Shown here in pieces: positions 1-64,000 of a stretch of DNA of 64,000 nucleotides. Position 1 is the stretch's first letter. Every line of letters starts with the position of its first letter. The stretch comes from Chelydra serpentina. Its lineage: Eukaryota; Chordata; Testudines; Chelydridae. Made by a program: the position numbers and the translations under genes. The stretch spans positions 38,724,001 through 38,788,000 of the forward strand of contig JBAIAC010000008.1 in assembly GCA_037349315.1 (NCBI GenBank), in the 5' to 3' direction. The notes beneath the pieces were generated by a model that was not told the DNA's origin, made no database searches, and worked only from the letters and a program-made list of their open reading frames with translations.

Positions 1-355
1 CAAAGGTGCTGAAATGCTAGCCAGGGACCTGTATAGTGTGGGGGGCTTTCCTTCCTCCACTTACAACTCCTATGCTGGGAGGAGGTAGCAAAGAGCGTCT
101 ATGCCAAAAGATACCCACAGTGACAGAGAGGCCTGCTGTATCACCAAACTCCACCAGCGGTAAGTCTTATCAACTATCTTTGTTCCATTTTTCTTTCCTT
201 TAGTGCATGGCTGTTTTGGAAAATTTCAAACAGAATAACACTAACCAGTAATAATAAAAACGTCTGAGACCAAACTTCAAATTCCTACCATATATGTAGT
301 GATCTCCACTGTTGACAATGGGAGTCGTGCATATGCAGAATTTGAATCAGAAGAC
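1..355. other. No recognisable feature
   Basis: There is no supportable gene, and I recognise no repeat. The sequence is ordinary mixed composition ahead of the first CR1 fragment. Confidence 0.5.
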
Positions 356-1445
356 AGAGATTTTAAGGCCAGAAGGGACCATTATGATAACCTATTCTGA
401 CCTCCTGAACAATATCATTCCACCCAATAATTCTTACAGCAAGCCCATCATTTCTGGTTGAGCTAGGGGCATATATTTTAGAAAAACATCCAATCTAGAT
501 TTAAGGAAGTCAAGTGAAGGAGAATCTATCACATCCTTATTAAGTTGTTCCAATGGTTAATTACTAGAGATGGTGAGAAAAACTTTTGCTGCACCATTTT
601 CCATTGATATTGAAATGTTTTATGAAATTGTATTGATTTCAGTGAAATTTCATCTCAGGGAAAAATTCAAAAAATTTCAGAATGAAATATTTAAATTTTT
701 CACTTTGAATTTTTAAATTTTTGCATTATATAATATTTTAAAATATCAAAACAAAATGTTTCAGTTGATCTGAAACTTTCTTTTTGGATAGTGGGGGAAA
801 TTTTCCTTTGTTGTGAATTTTGACATTTCCAGGTTTTGTTTTGATTTCAAATGAAGCCAGATTTTGAAATCTCGAAATCCTTCATGAAATGGAATTGTCA
901 TCGTCCGTTCAATGGTTTAAAATGTGTGCCTTAAATCTAGTCTGGATGTGGCTTCAGCGTCCGATCACTGGACCTTGTCTACTAGATTAAAGAGCCCTCC
1001 ATTACCAGAAATCTTCTCCCTATGTAGTTACAGACTGTGATCAAGTCATCTGTTAACCTTTCTTTGGACAATATATAGAGCTTCTTTAGTCTCTCACTGT
1101 GAGAACATTTTTCCAGCCCTTGAATCATTCTTCTGGCTCTTTTCTGAACCCTTTCCATTTTTTCAACGTCCTTTTAAAAGTGTGGACACCAGACCTCAAC
1201 ACAATATTCCAGTAATAGTCTAGCTGATACCATCTCCCTTCTTCTAATCTATATTCCCCTATTTATACATCCAAGGATTGCATTAACTTTCTTAGCCATT
1301 ACAGCACACTAGAACTCAAGTTCATTTGTTTATGCACAAATACTTTCTATTCCCTTTAAGTTGCTACTTTCCAAAATGCAGCTCGTATCTTGTCAGTGTG
1401 ACCTACAGTATTTGTTCCTAGATATATGTGGCTGTGGTCTTGCTC
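356..1445 (-). mobile_element. CR1 LINE 3' region, interrupted
   Basis: Read on the plus strand, the stretch starts with the typical CR1 3'-tail complement (ggccagaagggaccatt, then a 'gacctcctg' segment). After the interruption it resumes with complemented ORF2 C-terminal sequence ('tctggctcttttctgaaccc', 'acaatattccag'). The element therefore lies on the minus strand. It is cut at about 572-889 by an AT-rich repeat that is not part of CR1. The reading frame is decayed and gives no long ORF. CR1 copies normally insert 5'-truncated, so the missing 5' part is expected. The right edge is uncertain by some tens of bases. Confidence 0.75.
572..889. repeat. AT-rich repeat inserted in CR1
   Basis: This block consists of 'gaaatttt/aaaatttc' runs and starts near tagagatggtgag. 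It separates two collinear halves of one CR1 copy, so it is a later insertion. Similar A/T-run sequence recurs at 15.8, 29.8, 30.6/31.7 and 63.3 kb. I take it for a degenerate DNA-transposon MITE, probably hAT-like. Clean terminal repeats and a target duplication are not visible here. Confidence 0.5.
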
Positions 1446-1682
1446 TGAATTGAAGAATTATTGATGAGAGATATTTTTTTTCATGTAAAAATCAGAATGA
1501 AAACTGGTTGTTTAAATCATCATTCATGCTACATAAACTCCTGCATAATCTTGTACTTGCAAGCATAGAATGGATCATAAGGAGAGCTGGGTGTCAAAAT
1601 ATGAAGTCACAAGTTGACAATCTCCAAAACATTACCCCACAAGAATAGGTTTCTTCCAAAACAACAGAACAGTAAGTATTCA

Positions 1683-1888
1683 TGGATTATAAGGCCAAAG
1701 GGGCTCACTGTGATCATCTACTTTGACATCCTGTATGACACAGGCCATAAGCCTTCCTCAATTTAATTCCTGTTTGAACTAAAGCATATCTTTTAGAAAA
1801 ACATAAAATTTTAATTTAAACATTGCCACCACAATCTTAGGTAAATTTTCCAATGATGAATTTAGCCTCACTTAAAAATCTGTACCTT
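1683..1888 (-). mobile_element. CR1 LINE 3' fragment
   Basis: A short CR1 3'-end fragment in complement. It shows 'aaggccaaaggggctcac', 'gacacaggccataagcc' and 'cttttagaaaaacat', the same succession as in the neighbouring CR1 tail at 356-570. It is non-coding. Confidence 0.7.
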
Positions 1889-2230
1889 TATATCATAAGA
1901 ACGGCCACATAGGATCAGACCAAAGGTCCATCTAGCCCAGTATCCTGTCTTGCAGTGGTGGCCAATGGCAGGTACCCCAGAGGGAATGAACAGAACAGGT
2001 AATCATCAAGTGATCCATTCCCTATCGCCCATTCCCAGCTTCTGGCAAACAGGCTAGGGACACCATCCCTGCCCATCCTGGCTAACAGCCCTTGATGGAC
2101 CTATCCTCCATAAATATATCTAGCTCTTTTTTTTAACCCTTTTATGGTCTTGGCCTTCACAACATCCTCTGGCAAGGAGTTCCACAGGTTGATTGTGCGT
2201 TGTGTGAAAAAATACTTTGTTTTGTTTGTT

Positions 2231-2683
2231 TTAAGCCTGTTGCCTATTACTTTCACTTGATGACCCCCTACTTCTTGTGTTATGAGAGGGAGTAAAGAAC
2301 ACTTCCTTATTTACTTTCTCCACACCAGTCATGATTTTATAGACCTCTATCATATCCCCTCTTAGTTGTCTCTTTTCCAAGCTGAAAAGTCGAAGTCTTA
2401 TTAATCTCTCCTCATACGGAAGCTGTCCCATAACCCTAATAATTTTTGTTGCCCTTTTCTGAAACTTTTCCAATTCCAATATATAATTTTTGAGATGGGC
2501 TGACCACATCTGCACACAGTATTCAAGATGTGGGCATACCATGGATTTATATAGAGGCAATATGATATTTTCTGTTTTATTATCTATCCCTTTCTTTACG
2601 ATTTCCAACATTCTGTATGCATTTTGGACTGCCACTGCACATTGAGTAGATGTTTTCAGAGAACTATCCACAATGACTCCAAG
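2231..2683 (-). pseudogene. CR1 ORF2 C-terminal fragment
   Basis: The frame is open and encodes the end of the CR1 reverse transcriptase polyprotein. Recognisable pieces include GVIVDSSLKTSTQCA, ENIILPLYKSMV, HLEYCVQMWSAHL, ELEKFQKRATKIIR, LFSLEKRQLRGDMIEVYK and VEKVNKEVFF. The start of this open frame (2684-2746) is not CR1 at all. It is the antisense tail of the inserted PLE, fused by chance to the CR1 frame. In an intact CR1, ORF2 supplies endonuclease and reverse transcriptase for target-primed retrotransposition. Here it is a dead remnant with no start of its own. Confidence 0.85.
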
Positions 2684-2730
2684 AAGCGACAAAGAGTTCT
2701 GTGGCACCTTATAGACTAACAGACGTATTG

Positions 2731-2768
2731 GAGCATAAGCTTTCATGGGTGAATACCCACTTCTTCAG
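2731..2768 (-). ncRNA. Hammerhead-ribozyme-like motif in PLE tail
   Basis: On the minus strand, in order, there are: a CUGAAGA box (position 7 of the CUGANGA core is variable), a 5-6 bp hairpin (GUGGGU pairing with ACCCAU), a GAAA box, then AGC-UUAU-GCU, a 3-bp stem closed by a 4-nt loop, followed by C at the expected cleavage position. PLE terminal repeats are known to encode hammerhead ribozymes. One extra A between the core and stem II, and a weak stem I, make activity uncertain. Confidence 0.4.
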
Positions 2769-2847
2769 ATGCATGCAGTGGAAATGTCCAGGGGCAGGTA
2801 TAAATAAGCAGGGAAGAGTCAGGCTAGAGATAACGAGGTTAGTTCAG

Positions 2848-4722
2848 TCAGGGAGGATGAGGTCCTCTTCTAGCAGTTGAGGTGTGAACACCAAGGGAGG
2901 AGAAACTGCTTTTGTAGTTAGCTAGCCATTCATAGTCTTTGTTTAATCCTGAGCTGATGGTGTCAAATTTGCAAATGAACTGAAGCTCAGCAGTTTCTCT
3001 TTGAAGTCTGGTCCTGAAGTTTTTTTGCTGCAGGATGGCTACCTTCAAATCTGCTATTGTGTGTCCAGGGAGATTGAAGTGTTCTCCTACAGGTTTTTGT
3101 ATATTGCCTTTCCTAATATCTGATTTGTGTCCATTTATCCTTTTGCGTAAGGATTGTCCAGTTTGGCCAATGTACATAGCAGAGGGGCATTGCTGGCACA
3201 TGATGGAGTATATTACATTGGTGGATGTGCAGGTGAATGAACCGGTGATGATGTGGCTGATTTGGTTAGGTCCTGTGATGGTGTCCCTGGTGTAGATATG
3301 TGGGCAGAGTTGGCATCGAAGTTTGTTGCATGGATTGGTTCCTGAGTTAGAGTTATTATGGTGCGGTGTGTAGTTGCTGGTGAGAATATGCTTCAGGTTG
3401 GCGGGTTGTCTGTGGGCGAGGACTGGCCTGTCTCCCAAGGCCTGTGAAAGTGAGGGATTGTTGTTCAGGATGGGTTGTAGATCACTGATGATCCGTTGGA
3501 GAGGTATTAGCTGAGGACTGTAAGTGATGGCCAGTGGAGTTCTGTTGGTTTCTTTCTTCGGTTTGTCTTGCAGCAGGAGGCTTCTGGGTACACGTCTGGC
3601 CCTGTTGATCTGTTTTCTTATTTCCTCATGTGGGTAGCGTAGTTTAGAGAATGCTTGGTGACGATCTTGTAGGTGTTGGTCTCTGTCAGAGGGGTTGGAG
3701 AAAATACGGTTGTACCTCAGTGCTTGGCTGTAGACAATGGATCGTGTGGTGTGTCCGGGATGGAAGCTGGAGGCATGTAGGTAGGCATAGCGGTCGGTGG
3801 GTTTTCGGTATAGGGTAGTGTTAATGTGACCATCGCTTATTTGCACCGTGGTGTCTAGGAAGTGGACTTCCCATGTAGACTGGTCCAGGCTGAGGTTGAT
3901 GGTGGGGTGGAAGCTGTTGAAGTCGTTGTGGAATTGTTTCAGAGTTTCCTTCCCATGGGTCCAGATGATGAAGATGTCATCAATGTAGCGTAGGTAGAGA
4001 AGGGGCGTGAGTGGACGAGAGCTGAGGAAGTGTTGTTCCAGATCAGCCATAAAAATATTGGCATATTGTGGGGCCATGCGGATGCCCATAGCAGTGCCAC
4101 TGGTCTGGAGGTATATATTGTCACCAAATTTGAAATAATTGTGCGTGAGGATAAAGTCACAGAGCTCAGCAGCCAGTTGTGCTGTGGCATCATCAGGGAT
4201 ACTGTTCCTGACAGCTAGCATTCCATCTGTGTGTGGGATGTTTGTGTAGAGAGCCTCTACATCCATGGTGGCTAGGATGGTGCTTTCTGGGAGATCACCG
4301 ATGCATTGTAGTTTTCTCAGGAAATCAGTGGTGTCACGGAGATAGCTCGGAGTGCTGGTGGCATAGGGTCTGAGTAAAGAGTCCACATATCTGGTCAGTT
4401 CTTCAGTGAGAGTGCCAATGCCCGAGATGATGGGGCGTCCAGGATTTCCAGGTTTGTGGATCTTGGGTAATAGATACAATAACCCCGGTCGGGGCTCTAA
4501 GGTATGTTGATTTGTTCCTGTGTTAGCGTAGGGAATGTCCTGAGTCGATGGTGCAGTTTCTGTGTGTAGTCCTCAGTGGGATCTGAGGAGAGTGTCCTGT
4601 AGAAGTTGGTATTGGAGAGTTGTCTGGCAGCCTCCTTTTGGTAGTCAGACCTATTCATGATGACAACAGCACCTCCTTTATCAGCCTCTTTGATTATAAT
4701 GTCAGGGTTGTTTCTGAGGCTG
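2848..4722 (-). pseudogene. PLE reverse transcriptase / GIY-YIG endonuclease (broken)
   Basis: A 543-codon frame (2848-4479) carries reverse transcriptase motifs: MDVEALYTNI at residues 72-81, GTAMGIRMAPQYANIF around 128-143, and the catalytic YIDD at 165-168. A GIY-YIG endonuclease follows near 422-441, with VIY and MYIG, the R/K-rich segment after it, and a conserved E in the C-terminal part. A Cys pair (CNKLRCQLC) lies between the two domains. The N-terminal part (4497-4722, with IIIKEADKGGAVVIM) lies in another frame and ends at a stop at 4497, so a frameshift near 4480-4500 separates the two. The true N-terminus is lost by 5' truncation. The frame at 4497-4772 also runs into CR1 sequence (MMGSKLTVTTQER), which is a chance fusion. 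In active elements this protein nicks DNA and reverse-transcribes the element RNA; this copy cannot. Confidence 0.92.
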
Positions 4723-4732
4723 TGACTCCAAG

Positions 4733-4988
4733 ATCTTTCTTGAGTGGTAACAGTTAATTTAGACCCCATCATTTTATATATCTAGTTGGGATTATGTTTT
4801 CCAATGTGCATTACTTTGCATTTATCAACACTGAATGTCATCTGCCATTTTGTTGCCCAGTCACTCAGTTTTGTGAGATTCTTTTGTAGCTCTTCGCAGT
4901 TTGCTTTGAACTTAACTGTTTTGAGTTGTTTTGTATCATCTGCAAATTTTGCCACCTCACTGTTTACTCCTTTCTTACTGTCACACAA
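4733..4988 (-). pseudogene. CR1 ORF2 reverse transcriptase fragment
   Basis: This is the continuation of the CR1 frame on the other side of the PLE. It contains KFADDTKQLK (the FADD catalytic box of CR1 reverse transcriptases) and DKCKVMHIGKHNPN, followed by MMGSKLTVTTQE, which leads to the C-terminal part at 2231-2683. The 5' end of the LINE is truncated here. Confidence 0.82.
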
Positions 4989-5396
4989 AAATTGGTTTTA
5001 GCTATTTTCATTCAAGATCAATAGGAACTACATAGCCACCTGTGACTGATTGGCATCTGCTATATGTCTGATTCATTGTCCACTGCAGTCAAGGAGAGTC
5101 TTTGATCAAGCCCTACTGAAGTAGCCTCTTACAAGCACAGTCCTGTAAACCGATGATAACTGCAGTGTTACATTTCAGTATAACCCACTGGAGAGGAGAA
5201 GTGTGCATTCACATTTCCTACATTTTGTTAAAAGGAGAGAGAAAAATCAATACTTTATTTTTGCTCAATGTACATAGTATATTTTACTATTATATTCATT
5301 GTTCATTGTTGAAATTGCAGCCAAATATTGCATTTATATGGAACATTACAATAGCCACTAGCTCTTTGCGTGGGTAGCAGAATGCTTTCTATATAT

Positions 5397-5707
5397 CAGG
5401 GAAGGGCAACCTTTCAGAAGTGGTGTGCCGAGTCTTCATTTATTCACTCTAATTTAAGGTTTTGCATGCCAGTAATACATGTTAACGTTTTTAGAAGGTC
5501 TCTTTCTATAAGTCTTTAATATACAACTAAACTATTGTTGTATGTAAAGTAAATAAGGTTTTTAAAATGTTTAAGAAGCTTCACTTAAAATTAAATTAAA
5601 ATGCAGAGCCCCCCAGACCGGTGGCCAGGACCCAGGTAGTGTGAGTGCCACTGAAAATCAGCTTGCGTGCCGCCTTTGGCACCCATGCCATAGGTTGCCT
5701 ATCCCTG
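5397..5707. mobile_element. hAT MITE with 8-bp TSD
   Basis: A 311-bp non-coding element. It starts cagggaagggcaacc and ends ggttgcctatccctg, giving a roughly 15-bp terminal inverted repeat with two mismatches. It is flanked by a perfect 8-bp duplication, ctatatat, at 5389-5396 and 5708-5715. The 8-bp duplication and CAGGG ends are typical of hAT elements. No transposase sequence is inside, so it needed one in trans. Confidence 0.92.
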
Positions 5708-5752
5708 CTATATATCATGAGGAGAAAGATCTGCCCCATAAGCAAATCATTT

Positions 5753-5827
5753 TGGCCCTGCTCCAAAGACCATTAATCAGTCAATGGCAATCATTCCACT
5801 GACTTCAATGGACTTTGGATTGGCCCC
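5753..5827. repeat. Short palindromic repeat
   Basis: An imperfect inverted repeat: tggccctgctccaaagacc faces cttcaatggactttgg...ggcccc. Relatives of the same style, with 'tcaatgg' cores, occur at 17.2, 26.0, 35.3 and 37.3 kb. Probably remnants of old foldback or MITE families common in amniotes. Confidence 0.5.
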
Positions 5828-7658
5828 TTTAAGAGGACACCTAGACAGAAAACGATTAGTTGTGAGTTAGGGTAAAACCCTACCTACCCCTCTAGTTCCA
5901 TCATGTATGTCTCAATGAAACCAGTGTTCTGAAACCACTGTTAGAGTTATTGACTCTAATACAAATGGTTTCACAGTGTACTTTATGACATATTCATACT
6001 GCCATAGTACAGCAGAAGAATATATTCTGAGGTGAAACTGATATTTCAGCCTCCTTTGACCAATTTCAGCCACCATTGATCAAAAATATTTCTCTGTCTA
6101 GTACTGATTACCACTAAATTAGGTCAGTGGGGTCAAATTCAGACCTGATATAAATCTGTGAAACTGCTATGTTAGTGTCTTTTAAATTGAACTGTTACAA
6201 AAAACATGTGCTAAGTTACATATGTGGTGTAGATTGACAAGAAGATGGGTGAAAGTGACAATAGTGGGTACCTTACACACCAAATGGACAGTGATGGAGA
6301 AACTGTCTTATAAGTGGCTCTTTGTGCTATAGTTCCCATTCACCGGCTGTAGATCTAAGTTACACTTGTCTTGAACACTAAGAGCTAGACTCTTGCCTTA
6401 CTGGGTCTCCCGAATCATGGGGCCTCCAAAGCTGGTCCACAGTGCGCAAACTAGAGCAATCCAAAAGCTACTCTAACATATATCTGGGTGCCTATGGCAC
6501 CAAGAGGCTCCTCAAGCAGAGGGGATAGCCAGCATTTAGAGACATCCTATCTATGCCCCCTTTCCCCAGGGAACATCCCCTGCACTTGGAGCCAGAAGAG
6601 AGAAGGCATACAGTCACTTGTCAGTTCTGTGTCAGATAGGGATTTGTCTTATGCAAGGAAACTCCCCAAATAGCTGCTTATGCCAGAATTTGGGCTGGTG
6701 GTGGTGGTGGTATTGTTTTTGCTGCTGAAGTGGCACAAAGCAGCTGGGCCAGGACCTGAATCTGGCTCAAATTGATGATAAAAATCAGTGCAAGAGCACT
6801 ATCCTACCTAAACCTACATTTTGACCAATTTCCAGCCAATATACAACTTACTCTATTGTTTGTCATTCATGACTTTGGCTGCATGTTTATTTAGATTGAT
6901 CGTTTTTTATATCTTCACAATTCTTAACTAGCCAAGAATAAATGGATACATCTTGTGTAGCAACCAAATCCCAAGAACATCATTCTTATTTCTGCAAAAT
7001 ATTTAATTTGTCAGTGTTTAAAATTGATCTAAGGGAAAGAATAGGGACCGCTCAGGAGTTCAGACATGGAAAGTCACAGTCTACATTATTTTTGAACACA
7101 AAAGCTCATTTAACAGCACTGGTATTGTTATAAAATAAACAGTGACCAATGTTGTATGCAGTGTTGTTGTAGCTGTGTTGGTCATAGGACTAAGGGACCA
7201 ATGTTCACATTTTTCTACCATAATTAGATCAATATGGCTTAAGAAGCAATTAATTTAAAATAAATGTGTTGTAACCAACATTATTTAATGCAATAAGCCC
7301 AGTAGCTAAAGGCCATTCAGTTCTAGGAATACATTTTCTTCTCCGTTATAGTGATGTCAGTCCATTAAATACAGCAGAGCTGCACTGGTATAACCAAAGG
7401 TTTAATTTGGCTCGTGGATGCTTGTTTATTTTGTTTATTTTGTTTATTTTGATGGTCTAAAGCATTGGGTCTCAGCTTTTTCCACACTCGAACCCCCCAC
7501 CATCTATCTTTTCCTAGTTATTTTATTCATTTTAAGGTAAATTATTCTGGGGTGGAGTGGGGAGTTATTGTCTCAAACACATTATACATGGGATTAAACC
7601 ATCATATTATTCACTTTACTATATTAACCTCTTATACTCAAGTTTTCATACCTTCTAC
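5828..7658. other. No gene; unassigned sequence
   Basis: Only short ORFs without recognisable domains are present. A minisatellite-like run of 'tttgttat' type units lies at 7422-7451. I see no other structured element that I can support. Confidence 0.5.
7422..7451. repeat. (TTGTTTATTT)n tandem repeat
   Basis: Three tandem copies of a 10-bp unit, ttgtttattt. Simple-sequence expansion. Confidence 0.8.
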
Positions 7659-7672
7659 CATGGATTGTATAG

Positions 7673-7899
7673 AAGCAACAAAGGGTCCTGTGGCACCTTA
7701 TAGACTAACAGAGGTATTGGAGCATAAGCTTTCGTGGGTGAATACCCACTTCTTTGGATGCAAACATCCTCTTTGCATCCGAAGAAGTGGGTATTCACCC
7801 ATGAAAGCTTATGCTCCAATACCTCTGTTAGTCTATAAGGTGCCACAGGACCCTTTGTCGCTTCTACAGATCCAGACTAACACGGCTACCCCTCTGATA
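7673..7899. mobile_element. PLE terminal sequence as inverted fold-back insertion
   Basis: The insertion is 227 bp between two copies of a 14-bp duplication, catggattgtatag (7659-7672 and 7900-7913). It consists of two head-to-head copies of the PLE tail: 'ggcaccttatagactaacag' on the plus strand at about 7690, and its inverted copy at about 7830-7850. They meet at a short spacer near 7760. The arms are nearly identical, so the sequence would fold into a roughly 100-bp hairpin. There are no domains. The ORFs on both strands here are simply translations of the repeat. Inverted terminal copies are a known feature of PLE integration. Confidence 0.9.
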
Positions 7900-8476
7900 C
7901 ATGGATTGTATAGTATCCCATGACAATACTCTATTTCCCACTTGATTCCACTATTTCTTATTCTGAATTTTTCTAAATTCAGTGTTTTAATTAGAATCCA
8001 AAGCTATTCTAATTGAGATAGAGAAGCTGAAGCCTTCCAGTTTCTTGCAATCATATATCTTAATGTTGAAAGAGCCAAATCTCTCTTTCCTCTTCATTTA
8101 AAGACTGTTGACTTTTACCTTAAATATACTAACTTACAAGAAAATTATATCTGGATGTCCAATATTTACCATGCTTTAGTATATATAACATACAAAAAAG
8201 TATATTAAAATATTATGGTTGAAAAGTGAAGAACTCTAAATTCAAGTTTCAAAGTGGTAGCCATGTTAGTTTGTATCAGCAAAAACAACAAGGAGTCCTT
8301 GTGGCACCTTAGAGACTAACAAATTTGTTTGGGCATAAGCTTTCATGGGCTAGAACCCACTTCATCAGATGCATGGAGTGGAAAATACAGTAGTAGGTAT
8401 ATATATTAGTTTTTGTAATGACCCATCCACTCCAAGTCTTTATTCAAGCCTAATTTGATGGTGTCCAGTTTGCAAA

Positions 8477-8806
8477 TTAATTCCAGTTCTGCAGTTTCAC
8501 ATTGGAGTCTGTTTTTGAAGGTTTTTTTTTAAGAATTGCAACTTTTAAGTCTGTTATTGAGTGTCCATGGAGGTTGAAGTGTTCTCCTACTGGTTTTTGA
8601 ATGTTGTAAGTCCTGATGTCAGATTTGTGTCCATGTATTCTTTTGCATAGAGACTGTCCGGTTTGGCCAATGTACATGGCTGAAGGGCATTGCTGGCACA
8701 TGATGGCATATATCACATTGGTAGATATGCAGGTGAACGATGGCGTGGCTGATGTGGTTAGGTCCTGTGATGGTGTCCCTTGAATAGATATGTGGACAGT
8801 TGGCAC
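8477..8806 (-). pseudogene. PLE GIY-YIG endonuclease fragment
   Basis: A 109-codon remnant of the PLE endonuclease. It has VIYAIMCQQCPSAMYIGQTG, then SLCKRIHGHKSDIR and KPVGEHFNLHGH, matching residue by residue the GIY-YIG part of the larger copy at 2.8-4.5 kb. The frame is lost after VAILKKKPSKT because of an expanded A/T run at about 8521-8533. The reverse transcriptase domain upstream is absent. Confidence 0.87.
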
Positions 8807-9261
8807 CAGGGTTTGTTGCAGGGTTTGGTTCCTGGGTTAGTGTTTTTGTTGTGAGGTGTGTAGTTGCTGGTGAGTATTTGCTTTAGGTTGGGGGGCTCTC
8901 TGTAAGCGAGGACTGGCCTGTTTTCCAAGGTCTGTGAGAGTAAGGGATTGTCCTTCAGGATAGGTTGTAGATCTGGAATTAATTTGCAAACTGGACACCA
9001 TCAAATTAGGCCTGAATAAAGACTGGGAGTGGATGGGTCATTACAAAAACTAATTTCCCCATACTAACTTCCCCCTACTGTTACTCGCATCTTCTTGTCA
9101 GTTGTTGAAATGGGTCACCCTTATTACCACTTCAAAAGTGATTTTTCCTCCCTTGGTAGCCTGCTGTCAATTGAATTGTCTCGTTAGACTTGGTAAGGCA
9201 ACTCCCATCTTTTCATGTACTATGTATGTATACCTGCTATTGTATTTTCCACTCCATGCAT

Positions 9262-9299
9262 CTGATGAAGTGGGTTCTAGCCCATGAAAGCTTATGCCG
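9262..9299 (+). ncRNA. Hammerhead-like motif in PLE tail
   Basis: This contains a perfect CTGATGA core, a GTGGG/CCCAT hairpin, GAAA, then AGC-TTAT-GCC. The base before the cleavage position is C instead of the required U, which should weaken or abolish cleavage. The minus-strand arm of the same insertion (about 8330-8370) carries the same motif with the same C. Confidence 0.35.
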
Positions 9300-9412
9300 A
9301 AATAAATTTCTTAGTCTCTAAGGTGCCACAAGAACTCCTTGTTTTTTCTAAATTCAAGGAATATCAGAATTAAGGTTGCCATGCAGCTTTAATAGATCTC
9401 TCTTATATGTAT

Positions 9413-10102
9413 TGTGACGGGGCAAGGCCAGATGGCTATAGTAAAGTAGTGGGAGACAGATATATTAGCCACAGGCTAAACAAATCCCTGTTACCAGGAT
9501 AAGCAAATGGCAGCTGCTCCGGTCAATTAAGACACCTGGGGCCAATTAAGATCTTTCCAGAAGGCAGGGAGGACAGTTATGTTGATTGGGACACCTGAAG
9601 CCAATCAGGGGCTGGCTGAAACTAGTTAAAAGCCTCCCAGTTAGTCAGGTGGGCATGCATGTCAGGAGATGTAGGAGGAAGCCACGCTGTTGGAGAGACC
9701 ATATCAGGCACAAGGAAGGAGGCCCTGCGATGAGGGTGAAGTAAATATTGAGGAAGTGGGGGTTGCTGTGGGAAGTGGCCCAGGGAATTGTATGCACCCT
9801 GTTTCTAAAAAGTCAGCTACCATAGGGTCTCTGGGCTGGAGCCCAGAGTAGAGGGTGGGCCCGGGCTCCCTCCTTTACCCCCCGATTAATCACTGAGACT
9901 GGGAGACAACAGAGACTGTGCAAGGGAGGGCAGCTTCTCCTCACCTCCCTTGCTGGCTTATATATGAAAATGGCTCAGTAGGCTGTGACCCTTACCTCTA
10001 GAGAGAGAAGGGCTACGTGGAGGGTCACAGTGAGCCTCTGAGGCTAGTGAAATCTGCTAGGAAACGTGGGACCCATAGAGACAAGGCCAGAGCTTTATCA
10101 CA
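9413..10102 (+). mobile_element. Solo gypsy-type LTR
   Basis: A 690-bp sequence starting tgtgacggggc and ending tttatcaca (TG...CA). It is flanked by a 4-bp duplication, gtat, at 9409-9412 and 10103-10106. No internal gag or pol sequence or second LTR is nearby, so it is a solo LTR left by LTR-LTR recombination. The start resembles the 'TGTGACGGGG' LTRs common in turtle gypsy elements. Orientation is inferred from that resemblance. Confidence 0.85.
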
Positions 10103-10106
10103 GTAT

Positions 10107-13100
10107 GCATTATGACACAGTCTGTAATTACATGATCACATACTATTTTTTTCCACATGACCCCTGCCTCAGTCAGTGCACAGAATGGATGGTGCTCACT
10201 GAGTTGGTAGCTGTTCAATATTTCTTTTTATCCTCATCATATAAAGTGTGACCCCTGGTCTTATTTACTGCACACTCTTCAAATCCTGAATACAGAATTA
10301 TAAATTTCCACTTGGGCTTTCCTAAGACACTCAACACTGTAGTATGAGTGCCACAGAAATATTAATGAATTTATATTTACAAAACCCCATGAGGTTAAAT
10401 CTTATAGATGGGGATCTGAGACACAGATTAAGGCCAAAATTGTCAAAAGTGTTGACTAATTTTGGTGCCCAATTTGAGACATGATCTTTCAAATGGACAG
10501 TTAGATAACCTAAATTATAGGCATTGCTACCAGTGCTGCTTATAATAATGTCAGTCCTGCAGCCCTATGAGTAGTCAATAGATCAATAGTAGTTCTTCTT
10601 GAAGAAAACAGAAGTTGTGGATTATCAACCCCTCTCTAATTTGGGCCCTGAACATATACCCCTGGAGGCAAAAAGCCTGAGGTTCTAATTGCTTTTTTCA
10701 CACGCAATGGTAAGTAGTGAAGAAAACAAACAATAACATTTCAGACTTAGACATACAATTTTGCTGGGAAAGAGAAACAAAGCTTCTAGGGACTTTTATT
10801 CTCCAGCTTTACCCTGACTGATTTCCTCTACTTTAATTTTTTGGAGTTACAGCAGGGGAAAACTGCCAAAAGCCAATGGCACATCAGGTCCCTAATTCAT
10901 ATCATTGCACTCTGCTGGATTTCTGTGTGTATCAATTCACTTCTGAATGCTGTGTCTGAGTTCCAAGCAAGAAGTGATTATGTAGCCAATGCAGAGCTCC
11001 GTGGTGGAATTGTACAGTTTAGAAGTTTTGTTACTCTTTTATAGCAACTCTCACGCAAGTATCAGTTGGGGATGCTCGAGTTCAGTCCCTCAGGATGGCA
11101 AGTGAATCATGAAACTTCCATTAAAGTTAATGCAGCCATAATGTACCACTCTGAAAATGAACTCTTCATCATCTAAAATTGCTCTCTGGGGCATTATTTG
11201 GGCCATCTTGGTGACATCACACCCATGTTTAAATTACCTATGATACCTACATATTACATTACCATGACCAGATAATCTCATTTATGTAGTAATAGTCATC
11301 ATTTGCTATGGGGATGGAAAATGAAATGCGGGGGGGAGAGAGATGAAAGAAACTTGGTTTGAGGAACACTGAATCAATTTAAAGTATATACTCCATGCTT
11401 CAGAACAAGCACACCTTCAAGTTTTGTTTTTTTTAAAGAAACACAGGTGTTGTGTTTCCTCCTTTGAAACCATCTCCCTTCTCGTCTCCCAGCTTTCTGA
11501 CTGCATATTAACTGGCACAGGGTCTTTTCAAAATGCTAGTTCTAAATGGCAAAATGTATAATATCCTGATTTAATATTTTTACTGAACTAGAAAGTACCC
11601 AGCTACTAGCATGACACCAGTGAAGGCAGACAAAGACATTGTGAACTCATTAGGGCTGGACAATCCCCTTTGGATAAAATAAGAGTAACTTAAGAAAATG
11701 AAGTGAAGAAATAAGAAGAAATATACACACATTTTGTTTTTATGCATGCACAATGACTGCACATGCAAAAATTGCAAGTGTAAAATTAAAGGTAGTTTGG
11801 AAACATATGTAAACTTGGCCTTTATGTAGGAAGGTTGTGAAATCCATAAATACAAAGCTTTGAAGATTAATTTTAAAATTGAAGAGCTGTTTTGTAGTAG
11901 CAATACATTAATCTAGTTTCTATGTACTCTACGTATCGTATGACTTAAAAAAACTAACTTTGTATTTGTGGATAATCTAAGCACTATACCCAGATGTACA
12001 GACCCTCTTTTCCCAACCTATGTATTACATAATTTTTTTAACATTAGCTTTAATAAAAATTTTAATTCCATCAAGTCACCGCTTAGATGGCTCATAATGG
12101 ACCTCGGAAACATGCCCTTCTGAGGCCAAATACTGTGATTTCTAGACATTGTGGTGTTTAATAAGAATTGATTTTTCCTAAACCCTTCTTTTACCTTCCA
12201 ACAGTTATGGAAAATCTTTGCCATCCATACAGTAAAATCCCTAATAAAAGAGTCTAATAGAAATTAATAGAATTGTTTCCGATATTATAGGCTCCAGCAA
12301 ACAAACAAACAAAAACCCATCAAAATTTATATTACATTTTATATGTTTTAGGAGAAATTTCTACAGGATCCTCTTGGGTTTCTCCTATTAAACTCCACAG
12401 AATTTTCTCTAAGATGGGGAGAACCTATCCTAAAAAAGATGTCATTTCACAAATGAGCTGGGCTCAGTGAAAAATAAAGATGGTGTTGTCCATAAAGTGA
12501 GCACCAAGGATACATTATGAAAACTGGGCACCTAAAATAAGACTGGACATTTAATTCCTGATCTCTGTTTTGAAAGCCATTTACTTTTGTTTTATAACCC
12601 AAATGAACTGCAAAGTAACAGGTGAAGACTTCTGTCTCCCTTTTTAAATGCATATCGTGTTGGTGCTGCCTCACATTTTTGATCTGCTGCTTGATTGTTG
12701 TTATGTGGTGTCCTTTATTGTTGAATAGTATCTTAGCAATAAGTACTGTCAGCAGTGCTCTGTTATGGTTGATTGAATGGCCTGAGATCAGGTCAGATTC
12801 TAAGAAGCTTGCACTGTTTCTTTCTGGGTGAGTGCTTTGGAGAGACAGTGCATTTGCAGCCATGCTGAGCTATTTTACTGAGCTAAAATGCTTGCAAATA
12901 CAGGATATCTGTGAATTTAAAGCTAGGAAGGAGTGCAGACAGACTCCAGCAAGAACAGTGAAACCAAACTTAAAGTACCAAATGGTATCTTGCATGCAAT
13001 TTAAATTTGGGCCCATAGATCTTCGCTTGGTGAATATTTAATATTCACTTTATGCTGTCTCAATAGTAAGCTTTCCAGAGCAACTGGCAGAACAAATAGC

Positions 13101-14173
13101 ATTTTTGGCAATTTGTTTTTGTCTGCAAACAGAAATGAATCTTAAGGAACCCACTGACATTTATTTTGTCTCAAGAAAGGAAACTTTTGGAGCATGAAGA
13201 TACATGTTCCTGAAAAATGCCAAGTCTAAGTTTCTATTACTTCAGAAAAAGCAACCAGAAGGGCAAGGACGTGTGAAAAAGTTACAATGGCTTTGTAAGA
13301 AAACAACACACACACACACACATTTCAGCAGGACTGAGGCACAGTTTAATTTTGCCTTATTCAATCACCTTCACCTAGTGCTGGATCACCCCACACAGAA
13401 CAGCTCAGAGTAAGGAATGGAACAGAGGCGAGCATCAGGAAGCATTCTGCCTGCTTCCCTGAACTCCCCAGTATCCAGTGACACTTAAAATGCAGTCTCT
13501 TCCCGCCACTGGGTGTGTGCCAGTCCCACACTGAAGGCCAGCTCAGAGGGGAAGGCCTTGCAGAATCCCTGTCCCACCCTGACACAGGAGAACATGCAGA
13601 GAACAATTGTCTTTTCCTGGATAGAGGGACTGCAAGGGTGCCCAGCCTTTATGCAGGTCATACTGAGAGGAGAGAGAGGGAACTGGCTCTAGGTTTTTTT
13701 GTCTCCCAGAACAGAAAACATCACTAGTGCCTCCCTCACACCTGCCCCACAATCCAAAAGACACACAAAAAAGCCAATTGTTGTCAATGACTTGGTATCC
13801 CAAAATGTTGGCACCCAGAGTGGCCACCTTGATCACCCACCCCTAAGGACAGACCTACTCCTTGCACCCTGTGAAGGGGCTAAGCAGAAACTGGTTCTCA
13901 GAAAATCAAGCTTATACCATATTATTTATGACATCAAAATGCATTTGGCTAAGTAAGTGCCAGCTGAGGTTGGATCCAAATTCAGGCTAAACTTAGGCAA
14001 AGTTCAATTTACCAGGTGCTGCTGCAGTTACAAATAGAGATGGCCAGAACACACAAGGCAGATCAGGTTAAATTAGGCCAATTAACCTTGTAAGCCACAT
14101 ATGTAGGAGAGTCAAGGCTCAATAGAGCCTAATGGAAGATGAAGTTCATTTGGGAAGGAGCAGCTTGAGTTTG
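10107..14173. other. 4-kb stretch without recognisable genes or elements
   Basis: ORFs up to 138 codons occur on both strands, but none shows a domain, codon bias or splice context I can defend. A short (CA)n run lies at about 13306-13322. A possible short old repeat ('gtgcccaatttgagac') lies at about 10425-10510. Confidence 0.5.
13306..13322. repeat. (CA)n microsatellite
   Basis: Uninterrupted AC/CA dinucleotide run. Confidence 0.8.
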
Positions 14174-14930
14174 TAAGAACAGCCATACTGGGTCAGACCA
14201 ATGGTCCATTTAGCCCAGCACCCTGTCTTCCGACAGTGGCCAATGCCAGGTGCTTCAGAGGGAATGAACAGAATAGGCAATCATTGAGTGATCCATTCCC
14301 AGTTGTCCACTCCCAGCTTCTGATAGTCAGAGGCTAGGGACACCCAGAGCATGGGTTTGCATCCCTGACCATCTTGGCTAAAAGCCATTGATGTACCTAT
14401 CCTCCATGAACTTATCTAATTATTTTTTGAACCCGATTATAGTTTTGGCCTTTACAACATCACCTGGCAATGAGTTCCACAGGTTGATTGTGCATTGTGT
14501 GAAGAAGTACTTCCTTTTGTTTGTTTTAAACTTGCTGCCTCTTAATTTCACTGGGTGACCACTGGTTCTCGTATTATGTGAAGGGGTAAATAACACTTCC
14601 TTATTCACTTTCTCCAACCATTCATGATTTTGTAGACCTCTATCATATTCCCTCTTAGCCATCTCTTTTCCAAGCTAAAAAGTTCCCGTCTTTTTAATCT
14701 CTTCTCATATGGAAGCTATTCCATACCCTTACGCATTTTTGTTGCCCTTCTCTGTATCTTTTCCAATTATAATATACCCTTTTTGAGATGGGGCAATCAG
14801 AATTGCACACAGTATTCAAGATATGGGCATACCATGGATTTATATAGTAGCATTATGATATTTACTGTCTTATCTAGCCCTTTCCTAATGGCTCCTAACA
14901 TTCTGTTAGCATGCTTGCTTATTTATTTAA
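14174..14930 (-). mobile_element. CR1 LINE 3' part
   Basis: The same CR1 subfamily as at 1.9 kb. Its complement begins 'catactgggtcagaccaatg' and continues through the ORF2 C-terminus to about 14930. The frame at 14420-14662 retains [18 protein letters not shown] and [16 protein letters not shown], the C-terminal end of CR1 ORF2. Other parts are frameshifted. It is 5'-truncated. Confidence 0.85.
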
Positions 14931-14934
14931 ATAA

Positions 14935-15517
14935 AGCGATGAAGCTGAGACCAGAAGGGATCTGCAGGGGAAGTAGACAGAAGTAATTTCCAGCAGAAAG
15001 AAGGTGTGTTGGAAGCTACAGAGCCTGGCAAGAAGTCAGAGGAGGGATGTCATCCACAGTTATTCCCTGGGAGGATGATGTTTGGGCTGGTAAACTCAGA
15101 GTGGGGGGAAGGCAGAAAACAGAAGAGGGAAATAGGAAGGAGTCCAGGGAAATAGCAACAGGGTCTGGGAGGAAGCAGATCACAGTTGCTAGACATAGGG
15201 TCCCTGGACTAGAACCTGAAATAGTGGGTGGGCCAGGTTTCCCCTACCACCCACTGGGAAAGTGGTGAAGGGCTGGCCTTGGACTGGAAAATTGTCTGGA
15301 ACAGCATGAGGACAGCTGATCCAGGGGGCCTTTGATACCCCAGAAGCGGATACCTAGTCAGAGGGCTGAGTAATGAAGGGGGAGCACTGTGACTCCTGGA
15401 GAGTGCAAGGGAGCACAGTGTGAACAACTATTGAAAGCAAGGCGTCGGGCCTGAAAGGAGATAATCCCCAGAAGTGGCCACAAGAAGGTGCCCCAGTGGT
15501 GAGTGAGCCCCGTTACA
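14935..15517 (+). mobile_element. Gypsy-type LTR fragment, 5' end missing
   Basis: This ends in 'gagccccgttaca', the complement of a TGTAACGGGG start, so it looks like the 3' end of an LTR. Its middle part ('ggtccctggactagaacctg', 'gggtgggcc') parallels the solo LTR at 9.4-10.1 kb ('gggtctctgggctggagccc', 'gggtgggcccggg'). The left end is not a TG terminus and abuts the CR1, so the copy is truncated. The left edge is approximate. Confidence 0.6.
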
Positions 15518-15559
15518 CCCCGCAGAAATTTCTGATGGAAAAGGGAAACAAGGTGCCTC

Positions 15560-15957
15560 ACAGTTGTAGTTCAGGTGCAGTACACTCCATAGGCCAGGCT
15601 TCTGACCCCTACATTTCCCATGATTCACCAAGGTTTCCTCTCTTTGTAAGGGGAGGTCATGCATCATGGCAGTCCCATGGCCATTTTGCGTCATAGGAGA
15701 TAAAGTCCAGCCGGGGAGTCTGGCCCACTAGAGAAGAATTGGGACATGAGGACAACCAAACTACAATTCCCATGCGGCACTGCAGCGGTATATCCAAACT
15801 GAAATATTTTGGTTCCAAGCTTTTGTTTTTTTTCAATGAAAAATCAAAATTTTCCATGGGAAGCGGACACTTTTTGTGAAACAAATTCATTTAGTCATTT
15901 AGTCAAAACCCCAATTTTCCATTGGTAAACAGTTGATGGAAAATTTTCAACCAGTCC
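15560..15957. repeat. AT-rich DNA-transposon-like repeat
   Basis: This has a middle part of 'actacaattcccatg' type followed by A/T runs (gaaatattttggttcc, ggaaaattttcaaccag). The final part resembles the repeats at 0.6, 29.8, 30.6 and 63.3 kb. Probably a non-autonomous hAT-like family. I see no clear target duplication. Confidence 0.5.
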
Positions 15958-16306
15958 TTGCTACAGCGTCTCTTTGTATCCAAGTGTTTTGAATACCACA
16001 ACTCCCATTCATGTACACTTCTGGCTGAGTACTGTCCATGATTACACATTGCCATAGCTCTTAAAGCAATAGTGATAATCTATATCCTGACAGGATTTCC
16101 CAATAACTGCTTCACATGAGCTATGGATGTAACCAAGAACATTTTAATGGCATCTTCAGAAAATAGGTTTCAATTTAAACTGCGTCACAAAGGGGGAAAA
16201 GCTAAAAAATAGAGATGGGCTGGGTACAAATTACTTTGTACCTGATTGTTTCTACATATGGAACCAAAAGTAGCGTCTTAATCACGTTTCAGGCTCTGTC
16301 CCGGAT

Positions 16307-16843
16307 CAGTAGCGTAGCCATCGGGGGAGCAGAGGGAGCAGCCGCTCCCCCACTGAGCAGAAGCGGCACCTTTTTTGTGCTCCAATGCCTTTTGCTCCTA
16401 CGCTGTAGCCAGAGTGGAGCATTTTTTTTTGCTCCCGGCAGGGCCGGCTCTGGCTTTTTTGCCGCCCCAGGCAAAAAAGCCGCCGGCCGCCCCAGTCCGC
16501 CAGGGCGCCGGCGGGGAGCGTGGCATGTCCGCGGCCCCGCTGTCCCGGCCAGGGCACCGGCAGGCCACCACTGCCCCGGCCGGGGCGCCGGGAAGAGTGG
16601 GGTTTTTTTGGGGTTTTTTTTAATTAAAAAAAAAAAACCCTCAGCACCGCCCCCCTTCAGGTGCCGCCCCAAGCACATGCTTGGTCGGCTGGTGCCTGGA
16701 GCCGGCCCTGGCTCCCGGCGCGTTTTTTTGCTCATGACGCCTTTTGCTCCTATGCTGCAGCCAGAGCGGAGCATTTTTTTTTGCTCCCAGTGCCTTTTTT
16801 TTAGCTCCGCTCCCCCTGTGCTCTAAACCTGGCTATGCCACTG
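16307..16843. mobile_element. hAT MITE (outer member of a nest)
   Basis: The termini are cagtagcgtagcc and ggctatgccactg, inverted repeats with 3 mismatches in 13. The flanks are tcccggat (16299-16306) and tccctgat (16844-16851), an 8-bp duplication with one mismatch. The inside is GC-rich with T runs ('gctcccg', 'ttttttttgctc') and non-coding. A second MITE has inserted at 16439-16710. The ORFs on both strands here (for instance 16215-16826) are products of low-complexity GC-rich sequence. Confidence 0.85.
16439..16710. mobile_element. hAT MITE (inner), CAGGGCCGGCTC family
   Basis: A 272-bp element with ends cagggccggctctgg and ggagccggccctg. It is flanked by a perfect 8-bp duplication, gctcccgg (16431-16438 and 16711-16718). 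It contains 'gccgccccaagcacatgcttgg' type sequence, which also occurs in inverse orientation in the MITE at 27388-27770, so the two are one family. The CAGGGCCGGC end matches the right end of the hAT relic at 59.0-62.3 kb. Confidence 0.95.
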
Positions 16844-16851
16844 TCCCTGAT

Positions 16852-18689
16852 ACTGAACCAGATATTTGTGCCAGGTGTTGTTCTACACACTTGCACCCTG
16901 CTCAACAAGGATTGCAGGGGGTAAGCCTGTCAGCCTGGGAATATAAAAGGAGTGAAAAGCCTTATCGTCACAAGTGCTGATCTAAGGTTGTTTGACTCAC
17001 TCTTTGTTTGCCCCATGTCTGGCAGACAATATAGGCACTATACAAAGAAAAGAAAAAAAAGATATTGATAGATAAGCTACAATTCAGAGGCACAGAAGAA
17101 AGATTTGTTTAGTGCTTTTGTTTTTGACATTCATAATTGTAAATCCTATTAGCACCCATTGATATATTTGGCAAGCAGATTATCAGATGCATAGGACCAA
17201 ATTCTGCTCTCATTTCTGCCACTGTAAATCCAGAGTAACACGATGAAATTAATTAAATTACTCCAGATTTAGTGCCTTAAGTCAATTTACTTTAATGGAC
17301 ATTGCATCAGGCCCTTACAGAGATGAAAGAGAGAGTACGATTTAGAGAATAGATTCTCTGGCAGAGGGGTGGTATACTTAATGCATTTTTGTAGTATACT
17401 ACTACGCTATGATTACCCCATGGAGTAGTTCTTGCTGTTTCAATTCACCCGTGTTTTGAGCAATCTTTCTACCTTGTCCTATAAAAAATACAAAAAGGGG
17501 AATCACACACCCTCCCCCCACCGAGGATTTGCAGGTAATATTGAAAAAAGTGAAGTGTACAACAATTCTCATACAGCAGAAATGTCTTTGGTTAGTGGAA
17601 AGGCCAGCTGTAGCACAGTACGTGTTCGGAGCAAATGCTGGATGGTAAGCAACTCCAACACTGTACTTATTGTATAACTGCTGCTAACCACAGCTGCCTT
17701 CTGATGTCCTGGTTCCTGAAACCTCTCTTTTAAAATTAATCGTAGTTTTTTTGTCAAGGAAGCATTCTTCATTTATCACAGTGCTGAGTGAATAGATTGC
17801 AAGTCTGGCGATGACAGCATCCCTATAAAATCTACTTGATTCCCCCCACCCTGCCATGCTAATGGAGGGAAATCTAATGTTTTAGCTGAAGTGTCTTCTG
17901 ATATTCCCATTGCTGCTGCCTTTTTTTCCTTTCCCAATCCTTTTCCCAGACTGGCCTCCTCATTATTATATTCCAATTCAGGTGGTGCAGGGACTATTTA
18001 TTTCTAGATGCTCTCCTTGGAAAGGGGAGGGAAGGGAAAAAAAGATACAGATGTTATTACTCAGAAGAGAGCTTTTGTAAGCCATTGTCATTCACTGGCA
18101 ACAAATGTTGACCTATCTACTGTTGCCATTCATTTATTCAGAGAACTGAAGACTGATAATGGAATAACCACAGGATATCTTGAAATCTTAGCATCCTCAT
18201 AAACCCATTAGAATGCTCACAAATGAGGCCACCTCAATACAAGAATGTTTTGTAACTGCTAGTAAAACTTTTCTGGAAGCAAGCTAATCCCAATGGAGTA
18301 GAAACCAGGCACATATTCTTGGCCCCTCAAGGGCCACTATGGTTGCCCTGGCTCAAGGGAATCTCTGAGTGGGGTAGAGCTGATATAACTGACTGCACCA
18401 TCCACTTCCCCACCATCCACACAGTGGGGTTGTCAGCAACATGGTGGAAAGGAAGTCTTGTCCATTGGTGATCCTCAACCAGTAGAGTGGTCCCTAGGGA
18501 ATTCTGCTCTAGATTATGTCCGGGACTGAAACAGCACCCCCAACAAGTCCCAGGATTCAAGGAGCCTAGAACCACCTTCTCTCCGATATCTCCTCAGCTG
18601 TGGCAATGAAGGCCAGCTTTTTCTGGGCACTGGCCTCATATCATGGTAATAAATAGAGTAATTTACCTCTTTTGTACTTTGATTAAACA
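16852..18689. other. No gene; ordinary sequence
   Basis: Only short unconvincing ORFs. A short palindromic repeat lies at about 17205-17285 ('gtaaatccagagtaac' facing 'ttactccagatttagtg'). Nothing else could be assigned. Confidence 0.5.
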
Positions 18690-18915
18690 GTGCTGTTCAA
18701 TCTGAATGCCCTGCTGATAGTCTTTGGACATCATTATGAGCTTGGGAAAATCATGGATACCGTGTGCTTCAGTTTTCCCACTTGTAAAGTGGGAAGAATA
18801 ATAGAGATCTGCTTCATGTGGGCATTCCCAGGCTTAACTCATTCATCTTTGCAATGTGCTTTGAGATCCTCAGATGGAAAGTTATGTGGAATTATTATTA
18901 ATTATGATATTTCTT
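18690..18915 (+). repeat. MIR-type SINE
   Basis: The stretch 'cttcagttttcccacttgtaaagtgggaagaataat', then 'caatgtgctttgagatcctcagatg', matches the central and 3' parts of MIR/CORE SINEs (TTCCTCATCTGTAAAATGGGGATAATAAT in the mammalian consensus). It is heavily diverged and therefore old. Confidence 0.75.
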
Positions 18916-19863
18916 TGTTATTCAGGCTTCTGTTTCAGGCCTTTTTTTCCTGCTTCCAGCCCCTTTCTCTCTCTCTCCTCCCCCCCCACTCCCAAGTGAG
19001 GTAGCATACTCATTTTTTAAGAAGCCCACACAAAACCAAGTCCATACAGAATTCTCCTAAGTGATTCCCTTTAGTATTACCTCTTCCCTTATTCATTCCA
19101 GACACTCAGAAGGCCTGGATTTCCATGAAGCTCCCTGAGCTTCCCTCGCTTGCATTCATTCTTTCAGATCCACACCTGGACGCCTCTAATGGTAGGCAGA
19201 AGTCTCAGAAGAGCCTTATATAGTTAAAGAAACAGGGATCTGTTGTGGCTCAGGCATTCTACAAACTTTTTTAAAGCCTCTGACCATCCCCACCTCTGGG
19301 GTCTTTCTGTCTATGTTCGGGAAGAACATCTGGTGTCCAAGATATTGTGTCTTGCTCTAGTAGCCTTACTCTTCAGTCCCCTGCTACCACCATCTCTTGA
19401 TTCCGACTGTAGTCTCTGTGCCATGCTTTATTTTGTGTCTGTCTCTTCCAGATCACTCTTTTCTACAGATTCATTTGTGTCAGCTACAAGCCCTTGACTA
19501 TGCTCCGGGTCACTTCTCTGCTCCTGTCATCCAGTGTGACGTTCTGAAACCCTGATACGCTCCAGACTTCCTGCAGCTTGTCCCTACCTTTGTTTTCTAC
19601 AGTAGCATTGCTCAGCCTGCCTCTGATTGCTTGTTGTTGAGAGAACTTTAACTGTCCTATTTTCTACCCGTCTTCCACGTAGGAAGACTGGTTTTCAACC
19701 CTTTCCCTTTTTCCCTATTATCCACTGCAAAAACGTTTTTTTAAAGTGCGGCTATACATGGACCTCCACTTAAATCACGGGGTTCCATTTCTCCGGCAGC
19801 AGAAGGCATGGGGCTCTGAAACTGAGCCACTGATCGTAATTCTACACTGGAATAAAAGACCTG

Positions 19864-20113
19864 GGGCACATCTGCAGCTGTCCTGGGGCAACTGACTTAG
19901 GCTCACAGGGCTAAAAATTCCTGAGTAGATATTCAGGCTCAGCTGAAGCCTGGGCTCTGGGATCCCACAAGGAGGCACGGTCCAGAGGCTGGGCTCCAGC
20001 CCAAGCCCAAATGCCTACACAGCAATTTTACAGTCCAGCAGCTCGAGCCCTATGAGCCCAAGTCAGCTGACCTGGGCCAGCTGTGGGTGTTTAATTGCTG
20101 TGTGGACGTACCC
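19864..20113. mobile_element. Harbinger-like MITE
   Basis: This begins gggcacatctgcagctg and ends gctgtgtggacgtaccc, imperfect inverted repeats of the Harbinger 'GGGTATGTCTACAC' type. The interior holds paired 'gctccagcccaagccc' and 'tgagcccaagtcagctgac' blocks. It ends immediately before a TTA that is shared with the next Harbinger element. The left duplication is not visible. Confidence 0.65.
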
Positions 20114-20479
20114 TTAGGGCATATCTACACTGCAATGCAAGCCCAGGGCCAGTGGGACTCAAGTCAGCTGACCCTGAGTTAGAGACCCCAGGGTTGAGCA
20201 TCAATGTAGGGTTAACAATCAGTGTAAAGAATTTTCTAATCTGGGCTTGTACCTGAGGGGGTCTGGCATCCACACTGCAGCATGCAGACCCGAGTCAAAT
20301 CAACCATCTCCCTAGCACCCTCCAAAAATGGCCGATATAGAGTTTTGACTATGGTGCATTGTGGGAAAACTTGATTGTCCACCCTGCATGTTACAGGAAG
20401 CTTGAACAGCCTGCTAACCCAGCCTGCCAAACAGTCAATCTGTTCTCTGTTCCTAGCTACTGGAGCCAGCACTATGGAG

Positions 20480-21627
20480 GAGGTGGCTTTTAAAGAGCTT
20501 CTCTAGCTTGTGCTTTCACTCCTGTCTCAGGAAACAGGCAGAGCTTCTGTGAGAAGTCGGTGGACATTCTGGCAGCATTTTATGACCCACAAAAGGACAC
20601 CTGACACGGCTTACGATGGAGCAGAAGGAGGACGACAACAAGAACACAGACATGGCAGACTGGAACTGGCTGATCACTACACTTGGTATAGCCACTGATA
20701 CCCACTACATAGACAGGCACTTATGGAACAGGGCCACAAGCACAGACTGGTGGGATCATATCACATGGAGACCTGGGATGGCCAGCAGTAGGTCCAGAAC
20801 TTTCGCCTGACGAAAGCTACATTTCTGGAGCTTTGAGAGCAGTTTACCCCACCTGCCAGCACAAACATACATGTATGAGGGCACCCTTGCTGCTCCAGAA
20901 GTGAGTTATTATAACTGTCTGGAAGCTGGCTATCCCAGACTGCTTACAGGTCCATTGCAAATGAGTTTGGTGTTGGAAAGTCGACTGTGGGTAAAGAGGT
21001 GGTGTGTGGTTTACCCCAAGGTGGCAGGCATAAAAGATATTCCTGAAGTCACTGCGGGCTTTGAGAGAATGGGGTTTCCTAACTGTGCCAGGGCCATTGA
21101 TGGGACTCATGTGCCTATGGTTTGCCTTCCTCAAGGAGTACATGACATAAACTGCAAAGGGTACTCCTTCATTGTTATGCAGGCCCTTGTGCACCACAGA
21201 GGGTGATTTATGAATGTCAACGTGAGTTGCACTAGGAAAGTTCATGGTGCCGCCCCAGCTCACCCGCTGATCAGGAGTCTACATTCATGGATAGGCTGGG
21301 ACAGTATTTCCACCAAATGACACTGTCATTAACATAGTTACTGTCCCTACCATTATTCTGGGGGACTCCACATACCGACTTTTGCCTTGGATTATGAAAC
21401 CATACCCTGATTGCAGAGGGCCTGGCAAAAGACAGCTTAATTACACTCTCAGCAGGTGCAGAATGGTTGTTGAATGTGCTTTTGGCAGATTGAAATCCCA
21501 TTTGAGATGTCTACAGACCCATCTGGATGCCAGTGTCATCAATGCTGCCTGCATTACTGTGGCTTGCTGTGCTCTTTGCAGTCTTTGTGAAGCCAGATAT
21601 GAGCTATTTCCCCTGGAATGGACCTAG
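20480..21627 (+). pseudogene. Harbinger (HARBI1-like) transposase, broken
   Basis: Fragments in several frames add up to a HARBI1-like DDE transposase. Near the start is DWWDHITW. In the frame at 20871-21206 come GFERMGFPNCARAIDGTHV, which contains the first catalytic D, and KGYSFIVMQALVHHRG. A TGA at 21204-21206 then breaks the frame just before FMNV. Later come a GDSTYRLLPWIMKPYPD-like segment with the second D (about 21360-21405) and SRCRMVVECAFGRLKSHLRC with the E (21382-21627 frame). At least one nonsense codon and several frameshifts make it non-functional. An intact protein would cut and paste the element into TWA targets. Confidence 0.85.
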
Positions 21628-22449
21628 GACAGTGAGGGGCCACCGAATTGGTACCCTCAGCCTGAAAGTGCACCTAGAACATCTGGGGTTGGATGCACCC
21701 CAGCAACAGAAGTCAGGCATGCCTTGTGCTCCTACATTATGGACTTGCATGGCCCAATGGAACAGAGAGAATAATACCTTTATGAATGTGCTTATGGGGA
21801 TATGATGGGGCTCATTGATGGCGGGGTTCAGTGCTTGGGGAGGGGTAAGGGCTTGATTGCCATGCAATGTACTTATGAATGACATGACCACTTATCAAAT
21901 GGGAGGGGGAGGGTTGGTTCATAGTATGGATTGATGTAAGGAAGTGAATGAAGTATGGATTGATGAAGCTAACTGCACAGAAGAATAGTGTTTGCATACT
22001 AATTCCTAATTGTCCCTGATCATGTGTTTACTTTTATTTTAAATACACATTGTATGATGTGAAGCAGTCATAGCAATACATTTTCCACGCAAGCCAACTG
22101 CCATACAATATCAAAACACCAGTAACAACAGAACCTTAAAAAACAAACAACTCCCCCGAAAGCGCATGAACAAGTTCAAACAGTGAAACCATGTACAAAA
22201 CATAAGCCCTCCCCCAATGCTGCATGTCCCCTTGACACCCGTTCTCCTTTCCCTTCTTGCTGCATGCTTGGTGCAGGGGAAAGGGGTCAATGTGGGGGAC
22301 TGCATGGGGCAAGGCTGCCCTACCCAGCTGCTGATGGGATCCTGATTGCATGAGCAACCCTGTCATGGTGTTTTCCAAGCTTATTCTGGACTGCAACACA
22401 GGGGACTGTGCAAGGCATTCAGGCACTGGTGCGGGTGCAGCAGGAGCTG

Positions 22450-22588
22450 GGATGCTTAAGAAGAGGTTAGACAAACTCCTGCCAGCAGTGGTCCAGTTAT
22501 TACATAGTCCTGCCTTGAGTGCAGGGGACTGGACTTGATAACCTATTGAGGTCCCTTCCAGTCCTACATTTTTGTGATTCTTGTGGCC
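22450..22588 (+). mobile_element. CR1 LINE 3' end fragment
   Basis: Plus-strand CR1 tail: 'aagaggttagacaaactcc', 'gcaggggactggacttgat' and 'gaggtcccttccagtcctac', ending in the 'atttttgtgattctt' remnant of the ATTCTATG repeats. It lies inside the Harbinger element and so inserted after it. Confidence 0.82.
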
Positions 22589-23781
22589 AGGAGTGTCATC
22601 AGCCACTCAAACAGCTCTGGCTGCTGAGCTCTGTCCTTCTCCCTTAGCCACTGTTCCTGTTCCAGGAATTGCGAGGCAAGTGCCTGCTTCTACGCTGAAA
22701 CCCTGTCCTCAAGCTGTACAGCCAACCACAGCCTTTCCTCTAGCCATAAATACCGCTGTCTTCAGAAATGGACCTGCTTGTCGGCCTGTCCAGAGCTTCA
22801 GGTTCATCACGGAAACGCTTCCTCTTGGAATGGTCCATGAAGGCACATTGGCCCAGGCGAGCTGTGGTGGTACTGCAGCCAGTATAGGTGGCGGGGCCTG
22901 GAACAGGACAAGACACAGAGGGATGTTGTCTCAAATAGCTCATTGAAGGAACACAGAAAAAATGTGTGGAATTTCAAGGACCTAAAATGACACCTTTACA
23001 ACCTGAACTTCGGTATATTATGAGAGGGATGCTTCAGGTCACAGAAGCTCCCTAGACCCAGCCTGGTGAATTGCAGTGAAAGAAATGTAGAGACAATGGT
23101 ATGTTAAGAATGAAAAGATGATTTTTGTTTTATTAAATTGCAGGGATTGAGGGGGGCGGATGCCATCAGTGGACATACTACAAAAACATTTTCTATCATT
23201 TCAGGCCTTCCACGTTTTGGAGGATATAACAGTTTTTGTGGTGCTCAACTGGCAAAGGGAGATGTTATTCCAAGCTGTTGGTGGGAAAACTGCAGCGTAT
23301 GCTACCGAAGTATTCGAAATTATAGTGACTGAACAGCACATCCATGAGTAGAATGGGCTTGTCAGCTACCGAGTTGGCTCTGGAAAATACACCCTTCCCC
23401 GAAATGTGACTAATCTCTCTGGAGTTCCCGAGGATGTGCTGCTGCTGCTCCAGGTGCAAAGCCCCTTCTGGGACTGGTTTCAGCAGCGGTCACTTCACTG
23501 ACCTCACTCAGTGCCTGCTGCAGGCTCCCATCAGTCCCATGCTGGATTCTCGGGCTAGCAGGGAACAACCCCAGCTGACCACGTCATCATGCACCAATGT
23601 TTGCTTTGTGCTCATCTCAGTACCTCACACTCAGTCAAACTCCTCATAAAACAGGCAAGTCTGACACCTTCTTTACTATTTGCTAGTATGCAAGGTCATT
23701 CCTGATACTCCTACTAAAATCCATTGTTTTGCTGGCCTCACACCAGAGATTCACCAAAACCTGGTTGTGCTCCTGGGATCA

Positions 23782-23832
23782 TGTGCTTTGCAAAAGGCTT
23801 CTCCTCCTGTGCTTTGCAAAAGGCTTCTTCTG
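23782..23832. repeat. 26-bp tandem duplication
   Basis: tgtgctttgcaaaaggcttc occurs twice in direct succession with 26-bp spacing. A small local duplication. Confidence 0.85.
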
Positions 23833-24271
23833 TTCAGTCTCCTGTGCAAACAAGACGGCTTTCTGATGGTGTGTTGCGGTTCCGTGGTCAGAAGACAGGC
23901 AATGGAAGGGTTAGAAACTGACTCACCAAGCTGCCGCATTACACCAAGGGGGGTTGCTTCCATATTTCTGGAGTCAACTGGAGATTCTTCACATAGAAAG
24001 GAGAAGGGAAGTTGACCCATAGGCTTGTGGGATACTTTTTGGCAGACTCCCAGGACCCTAGTTGGGTGTGGAGGGTTCTGCCATGTCTACCCTGCAAAAC
24101 TTGGCTTGAACCGTGAATCCCAACTTGACTCTGTCTCAAAACATCCACTTCCGGAACCTCCAAAGACCCGATGTCTGAGCCAGAGTCAGAGATTTGTGTG
24201 TAGATAGACGTGGGGGTTTGGGCTCAAGCCTGAGTCTGAGCATGGGTTTTTATTGCAGTGTAGACATACCC

Positions 24272-27144
24272 GACGTTTGGGTTTATCCCAAAGAATCATC
24301 TGCACGTAACACTCTACACTTAAAATTGGGCAGGATCAAGCTCTGTTAGTACAAAATTAAATCTGGATTTGAAAATAGAAAAGTAGGGAAATTCACAGTC
24401 AATGGCTCCCATGGCAACCTTTACAGCTAAATCCCATAGAGTGAAACTACACTCGAAGAAATGTCCTGCCTGGGAAAATAATTTCTATTACTTTTAATAC
24501 TCTGCTAAAAATATGACCCAACATGGATGGGGTAGCCTTTTTCATGAACTGAAAGTTAGCCAAGTTCTTAGCTTTCTCATATGGTATGGAAATCCAGCAA
24601 GGAAGCTAATGCACTGTTCCCAGCTGAGAATCCTGCACTCAGATGCAATTTCAATCATGCAGTATTCCCAGACCACGCTGCAATCACCATGAGCATAATA
24701 AAAGAACCTATATAGAATCACATGCTAGCAAGAAGGAATGGGTTCGCATTTATGGATTATCCAGCCAAAGGAAACACAATGGCTTTGCTAACATGATATT
24801 GTGTACCGAATGATGGCATATCATGGAAACTAGTAAGAAAACAACTCACTACTCTACCTAACTTCTGGGTTGTGTTCCTAATGTTCATTAGGTTGGAAAA
24901 CCTCGCAGAGTCCAATTCCTAAAACCACAGATTTAATTTCTAGACAGCAGGGGTTGCATATCACCCACACAAGATCTTGACTCTGATATCATTTACCTAA
25001 TTTTATACTAATTTAACTCCACTGCGTCATAAACAATATACTGCACTGCTGACATAATTTAGCCATAAACCCAGTTTAACTGGCCCACGAAGGCTCAATC
25101 CAGTGTAAAGATGATCTTGTAGTTAATATGCAGCTGACAGGCACACATGCATCCTATGCCCCTCCTTGATGTCAGCAAAGTGGTGGGGAAAGAGGGTCTT
25201 CCAGAGTGTCCTATCCCTTACCAATTACAGACTGTGTTTTCAGGCCATTAAAGGCCAGTGTATGCTACAGCACATCTCAGGCTGCTCTACCACAGTACAG
25301 TAGGAGAACAGCCAGCACAGAGGATCACGGCATTACCAAAGGGAGTTTTAAACTGCTTTTTCCACACTCCTTGCTAAAGTTCTGTGCATTTTGGCCATCT
25401 CCTGACACCTTTGGCTTCCATTGTGTCATTCGTTTAGATTGGTGTAACTCAGAGCAGAATCAGACACGTTCTTCAGCACCCAGAGAGAGAAAATAATCTC
25501 TGCTCAGAGAAAACCTCTTGATCCAGAGCCAATAAAGGCCTTGTTCCATAAAGCATCATGGGACATGAAATGGAAACTTGTGTTTGTGCCTTTCAGACTG
25601 ATGGGAGTACGTTATGTTTGCCTCTGACAACCACCCCATTATGTTGATTTCAGGGTTTTCTCTTTCAGCATGATCCTTCTGATGTCAGTTACTCTTGTAG
25701 GTCACCATTCTCCACAGAGGAAGTGCAATTTCTTTCATGCTGTCCATCGGCTCTCACCTGGACTCTTCCCATTTTGAAAGCACCAAGAAGCAGCTTTGTT
25801 AGTGAGAATATGCATTGTCCTCCATGAGATTAAGCCTAGGGAAATTCCTGAATGGCTCTTTATATAGCTGAAGCATAAACACAATTTTTTTAAATAAAAA
25901 AAACCTTATTTTCCTAGCAAAGAGAAAAGACACAAGAGCATATACAGGATAACTGCCAACAATACCACTAACCAAAACAATCAGCTTGGCAAGAATGAAT
26001 AACTCAAAGGGCCAGATCCTCAGCTGGTATAAATCAGTGTAACCCCACTGAAGTCAAAGACGCTATAGACATTTTATTCCAGCTAAAGATCTGCCCTCAA
26101 AAAGGAATTTAGAAAAAATAAGGATGCAAACCTATATTTTTCTTTTCAAATGTCATTTCCCAGAATTCCTGTCCCTCAGTGTCACCCGATGAAGAAGTAG
26201 GCTACTTTTCGGAGAGGGCAAAAGCTTATCAGCTTCAATCAAATATTGAAGTCAGAAAGGGTCAATCATTAAAGTCAGCACAGCAGAAGAAGCGCTGCAA
26301 AAGCTGTGTGTAGCAACACTTAAGGTATAAATAATTTATATTCCTAACTGAAGCATCTTCTAACATATAGTGTCTGTCATGGGTGCTACAGAGGCTGTTG
26401 GGTGTTCAGCTGTATTTCATTGGATCAGTTTTTATAACTCAATTAATTGAACATAGGACTTACATACTGAACAGAAAAAAATTGTTTGGGAAGTGAGGGG
26501 AAATATCAGTGGCAGCTGCTAAATTGTTTTATTCTTACTGGTTTGGAATTGGCATGAAGATGGGCTGGAGAGCATAATCTGAAAAGTTCCTAGTGCAGGT
26601 CCTGTTTTAGTATGCTTTGTTAAAATTTCACACCTGACATGAAACTGGCAAAGACACACACACACACACCACACACCTCTATTAATACTCATTGAGAATG
26701 GCCTGAAGGGTGGAGTTTATAAGATAGGCATGGCTTAATAAAAAAACAAAATGGGGATATGAGGGTATAAAATGGCCAATAAGTGATGGGGTTAAGAAGA
26801 AATACCCCATCCTCTAACCTCCAGGAGAATCTGTGATCTCAGAGAACTTTTCCTATTGGTGAGAAATCAAATCCAAATCATCCGAATGGACCATCAGTGA
26901 CCTACTGCTCCAACAGGAGCACGTGCTGGAATATTGGTACAGTGTCCCCCCAACCCCCACCCAGCACAAATCCACAAAACTAGGCTCTGAGGCTCTGTCT
27001 CTCTCTTGGTATCCTCTTCTCCAATCACTGATTGTTTAAATGCAATTATCATTGTGAACTGCAGGCTATCTCATTCAAAGATATGACAAAGAACTGTGCC
27101 TGACTTCCAGAGCTGAATGTGGAGCAACCTCAAAATAGGAAATT
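24272..27144. other. No gene; mostly unassigned sequence
   Basis: ORFs below 100 codons without domains. A palindromic repeat lies at about 26008-26070 ('gggccagatcctcagctgg', 'accccactgaagtcaa') and a (CA)n run at 26654-26677. Nothing else supportable. Confidence 0.5.
26654..26677. repeat. (CA)n microsatellite
   Basis: Near-perfect AC repeat with one interruption (acc). Confidence 0.8.
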
Positions 27145-27297
27145 CTAACTAATTATGTTAGCTGATCGCTTGATGATTACCTGTTCTGTTCATTCCCTCT
27201 GGAGAATATAACATTGGCTACTGTTCGAAGACAGGATACTGAGCTAGATGGATCTTTGGTCTGACCCAGTATGGCCTTATGTTCTTATGTAATTAAG
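27145..27297 (+). mobile_element. CR1-type 3' tail fragment
   Basis: Plus-strand tail of the turtle CR1: 'gatgattacctgttctgttc', 'gaagacaggatactgagc', 'gatggatctttggtctgacc' and the end 'ttatgttcttatgt'. Turtle tRNA-derived SINEs share this tail with CR1, so a SINE remnant is an alternative. It abuts the truncated end of the second Harbinger copy. Confidence 0.8.
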
Positions 27298-28165
27298 CTG
27301 TCTTTTGCCAGGGCCTCTGCAATCAGGGTATAGTTTCATAAGCCAAGGCAAAAGCGGGTATGCAGAGTCCCCCGGACTAATGGTGGACAGGGCCGGCTCA
27401 GGCACCAGCCTACCAAGCACGTGCACGTGCTTGGGGCGGCACCTTCGGGGGGGAGGTGCTCAGGTGAGTTTCTTTTTTTTTTTACCTCGGGGGGTTGTTG
27501 GGGTTGGCTGCGGGCGGGCATGCCGTATGCCCCGCGGCGGTCCGGCGCAGCCGGGAGAGCGGGGCCGCGGCCAGGCTTGCCGCCCACCCTGCGGCGCTCC
27601 AGCACGGTCGGGAGAGTGGGGCTGCAGCCGGGCATGCCGTTCACCCCCCGGCGCTCTGGCAGGGAGAGACGCTGGTGGGGAGGGGTGTAGTTTTTTTTGT
27701 TTCGGTGGGGCGGCGCTTGGGTTTTGTTTGTTTTTTGCTTGGGGCGGCAAAAAAGTTAGAGCCGGCCCTGATGGTGGAGACAATAATTCCACTTATGACA
27801 GTTTCATTTGGTGGGAACAGTGTTTCAGCCTGTCCATGAATATAGATTCCTGATCAGTGAAAGATTATGGAATCATGAACTTTCCCAGTGCAACACACCT
27901 TGACATTCATAAATTGCCCTCTCTGGTCCATGAGGGCTTGCATAACAACGGAGCAGTACTCTTTGCGGTTTGTGTACTCACGTGCTCCTTGGAGAAAGCA
28001 AACTGTGGGCACATGAGTCCCATAAATGTCTCCTGAGCAGTTAGGAAACCCCATTCTCTCAAAGCCAGAAGTTACTTCAGGCATATCTTTTATGTCTGCC
28101 GTCTTCAGGTAAACCACGCATCTGATTGCCTCAGAAACCTCTGTCAACACTTTACCCACAATCAA
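27298..28165 (-). pseudogene. Harbinger transposase, second broken copy
   Basis: The frame at 27854-28165 encodes GFERMGFPNCSGDIYGTHV, where the AIDGTHV motif of the first copy has become DIYGTHV, so the first catalytic Asp is lost. It continues with VVMQALMDQRGQFMNVKV. The part with the second catalytic region lies at 27298-27380, the complement of the 'accgacttttgccttgg' segment of copy one, and is separated from the rest by the hAT MITE. Multiple frameshifts are present. Non-functional. Confidence 0.82.
27388..27770. mobile_element. hAT MITE of the CAGGGCCGGCTC family
   Basis: A 383-bp element with ends cagggccggctcagg and tagagccggccctg and a perfect 8-bp duplication, atggtgga (27380-27387, 27771-27778). 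It shares the subterminal 'cgtgcttggggcggcacctt' with the MITE at 16439-16710, in opposite orientation. It lies within the transposase gene of the second Harbinger copy. The GC-rich interior produces meaningless ORFs on both strands. Confidence 0.95.
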
Positions 28166-29030
28166 TTTTCCAAAACCAAATTGGTTTGCAATGGACCTTT
28201 AGCAGTCTGGAGTAGTCAGCTTCAAGTCAGTCAGAGCAAGCTGCTTCTGGACTGGCAAGTGTGTCCTCAAATGTCTATCTTAATGCTGGCGTTCAGGGCA
28301 AGCTGCTCACAAAACTCCAGAAATGTAGCTTTCTTCATGTGAAAATTCTGGAACTACTGCTGGCCATCCCAGGTCCGCATGATGAGGTGATACCACCAGT
28401 CTGTGCTTGTGGCCCACTTCTAGAACCTCCAGTCCTTGTACGAGGCATCAGCAGCTATATTGAGCGTCATGAGCAGCATGAGTCAGTACAAGTCTGCCAT
28501 GCCTTTGCCTCCTCCTCCTGCTCGATCATAAGCTGTGTCAGGTGAATTTGGTGAGTCAGAAAACACCACCAAAAATGTCCACCAGCATCTCACAGAAACT
28601 CTGTCCATTTCCTGACACAGGAGTGAAAGCGCAAGCAAGAGAAGTTCTTCAAAAGGTGCCTCCTCTGGTAGCTGGGAGTGCACAGACCAAAATGACTGCT
28701 TGGTAGGCTGTGTTGGCAAGCTGTACAAACTTCCTGTAATGTGCAAGGTGGGCAGTAAGGTTTTCCCAGAGTGCACCATGGTCAAAGGGCTAGAGTGGCC
28801 ACATTTCAGGAGGTCCTGTTAGAATGTGGGATATGGTTGGTTTGACATGGGTCTCCATGCTGCAGTGTGGATGCTAGAGCCCCAGGTTCAAGCCCAGGTT
28901 AGAAAATTCTTAATATAGGGTTAACAATCAGTGCAGACACGCAGACACTCAAAACATGGGTTCTCTAACCCACAGTCAGCTGACTCAAGTCCCCCTAACC
29001 CTGGTCTTAAACTGCAGTGTAGATATACCC

Positions 29031-29755
29031 TCTGAGTGACAGGATATGTGAGCAGATAAACATGCATCCAGCATGGCACTTTCTATGCTCCTACTTAAAT
29101 AATAAATGAGTTCAGAAAGAAACACTTTAAGGGAGGTAAGGTTTTAGTGTCATCCACATTTGCATTCAAGCCCTTCACAACTGCATCCCGGCCTACATCT
29201 TAGACTTTATTTCCTGCTACATTAACTCCACTACATCATACCACTTCCTTCTCCCACAATCATTTCTATGCCTCTTACCACAGCACCCCCTATGCTGATC
29301 TCAAAATCCATGTTTCACCACGCCACCTCCCTCTATCCATTCACACATATATATGGAAGAAGTGTGAGAGTGTGTATGTATGTATGTAAAGAAACCATCA
29401 AGGCATGCACATATCAAAACTGAGCAACTATGTGATCTTACTAATGTATACTTTGTCCTTCCTCACCCAATTTCACATTATCACACCTATTTCATCTAAA
29501 TTAGATGGGAAGCTTTTCATGGTAGGGATGATATTGTGTCTTTTTATTCATGCTGTGAAGCACTCAGTGCTTTTTAGTTTTTTAAGCAATGCATACATTA
29601 TAAAAATAAGCCACGGCAGTAGGTATTTCAATGCCACTGGGTTTTATAAACTCAATTCTGGCATTCCTTTATTTGCTAAGGAGTAGAACTGTGTGACTAA
29701 TCAATTTTTTGTTCACTGGCCACCTCTTTCTCTGTTTTTTGAATGACAACCAAGT
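29031..29755. other. No recognisable feature
   Basis: No ORF with a domain and no element boundary seen. A (TATG)n run occurs near 29375-29390. Confidence 0.45.
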
Positions 29756-29887
29756 CTCTTTGTGAATCTAGACCCCAAAATTTTTCAGCCGAAACTATTT
29801 CACAAATTCATGTTGAATTCACTAATAGTTTGTCAATCTGAAACTGCATTTTTCAAATTGTTTGAAAAATTTTGTCCAGCTCTACAG
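29756..29887. repeat. AT-rich DNA-transposon-like repeat
   Basis: 'aaaatttttcagccgaaac' to 'gaaaaattttgtccagctct' resembles the A/T-run repeat family at 15.8 and 30.6 kb, which ends in 'accagctct'. Fragmentary. Confidence 0.5.
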
Positions 29888-30712
29888 AACCGCTTTCCTT
29901 TCGTTTAGCCAATGAATCAATCACATCCTCATGTATTTCACTCTCCTGAATACAATCCTTACCCCATACATTTCACATGCTCCAGTTTTATTTTTTTTAA
30001 GTAGTTTCACAAAATTACAGTCTAGTGGTATCTACTTGCTGCTCAGCTGCTCTGCCCAGAATTTATTAAAAACCCAAGTACCCTTACCATTGAAACAAGA
30101 ATGTATCAAGAATATTACATCTTCATTTGCAAGAGATCAACTTTTATCAAAACAGTATTATTTATACATTACAGATCTTTGGCTCATGGCTTACAAGGTC
30201 TAATCCATCAAATCCAAACAGATTCATATGGACTATTACAAGTATTCCTCTGCCAGGAGAATGGATGAGAGGATTGAAAAAGCCTTTTCCACAGCTAATT
30301 TCTATGATCCATTGAGTCTACAAATGTGTTCCATCCTAGACAGAAGTAAGTTTTTGGCTTTCATAATTTGGAGCAAGCTTTTGGGAGGACATGGGGAGAC
30401 CTCACCCTCGGTGTTCTAGAATTCAACTCAATGCACTTTTCACCCTGGGCGCAATCAGGAGGCAGTGTAACTTAGACCAACCCCAAGGCTGTTCTAAAAT
30501 ATGCCAGTCTGTGACGATCTGTTAGAGGGCCACAATGTCAACAGGGCTGACTAGAGCAGAGTGTAGTCTGTGACCACGCCCACTCCCAACATCAAGACAC
30601 AATCCCTATGCCTGGGAGCTGGTCGGGAATTTTTCAACAAAATGTTTTTTCATCTGAAAATGTTGATTTGTCATAACTGAAACTGTTCACTAGAAAGGGT
30701 TGGAAATGTTTT

Positions 30713-31654
30713 TGTGATAGGGTTCTCAGAGGGTCAGGTGGCCTAGCAGTTAAAGTACGTGACTTCCAACCCCTTGCTTCTCTGACTGGAAGGCAGAGGT
30801 GTCTGGTTCCTGACCTTAGGATGGGAATCTCCTGGCCTCCACCTACATCTGAACCTTAGACCTTAAAGGAGTGTGGAAAGAGGACCTGGGCCTAGGGTGA
30901 CCAGACGTCCCAATTAAATCGGGACTGTCCCGATTTTTCTTCTTTTGTCCTGCGTCCCGACCGATATCTGGGCTTCTTCTTTTTTTTGCTCAACAAATCC
31001 GGCGGCGGGAAAGGTTTTTTTTTTGCTCAACAAGTCCGGTGGGAGGGGATAAGTCCCGATTTTCGAGTCCTCGCATCTGGTCACCCTACCTGGGCCCTCC
31101 CTCTTCATTGGGTCCCAGCCCAGGTTACTGTGGGAAGCAACACCATCAGGGTCTTCCCGGCAGAGAGTCTAAATCCACTGCTGTGAGCTACTTCCTATCT
31201 ATGTCCCTTCAGTTTGGGGCATGGCCCCTGTAGTCCAAACAGTCTGTAGTGGCTCTCCTGGAGTAGCACTTCCTTGTGGGCCTCTGCAGCATCCTGCTGT
31301 GGCTTCAGGTCCCACTGAGTGGGGGCAGATGTAAGGCTGGAGACCTAACCCCAAAATATCCTTAAATGGCACAGTTCACTCACTGCCTGGTGCTCCCCAG
31401 TCTCCTCCCCAGTCTGTTTCTCGGTCAGGGAGCACTGGCAGTGCCTCTCCCGCAGCGGTTGTCCTGGATGTCAGGTTTGTAGTGAAGCTCCCCTCAAGCA
31501 GAGAGGCAGAGCTGCCTCTTTGCCAGTCAGCCCTGAACTGAGCCAGGTTCCGTTCGTTTCTTCCCCCTCCAGGCATAGCGGGACGGGGACAGCTGGGCCC
31601 GTGAGCTCGATTTAACCCCTTTCTGCTGGTGTGAGTTTTCTCTGCTCCATCACA
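30713..31654. mobile_element. Solo LTR carrying a hAT MITE
   Basis: The sequence starts tgtgatagggttctc and ends ctgctccatcaca, so the first and last bases read TGTGAT...ATCACA. The flanks are gtttt (30708-30712) and gtttc (31655-31659), a 5-bp duplication with one mismatch. Without the 204 bp contributed by the MITE and its extra target copy, the LTR is 738 bp. There is no gag or pol nearby, so it is a solo LTR. Strand is not determined. Confidence 0.72.
30893..31088. mobile_element. hAT MITE with TAGGGTGACCAGA ends
   Basis: A 196-bp element with a perfect 13-bp terminal inverted repeat, tagggtgaccaga / tctggtcaccta-type (tctggtcacccta). It is flanked by a perfect 8-bp duplication, cctgggcc (30885-30892, 31089-31096). 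The inside repeats 'cccgattttt' and 'gctcaacaa' blocks. It is inserted in the solo LTR. Confidence 0.93.
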
Positions 31655-32487
31655 GTTTCATTTTGACATTCCCCAAGAAAAAAATTCCGGTTTTCATGAA
31701 TGTCGTTATGTTTTGAAATGTAAGTAATTATAGTAAACAAAAATTAAAATGCTCAAAATAAAAACAAACATTTTTGAATACATCAAAACATTTCTATTGA
31801 CCCCAACTGGTGGGGTATTTTTGTCTTGTTCTGTTTTTTCAGATTTTAAGTTTGCAAAAAATGTTCAGATTTCAAATTTTCATCCTGATCAATTCAAGAA
31901 ATTGTTTTTGTTTATAATTTTTTTTTTTGCAGGACAGCACAAACCATTTCCCACCCAGTTCTAGTCAGGGATGGAAAGAGGTGGCATACAGCCATTTGTG
32001 GAGTAGTAAAAGGGCCAGGATCTGGCCCCAAATCTTCAGTTCCTTTTACCTCACCAGGGTGAGGTGTGAAATTACTATCAGCGATCCATATTTTTTAAAG
32101 GAGTCACCACTACTCACATGATTCCAGATGTCTCAAGGGGCTGAATTTGTGTTACAAACAATGTGAACCAGCTGGTATTTCGCACATTCCAGATGCAATG
32201 TATGTAATATTATGGGCCCAATTTTGTCCTGTTTGCAATCAGTGAGGTTGCACAGATGTACGGGAGGGCAGAATTTGACCCTATTAGATTAAATGTTCTC
32301 TCATTCTGAAATTTTATAGCACAGCCCCAACAGGAGCAAGTCACAATGAATTAAGGGCTAGCATCTTGATGGGATGTGAAACCCATTGCAGCCCCCATTC
32401 CACCCGAGTGAGATGTGCCCTACCTGAAATACAGCACAACAGATTTGCTTTCCAAAATGCATTCCTGGATAAAGAGACATAGCTGAT

Positions 32488-33167
32488 CATAGGCGCCGAC
32501 TTTAGTCAGCGCCGGTGGGTCCTCGCGCCCCCGGCCCCACCCCAACTCCACCCCCGGCCCCGCCCCCATTCCACCCCTTCCCCAAATCCCCACCACCGCC
32601 TCCTCCCCCAGGCGCACTGCATTTCCCCTCCACCCCCCACCCCCGCTTGCAAGCTTGGGAGGGATGGGGGAGGAGAAATGCAGAGCCCCCATCGGCAGCT
32701 CCCCGCCAGTCCCCCTCCCGTGCCCAGCTAATCTCTGCTTCCGTGTTCCACCTCCAGAGGCGCCGCCCCGCCAAGCTGCTTTTCCTAGCTCACAGGCTTG
32801 CCGCCCGTCAGCTGTTCGGCTGGCGGCAAGCCTGGGGAGGGGTGGGGGAAAGCGCAGCGGCGGCGCCTCGGTGGAGGGCTATGGGGAGGAGGCGGACCCC
32901 CTACCCCTCCCCCGAGGTGCCACCGCTGCGCTTTCCCCCTCCCTCCCCCTCCCCAGGCTTGCCACCTGCCGAACAGCTGACGGGCGGCAAGCCTGTGAGC
33001 TAGGAAAAGCGGCTTGGCGGGGCGGCGCCTCCGGAGGCGGAACGCAGAAGCGGAGGTTAGCTGGGTGCGGGGGGGCTGGCGGGGAGCTGCCGGTGGTTGC
33101 TCTGCACCCACTAATTTTTCCCTGTGGGTGCTCCCGCCCCGGAGCACCCACTGAGTCAGCGCCTATG
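32488..33167. mobile_element. GC-rich palindromic DNA transposon (non-autonomous)
   Basis: The ends are cataggcgccgact and gtcagcgcctatg, inverted repeats. The middle, about 32690-33080, is a long imperfect palindrome centred near 32885. 'gcttgccgcccgtcagctgttcgg' on the left is mirrored on the right, as are the 'ggcgccgccccgccaagc' blocks. ORFs of up to 171 codons appear on both strands with the same peptides, which only reflects the palindrome. No clean target duplication was found (flanks tagctgat / taaagttg), so the superfamily is uncertain. Confidence 0.75.
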
Positions 33168-33649
33168 TAAAGTTGATTATTTGAACTGACAATTGCTAAG
33201 CCACACCTACTGATCATGTTTCCCCAATGGTGTAATAAATATTTAAAATAAATGTTTCAAAGTTCACAGAGCAGAATTCCAACATTCACTTAAAAGCATT
33301 CTGCTAAAATACTGCCATCTTACAATAAAATCTGAAGGTAAATGGACTGTTATGAACTAATCTAGTGTGTTATAATTTTGTTTCACAGCTTCATGCTACT
33401 TCTACTAGCTTTTTTCAGATTGACCTTATATGAGAGGATGGTGCATACTGGAAGTTAGGAAAGGCTGCAACAGGAGATGTTAATTGTGTCCACTTTGGTC
33501 TCATAACATACCATGTGGCCAGGAGGGAGTGACCGCAACTCCTAACAACCTCCAGGACTGGTTTCACTGTGACTGCTTTAAACTAATAATGGATGAATGA
33601 TGAAAGGCTTGACCGTTCAGGCTGCATAAGCATGGGATGTTTGTCTGGA

Positions 33650-33693
33650 TTTTTATTCATATCTCCATGAGTTTTTATTCATATCTCCATGCA
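33650..33693. repeat. 22-bp tandem duplication
   Basis: tttttattcatatctccatg occurs twice in direct tandem with a 22-bp period. Confidence 0.9.
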
Positions 33694-34036
33694 AATTGAT
33701 CTTGAAGTATGGTGAAAATCCTAGTATTGCCTGATTTCAGAAGGATCAACAGTACTGTATGCATACCCTTTCAGTATTCCTGCTTTTAATCCCAGACAAA
33801 ACCAGGCATGCAAACAATAAAAACAAAGCAAAGTTAACCGCATATTTACGAGTCTTAGAGCTCCGGAACTGGTTTCATATCAGTGAGGGTTTAGATCAGC
33901 TCCATTGCTATGTGAAACAATTTACAAAGAATTCCACACCCACCCAAAATCAGGGTGGGTTCACAGAATTTGCACTTGTAAATAGTCTAAGACCCAAGTT
34001 CATGAGCAGTTTATGAACCTCAGCTGATGTTCAGTT

Positions 34037-34180
34037 CATCTAGTCTGATCTTCCACATAACACAGGCCTTACAATTTCATCCACTAATTCCTGCATCAAG
34101 CCCATTACTTCTAGTTCAGCAAGAACATGTTTTTTTAGAAAGACATTTAGTTCTTGTGTCGACTCTCCACACAAGCCCAT
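34037..34180 (-). mobile_element. CR1 LINE 3' fragment
   Basis: 'catctagtctgatcttccac', 'ataacacaggcc' and 'ttagaaagacattt' follow the order of a complemented CR1 tail, as at 1683-1888. Old and short. Confidence 0.6.
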
Positions 34181-34767
34181 TAGGAATGACATATTTCCAG
34201 AAGCCTCAGCAACCTTGGACTGAGACGAGTTTTTGTACAGTCAATTAAAAGAAAAAAAAACCCTATGCCACCTCTGCCAAACTGGACTCCTGAGTGCTTA
34301 AAAACACATTACAGAATTGGCTTGATGGATATAGATGTGACAGTCACCATCTACCTTCATCCTGGACAAAACAGCACTGAAGACTGAGACCACTACAAAA
34401 TACATGACACCTATCTGTAGTTTGCCACGGGCACCTTTGGTCTAGATTCATTATGTCCCATCTTCAAGTCAGCAGCCTTATACATGAATAATATTAAAAC
34501 TTGCATGTATACCCTCCAGTAATAAACTTGCATAACTTTCCAGAATAAGCAAGATTAATCAGACATGATAATCACAATACTGAATGTAATACTGACTCAT
34601 CATATCACATAAATCCAGCTAAATGGGCTCAGTGGCAGGAGCTGTTAAGAAATAAGAGGAAAAGCAAGTGACAATCCACATTATGGAAAGTAAAAAAAAC
34701 CCCTCAATGTCTGAATCAAAGCCATTTTTCACAGTTCACATACAGTTCATCTTCTTATCAGTTAAAC

Positions 34768-35060
34768 CAGTGTTTCTCAACCATTGTGTGCTGGCTACCC
34801 CCTTTGGACTTAAAAAAAAAAGTGAGACCCCCCCGTAATAAAAAATGCAAACCCCCTACCTTAAGCTCAGGGCTTTCACCTCCAACCACCCTGCTCGGGG
34901 CAGAGGGCTCCAGGCTTCAGCTCAGTGCAGGGCTGAAACATGTAAATTAGCTTTGCAGGGGCCCCTGTGGCATGAGGCCCCAGGCAATTACTCACTAATG
35001 CCAGCCCTGCTTGCAACCCCCCTAAACCCTCCTGTGGCCCCCCCAGGTTGAGAAACACTG
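34768..35060. mobile_element. hAT MITE with CAGTGTTTCTCAACC ends
   Basis: A 293-bp element with a perfect 15-bp terminal inverted repeat, cagtgtttctcaacc / ggttgagaaacactg. The flanks are agttaaac (34760-34767) and aattaaac (35061-35068), an 8-bp duplication with one mismatch. The inside is non-coding. Confidence 0.93.
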
Positions 35061-35068
35061 AATTAAAC

Positions 35069-37745
35069 TATGTAGTGTCTGGAGGTGGGAGAAATACACC
35101 AATCAGATCTCCCCCCCCCCCCAGTGAACCTCCAACTTGACAAATCAAAACAATGTGTCATTGAGGTGTGTCTTTTCTGGCTTGCTTAAAGTTAAACATT
35201 TTCATTACATCAAAAATTAACATGGACTGTAACAATATTAAATATTGGACTAAATCCTAAAATCATGTCATCTGGTCTAATTCCACTGACGTCAGTGGAA
35301 TTATGCCAATTTACTCCAGTTGAGGATCTGACCCTGATAATTTCCAATTGCTTAAAACTAGCAGAGTTCTAGTTTAAGATTAACATACTCATTTGAGATC
35401 ATGGATTGTCTATAGGGGGCCAATAGCCATACACTCTACAAATACCTGTCTAAATGATATGTAGCATATAACATATGTCAGAAGAAGGTAAAAGATATTC
35501 ATCTCCTGTACCTCATAATCCACTCTGAAAAGATTAACCCAGATTTTCCTGCCCCCACACCTGGTATTTCTTATTCTAACCTTATTTTCTAAGTGATCAG
35601 TTGAATCTCACAATCTTCTGCAGATTTTGGTGTCCTCAGTTGAAATAGCTTCTGTCCATCAATCATTATCTCCATGTCTTCAATTTCCATCTCCACTTAA
35701 TTCCATTTTAAAGTGAAGAATTTTGAAAGCTTATCAGCTGTAGCCCATCTAGCATTTTATTAATCTCCATCAAGTTCTTAATAAAGCTTGACATTGCTTG
35801 ATAAGTCAAATTCATATGGTGTAAAATTGAAAAAAAAAAAAAAAAGCCACAGAGATGGGTCCAAAGGCCAGCTACTGAAAGGTCGAAAGTGAACACTTTT
35901 GTGGGTGCAGGTTTATTTATTTAGATGTTTTAGGCTCTCAGTGTTTTTTCAGTAATAAAATAATCACACAAAACACACTGTGCTAAAAATGGCAAAATAA
36001 CAAATTTGGGAAAACTAAAATGTGGCATCATCTGTAATCTTCATCTTGTCCAAGAAACAAACTAAATTTCATATTTTTATTAATTAAAATTAGAAATACA
36101 CAGTGAAAGCTCTAGGGCCGCATTAATAAATCTGGAGTAACTAAGCCCCTAATATAGCTCTCTGTCAGGGCAAGGATCAAAATCTGGCCCCATATTTCTG
36201 TTCACTTCCTTCTTCCCACAAGGAAGGAATCTTTATAACTCTGACAAAACTCTAAGCTCTACCTATTTTTCCTTGCTTAATCTTTTCACACCATGACCAC
36301 TATGTCTGAAGTTTAGGACTGGAAAAGACTGGACCGAAAAAGACTGGAAAAGACTACTGTTTTAGGACTGGAAAAGATTCCTGTTTCAATCAGTTGATGT
36401 TTCCCCTAATTGGTTGGAGGGGTTGTAGATGAACTACCAAAGCTACTTTCTGCTTCTAAGGGTCTAAGCCGCTCTCTTTGAATTGATCCCAACCTCAGGG
36501 ACAGTTTCACCATTTCACTGAGACACAAAGATAGAAGCTTGTGAACATCAGAAAGCCTGTATTCAAGTACATTTTTCTTTTATTCAAATCATCATGTGGC
36601 TGGCAGCCAGAATAAACTGATCTGAGCAGCAGTACCTGCCTTTTTGAAAAACACTCCATACAGGAGTTTTTAATATCTGCTGGCATGCTTAAAAAGAACC
36701 ATATTTGAGTATTAGCAGAAAAGTGGATATGGATATGGTTTGATGCTTGCCGACATATATTTAATAGTTGCTTAGGCTAGTTGACCCTCTTTCCCTTTAA
36801 ATTCTGTATTTTCTGCAGTTGTACATACTCCTCTTCTTGATGTAAATATATTGTGCTCTGACGTGCATGTTATAATCAGGACAAAAGAGTACAGAGGTTA
36901 GGTAATGAGCCAAAGAATAAAGTAGCTTGTCTCGTTTGCAGAGGATATGACCGTGCTCTTTATATTCAGCTCAAGTAAGGGCAGATTTGAGCCTTACATC
37001 TAGAAATTATTGGTTTGTTGTATTAAAATAAAATCACGTCTAAGATGTTTAATGGGAAGACATAGGCCAAAAAGAAAATCCCTTCCATCATGTAAGTATT
37101 ACAAAGATTCATGGGAATTATAAACTTTGGGGGAGAAATTTAATTTAAGCCGCATAGATTTCCCCACTCTTCCTTTCATCTGTCTCATTTAACAAATGAG
37201 TGTGCTGTGTTCCAGAGGAAAACTGGGGAATGCACACACTGTGAAATGCTGCTTTTTAGTGTGAGTGTGGAGGTAGCACAAGACACGTGCCTGACAGAAT
37301 GTGGCAGACAATATCAAGTATTACAGTCACGCTGGGCCTGATGCAAAGCCCTGCAAAGTCAATGGGAGCCCTTCCGTTGCTTTCAATGGATCAGGTTTGT
37401 ATGATGGTGCTGCGTGGCAGTATGTGACCTTTGATCAACAGGAAAGAAATAAAGTTCACATTATGTCAGTTGTCTGATACCATCAAAAATGATAATTTCT
37501 GCCCAAGAGCAGTTACCCTATAGGGGGATGTTGAATGTAAGCTTGCTTGCTTGCTGTATCTGCATACTGCATATAGACACTGAAATACTGCAAACAGCCA
37601 GGGGTCTTATGCCAGGCATTTGATACCCTCTAGAAAACCATGGGAAGGTCTTTGTCCTCGTTATTAGAATACTGCAGTAAAATCTTGAATACGTTTACAG
37701 CCAACCAGTAAGTGTTGTATACATCTGTCTACATGCACGCACCTG
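35069..37745. other. No gene; unassigned sequence with small repeats
   Basis: No convincing ORFs. Short palindromic repeats lie at about 35280-35340 ('ttccactgacgtcagtggaa', a perfect 20-bp palindrome) and 37333-37397. A degenerate tandem repeat of 'gactggaaaa' lies at about 36315-36380. The rest is ordinary AT-rich sequence. Confidence 0.5.
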
Positions 37746-37749
37746 CTCG

Positions 37750-37875
37750 CTCTTCGATTATAAGTTTTTGGGGGCTGGGACCTTCTTTTTGTTCTATGTT
37801 TGTACAACACTTAGCGCAATGGGGTCCTGGTTCATGACCAGGGCTCCTAGATGGTATGGCAATATAAATAATGAT
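37750..37875 (+). repeat. CR1/L3-like LINE or SINE 3' tail
   Basis: 'tttttgttctatgtttgtac', 'acacttagcgcaatggggtc' and 'ctcctagatggtatggcaat' match the 3' tail that also ends the L3-like LINE at 53.4-53.5 kb and the SINE at 54.7 kb. Only the tail is present. Confidence 0.65.
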
Positions 37876-37944
37876 ATCATAGGTGATGGAACAGGACGTG
37901 TAATTTGAAATCTAGTACAAAAAATTGTATTCACCTCATCCTGT

Positions 37945-38040
37945 CGACTAATTTCCATTATTATTATTTATTTGTGTTGCCATAGCACTTAGGAGCCCTA
38001 ATTCTGGACCAGGACCCCATTGTTGTAGACATTGCACAAA
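37945..38040 (-). repeat. CR1/L3-like tail, inverted copy
   Basis: The same tail in complement: 'tgccatagcacttaggagcc', 'ggaccaggaccccattg'. It forms an inverted pair with 37750-37875. Confidence 0.65.
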
Positions 38041-38168
38041 GGGTATGTCTATGCTGGAACGGGAAGTCTATGCTGGCCTAATCGAGGAGGACATTGTTCA
38101 GGTGCAGTCAGCATCATATAACTCTCCTTTGCCATGATGTCTACAAAAATACTTGGGTAGACATACCC
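38041..38168. mobile_element. Harbinger-like MITE
   Basis: This begins gggtatgtct and ends agacataccc, a perfect 10-bp inverted repeat of the Harbinger type seen at 20.1 and 24.3 kb. 128 bp, non-coding. The target duplication is not visible. Confidence 0.65.
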
Positions 38169-38410
38169 ATGCTAGGTCTGATCGAGCTGACACACTAAAA
38201 ATAAGCTGAGGTGGCACGAGAGGCTACTAGCTACCAAAGTGCTTACCTAGGGTTTCAGATGGGATCACACCCTGGGCAGCTAACCTGTCCCGCACCGCGC
38301 ACCGCCACAGCTACACGGCTATGTTTTAGCATGCTAGGTCAATCAGAGCTAGCGCAGGAATGTCTACCCATGCTGGACATTACACCTCCAGCTGCAGTGT
38401 AGAAGTACCC
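38169..38410. mobile_element. Harbinger-like MITE remnant
   Basis: This ends gctgcagtgtagaagtaccc, a Harbinger-type terminus. The body has 'gctagcgcaggaatgtctac' type sequence. The left terminus is either missing or supplied by the adjoining MITE at 38041-38168, with which it may form one compound element. Confidence 0.55.
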
Positions 38411-38471
38411 AAACACAGAACAAAGACAGTCTTTGCCCAAGGAACATTCAATCAAAGGGCTTGCGCATGCA

Positions 38472-38652
38472 ACAAAGTACTGCACGGCAAGCCAGGGTGT
38501 GAATCTACAGCACTATTGCTACTGCAAAGTGCAGCATGCTAAATTGCACTCCAGGACTTTCAGTGCACTGTAGCAGTGTCCACATGGGACATTACTGCGT
38601 GGCAAGCTGGAGCGCTGTAGATTCACACCTGGCTTGCTGTGCAGTAACTTGC
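38472..38652. repeat. Inverted-repeat (MITE-like) element
   Basis: The left arm, agtactgcacggcaagcc...gtgtgaatctacagc, is mirrored by the right arm, gctgtagattcacacc...ggcttgctgtgcagtaact, over about 36 bp with few mismatches. A further partial arm ('attactgcgtggcaagctgg') is internal. The family is not identified. No target duplication was established. Confidence 0.75.
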
Positions 38653-39727
38653 CAGGTAGACTAGCTCTGAGTATTAGACAAGAGGCAACAGATAGATACA
38701 GACCAACTGATGGGAGAGTGCAAGAAAACAATGAGACAATATTGATCAGCATGACCATTCATGTTCCCATTCACTTTTTTGTAGATAAGCAAATCCATCA
38801 TGATACATTTCACTAGAATTTTGAGAATGATGTAGTCAAAGATTGGGGCCACCTTTGATACAAAATAAATTTGTGCTTGTTTGTTGTACATTTCCTGTCA
38901 GTGCTCACCTGTCATGGGGCACCTGGGACATGCTAGATCTCAAATTGCCACTGCCAAGTACTGATGGGATCAGATTTATCCATCTGCATCTTTCCTATGC
39001 CAGTCAACTGGGGTGTATGGGCTTCCTACTGTAAACCCAAGTACCAGGGGGAACAAGAAGACAGACGAGAATGGAAGGGCTGGGTCAGCAGATGCAAACA
39101 ATAGGATTAAATAACAAAAAGTGTCTTATATAGCTGCCAGTTACAGCTGTTAAGGGATTGCAGATATGATAATGGCTGCAGTGATGTAATATCAGCTTTT
39201 CAAAGACTGAAGACAGCAATACAGCTCTTGGCGACCAGATTGGTGCCCGAAGCTGGAAACTCAGAGAAAGAGGAACCACAGAGATAGCTACTAGGAGTCA
39301 GAAAAGAATGAAAGCCAGAAAGGAACAGTGACAGCTTTTGCACAATAAAAGGCTCTTTTCCAAAATAATAATCCTTTTGCTTTCTTTACTAGCAAATTGA
39401 AGTGACTAACAAAAGCAAAAGAAAGCATGGCTCAAAAAGACCCTGGATATGATAGAAACACCATTTTTTTAAACCATCATTTTCTTCTGTGAGGCAGGGA
39501 CGGAAGAAGGAAGAACAAAATCAAAATCAAATAAAACCAGAAGTGGACACTGACTAGCTACTGGGACATTGCTGTGTCTGTGTGCGTTTTGAAGAAAAAG
39601 AGCCAGACACTAACCACCAATAGAGGACACCACACCCCCTGGGAAGAAGAGGGACTTGCTAACCAACGGGGTCATTATTTCAACCTCAGTGATGAATAGC
39701 CAGAGAGGGGGAAATGTATGAACCCCC
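38653..39727. other. No recognisable feature
   Basis: Only short unconvincing ORFs, and no element boundary seen upstream of the gypsy element. Confidence 0.45.
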
Positions 39728-40173
39728 TGTCACGGAGTGTGTGTGGGGGGTCGGGTCCTGCACCCCCCTGCTCTGGGATTCAATGTGACTTTCAGCCAGC
39801 CAGTAGAACAGAAGGTTTATTAGGGTTGCCAGGAAACAGTCCAAACAGAGCTTGCAAGTATGACCAGGACCCCTCAGCTGGGCCTTTCTGGGGGGCAGGG
39901 AGCTTAGACCCCAGCCCTGGGGCTCCCTGCGTTTCACCACCCAGCTCCAAACTGCCAAACCCCCCAGCCAAACCTCCAGCAGGCTCTTCCCCTCCCCCGG
40001 GACCCCTCCTCTCGCCTTTGTCCATTCTCCCAGCCAAAGGTGTCACCTCCCAACCCCCCTCCTGGCTCATGTTACAGCCCCAAGTAAAGTCTCGCATTCC
40101 CAATGCAGCCTGTCCCAGGGAACCTCCCCCGCAAGCCTCCCCGGTCAAATCCACCTCGCTCCCTACTCCGTCA
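39728..40173 (-). repeat. 3' LTR of the gypsy element
   Basis: Plus strand tgtcacggag...ctccgtca. In element orientation it starts TGACGGAG and ends CTCCGTGACA. The last codons of pol run 11 bp into this LTR, and the stop is at 40163-40165. Confidence 0.95.
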
Positions 40174-41746
40174 CATCTCTCCCCCCTTCGAGACTGAACT
40201 GAGCGGGGTCACTCTGACCAGTGGCCTGGGGAAGTTCAGGGCCCCCTCTCCGGGACAACGCATCCGCTATCAGGTTGGCACTTCCCTTCACATGGACCAC
40301 GTCCATGTCGTAATCCTGCAGGAGCAGGCTCCATCTCAGGAGCTTGGCGTTGGCCCCTTTCATCTGGTGTAGCCAGGTCAGGGGAGAGTGGTCGGTGTAC
40401 ACGGTGAAGTATCGCCCAAATAGATACGGCTCTAGTTTCTTGAGGGCCCACACCATGGCCAAGCATTCTTTCTCGATGGCCGCATAATTCTGCTCTCGGG
40501 GTAGCAGCTTCTTGCTTAGATACACGATGGGGTGTCTCTGCCCCGTTTCATCTTCCTGCATTAACACCGCCCCCAGTCCCATGTCTGAGGCTTCGGTGAA
40601 CACCAGAAAGGGCTTGTCAAAGTCTGGGTTTGCCAGAACCGGGTCCCTGATCAAAGCCTCCTTCAGTGCACAGAGAGCCCTCTGGCACTCCTCGGTCCAG
40701 ACCACCTTGTCTGGTTTCCCCTTCTTACATAGCTCAGTGATGGGAGTGGCTATGGTGCTAAAGTGGGGCACAAATCTTCGATAGTACCCTGCCATCCCAA
40801 TAAAGGCCTGGACCTGCTTTTTAGTTTGTGGAGCGGGCCAGTCCCGGATCGCCTCCACCTTGGCTGGTTCTGGCTTTAGGCGGCCGCTCCCCACCCGGTG
40901 GCCCAGGTAGGACACTTCCACCATCCCCACCTTGCACTTCTCCGCTTTTATGGTCAGCCCAGCCCCCCGGAGTCGGTCCAGCACTTGTTTAACTTGTGAC
41001 ACATGGTTCTCCCAGGTCTGGCTAAAGACACAGATATCGTCAATATACGTCACAGCGAAACTCTCCATCCCCTTCAGTAGCTGATCCACCAGGCGCTGGA
41101 AGGTGGCTGGCGCTCCCTTGAGGCCAAAAGGCACGGTCAGGAACTCGTAGAGCCCCAGAGGGGTAATGAAGGCAGATTTCAGCCGGGCATCTGCATCCAG
41201 TGGCACTTGCCAGTAGCCCTTTGTAAGATCCATGGTGGTAAGGTACCGAGCCCCTCCCAGCTTGTCTAGGAGCTCGTCAGGCTGGGGCATGGGGTAGGCA
41301 TCAGATACAGTGATGGCATTGAGCTTCCGATAGTCCACACAGAACCGGATCGACCCATCCTTTTTGGGGACCAGCACCACCGGCGAGGCCCAAGGGCTGG
41401 ACGACGGCTGGATCACCCCCAAAGCCAGCATGTCCTGGACCTCTCTTTCCAGGTCCTGAGCTGTCTCCCCTGTGACTCGGAAGGGGGAGCATCTTATAGG
41501 TTGATGGGATCCTGTCTGCACCCGGTGGACAGTCAGATTAGTGCATCCAGGCTGGTTGGAAAACAGCTGTCGGTACAGTTGCAGCACCCCTCTGATCTCA
41601 GCTTGCTGGGCAGGGGTTAGCTGATCAGAGAGAGGGATTGTTTCTTGGGAGGAGCCAGCTCCTGTCTCAGGGAATAGATCTACTAGAGGGTCACTTCCCT
41701 GATCCTCCCAATGTCCACACGGCCAGCACCACATTTCCCCTGTCAT
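40163..41746 (-). pseudogene. Gypsy pol: reverse transcriptase and RNase H
   Basis: A 527-codon frame without internal stops. The reverse transcriptase has PSSSPWASPVVLVPKKDGS (residues 114-132), FCVDYRKLN, TTMDLTKGYWQ with the first catalytic D (173), FGLKGAPATFQ, and YIDD at 234-237. The connection domain has QAFIGMAGYYRRF. The RNase H has TEAS at 384-387 where gypsy elements have TDAS, so the first catalytic Asp is Glu. The other residues are present: E427 in EKECLAMVWAL, D452 in YTDHSPL, D496 in ADALSR. The frame begins within the integrase C-terminal region in a different phase, so a frameshift at about 41700-41745 separates it from the upstream frame. It would copy the genomic RNA inside the particle if it were translated. 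Confidence 0.93.
40174..40189 (-). other. Polypurine tract
   Basis: On the minus strand, GAAGGGGGGAGAGATG lies immediately upstream of the 3' LTR. This is where plus-strand DNA synthesis would be primed, and it confirms the element's orientation. Confidence 0.8.
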
Positions 41747-43427
41747 AATATGGCTTCATCATATTGACATGGTACACCTGGCAGTGGTGTGCCCGGTTAG
41801 ACAGCTCCACCACATAATTTACCTCATTTAGCTGCTTGACAACCTTGAAAGGGCCTTCCCAAGCGGCCTGCAGCTTGTTTTTCCTCACGGGGATGAGAAC
41901 CATCACCTGATCCCCGGTGGCGTAGGTGTGGGCCTGCGCCGTGCGGTCATACCAGACCTTCTGCTTCCTCTGGGCTCTGGCCAGATTTCCCTTGGCCAGG
42001 CCCATGAGCTCAGTAAATCTCTCTCGGAAGGTCAAAACATACTCCACCACCAACTCTCCCTCAGGGGAGGCTTCCCCCTCCCATTCGTCTCTCATCAGGT
42101 CCAGGGGCCCCCTCACCCTCCTGCCATATAACAGTTCGAAGGGCGAGAATCCAGTAGACTCCTGGGGCACTTCCCTGTACGCGAAAAGCAGGTGCGGTAG
42201 GTACTTGTCCCAGTCCTGCGGGTGCTGGTTCATAAAGGTTTTCAGCATCATCTTTAGCATCCCATTGAACCTCTCCACCAGCCCGTTGGACTAGGGATGA
42301 TATGCTGAGGCCCAGCTGTGCCGGACCCCACATTTCTCCCACAGGCACCGGAGTAGGGCCGACATGAAGTTGGACCCTTGGTCTGTCAGGACTTCCTTGG
42401 GGAACCCCACTCGGCTGAAAATGGTTAGCAGCACATCTGCCACGGTGTCCGCTTCAATGGAGAATAAGGGCACCGCCTTGGGGTAGCGGGTGGCGAAGTC
42501 TACCACCACCAGAATGTATTTCTTCCCTGACCGGGTTGTCTTGCTGAGAGGCCCCACTATGTCCATGGCCACCTTCTGGAAGGGCTCCTCTATGATGGGC
42601 AAAGGTCTCAAAGCCGCTTTCCCCTTGTCTCAAGCCTTCCCCACCCGCTGACAGGGGTCACAGGACCTGCAGTACTGATGGACAGTTGTAAAGACCCCAG
42701 GCCAGTAAAAGTTCTGTAGCAACCTCTGCCTGGTGCACCGGATCCCCTGGTGCCCTGCGACAGGGATGTCGTGGGCCAGGTACAGTAGCTTGCGGCGATA
42801 CTTCTGGGGGACCATCAGCCTCCTCTTGATCCCCCATGTCTCCATCTCACCGGGGGGAGCCCATTCCCGGTACAGGAACCCCTTCTCCCACAGGAACCTC
42901 TCCTGGCAACCTCTCCACATGGTCTGTACCTCCCTGCGGTCGGCCAGGTCCCTGAGCTTCCGCAAGGAAGGATCTCTCTGTAACTCAGCCTAGAACTCAG
43001 CAGCTGGGGAAGGAATGGGAGCCTGCTCCCTCGTGCTGTCTGTGTCTGAGGCTGCAGCCTCTCTGCGCCTGGTCCTTGGGTACTTCCTCCCCACTGGGCC
43101 AGGGTGCTGCGCCCCTTGCAAGGTACCCTCTCCAAGGCCAGGGCGTAGCGCCCCTTGTCGGCTCTGGCTATGGGTCATGACCAGGGTGTCCCTGGAATCG
43201 CTGGGCCAGTCTTCTAGGTCTCCCCCCATCAGTACCTCTGTGGGCAAATGATGGTGCACCCCTATGTCCTTGGGGCCCTCCTTGGCCCCCCATTTCAGGT
43301 GTACCCTCGCCACGGGTACCTTGAACGGGGTCCCGCCCACCCCTGTCAGGGTCAGGTAGGTGTTGGGCATCACCCGATCTAGGGCCACCGCCTCGGGCTG
43401 GGCCAGCGTCACCTCCGCGCCCGTATC
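41691..43427 (-). pseudogene. Gypsy pol: protease and integrase (three stops)
   Basis: One continuous reading frame, interrupted by stops at 42990-42992, 42630-42632 and 42291-42293. It begins directly after the gag stop with DTGAEVTLA, the aspartic protease active site. The integrase zinc-binding part follows (AHDIPVAGHQG, then CRSCDPC). The core has MDIVGPLSKTTRSGKKYI and VVVDFATRYPKAVPL with the first D, EVLTDQGSNFMS with the second D, and VERFNGMLK with the E after the AYHP motif. The C-terminal part has YHVNMMKPYY, typical of gypsy integrases. The three catalytic residues are present although the frame is broken. This block lies upstream of the reverse transcriptase, unlike in most gypsy elements. 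Confidence 0.92.
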
Positions 43428-45060
43428 TCAGTATCCAGTGACCCTCCTCCCATCTATCTCCAGGGGAACAAGGCACTCTCTCCGGAGGGACAGCCCCGCA
43501 CCCACCCTATAAACCGAGAACCCTGAGTCCGGAGCATCCAGCCCCCCCAAGGAGCTGGTCTGGGGCCCTCCTCCCTCCGGAGCAGTTGATAAGCTGCCAG
43601 CCCACCTTCTCTGGGCTGTCTGCCCCTCGTCCGGCTGGGTCCCTACCCAGTTAACCCGGTGTGGGTTTGGTCTGCTCAGTCTGTGTCTGATCTTGGGGCA
43701 CTGGGACCGTATGTGGCCCCTCTGGCCACAGTGATAGCAGCTCATGTCCCGTTGGTCCCCTTGAGCAGGTCGGTTGGTCCTGATGTCGGAGGTTCCCCTC
43801 GGGAGGGGGTTCTCCCTATTTCCCCTTTGGGAGGTCCCATGGTGACTCTCTTGCTGCCTCATCATGGGCCTGCTCCTTTGGGATTCCTCCCTGCCACCCC
43901 TTGACCGACTGTTCACAAACTCGTCGGCCAGCCGCCCTGCGTGCTGCGGGCTCTCTGGATTTTTGTCCATCAACCATAGCTTCAGGTCTGATGGGCACTG
44001 TTCATACAGTTGTTCCAGTATGATTAGTTCGAGCAGGCCCTCCATAGTTTGGGCCCCAGCGGTCCACTTGCGGGCGTATCCATGTATCCGGTTGGCCAGT
44101 TGTAGGTACGTGACCTTAGGGGTTTTACGCTGACCCCAGAACCTTTGACGGTACATCTCGGGAGTCAGCCCAAGCTCGTGGAGCAGGGCCTTTTTGAAAA
44201 GTTCATAGTCCCCAGTCTCCGACTCTTTCATTCGGCTGTACACGTCCAGGCCGGCAGGGTCCAGTAAGGGTGAGAAACTGGAGCTTGTCTGCAGGGTCAA
44301 CCTTGTGCAACCTGCAGGCATTCTCAAAGGCCGCCAGGAAGCTGTCTATGTCTTCCCCTTCCTTACACCGGGCTAGGAAGTTACGATCAAACTTCCCTGC
44401 AGTCTTGGGTCCCCCCTCACTCACCGCAGCCGGGGCCTCACTGCTCCTCAGTCTGGCCAGCTCCAGCTCATGCTGGCGTTGTTTCTCCTTCTCCTCTAGC
44501 TCATGCTGACGTTGTTTCTCCTCGTGCTGACGCTGCTTTTCCCGTTCTTCCTGCTCCTCCTTCAGTTCCTGCTGCCTCTACTCGAGCTCTTTTAGTCGTA
44601 TCTCCCTCTCCCAATCCAGCCGCCTCCACTGCTGGGATGGGGAGCTCCGCCAGGAGGATCCCCTGCTGGCCGCCAGGGTCAAGGTGCCCTCGGTATTTGC
44701 TGGGCTTTCCCCAACCTCTCCTCTGGGCAGAGGCAAGAGGGGTCTTGGGATGTCCTCCGCAGCAGTCTGACCCCTCCCAGCCAGGTCAGGCACTGGGGCC
44801 CACGCTGCATCTGCCGGGCGGCTTCCCCCAGGGACAGGGATCGGGTCATCCAAGCGATTCTTCTCCTCCAGCTGCGCAATCAGCTGTTCTTTGGTGGACT
44901 TCCCAATGCGCAGGCCCCTCTGCTGCACAGCTCCACCAGGTTGTTCTTACGGCGCTTAGCATACATCTTCCTGTTGGCCACTCGCAGGCCTGTGAAGTCT
45001 TGGCCCCCCACGGCTTCCAGGAGGAACCCCTAGTGTGCCAGCCCTTCTCACTGGTCACAC
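43428..45060 (-). pseudogene. Gypsy gag with SCAN-like capsid and zinc knuckle
   Basis: The N-terminal part at about 44860-44930 reads RGLRIGKSTKEQLIAQLEE, resembling a SAP helix-linker-helix. A stop at 44578-44580 is followed in frame by a charged coiled coil made of EKQRQHE repeats (about 44455-44577) and then GKFDRNFLARC...FLAAFENACRLH. A frameshift at about 44260 leads into the frame 43428-44327. There YELFKKALLHELGLTPEMYR, RQRFWGQRK and MEGLLELIILEQLYEQC...LWLMDKNPESPQHA form a SCAN-like capsid fold (residues about 41-140). A CCHC zinc knuckle, CYHCGQRGHIRSQC, lies at 197-210. The frame runs into the protease after a single stop at 43428-43430. The exact start codon is unknown. Confidence 0.88.
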
Positions 45061-45201
45061 ACCCTCAGGGTTAAGCGTAGCTCCTCTGCCCCCGAAACCG
45101 CTTCTCTCTGCCTCTTCAGCAACCTGCTCCCCGTCAATCCCCCTTCATTTTACTGCTCACCAGTCATTTACTGCAGGAAGTGCCGTTCATGGGGTGCAGT
45201 A

Positions 45202-45220
45202 GATCCCACCTTTGCCACCA
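45202..45220 (-). other. Primer-binding site, probably tRNA-Leu type
   Basis: On the minus strand, TGGTGGCAAAGGTGGGATC begins 2 nt after the 5' LTR. It begins with TGG, the complement of tRNA CCA ends, and resembles the 3' end complement of leucine tRNAs with a few mismatches. The tRNA assignment is from memory. Confidence 0.55.
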
Positions 45221-45222
45221 GT

Positions 45223-45668
45223 TGTCACGGAGTGTGGGGGTGCGGTCAGGTCCTGCACCCCCCTGCTCTGGGATTCAATGTGACTCTCAGCCAGCCAGTA
45301 GAACAGAAGGTTTATTAGGGTTGCCAGGAAACAGTCCAAACAGAGCTTGTAAGTATGACCAGGACCCCTCAGCTGGGCCTTTCTGGGGGGCAGGGAGCTT
45401 AGACCCCAGCCCTGGGGCTCCCTGCATTTCACCACCCAGCTCCAAACTGCCAAACCCCCCAGCCAAACCTCCAGCAGGCTCTTCCCCTCCCCCGGGGCCC
45501 CTCCTCTCGCCTTTGTCCATTCTCCCAGCCAAAGGTGTCACCTCCCAACCCCCCTCCTGGCTCATGTTACAGCCCCAGGTAAAGTCTCGCATTCCCAATG
45601 CAGCCTGTCCCAGGGAACCTCCCCTGCAAGCCTCCCCGGTCAAATCCACCTCGCTCCCTACTCCGTCA
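45223..45668 (-). repeat. 5' LTR of the gypsy element
   Basis: 446 bp, paired with 39728-40173. Five of the 11 differences cluster in the 18 bases around 45233-45250; the others are scattered transitions. Confidence 0.95.
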
Positions 45669-47933
45669 GACCCCCCCCCTCCATTATCACACAACAGCTA
45701 GCCAGCTGAGAAATTAGGTAGGCACAGTGAAGTAACACCATCTGATATGGCTCTGGGGCACAGTAAGTAGCGTGAAAGCATTCACAACTGTTCAAAAACA
45801 TCAAGTCATCTACATCAGCAGGGCCACACCTTCTATCACCTGTGTTTTAGATATTGAGACCATGAAGGCTGGAAAACTATTGAAAAATATAAAAAGGATC
45901 CTACAAGGAATAAAATGGAGAGTGCCTATTAAATTAAAGTAAAGGGGCCTGATTTTTTAAAATGGGCTCTTGTGCTGTTCTCCTATTTTTCACTTGCTTA
46001 TCATTATAGAAGCAGATTTTGGGGTATAATTAATTGTGGACACAAAGGATGGCATCTAGATGTCTAACTACCTGATTATGCCTGGAAATTGGGCAATTAG
46101 GTATCTACAACCCATCATGTGTCCAGTTATCTGCACTTGGAATTATTTGTAGGCAGGGAGTTGTGAGCATAACATTGGGGGCCATTTAAAAAAAAGATTA
46201 GGCCCTACAGGTTATTCATGTGCAATGGCAAGACTATGAAAATTACGCTGCTATTCTACTGTACTAACTAAACCAACCATCTCTAACCTCTTTTAACAAT
46301 GGCAATGATCACACTAATTATGTATATGTACATGCTGACAATGAGGAGGAATGGACACACTAGTTACAGTTAAAAAAGAGTGGAAATAGAAAGGTGCATA
46401 TCAGTCATTACAATAAATAAAATATTAAAATAGGCTACTTTGATTAATGTTGTCTAATATCTATCCAGTGCTCATTTGGGGCCCAGTTCTGCAACCATTG
46501 CAGTGAGTGAAAAAATGTGAGTAACAGTTGCAGAATTATACAGGCTATATGGAGCTATGGCAAATATTTGAGTGTCAGGTTTTCTGTGTTACTATGTAAT
46601 TGTAAAATCCAATGTCAACTTAGGGTATACATGATTTTTAGTAATGTTATTTTTGTCTCAGCTTGGTGATTCTGGATGGGGGATTTTTTGCTTGAGTTCT
46701 TTCCTAACACAACCCTATGTTCCTAGTATTGCCAAACTAATGTGATCCATCTGCTCTGCTGAATCATTTCTAGCTCACTAAGCAAAAACATTGCCTTTTG
46801 GTCATGGTTTGTATGCTTTTTAGATGCCCCTGCAGACCACTAAGAGTCATCGTGGGTTTCTCAGTAGCCAACTTGCCTTTCATTTAAACATATACATATG
46901 CAATTCACTTAGGGGGCAGAGGTATCTCTTTCTGTATCTTTATGCCCAGATATTGCTCTTCTCTCCCAAAGCTTTGTGATCCAAGTATCATGTGGGAGGA
47001 AATAAAGAAAACAACAGGGGACGGATGTTAAGGAAGGCGCTTCAGCCTTTGCTTTGTATTTGCTGGCTTTTGTGAATTTAAATTAGGCCCTTAAAACGGG
47101 TACAGTATGTGTTTTTGTGATTTAATTATACAGTGCCATCTAGTGATGGCCAGACCTCAGAGGGTCAAGTTAGGATCTGCACCGATGATTTGCTTAAGAA
47201 TTCTCCACACACACCCACTCCCCTGTCTTCATCGTGAAATCCTGTCTTACCTCCTTCTCCAACGATTCCCTGGCTTTCTACTCCCAGTGACACCTCTCCC
47301 CATGCCTTAAACAAGCTCTAGCTTCTTCACAGCTCCTCTAGTTCTGCTGATGATGTTGCTAGAAGGTCAGATTTCCCCTCTACTAAAACAGTCAGATCTT
47401 TGGTTAGTGATCATACAGCCTTGCCCTCCACCCCTTCTCGCTGTGGGAGTGGCAGCAATAAGAGCAGATGGCTGAACTATTAGAGCCCCTACCCTTCCAC
47501 AGTATTTCAGCTGCTCTGTGGAGGCTGCTGAATTATATTAACTACATGCCCTAGAATACACACCATTTCTTAATGCATTGGTATTCAGCATCCAATAGAG
47601 CAACTGGCAGAATTGCTGAGCTGCATAATAAATGCACCTAAGTGGTCATGATGGGGTGACCTATTGGAGGGTAATGGCAAAGGAGTACACATTCCATGTG
47701 GATAGCTAGGGGATAATGAATGAACTCTAGGACATTCTTGACTACTGTAAACATTTTTCAAACCATAAACATTTGGATCCAGATGAAAACAGATGGGAAT
47801 GTGGGCTAGAAGTTGTATTCAGACTAATCCTCCTTCTGCCAACTCTAGGACTCATCACTTGAAAATGTGTGGTGGAGCAGCAAGAGAACTTGAATTGCAA
47901 TAGTCAAAAATACTACACATAAACACTCGCAGC
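45669..47933. other. No gene; unassigned sequence
   Basis: No ORF of substance and no transposon terminus that I can support. A stretch at about 45940-46170 ('ggggcctgattttttaaaat', 'gcaattaggtatctacaac') may be an old amniote repeat. Confidence 0.5.
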
Positions 47934-48074
47934 CAGGGCCGCTGAGAGCGGGTTTGGGCCCCCCAGCAAGGGTGGACCGGCTAAAAAACTTTACATAGTC
48001 GGGTCCCAGGCCCCCTTCCGGACAGCCGGGCCCCGGTAATTTGTACCAGCTTCCCCCTCCTCTTGTCGGCCCTG
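47934..48074. mobile_element. Short hAT MITE with CAGGGCCG ends
   Basis: A 141-bp element from cagggccgctgagagc to cttgtcggccctg with a perfect 8-bp duplication, ctcgcagc (47926-47933, 48075-48082). The ends resemble those of the MITEs at 16.4 and 27.4 kb and the hAT relic at 59-62 kb. The inside holds 'gggtcccaggcccccttcc'. No coding potential. Confidence 0.93.
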
Positions 48075-48144
48075 CTCGCAGCCACCCTTTTGGATTTACT
48101 TCTCAGACAGAAAAAAGCCCTCATAACTACTCCTCAACACTGAA

Positions 48145-48380
48145 AAGGAATATAGGAATTTCCATAACATATCAGGTCAGTGGTCCATCTAATTCAACAT
48201 CTTATCTGCAACAGTGGCTAGAACTAACGCTTCTGAGGGAGATGGAAGAAATCTCATGATAGACAAGCATGTAATATCCTGTCCATTTCTAACTTCAGTC
48301 AGTTAGTGGTTGGATCAAATCATGAGGACTTGTATCCCTTATACATTTTTCCAAACGTATATAACTGTAAACAGTCTTAT
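48145..48380 (-). mobile_element. CR1-type LINE 3' fragment
   Basis: 'aggaatttccataacatatc', 'ggtcagtggtccatctaatt' and 'caacagtggctagaactaac' follow the plan of a CR1 tail in complement from a different subfamily. Diverged; the edges are uncertain. Confidence 0.6.
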
Positions 48381-48550
48381 TATCCATGCAGATGCTTTGA
48401 TTTTAATAGGCAGCATATTTGGGTACTGCCTATGTTCAAATATCCTGTTTGCACTGCAAACTAAGACTTGGTCTCTGAATAATCCAGCTGTATGTCCCAC
48501 AAATCCACCATGTTTTCCAGTTGACAGCACAAGATTCCATCATGGGTCTA

Positions 48551-49232
48551 TGTAGCAAGGTCGGACTCACCCCTGCGGCGCCTCCTGCTGGTTGTCTTGG
48601 GAATTAGCTCGCCAGCCTCTGGAGCGCCCTCTGCAGGCCAGTGATCCGCCTGTCCACTCTGGCCCCGTGTCCCTCCCAGGACCCGGTGCCCCTTTAACTG
48701 GGGTGCTGCCCCCTGGCAGTACCCCTAGATCTGGGTCTCCCCTCCCCAGGGGAACCCCCAACCCACTATCCCCACCTCGCCTCAGTCGTAGGCAACTGCC
48801 AGTCACCAGCTAGCCCCCGCGCCCTGGGGCAGACTGCAGTATAAGCCACTCATCACAGGCAAAGGGGGTTTGGACCTGCTGTCTCAGCCTACCCGTGGGT
48901 TGCCCCCGCAACCCCAGTACCTAGTGGGGCCTAACCCTAGGCCACAGCCTGGGGTTCTCTCAGGCCGGAGCTCCCCAGCTCCTCTGGCCTTCCCCAGCCC
49001 TGCTCCACCCTAGGTACCTGGTCAGGTCCCTGCAGCCAAGCCCTTCCCTCTCTAAAGGCAGAGAGAGAGTCTGTGCTCCAGGCCCACTGCCCTCTTATAA
49101 GGGCCAGCTGGGCCCTGATTAAACTGGCCCCAGCTGTGGCTGCTTTGCTCATCAGCCCAGCTTTCAGCCTCAGCCCTCTCCCAGGGCTATTTCCAGCCCC
49201 TCCGGGCAGGAGCAGGGTTCCACCCTGCTACA
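48551..49232 (-). repeat. 3' LTR of the young LTR element
   Basis: 682 bp, 99.6% identical to 50084-50765. The visible differences are ccccgtgtccc versus ccctgtgttcc and ctgtctc versus ctgcctc. Confidence 0.95.
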
Positions 49233-49245
49233 CACCCCCCACCTC
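49233..49245 (-). other. Polypurine tract
   Basis: On the minus strand, GAGGTGGGGGGTG lies immediately upstream of the 3' LTR. Confidence 0.7.
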
Positions 49246-49290
49246 AAGATCCCCTCCACCGGGGGGGGGGAGGGGGTAAAGAGAGGACCC

Positions 49291-50083
49291 CTAGCGCCCC
49301 AGCATCCCTCTCAGCTGGGCACGCAAGGAATCCCTCTCATGCCGCAGGCCCTCCATTGTCTGGAGCCACCTGCTTCCCTCTTCAAGGGTTTGGGTCCCCA
49401 CTGTAGCCCTCGTGGCTCTTGTGTGGGTTCCCTGGTTTATCTGGGGCCTCTCTGCCCCAGACAATCCCCTCTCGAGGGCCCTGGTCATCACCACCCTCTC
49501 CTTCGGGGCAGTCTCGGACCCGGCCCGATCCTTTGGCCTCCCCCTCCTTCTCTGAGGGCAAGGCCTCTTGCTCTGGCTCCCTTTGTGGCACAGGAAGCAT
49601 AGCCAGTGACTTCCCTTGGCCACCTCCGGGTGGGCCTGGGCCCTGTGAGTCTCTCGAGGGCACTCCCTCTTCCGATGCCCTGGTTCCCCACAGGCCCAAC
49701 AAGTCTGGAGCCCCCCTGTTGGCTTCACAGGAGGCGCTCTCCCAGTTCCATTCTGTCCCGGGGAGAGCCTCTTTGCTCCAGTCCGGTAGGGGCACTCTTT
49801 TCTCAAGTGTCCCAGTCGCCCACACGCGAAACAGTCCTTAGGCCTTGGCACTGGTCTCTTGCCTCCGGCGCCTGGCCTCTCATAGGGTCTGGGTGCCCAC
49901 TGCCGCAACAGCCAAAGCAACCCCGTCTGCCGCTTGGCCAGATGGGCTGCCCAGGCCCTCCAATAAGAGCTCCGCTTCTCCACCATCTCGTTCTGCACTC
50001 TTTTCTTCGGGCAATAGTCCACAGTCCTTTGCCCTGCCCCTTGTATCAGGGGTGGACCATCTATGCCCGCATTCTCCACCACC
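49291..50083 (-). CDS. Zinc-knuckle (nucleocapsid-like) protein of the LTR element
   Basis: An uninterrupted frame covers nearly the whole internal region. The frame is open into the 5' LTR up to 50103, where a GTG stands. The first ATG is NEM-VEKRS at about residue 40, so the start is unclear. Two canonical CCHC zinc knuckles are present: CFACGRLGHLRKEC (residues 91-104) and CWACGEPGHRKREC (135-148). A third, CFLCHKGSQSKRPC, has lost the His. The protein is rich in R, K and P, with a short helical tail (RWLQTMEGLRHERDSL). It resembles the nucleocapsid end of a gypsy Gag without a recognisable capsid domain. A role in binding the element's RNA is inferred. The absence of stops fits the very young LTRs. 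Confidence 0.8.
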
Positions 50084-50765
50084 TGTAGCAAGGTCGGACT
50101 CACCCCTGCGGCGCCTCCTGCTGGTTGTCTTGGGAATTAGCTCGCCAGCCTCTGGAGCGCCCTCTGCAGGCCAGTGATCCGCCTGTCCACTCTGGCCCTG
50201 TGTTCCTCCCAGGACCCGGTGCCCCTTTAACTGGGGTGCTGCCCCCTGGCAGTACCCCTAGATCTGGGTCTCCCCTCCCCAGGGGAACCCCCAACCCACT
50301 ATCCCCACCTCGCCTCAGTCGTAGGCAACTGCCAGTCACCAGCTAGCCCCCGCGCCCTGGGGCAGACTGCAGTATAAGCCACTCATCACAGGCAAAGGGG
50401 GTTTGGACCTGCTGCCTCAGCCTACCCGTGGGTTGCCCCCGCAACCCCAGTACCTAGTGGGGCCTAACCCTAGGCCACAGCCTGGGGTTCTCTCAGGCCG
50501 GAGCTCCCCAGCTCCTCTGGCCTTCCCCAGCCCTGCTCCACCCTAGGTACCTGGTCAGGTCCCTGCAGCCAAGCCCTTCCCTCTCTAAAGGCAGAGAGAG
50601 AGTCTGTGCTCCAGGCCCACTGCCCTCTTATAAGGGCCAGCTGGGCCCTGATTAAACTGGCCCCAGCTGTGGCTGCTTTGCTCATCAGCCCAGCTTTCAG
50701 CCTCAGCCCTCTCCCAGGGCTATTTCCAGCCCCTCCGGGCAGGAGCAGGGTTCCACCCTGCTACA
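50084..50765 (-). repeat. 5' LTR of the young LTR element
   Basis: 682 bp and the partner of 48551-49232. The adjoining internal sequence on the minus strand (GGTGGTGGAGAATGCGGG) contains a TGG two bases from the LTR, but I could not match a tRNA. Confidence 0.95.
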
Positions 50766-50770
50766 GTCTA

Positions 50771-51511
50771 ATATCTTCAAATTCAACAGTAATCAAAACT
50801 CTGGGTGAGGTCTGAGTCTAGTTCCTAGAAATATGGACAGGTACATTTTTAAGATCTCTTGCCTCTACCTTGTACAACATAGATGGGTTTTCTCAAAATG
50901 TGCATATACACGTTTGTGCAGAAAGGTTTGTATGCATGTGCACAGAAAGGTAACCATGTTAATGCTTATTTAATAGGTATCACTTCAGGACACACACAGC
51001 AGAATAAAAATATACAATGAAAAGTAACCATTGGGGACATTACAGTGGGGAGCTCACCATATTTGCCTAGCAGATTACATAAACCCAATGAGCTCAGATT
51101 GATTTTGAGTTGATGGTATTTCATTTGTCATGCAGTCATATAGCAGGTGTTTTGCCATCTGAAGAGACCCTGGAAATAAACTCAATATTAAAAGCATAAT
51201 TGATTGGGGCAGGGAAGTTGCTGTTGCCACTGTTCCAGCACAGAAGGATTCAGGACAATTGCTAATGACATTCCTTATTATCAATTCCTTTCCTGTGGGA
51301 AAGTCTCAAAGGCAATTTCTCAGTCTCCACACAAAGTCATTATACCTCTTGTGGGGTCTGCATTTCATTTTAATTTACCAGATGACATTTTTACCTTTCT
51401 CAGAGGGCCACATCCAGAAGAAAGGAGTTGAACTGATTATTTGTCCATATGGTACCACAAGACACCTGGGTTCCACAGCTGCAGGACTGCTCCCTATTTT
51501 GAGAGGAAAAT
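50771..51511. other. No recognisable feature
   Basis: AT-rich unassigned sequence without ORFs of note. Confidence 0.45.
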
Positions 51512-52640
51512 ACCTAGAACCATAGGGTTAGGAGGGACCACAAGGGTCATCCAGTTGTACCCTGTGCCAAGATGCAGGATGTGTTGTGGCTAAACCATCC
51601 AAGACAGATGGCTATCCAGCCTCCTTTAGAAAACCTTCAGTGGAGGAGCTTCCATGACTTCCCTGAGTAGTTTGTTTTATTGTCTTACTGTTCTTACAGT
51701 GGGGAAGTTTCCTGAGATTTAATCTAAATCTGCTGTGCTGTAGTTTGAACCCATTGCCTCTTGTCCTGCTCTCTGTGGCAAGAGAGAACAACTTTTCTCC
51801 ATCTTTTTAGGGTAGCCTTCCAAGTATTTGAAGATCAGTATCAAGTCCGCATTTAATCTCCTCTTTTCCAAACGAAATATACCCAGTTCCTTTAGCCTTT
51901 GCACATATGGCTTGCATTCCATCCCTTTGATCATCTTTGTCACTCACCTCTGGATCCTTTCCAGTTTTCTCTACATTCTTTCTATACATTAGTGACCAAA
52001 ATTGGACACAATACTCCAGCTGAAGCCTAACCAGCACCGAGTAGAGCTGTGCTATCACCTCCTGTGTCTTGCATGCTATGCCTCTGTTAATGCAACCAAA
52101 AATTGCATTTGTTTGCAACATCATGGCATTGTTGACTCATTTTGAGGTTGTGATCCACCACAACCTCCAGATCCTTTTCAGCAGTGCTACTAAGCCAGTT
52201 GTCCCCCATTCTGTATTTGTGCATTTGATTTTTATTCCCTAAGTGTAGCACCTTACATGGGTCTTTGTTGAATTTCATTTTGTTGTCTATATCCCAGTTC
52301 TCCAATTTATCAAGATCCCTTTGAATTTTAGCTCTATCCTTCAAAGTGTTTTCAGCCCCTCCCAACCTCAGCTTTCTGTCATCTGCAAATTTGATCAGTA
52401 TGCTCTCTATTCCTACATCCAGGTCATTAATAAAGATATTAAATAACACCAGACCGAGAACAGATCCCTGTGGAACCCCACTCAAAACCTCCTTCCAATC
52501 CGACATCAATCCATTACTAGTTACTTGTTGTTTAACCAATTATGTATCCACTTAATGGTAGTTCCGCCGAGCACAAATTTCTACAGCTTATGTGGGACTG
52601 TGTCAAAAGCCACTGCATTCACCCTATCCACCAAACTATT
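51512..52640 (-). mobile_element. CR1 LINE, 5'-truncated
   Basis: The complement begins 'ctagaaccatagggttagg' (the CR1 3' tail) and reads through the C-terminal half of ORF2 to about 52640. It is of the bird/turtle 'agggttggaagggacc' type, a different subfamily from the copies at 1.9 and 14.2 kb. Confidence 0.87.
51719..52539 (-). pseudogene. CR1 ORF2 reverse transcriptase fragment
   Basis: Three overlapping frames. The first (52087-52539) has LSGVPQGSVLGLVLFNIFIND and KFADDRKLRLGG, the FADD catalytic box, then KMKFNKDPCKVLHLGNKNQ. The second (51807-52124) has AIFGCINRGIA and VRLQLEYCVQFWS. The third (51719-51943) has LGIFRLEKRRLNADLILIFKYL. Two frameshifts separate them. This is the polymerase C-terminal half of a dead copy. 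Confidence 0.87.
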
Positions 52641-52879
52641 TATTTTTTCTCCAATGGCTTTGAAATACTGCATTATGCAGCTATTTCCAGAGCCAAAGTC
52701 TGTAACTGTTCTCTGATAGCCTACAAGTATGCAGCAATCAGACTCTTGCAAATGATGTTGGGTGTTTCAATAGCCAAAAACATTTTATAATGAGGCCTAC
52801 AGTCATGGTGACTTCAGGGAAAACATAAGGTGAGTAGGTGCAGTATCACTTTATGAGGAAGATGGGACAGCATGGCCAA

Positions 52880-53510
52880 GCTAGACAGATGCTACTGAGG
52901 TTGGTATTCCCACACTTTACCTACTTTGAATCCTTCCATTGGCTCCTCCTGTGTCACTTCATTACATTCAAGCTTCTTGTCTTCACCTCAAAGGCTCTTC
53001 ACAACTCTGCCCCTCCTGAATTGCCTATTCATCTCTTATTTCATGACCCTCAGCCTTGTCCCTTGTACCAACAGTACAATATCCAGTCACAAAAATGTTT
53101 CCACATCCTCCTCCATGCTTGCCCTTACCTATGGAACACCTTCCTTGAATTATTCCAAAGGACCACTATTCTTTCCTCCTTCAAAACCCTCCTCAAAACC
53201 CACTTTTGTGGTCATACTTACAAAAATTTGTGATGGCGAGGTCTGCACCAGTCTGCTGTGGCTAATTTTATTTAATAAAAGAGCTAAACATAATTTGGAA
53301 TAATCAGAATATCGTATAAAACCATGGTATGGTATTTTAGTGACCCGGATCCTTCTTCATTCTTTTGGCTTCTCATGCTAATTTGGTCCCTCTTGTCTGC
53401 AATTTGACTGTAAACTTCCCAAGGAAGAGACTGTTTCTTACTATGTGTTTGCACAGTGCCTCAGATAACAGGGCCTGATCCTGAGAAGGACTTCTAGGCA
53501 CTCTCTTAAT
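52880..53510 (+). mobile_element. CR1/L3-like LINE 3' end
   Basis: Plus-strand LINE remnant. Translated pieces in two frames include FHWLLLCHFITFKLLVFTSKALH, then PYLWNTFLELF and SSFKTLLKTHF, the C-terminal signature (HWL...FK.L..KALH, LWN.LP, FK..LKT.L) of L2/L3-type LINE proteins. The 3' UTR follows with 'actgtaaacttcccaagg', 'tcttactatgtgtttgcac' and 'agtgcctcagataac'. The frame shifts at least once. Old. Confidence 0.72.
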
Positions 53511-54359
53511 ACAACAAAATTAGTAGTGTTAATCAGCGAGGCACACAAAGAACAACAACAGAGTTTGGCGAATTGATATGTTACAATGACAAAGGTAAAA
53601 AAAAAAGTAATGCATGGAAAAAACGGTAAACCCAAATTTCAAGACAAATATCCCTGAATATATGTGAAGGTAGATAGATCACCAGTGTCATCTCCTAGTT
53701 TATTTTTAGGTCTGATTTCATAATTACTAAAATGTTCTGAAATTACCAAACAAAAATCCACCTACTTAAAAAAAAATCTGTGTGAAGAAATATATCTGGA
53801 AGTGAAACTGATTTCAGTTACAAGTAATTAAGTGGCTAATAAAAATCTAATTTAAATATACATTATTTTACAAAAATCCTTCAGCGTGTCCTTTTATAAT
53901 TGTCCCTATGCAGTACTAAATATTCTAAATGGTCTTTTTCTCTGGAATCAGAGAAATAAAAGAAACAGAAGGAAAAAAACTGATTAGGTCATTTTGTCAC
54001 TTTCAGAGCAGGCCTGTTACCCCATATGGCCTTGAATGCTGTGTCCCATCTAGTTCTAAAAGACTCCAGAGATAAGGCTTACATCATTTCCCTTTGAAGA
54101 CAAACCCAAAGTCTAATAGATTTCTCAGTCCGGTAGTTTTTTCTGATATATAGTGTACATGTTTTTCTTTTTAACACATGCCCCCTTGGACAACCCTAAA
54201 CAATTAGTAGACACAACCTTTAACACTGAGGAAGCAAATGATTGAGTATCAATGGACTGTGGAATCTTATACTCATCTGAACTAATTTAATACTGGATGG
54301 AGTTTGTCCAACTATTAAAATTATATTTGCTAACAGGCACTGTACTTTGAAAGAAAAAG
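53511..54359. other. No recognisable feature
   Basis: AT-rich sequence; no ORF or repeat I can support. Confidence 0.45.
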
Positions 54360-54765
54360 AGAGAATTAGAGCTATTCTAATTCCTGGCTCTTTCACAGAC
54401 TGCCCCGAAAGACTTTTGGCAAGTCACTTATGTGCTATATGCCTATAGGGATAACAACACTTCCTATCCCCTGCCCTTTGCCTGTACTGTCTATTGGGCA
54501 TGTAAGCTCTTCAGAGCAGTGTCTATTTCTTACTACATGTTTCAAGTAACAGAGGGGTAGCCGTGTTAGTCTGGATCTGTAGAAGCATGCATCCAACGAA
54601 GTGGGTACTCACCCACGAAAGCTTATGCTCCAATACGTCTGTTAGTCTATAAGGTGCCACAGGACTCTTTGTAGTTACTACATGTTTGTACAGCAACTAG
54701 CACAATGGGCTCCAATTTGGGCTGGGCCCTCAAGGCACCTCTCTAACACAAAAATAAATAATTAG
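54360..54765 (+). repeat. SINE with L3-like tail, split by a PLE fragment
   Basis: The left part has MIR-like 'ctggctctttcacagac', 'ttggcaagtcacttatgtgc' and 'agggataacaacacttcc'. It then passes into the LINE-type tail 'gtaagctcttcagagcagtg' ... 'cagcaactagcacaatgggc'. Removing the insertion at 54543-54674 and one copy of its duplication restores collinearity with the tail at 53.4 kb. Confidence 0.65.
54543..54674 (+). mobile_element. PLE 3' tail fragment with 13-bp TSD
   Basis: 132 bp flanked by a perfect 13-bp duplication, ttactacatgttt (54530-54542, 54675-54687). It contains 'gggtagccgtgttagtctgg', the hairpin GTGGGTACTCACCCAC, a GAAA box, and 'ggtgccacaggactctttgt'. The hammerhead-like core reads CCAACGA here, so it is mutated. 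There is no coding sequence. Confidence 0.92.
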
Positions 54766-57700
54766 TGTTATTTACTAATTCCTTCATGTTAATCTCTCTA
54801 CTTTTACTAGCTTAGTTTCCCTTCAGCCTGACAATTCTTATTCCTGTTACTTCTTCTGGCAAAAATTGGACTTCACTTTTATCTGTCTCTAGAGCTTCTG
54901 CAACATTCAGTTCTTTTGCTTGTGTTTCTCTTTATTAGCACTATGGGTGTATTTTTGTTTCTTGTGTTTCTACACTCAGAACACAGGCTTTGTATATTGA
55001 CATTGTAAAGGGTAGCTGGACAGGAACAAAATGATGGCCAGGGGCAGGAATAATAGGCTTGCTAGGAAAATATGCAAAACTGATCAAATCAATATGATGT
55101 TCTGTCTAGGTTTTTAGAAGATCACCAATCACCAGGGTATCTGGTGGTCTATCTAGGACGGTACTGGCCCTCATCACCATTGTATCTGAGAATTTTATAG
55201 GTTAAACTAAATTTCCAAGATCAGTATGTAAATTTTACTGGGAAAAATATGACCCTAAAATGGCTTAATTTAAGAAATAATTTTTAAACTGGGACTCACC
55301 AGGAACAATACTTGTATTTTCTGTTTTGAATGTAGGCACCACAGAATGAAAAACAATTCTGATCTCATTCACCTGCCATGGCACTGGAAGATCACAATAT
55401 TGCAATAGTGAATCCAGAATATAAATGGTTGCATTTATATCCTTTCCTATTTCCATTATATTCTTGTCATGCCAGTGAATCATGTTGTGTTATTTTCTCT
55501 ACTCTGTCACATAAATAGGTTTTTAGAATCTCATACATTCTGTGAAAGACAGTAATGTATTGAATACTCTGACCTTTTACTTATTCTAAAATCTGACTTA
55601 CTGGCCTCTTTTTGCCTTACAGCCTTGGCGGTGGCTAGACAGAGGTGGACTATCTAGCCAATCAAAATACTGAATTTCAAAAAGATGAAAGCACAGCTTA
55701 GCTAACTGTCTCTCCTAAGCCTGTGTCAGGCACTGACATTCAGATGTCTTGTTCTTGTGACAAAGATAACAGCAAGAACAGGAAGAAGCTCTGGAATTTC
55801 AAAAGAATGAATCCATTCTCCCGACACAGAATTTAAACAAAACAGTGGAATGGTTCAAATTTAAACTGGCTTGTTACAATAGAAAAACTGTAATCTTTGA
55901 TCCTTCTTAGATACTATATAGAACCAGCTTCTCCCTTTTTAACATATTTGACAAAAGAATTCTATGCAGGCCTTATCAAATCTAAATATATGCATTGATG
56001 AGTACAATGCTTAGTATGTATTTCTATGTATACCCCTTACTTTAAGGAATAAGGCATAATTTTTCATTGAAAATACACATATCTATTTTTCTGATAAAAT
56101 ACTCAATTTGGCTACTTCTGAAGATATTTGGTTATGGTGAAATAATGAATTCATCTTTAAAATCCTGCAGAGTTCTAAGTGTGATATCATCTTCTGGAAC
56201 AATGGTATATTGTAATAGCATCTTCTATTGTAGAACAGCAAAATATATGAACCTGTGCTGAGGACAGGGATCTCCATACTAGAGGCTTGTATTGCAAGTT
56301 CTGTAGTTCAGGTAAGAAGATTGCATTGTTGGGGTCAAGCCATGATTTTTCATTATTTTACAATGTAAAATACAAGAGTACCAAAAGTATGAGGGATGTT
56401 CAAAAATAATATACTGTCTGGAGCATGTCAGAAGGGAAGCCTGGAGAAAATTTGGTGAGGAGTTGTTTTCACAGCAGAGACATGTTTTCAAAAGATCCAA
56501 TAAAAAATCCAGAAGAATGGGATTTTTAATGGAACTGCCAAACAAATATTAACTGTAACAACAGTGCATCGGTAATGCACTAATACAGAGCATTTAGGAA
56601 AACACTAAAAATTGACATAATTGTGTTAAATTATATTGTATTTTCAAACTGATTAACAGATAACTCTTTAACTCAGATGACATCACCATACTTACGGAAA
56701 TGAAGTGTGTTAAAAGGAGCCAATAATCTGCTAGCCATATACAGATAAAAGGAGCTGGATTGACATCTGGCTGTAGGAAGCAGTGATGGAATGGTATGTG
56801 TAAGAAAGCCATATGTCAAATCTGCACATGGCTAAATGTCATTGAAAGGATAAAGATGGAAACATATTGACAAAAGAAAAGAGCCAGAAATGAAACTGAA
56901 TTAAGTACGAGGATGATTATACAAGGCACAGATCTGGCAACCATAGCATTTGCAGCTGTAGGTCAGTTAGAAAGGTGGATATAAATCTGGTACAAACTGG
57001 GGAGATTTGCAAATGTATTGTGTTAAATTGGGAATGCACCTGTTATTGATCACATTACAAGAAATTATTGAAAAGCAAATCTGGCTATTGCACAATGATT
57101 ATACACAAGCTGTCAAAAACCCACAGGAATGAAAGCAATGTAAATAGATGGAATCATGATACTTCTGTAAAACCATGGAAAGGTACTTTGGCTGCTTGAA
57201 GTAACTAGTGAGTGGTTTGCTGTATAACAGTGTGCTATAATGTAACACTGAACAAAAAAACAGACAATTAACAAGTACCTGAACTGAAAACTGATTTTTT
57301 ATTTACATTAAACATTAACACATTTTACCCATACACAAAGTGATGATTGATGTTGGACATGTCAGAAACAACTACCCACCACCAGCTCCTACATTCCCTC
57401 GTTGTCTCTTTCCACTCTACAGGAAGGCTGCTTCTTCTGTCCCTCTGGCACCCTTCCGAGCATGCCTTGCCAGGCTCTGGCTTCCTAGGTATTCCCTTGG
57501 GGGCTAGAGTCTGTCTGCTCTGGGTGGAAAGCTGAAACTGAAACCTCCTTTAAACAACCAGAACACCCTGTGACCACTTTACAGAGGTGATGTTTCAGAA
57601 CTATATGGAAGAGCTCACTAAAATCCCAGTGCTGCAATCTGATCCATACAGGCAGAACTCCTGCACTAACACACAAGGTCCCATTAACTTCAGTCAGCCT

Positions 57701-58972
57701 CCACACAGGCACATGGCTCCACATGTGAGGATCAGGTTGCAGGGTCAAGGCCTTAAAGAGAGCAGACACCAGGAGGATTGGGTGAGGGAAACAATGTGGC
57801 CGCTGATTTTAACAAAATTAGAACATCTCTGGGAAACGATTTGAAATAATTCAAATAACGAATACATTTATTGACAACTGGGAAAAAAAGTGAAATTCAC
57901 TGGATGAATAATTTGTTGAAAAATTATTCACTCAACTCTCACGTTTACCCACTTCTTTAAGGTGCTTTGAAAGCAGTGAATGAATGAAAACACCTTGCAT
58001 TAAGTAGTAGTAGAAGTAACAGGAATAAATAATGGAACTGATTATTTTGAGAGGAAATATTTCAATGACGGTGTCTTTAGGAGAAGCCTGAGTACGATCG
58101 CTAATGATTTTCAGTGACTTAAGAAAATGGTGGGCATGAAGAGCCTAGTCCAGCTCCCATGGATGCCATTTGGATTGGAACCCAAGTGTAAAGTAGCCAA
58201 ATGCATTATAATCATCTTAAATGTTATCTATTATAGCTGATGAAGACTATAATACATCGCTGCATATGTATAGGCACTTTTTAAAAACTCTCAGATCTTG
58301 TTCTATACCATTTAAAATGTTGGCTCCAAATGTTTCTATAAATAAAATAAGACCTCTGTTTTCAAATTGGCAAAAGAGGCACAGAGCAAATACTGCATGG
58401 AATTTACCTCAGAAGGGCTGTATACATCCTTGGTTCCAGTGAGCCTTGCTTTTCTTAACAGGATGCTTAGCCCACAAACCCCATGTACATTTGTCTTCAT
58501 GAATCCCAGCAGTAATTGCAAATCTGAAGGTCTCCAAGAAGCTAGATAAGTCTGAGAGCCGGGCCCTGATTCTCCAGTGTCTTGCAATTTGTGTAGTAAT
58601 TTGCCCATGTGCAAAGAGAGTGAAAAATGCTACCCCATTTTAATTAGGCAGATTTTTATGCTCACTTATCAAAAATGTCAAATAACTGCACAAGGTGCAA
58701 GGCCCACCCTGGACTGCAGAGGATTATTCTAGTCTGAGAATTAGCTTCAGGTATTAGCAACACTAGACTTGGCTATGGAATTATTTGTCCTTCATAAAAT
58801 ATGAAGAAAACATTATACACTTGCCTAATTAAAGGCCTCATTGTGAGAGGTGCTGAACACTCTCAATTTCTATTGACAGCAAGGAGAGTTCAGGGTGCTC
58901 AGGACATTTCAGGATCAAATCCTAGTGGCTGATTACACAAGAAGTAAATGATTCCATAACATCTACCCTAGG
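54766..58972. other. 4.2-kb stretch without recognisable genes or elements
   Basis: Short ORFs only (at most 94 codons) and no domain. Nothing I can assign with confidence. Confidence 0.5.
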
Positions 58973-61900
58973 CAGGGCTGGCCTTACCATGAGGTGAACT
59001 GAGGTGACTGCCTCAGGTGCCAGACTGTGTGGGGGAGTGGCGCCACTAGGACCCAGAGTGTAGAAAATTGTGTCTGCTGCTAGAGCATATGTATTCTTTC
59101 TGCTCTAGATGCACAGAGATGGTGGAGTGCTGTGCTGGAGGAAGGAGGGCACAAGAGACATAACAGGCAGGCGGGAGAAAAGTTGAGAGGGAATAACAGA
59201 AAGCAGCAGGAGCTGCAGGGAGAGAGAGGAGGAGGAGCCTCTTATGTACCTCTCTAGCACCCCCAGGATCCTGGACTGATTAACACCAGCTTCTCAGGGA
59301 GCTTCCTGTTTCGGGCTGCTTCCCTGAACCCACTTGAGGAGAACAGGCACTCAGCTGAAGTAGTAGGAGCCAGTTAGGCCCTTAAAACACTGATATCTTC
59401 CCTCCCTCAGGCCCTGCTACCAGCCTGCTTATTTGTCCCCTTCAATTGAGGTTTGAAAGCCACTATAGTTGAAACAGAACAGCAGTCCTGAGTGAAAGAA
59501 GAAAATGTCCCTCTGGAGCAGCATTCAGAAAAAGAAAGAAAGCAAAGGAAGCTTTTCTATATAAGGAGGAAGGAACTCTCCTGAGATATATAGACACAAA
59601 TATTCACGGTGAGCCTTCCAGCCCCAGTGACGATGTGAGTGGTGAGGAGATGCCAGATCTTCCAGTTAGAGTGTAGGTAACTTGGCAGCTACTGCAGCAT
59701 CCATATCTCCATCTCAAATGGATGTAACCATGCACATTCCTGAAAAAAAGTGTAGATCAGAGAAGAGTGTGGTGGAGGAGCAAGAAACAGCTGCTGCCAA
59801 GTTTAGTTCCTTAAGTCTGGATGATCCAGGACTGTGGACCACTTGAGCAGTAGCCTGAGGGACTTCCTTGTACTTCATGGGCCACAGCAAGTGAAAAACT
59901 TCATGTTCCCCAAAGACAATGAAAATAGAAGTTTCCATCCAACACATTACTGGCGTGAAATCCCCAATGGTGACAAAGTGGAGAGGCCATGGCTTATGTA
60001 CTCAAAAACCCAGAATACTGCATACTGTTTTTGTTGCAAACTCTTCCAGACTAATGTTCCAGCCACATTGGGTTCTACAGGAACAAAGGACTGGAAAAAT
60101 CTGGCTAGCAATCTGGCATGCCATGAGAAGGCAGCAAATCACCAGAGAGCATTTCATAGGTGGAAAGAGCTCGAGATGAGACTAAGGTTAAAGGCCACCA
60201 TAGATGATCAGCATCAAGAGAAGATTGCATCAGAGTCTCTTTACTGGCAAAATGTTCTGAAAAGGCTCATTGTCATTGTGAGAATGCTTGCTACCCAAAA
60301 CCTAGCACTGCGTGGCACTTCAGATCAGCTGTATGTGCCAAACAAAGGAAACTTCCTTAAAATTGTGGAGCTGATGGCTGAGTTTGATGCTGTACTCCAG
60401 GAGCATCTAAGAAGAGTCACCACCCAAGAAATGTACACACCCCACTACCCTGGAAAAACAATTCAAAATGAGATCATACAGTTACTGGCAACAAAGGTCA
60501 AACAGAAGATTGTGGCAGATCTGAACTCAGCAAGATATTACTCTGTTATTCTGGACTACACACCTGACATCAGCCATAAGGAACAAATTACTTTAATGGT
60601 GCATTTTGTAACAACAACAGAACCTAGTGAAAATGTCCCTGCAATGGTGACTGTCAGAGAGCATTTTCTAGAATTTATTGACATTGATGATACTACAGGA
60701 GCTGGTATGACAAATGTGCTTCTTAAAAAGCTGGAAGATACGGGAATTGCGATAGCTGACATGAGAGGTCAGGGCTACGATAATGGTGTCAACATGAGAA
60801 GAAAGAACAGAGAAGTGCAGATACAGATCCGAGAGTTAAACCCTCAAGCTTTTTTTGTCCCATGCAGTTCTCGTTCATTGAACTCGGTGGTCAGTAATGC
60901 AGCATCAGCTTCTAGTGAGGCTGCTGAATTTTTTAATGTAATTCAAAGCATCTATGTATTTTTCTCTGCATCAATTCATCGATGGCAAATTTTGAAGCAA
61001 CATCTGGGAACATCCTCTCTGACACTGAAACCACTGAGTGCCACACGATGGGAAAGTTGAGTGGAGGCGATAAAGCGTATTAAACACCAAATTGGGAAGA
61101 TAGATGATGCCATAGTTGCCATTATGGAGGATAATGCTATGACAGGAACTGTTCATGGGAGAACAGTGGCAGAGGGAAATGGAATCACCAGAAACATACA
61201 TAACTTCAAATTTCTGTGTGGCTTAGTGTTGTGGCATGACATACTGTTTGAAATAAATGTTGTAAGCAAGAGACTCCAAGGTGTTGACCTTGATATATCT
61301 GGAGCAATGGAACAATTGGACAAAGCAAAGTCATATCTACAGTCTTACCAGTCAGATGAGGGATTTCAAAACGTTCTGAAGAGTGCACAGAACTTCACAC
61401 TGAAGCTCTTGTCCCACCCATTCAAGAATACAAGAGTCACCGAAGAAGACATTTTGATTACGAGGCATGGGATAATCCTGAAAGAGACCTCAAACAACAA
61501 TTCAAAGTTGAATTCTTTTACCAGGTACTACATTGTTCAATATAGTCAGTTGAAGAACGTTTCATGCAACTCAAGGAACACAGTGTATTTGGGATGTTGT
61601 ATGATATTCCAAAACTCCTCACTATACCTGAAGAAGACCTACACCAGCAATGCAGGGCACTGGAGACAGCGTTGACACATGATGACATGCGCGATATTGA
61701 TGCAAGTGATTTAGGTGATGAACTGAAAGCCCTTTCAAGATACATTTCAGCAGAATCAACTCCAAAGGCTGTTCTGGAATATATGTGCACAAATAAGATG
61801 ACCACCCTCTTTCCAAATGTTTTTGTTGCTCTGCGCATACTTCTAACACTTCCTGTAATAGTTGCCAGTGGAGAACGCAGCTTCTCCAAGCTGAAGTTAA

Positions 61901-62339
61901 TAAAAACACATCTACGCTCCACAATGACACAGGAGAGGCTAGTCGGCCTTGCAACCATCTCAACAGAGCATGATCTGGCCCAGACTGTGGACCTTCAGGA
62001 AGCAGTTTCAAATCTTTGCAACCAAGAAGGCACGGAAAGCACCACTTTGATTATTCAAACAGATAAAAATGCCAGCGTTTACTATGCAGACAAGAAAAGT
62101 TACATTTGCTGTTCAGGCATTTGAAAGTTAAGGCATTTTAAGTTGTTAGTTCTCCTTTATTGGGGTAGGTTGCAAAGCCGTACCATGAGAGGAGTAGAAC
62201 AGGAAGAAGGCAGAATTGTAAATTTTGTAAATTGTATTGAATTGAATTGTAAATTCAAAGTTTTGGCCCAAGCGAGGGGGCATGGGGGTGTCATTTGAGC
62301 TCCCCACCTCAGGTGCCAAAATGTTGTGGGCCGGCCCTG
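58973..62339 (+). mobile_element. hAT DNA transposon, nearly full-length relic
   Basis: A 3,367-bp element. The left end is cagggctggccttacc and the right end is gtgggccggccctg. Both ends then carry 'tcaggtgcc' / 'ggcacctgag'. The flanks are accctagg on the left and ggctagga on the right. They share ctagg but are offset by one base, so the 8-bp duplication has probably decayed. The inside encodes one hAT transposase. The ends match those of the MITEs at 16.4, 27.4 and 47.9 kb (CAGGGCCGGC), so this family could have supplied their transposase. Confidence 0.85.
59495..62124 (+). pseudogene. hAT transposase (TTF zinc finger, ZMYM-like type)
   Basis: An N-terminal PSGAAFRKKRKQRK motif (about 59500) and SLDDPGLW are in other frames than the main ORF (59834-61060, 408 codons). 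That ORF has FPKDNENRSFHPTHYWRE, a TTF-type zinc finger (CFCCKLF at 65-71, with H97 and H103), the first catalytic D241 in VILDYTPDISHKEQ, and D316 in RGQGYDNG. It ends with a TGA right after ATRWES at 61058-61060. The next frame continues in phase from 61061 (VEAIKRIKHQIGK). A frameshift at about 61500 leads to the C-terminal frame (to 62124). That frame carries the hAT dimerisation motif VIVASGERSFSKLKLIKTHL (residues 98-117) and RLVGLATISTEHDL. One nonsense codon and at least two frameshifts make it dead, but all motif blocks are readable. It would excise and reinsert elements with matching ends. Confidence 0.92.
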
Positions 62340-63267
62340 GGCTAGGACTAGCCAGCAAATATCCAAGGCCTTAAACCCAGGAGCTGACTGATGTAAATTT
62401 TCAATGTATTCCATCCACAATCTAGTCAGAATACTGAGGTTGAATTAGCACAATCTGTATGTGGACAAGCTTTCAAATCCTTTTATTTCCACACTCACTG
62501 AACTTCAATATGCTGTTGAGTTTTTCCTTAATATTCTAAGGGGATGTGAAGAAAATGAGATTCAATCTGTCACTGGATTTGTCAAAATCAAGCTGGGTAA
62601 CTGCACTGTGGTGAATAAACTCTCCCTAGCTTTCTAATTTGCTAACCTATCATTCCCCTAAAAATCCAACAATGCAAAATGTACAATAAGTGCCTATAAA
62701 ACATCTACTAAAAAAGCCACACTCCACTTCAAAAAGAAACTATTTCCCCTTTCAAATAGTATAACACAATTTAGATGCATTATGGGAAATCCACAGCTTC
62801 CTCTGAGGCATTCAGCATTTGCCATTGTTAGAAAAAAGGTACTGGAAGAGAGGGCTAGTTGGTGTGTTCTTATTTGACATTTCCTAGATTCTTAGGATGA
62901 TGTTTTTATTAAAAACAAAGGTGTACTTATTTAGGGAAGAAGTGTAAAGGTGTCTTTGGTGACTTCCATCCTGCTATTGAGTATGTGCACATTAAATGTA
63001 ATATTCTCTGATAGCTGCAAAAATTAAAAATTTCTTTGGCTGAGAGTAATCTAGGGCACTTAGCAGGTGAATGTAGTGCAGTAATTGCTTGCTTTTAGCC
63101 AAAATTCCATCCATGGCATCTGCAAGGCCCCCTAAATTCTGTGCCAAGGCCCCCTAGTTTTTGTAGCACTCTTCGAAGAAGCCTAGAAATTCAGTTGCAG
63201 CATCATGTAAACTAAAAGATGGAGAGTTTTATTCACCTGAATTTGTAAATGAATAATACAGTCAGCA
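62340..63267. other. No recognisable feature
   Basis: No ORF or element boundary that I can support. Confidence 0.45.
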
Positions 63268-63420
63268 TAGAGCTGGACACTTTTTCAAACAGAAACATTT
63301 TGCATTGAAAAAAAGACATTGTTTGGAAACTGCACATTTTTGCAAAAACAAGCACAAAATGGGGGTGGGGATGTATTTTTTCCCAAAGAAACTAAAACAT
63401 TCAAAATTCAGCTAGGTTTT
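63268..63420. repeat. AT-rich DNA-transposon-like repeat
   Basis: 'agagctggacactttttc' followed by A/T runs, the same style as the repeats at 0.6, 15.8 and 30.6 kb. Edges uncertain. Confidence 0.45.
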
Positions 63421-63864
63421 CTTTAAAGCATTTTTTCCCTCTCCTCCCTGCCCAAAATGGACATGGGGGCTGGGAGGAAAGGAGGAAAATAGCCATTTTG
63501 AGAAACTCCTCCCCCCCTCCTTTAACCTTCACTGTCCCAAAATCTGTCTTGGCATCTGAAATGTTAAAGAAAAATTGTTGTTGGGTTACTACTATGGTTA
63601 AAACAAACAAAAACAAAAACAAAAAAACCCTAAAGCAAGGACTTTTCATGCAAGCATTTAGACTAGTTTATCTTGCAATACAAAGTATTATGCACATACC
63701 TGTTCTTTCAGATAATACTTGCCATTCTTCTAGTCCTAAATGTTGCTAAAGTGTGATTCCCAAGCACATGTCCTCAGTCAAATAAAGGTAACTATTTAAC
63801 AGGGTGGATTCTTTAGCTAGTACAACACTCTTTGTGTTGTTGTGCAATAAAAGGGATTGATTAT

Positions 63865-63965
63865 TATTTTGTTATGATTTGTACTGCAATACCAACTAGG
63901 AGTCCCAATTACAGACCAGGGCCCCATTGTGCTCGGTTCTTTACCAACACAAACCAAAAAGATAG
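63865..63965 (-). repeat. CR1/L3-like 3' tail, complement
   Basis: 'actgcaataccaactaggag', 'ccagggccccattgtgctcg' and 'agatagtccctgctc' correspond to the tail at 37.8 and 54.7 kb in complement. It resembles the end of an L3-like LINE or a SINE sharing it. Confidence 0.6.
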
Positions 63966-64000
63966 TCCCTGCTCAATAGTGTTCATTTTTCAATTTTAAT

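What the first reader, a model, noticed from the sequence alone, without database searches (positions are those of the whole stretch)
43900..44230. Gag capsid that resembles the SCAN domain of vertebrate transcription factors
Seen: YELFKKALLHELGLTPEMYR...LLELIILEQLYEQC...LWLMDKNPESPQHA has the spacing and signature of SCAN (leucine-rich LEQ motif, W, PES). Known: the SCAN domain of zinc-finger genes was proposed to derive from the gag of a Gmr1-like gypsy element. This copy shows the two hallmarks, a SCAN-like capsid and Gmr1 order, in one element.
Basis: partly seen in the sequence, partly recalled or inferred. Interest (0 to 1): 0.75.

Follow-up and report, generated by a model that had tools for sequence, protein, structure and literature searches.

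The report
Retrotransposon capsid related to SCAN domain
A broken copy of what looks like a turtle jumping gene carries a capsid segment clearly related to the SCAN domain of zinc-finger genes, a good example of a relationship already described in 2011 rather than something new.

Summary
On the minus strand, 43902-44162 encodes a match to Pfam SCAN (E 5.2e-12, 45.8 bits, cut-off 27) followed by a CCHC knuckle. It is the C-terminal part of the capsid of one LTR retrotransposon, 39728-45670, with LTRs 97% alike, a primer-binding-like site and the order gag, protease, integrase, reverse transcriptase, RNase H, which is the order of Gmr1-type Ty3/gypsy elements. The copy is broken: eight open segments in three frames. 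Of 28 relatives in the first search all are named from turtles and 19 carry a precomputed SCAN hit. By sequence, the best solved structures are SCAN domains of zinc-finger proteins. The fold test was inconclusive. The descent of SCAN from a Gmr1-like gag is in print (Emerson and Thomas 2011, not held; cited in passages seen), and over half of frog Gmr elements carry SCAN. This is a new member of a known kind. Loose end: a painted-turtle model, P0019, joins such a SCAN to zinc fingers; gag-immunoglobulin models suggest an annotation chimera.

The parts
45223..45670 (-). 5' LTR; reads TC...CA on the minus strand
   Evidence: 12 of 447 compared positions differ from the 3' LTR; ends ...CACTCCGTGACA
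39728..40175 (-). 3' LTR; reads TG...CA on the minus strand
45671..45675 (.). GGGGG (minus strand) next to the 5' LTR, possible target-site duplicate, low complexity
   Evidence: flanks printed
39723..39727 (.). GGGGG (minus strand) next to the 3' LTR, possible target-site duplicate, low complexity
   Evidence: flanks printed
45202..45220 (-). putative primer-binding site, two bases after the 5' LTR; starts TGG as if for a tRNA 3' CCA; likeness to tRNA-Leu is recalled, not tested
   Evidence: the only place in the window with up to 3 mismatches
44578..44946 (-). gag N-terminal part, open segment
   Evidence: matched by eye with P0001; no Pfam hit above cut-off
44203..44577 (-). gag charged repeat region (coiled-coil-like by eye) and start of the capsid, open segment in the same frame
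   Evidence: counterpart in P0001 and P0014 by eye; no Pfam hit above cut-off
43428..44345 (-). gag open segment with SCAN-like capsid C-terminal domain and CCHC knuckle
43902..44162 (-). SCAN match (PF02023)
   Evidence: E 5.2e-12; coordinates
43698..43739 (-). CCHC zinc knuckle
   Evidence: PF00098 E 1.1e-5; motif
42990..43427 (-). protease segment, DTGAE at 43413-43427
   Evidence: motif only; no Pfam family hit up to E 1
42630..42989 (-). integrase zinc-binding domain (H2C2)
   Evidence: PF17921 E 4.7e-20
42291..42629 (-). integrase core
   Evidence: PF00665 E 2.7e-15
41691..42290 (-). integrase C-terminal part with GPF at 41847-41855; no chromodomain hit up to E 1
   Evidence: PF22938 E 4.2e-11, PF24626 E 1.6e-10
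40163..41755 (-). reverse transcriptase (YIDD at 41036-41047) and RNase H
   Evidence: PF00078 E 3.6e-35, PF17917 E 9.3e-41

Best explanation
This is one degenerate copy of a Gmr1-type Ty3/gypsy LTR retrotransposon in what is probably a turtle genome, and the SCAN-like stretch is the C-terminal domain of its Gag capsid. In intact members this domain would hold Gag proteins together in the virus-like particle, the CCHC knuckle would hold the RNA, and the pol enzymes would copy and insert the element. The host SCAN domain of zinc-finger genes is a relative of this capsid domain, as published. Shown here: sequence homology, domain order, LTRs, and that this copy is broken. Inferred: particle assembly, dimerisation, host species, and direction of descent (element to host).
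For: SCAN and zf-CCHC hits in the gag segment, and IN hits upstream of RT hits, all on one strand. LTRs 97% alike, K2P 0.027. Primer-binding-like site next to the 5' LTR. 28 of 28 relatives found with the gag segment are named from turtles, 19 of 28 with a precomputed SCAN hit; over all three searches 29 of 43 distinct proteins have one. The four SCAN domains of zinc-finger proteins lead the five solved-structure matches of a profile made from the window and 19 SCAN-bearing relatives. The published frame: passages.
Against: The two AlphaFold models were weak (mean pLDDT 60.2 and 46.2), so the fold test is inconclusive; its results are told under Tried and rejected. No Gmr1 reference sequence was at hand, so clade membership was not tested with a tree. 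The protease rests on a motif alone. The primer-binding-like site is two bases off the LTR end, and the possible target duplicate is a run of G.
Confidence: 0.95

Rival explanations
1. The stretch is a host SCAN zinc-finger gene or pseudogene, not a retrotransposon gag.
For: Pfam SCAN match; a database names one close relative after SCAN genes: P0039, called zinc finger protein with KRAB and SCAN domains 1-like, Pelodiscus.
Against: The stretch lies in one frame with a CCHC knuckle, is followed by a protease motif, integrase and RT on the same strand, and is flanked by LTRs. No C2H2 finger family was listed for this segment.
Confidence: 0.02
2. The SCAN score reflects only the general capsid fold shared by Ty3/gypsy and retroviral Gags, not a special tie to SCAN.
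For: The Ty3 capsid paper says that both capsid halves share the fold of the SCAN domain (passage). No capsids of non-Gmr1 gypsy elements were scanned here as a control.
Against: SCAN was the only capsid-type family listed up to E 1. Among 28 chains with E up to 10, four had E below 0.01: three SCAN domains in the capsid region and one zinc-knuckle match. In a 2024 survey the authors' capsid HMMs detected none of the known human SCAN proteins (passage), which suggests that general capsids and SCAN do not match each other easily.
Confidence: 0.08
3. An addition, not an alternative: this family is being captured anew by host zinc-finger genes in turtles, as P0019 would suggest.
For: P0019 (Chrysemys) has gag-like residues up to 138, 69% identical over 134 residues to this copy, and then C2H2 fingers with four PF00096 stretches.
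Against: In the alignment P0019 lacks 12 residues at the start of SCAN and its Pfam match starts at profile position 8. Other models join the gag to immunoglobulin sequence (P0031 by precomputed domains; P0026 by eye), which points to insertions stitched in by gene prediction. No transcript evidence was available.
Confidence: 0.12

Closest known systems
Gmr1-type Ty3/gypsy retrotransposons (Gmr1 of Atlantic cod; Gmr elements of frogs and pufferfish)
   Same: PR-IN-RT-RH order (passage for Gmr1; here); SCAN in gag as in over 50% of frog Gmr elements (passage); LTR 448 bp and length 5.9 kb, near pufferfish Gmr elements with LTRs of 337-518 bp and consensus lengths of 6058-6465 bp
   Different: Probably from a turtle; this copy is broken, with gag and pol in several open segments, while pufferfish Gmr have one continuous gag-pol frame
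SCAN domain of vertebrate zinc-finger proteins (ZNF24, PEG3, ZNF42, ZNF174)
   Same: Sequence homology; the Pfam match spans nearly the whole profile
   Different: Here it sits in a Gag before a CCHC knuckle, not with C2H2 fingers
[quoted passage not shown]
   Same: Same proposed source, a Gmr1-like capsid
   Different: Those are described as host domains; this is an element

Membership tests
Pfam SCAN (PF02023) | Score above the curated cut-off over most of the profile | tested here: met
   45.8 bits against 27, profile 1-88 of 90
Pfam SCAN (PF02023) | SCAN fold and domain-swapped dimer | tested here: inconclusive
   Monomer models only, of low confidence (mean pLDDT 60.2 and 46.2); the dimer was not modelled
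Gmr1-type Ty3/gypsy | Integrase encoded before reverse transcriptase | tested here: met
   IN hits in segments 42989-41691, RT in 41755-40163, minus strand
Gmr1-type Ty3/gypsy | LTRs, primer-binding site, gag and pol of an LTR retrotransposon | tested here: met
   the primer-binding site is by position and TGG start only
Gmr1-type Ty3/gypsy | No env gene | tested here: inconclusive
   The RNase H hit ends about 135 bases before the 3' LTR, which leaves no room for env there; env was not searched for as such
Gmr1-type Ty3/gypsy | RT or IN groups with the Gmr1 clade in a tree | not tested
   no Gmr1 reference sequence was at hand
Gmr1-type Ty3/gypsy | SCAN-like capsid in gag (reported for over 50% of frog Gmr elements; not a strict requirement) | tested here: met
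   among relatives 19 of 28 have a precomputed SCAN hit
Active retrotransposon | Open gag-pol frame | tested here: not met
   eight open segments in three frames

The most novel reading that the evidence does not exclude
Turtle genomes hold a young Gmr1 family whose SCAN-like capsid is being joined again to C2H2 zinc fingers, independently of the ancient event behind mammalian SCAN genes, with the painted-turtle protein P0019 as a first case.
Probability: 0.1. Interest if true: 0.65.

Novelty: new member of a known kind. Interest (0 to 1): 0.22.

Why it matters
It adds an example, with LTRs, Gmr1 order and a strong SCAN match in one element, to the published case that the SCAN domain came from a Gmr1-like gag. 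Its practical use is as a warning for annotation: a turtle gag fragment is named after a SCAN zinc-finger gene (P0039), and others sit in gene models with host domains (P0019, P0031, P0026), which could inflate counts of SCAN genes in reptiles. If P0019 proved real, a second birth of a SCAN zinc-finger gene could be studied while its source is still recognisable.

Tried and rejected

Viral contigs: 7 stretches matched a pattern, none encodes a relative by tblastn. NCBIfam: no family up to E 0.1 for 3 of 3 proteins. A SAP-like gag N-terminus was considered: 3 of 7 proteins scanned (P0010, P0029, P0030) had SAP-type matches, all far below cut-off. Alignment A2: 18 of 18 members match SCAN when scanned singly, but I had chosen those 18, of the 32 proteins then held, from ones already listed with SCAN, so this count is no independent evidence. 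The same holds for A1: it took the window and the 19 of 28 relatives with SCAN and dropped the 9 without (P0015, P0021-P0028); these 9 were not scanned.

Papers: Emerson and Thomas 2011 is not held. Searches for Gmr1 with retrotransposon and turtle found 0 papers, and for SCAN domain with turtle, zinc finger and retrotransposon 1, whose title and abstract start concern DUF3669. I therefore do not claim that turtle cases are absent from print.

Full report
What was checked. A Pfam scan gave SCAN at E 5.2e-12 (45.8 bits, cut-off 27, residues 62-148, profile 1-88 of 90) and a CCHC knuckle at E 1.1e-5. By sequence against solved structures, 28 distinct chains came up at E up to 10: the SCAN domain of ZNF24 led (E 1.8e-6), PEG3 (0.0043) and ZNF42 (0.0082) were also SCAN, and most other rows were zinc-knuckle matches. 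A profile of the window and 19 SCAN-bearing relatives gave five chains at E up to 0.1: ZNF24 at 1.6e-10, PEG3 at 6.9e-7, ZNF42 at 2.7e-6, ZNF174 at 0.009 and one nucleocapsid at 0.086.

The element. LTR copies lie at 39728-40175 and 45223-45670, with 12 of 447 compared positions different, K2P 0.027. Both end in CACTCCGTGACA on the minus strand; the 3' copy begins TG, the 5' copy TC. GGGGG flanks both outer ends and may be the target duplicate, but it is a run of one base. Two bases after the 5' LTR is a 19-base primer-binding-like site found once in the window at up to 3 mismatches; its likeness to tRNA-Leu is recalled. From 5' to 3' on the minus strand come gag, a protease motif DTGAE (no Pfam hit), integrase H2C2, integrase core, integrase C-terminal SH3-like part with GPF, reverse transcriptase with YIDD, and RNase H. 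The integrase-first order is that of Gmr1 (passages).

State of this copy. The coding part falls into eight open segments in three frames, so this copy is broken. Longer open gag proteins are recorded from turtles.

Relatives. The gag segment found 28 proteins, all named from turtles (that these genera are turtles is my knowledge), at 43-83% identity over 17-99% of the query; 19 of 28 carry a precomputed SCAN hit. Two more searches gave 17 and 26 proteins, partly the same; all are named from turtles except P0043, which has no name. Over the three searches 29 of 43 distinct proteins have a precomputed SCAN hit. The profile search scored only the 7998 candidates sharing most words, so distant relatives may be missed. 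In the first scans of relatives SCAN bits ranged from 35.1 (P0017) to 63.3 (P0012, Pelodiscus). In alignment A1 the SCAN stretch is somewhat more conserved (mean 0.82) than the 35 residues before it (0.78) and the 12 after (0.73), a small difference. The closest member of A1 is P0001 from Macrochelys, 87% identical over the SCAN stretch, so the window is probably from a snapping turtle or kin; this is inference.

The loose end. P0019 from Chrysemys reads as gag up to residue 138 and then as a C2H2 protein. The part between looks like the linker of turtle KRAB zinc-finger genes, which I recall and did not test. P0031 joins the same gag to immunoglobulin domains, and P0026 seems to by eye. P0019 also lacks 12 residues at the start of SCAN in the alignment. 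Together these look more like gene models stitched across insertions than three new genes, but no transcripts could be seen. P0039, a gag fragment of Pelodiscus, is named ZKSCAN1-like.

Structure. Models were weak: mean pLDDT 60.2 for the window stretch and 46.2 for P0014. The first has helices at 36-44, 54-70, 75-89, 93-102 and 107-123 across the SCAN stretch. The fold test is inconclusive; the library searches are told under Tried and rejected.

What is known. I saw passages, not whole texts, of PMC4592553, PMC3424704, PMC4131045, PMC11011659, PMC6525542, PMC2774666, PMC11117352, PMC2582038 and PMC3406341. They state that SCAN derives from the C-terminal part of a Gmr1-like gag capsid (citing Emerson and Thomas 2011, which is not held), that over 50% of frog Gmr elements carry SCAN, and that joining to zinc fingers is seen in Anolis. 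The finding fits this account.

Verdict. Interest is low, with a small chance that P0019 is a true recent capture.

Noticed in passing
48551-50383: Two direct repeats (300 bases shown, 99% alike, 1533 bases apart) lie on either side of a minus-strand segment 49291-50136 with two CCHC knuckles: perhaps a short LTR element with only a gag remnant.
   Followed up: partly
2848-4572: Minus-strand 574-residue segment with reverse transcriptase and GIY-YIG hits, as in Penelope-like elements (the family name is recalled).
   Followed up: partly
59825-62124: Plus-strand segments with DUF4371 and hAT dimerisation hits, probably a hAT-type transposon remnant.
   Followed up: partly
21295-21627 and 27854-28198: DDE_Tnp_4 hits, the second below its cut-off: perhaps Harbinger-like transposase remnants (the family name is recalled).
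   Followed up: partly
52087-52539: Minus-strand reverse transcriptase hit, E 8.7e-8, perhaps a LINE-type remnant.
   Followed up: no
P0010, P0029, P0030 residues 6-35: The gag N-terminus of 3 of 7 scanned relatives resembles a SAP domain but scores far below cut-off; it could be a DNA-binding part.
   Followed up: no
P0039: A Pelodiscus gag fragment is named zinc finger protein with KRAB and SCAN domains 1-like; likely a misnaming.
   Followed up: partly
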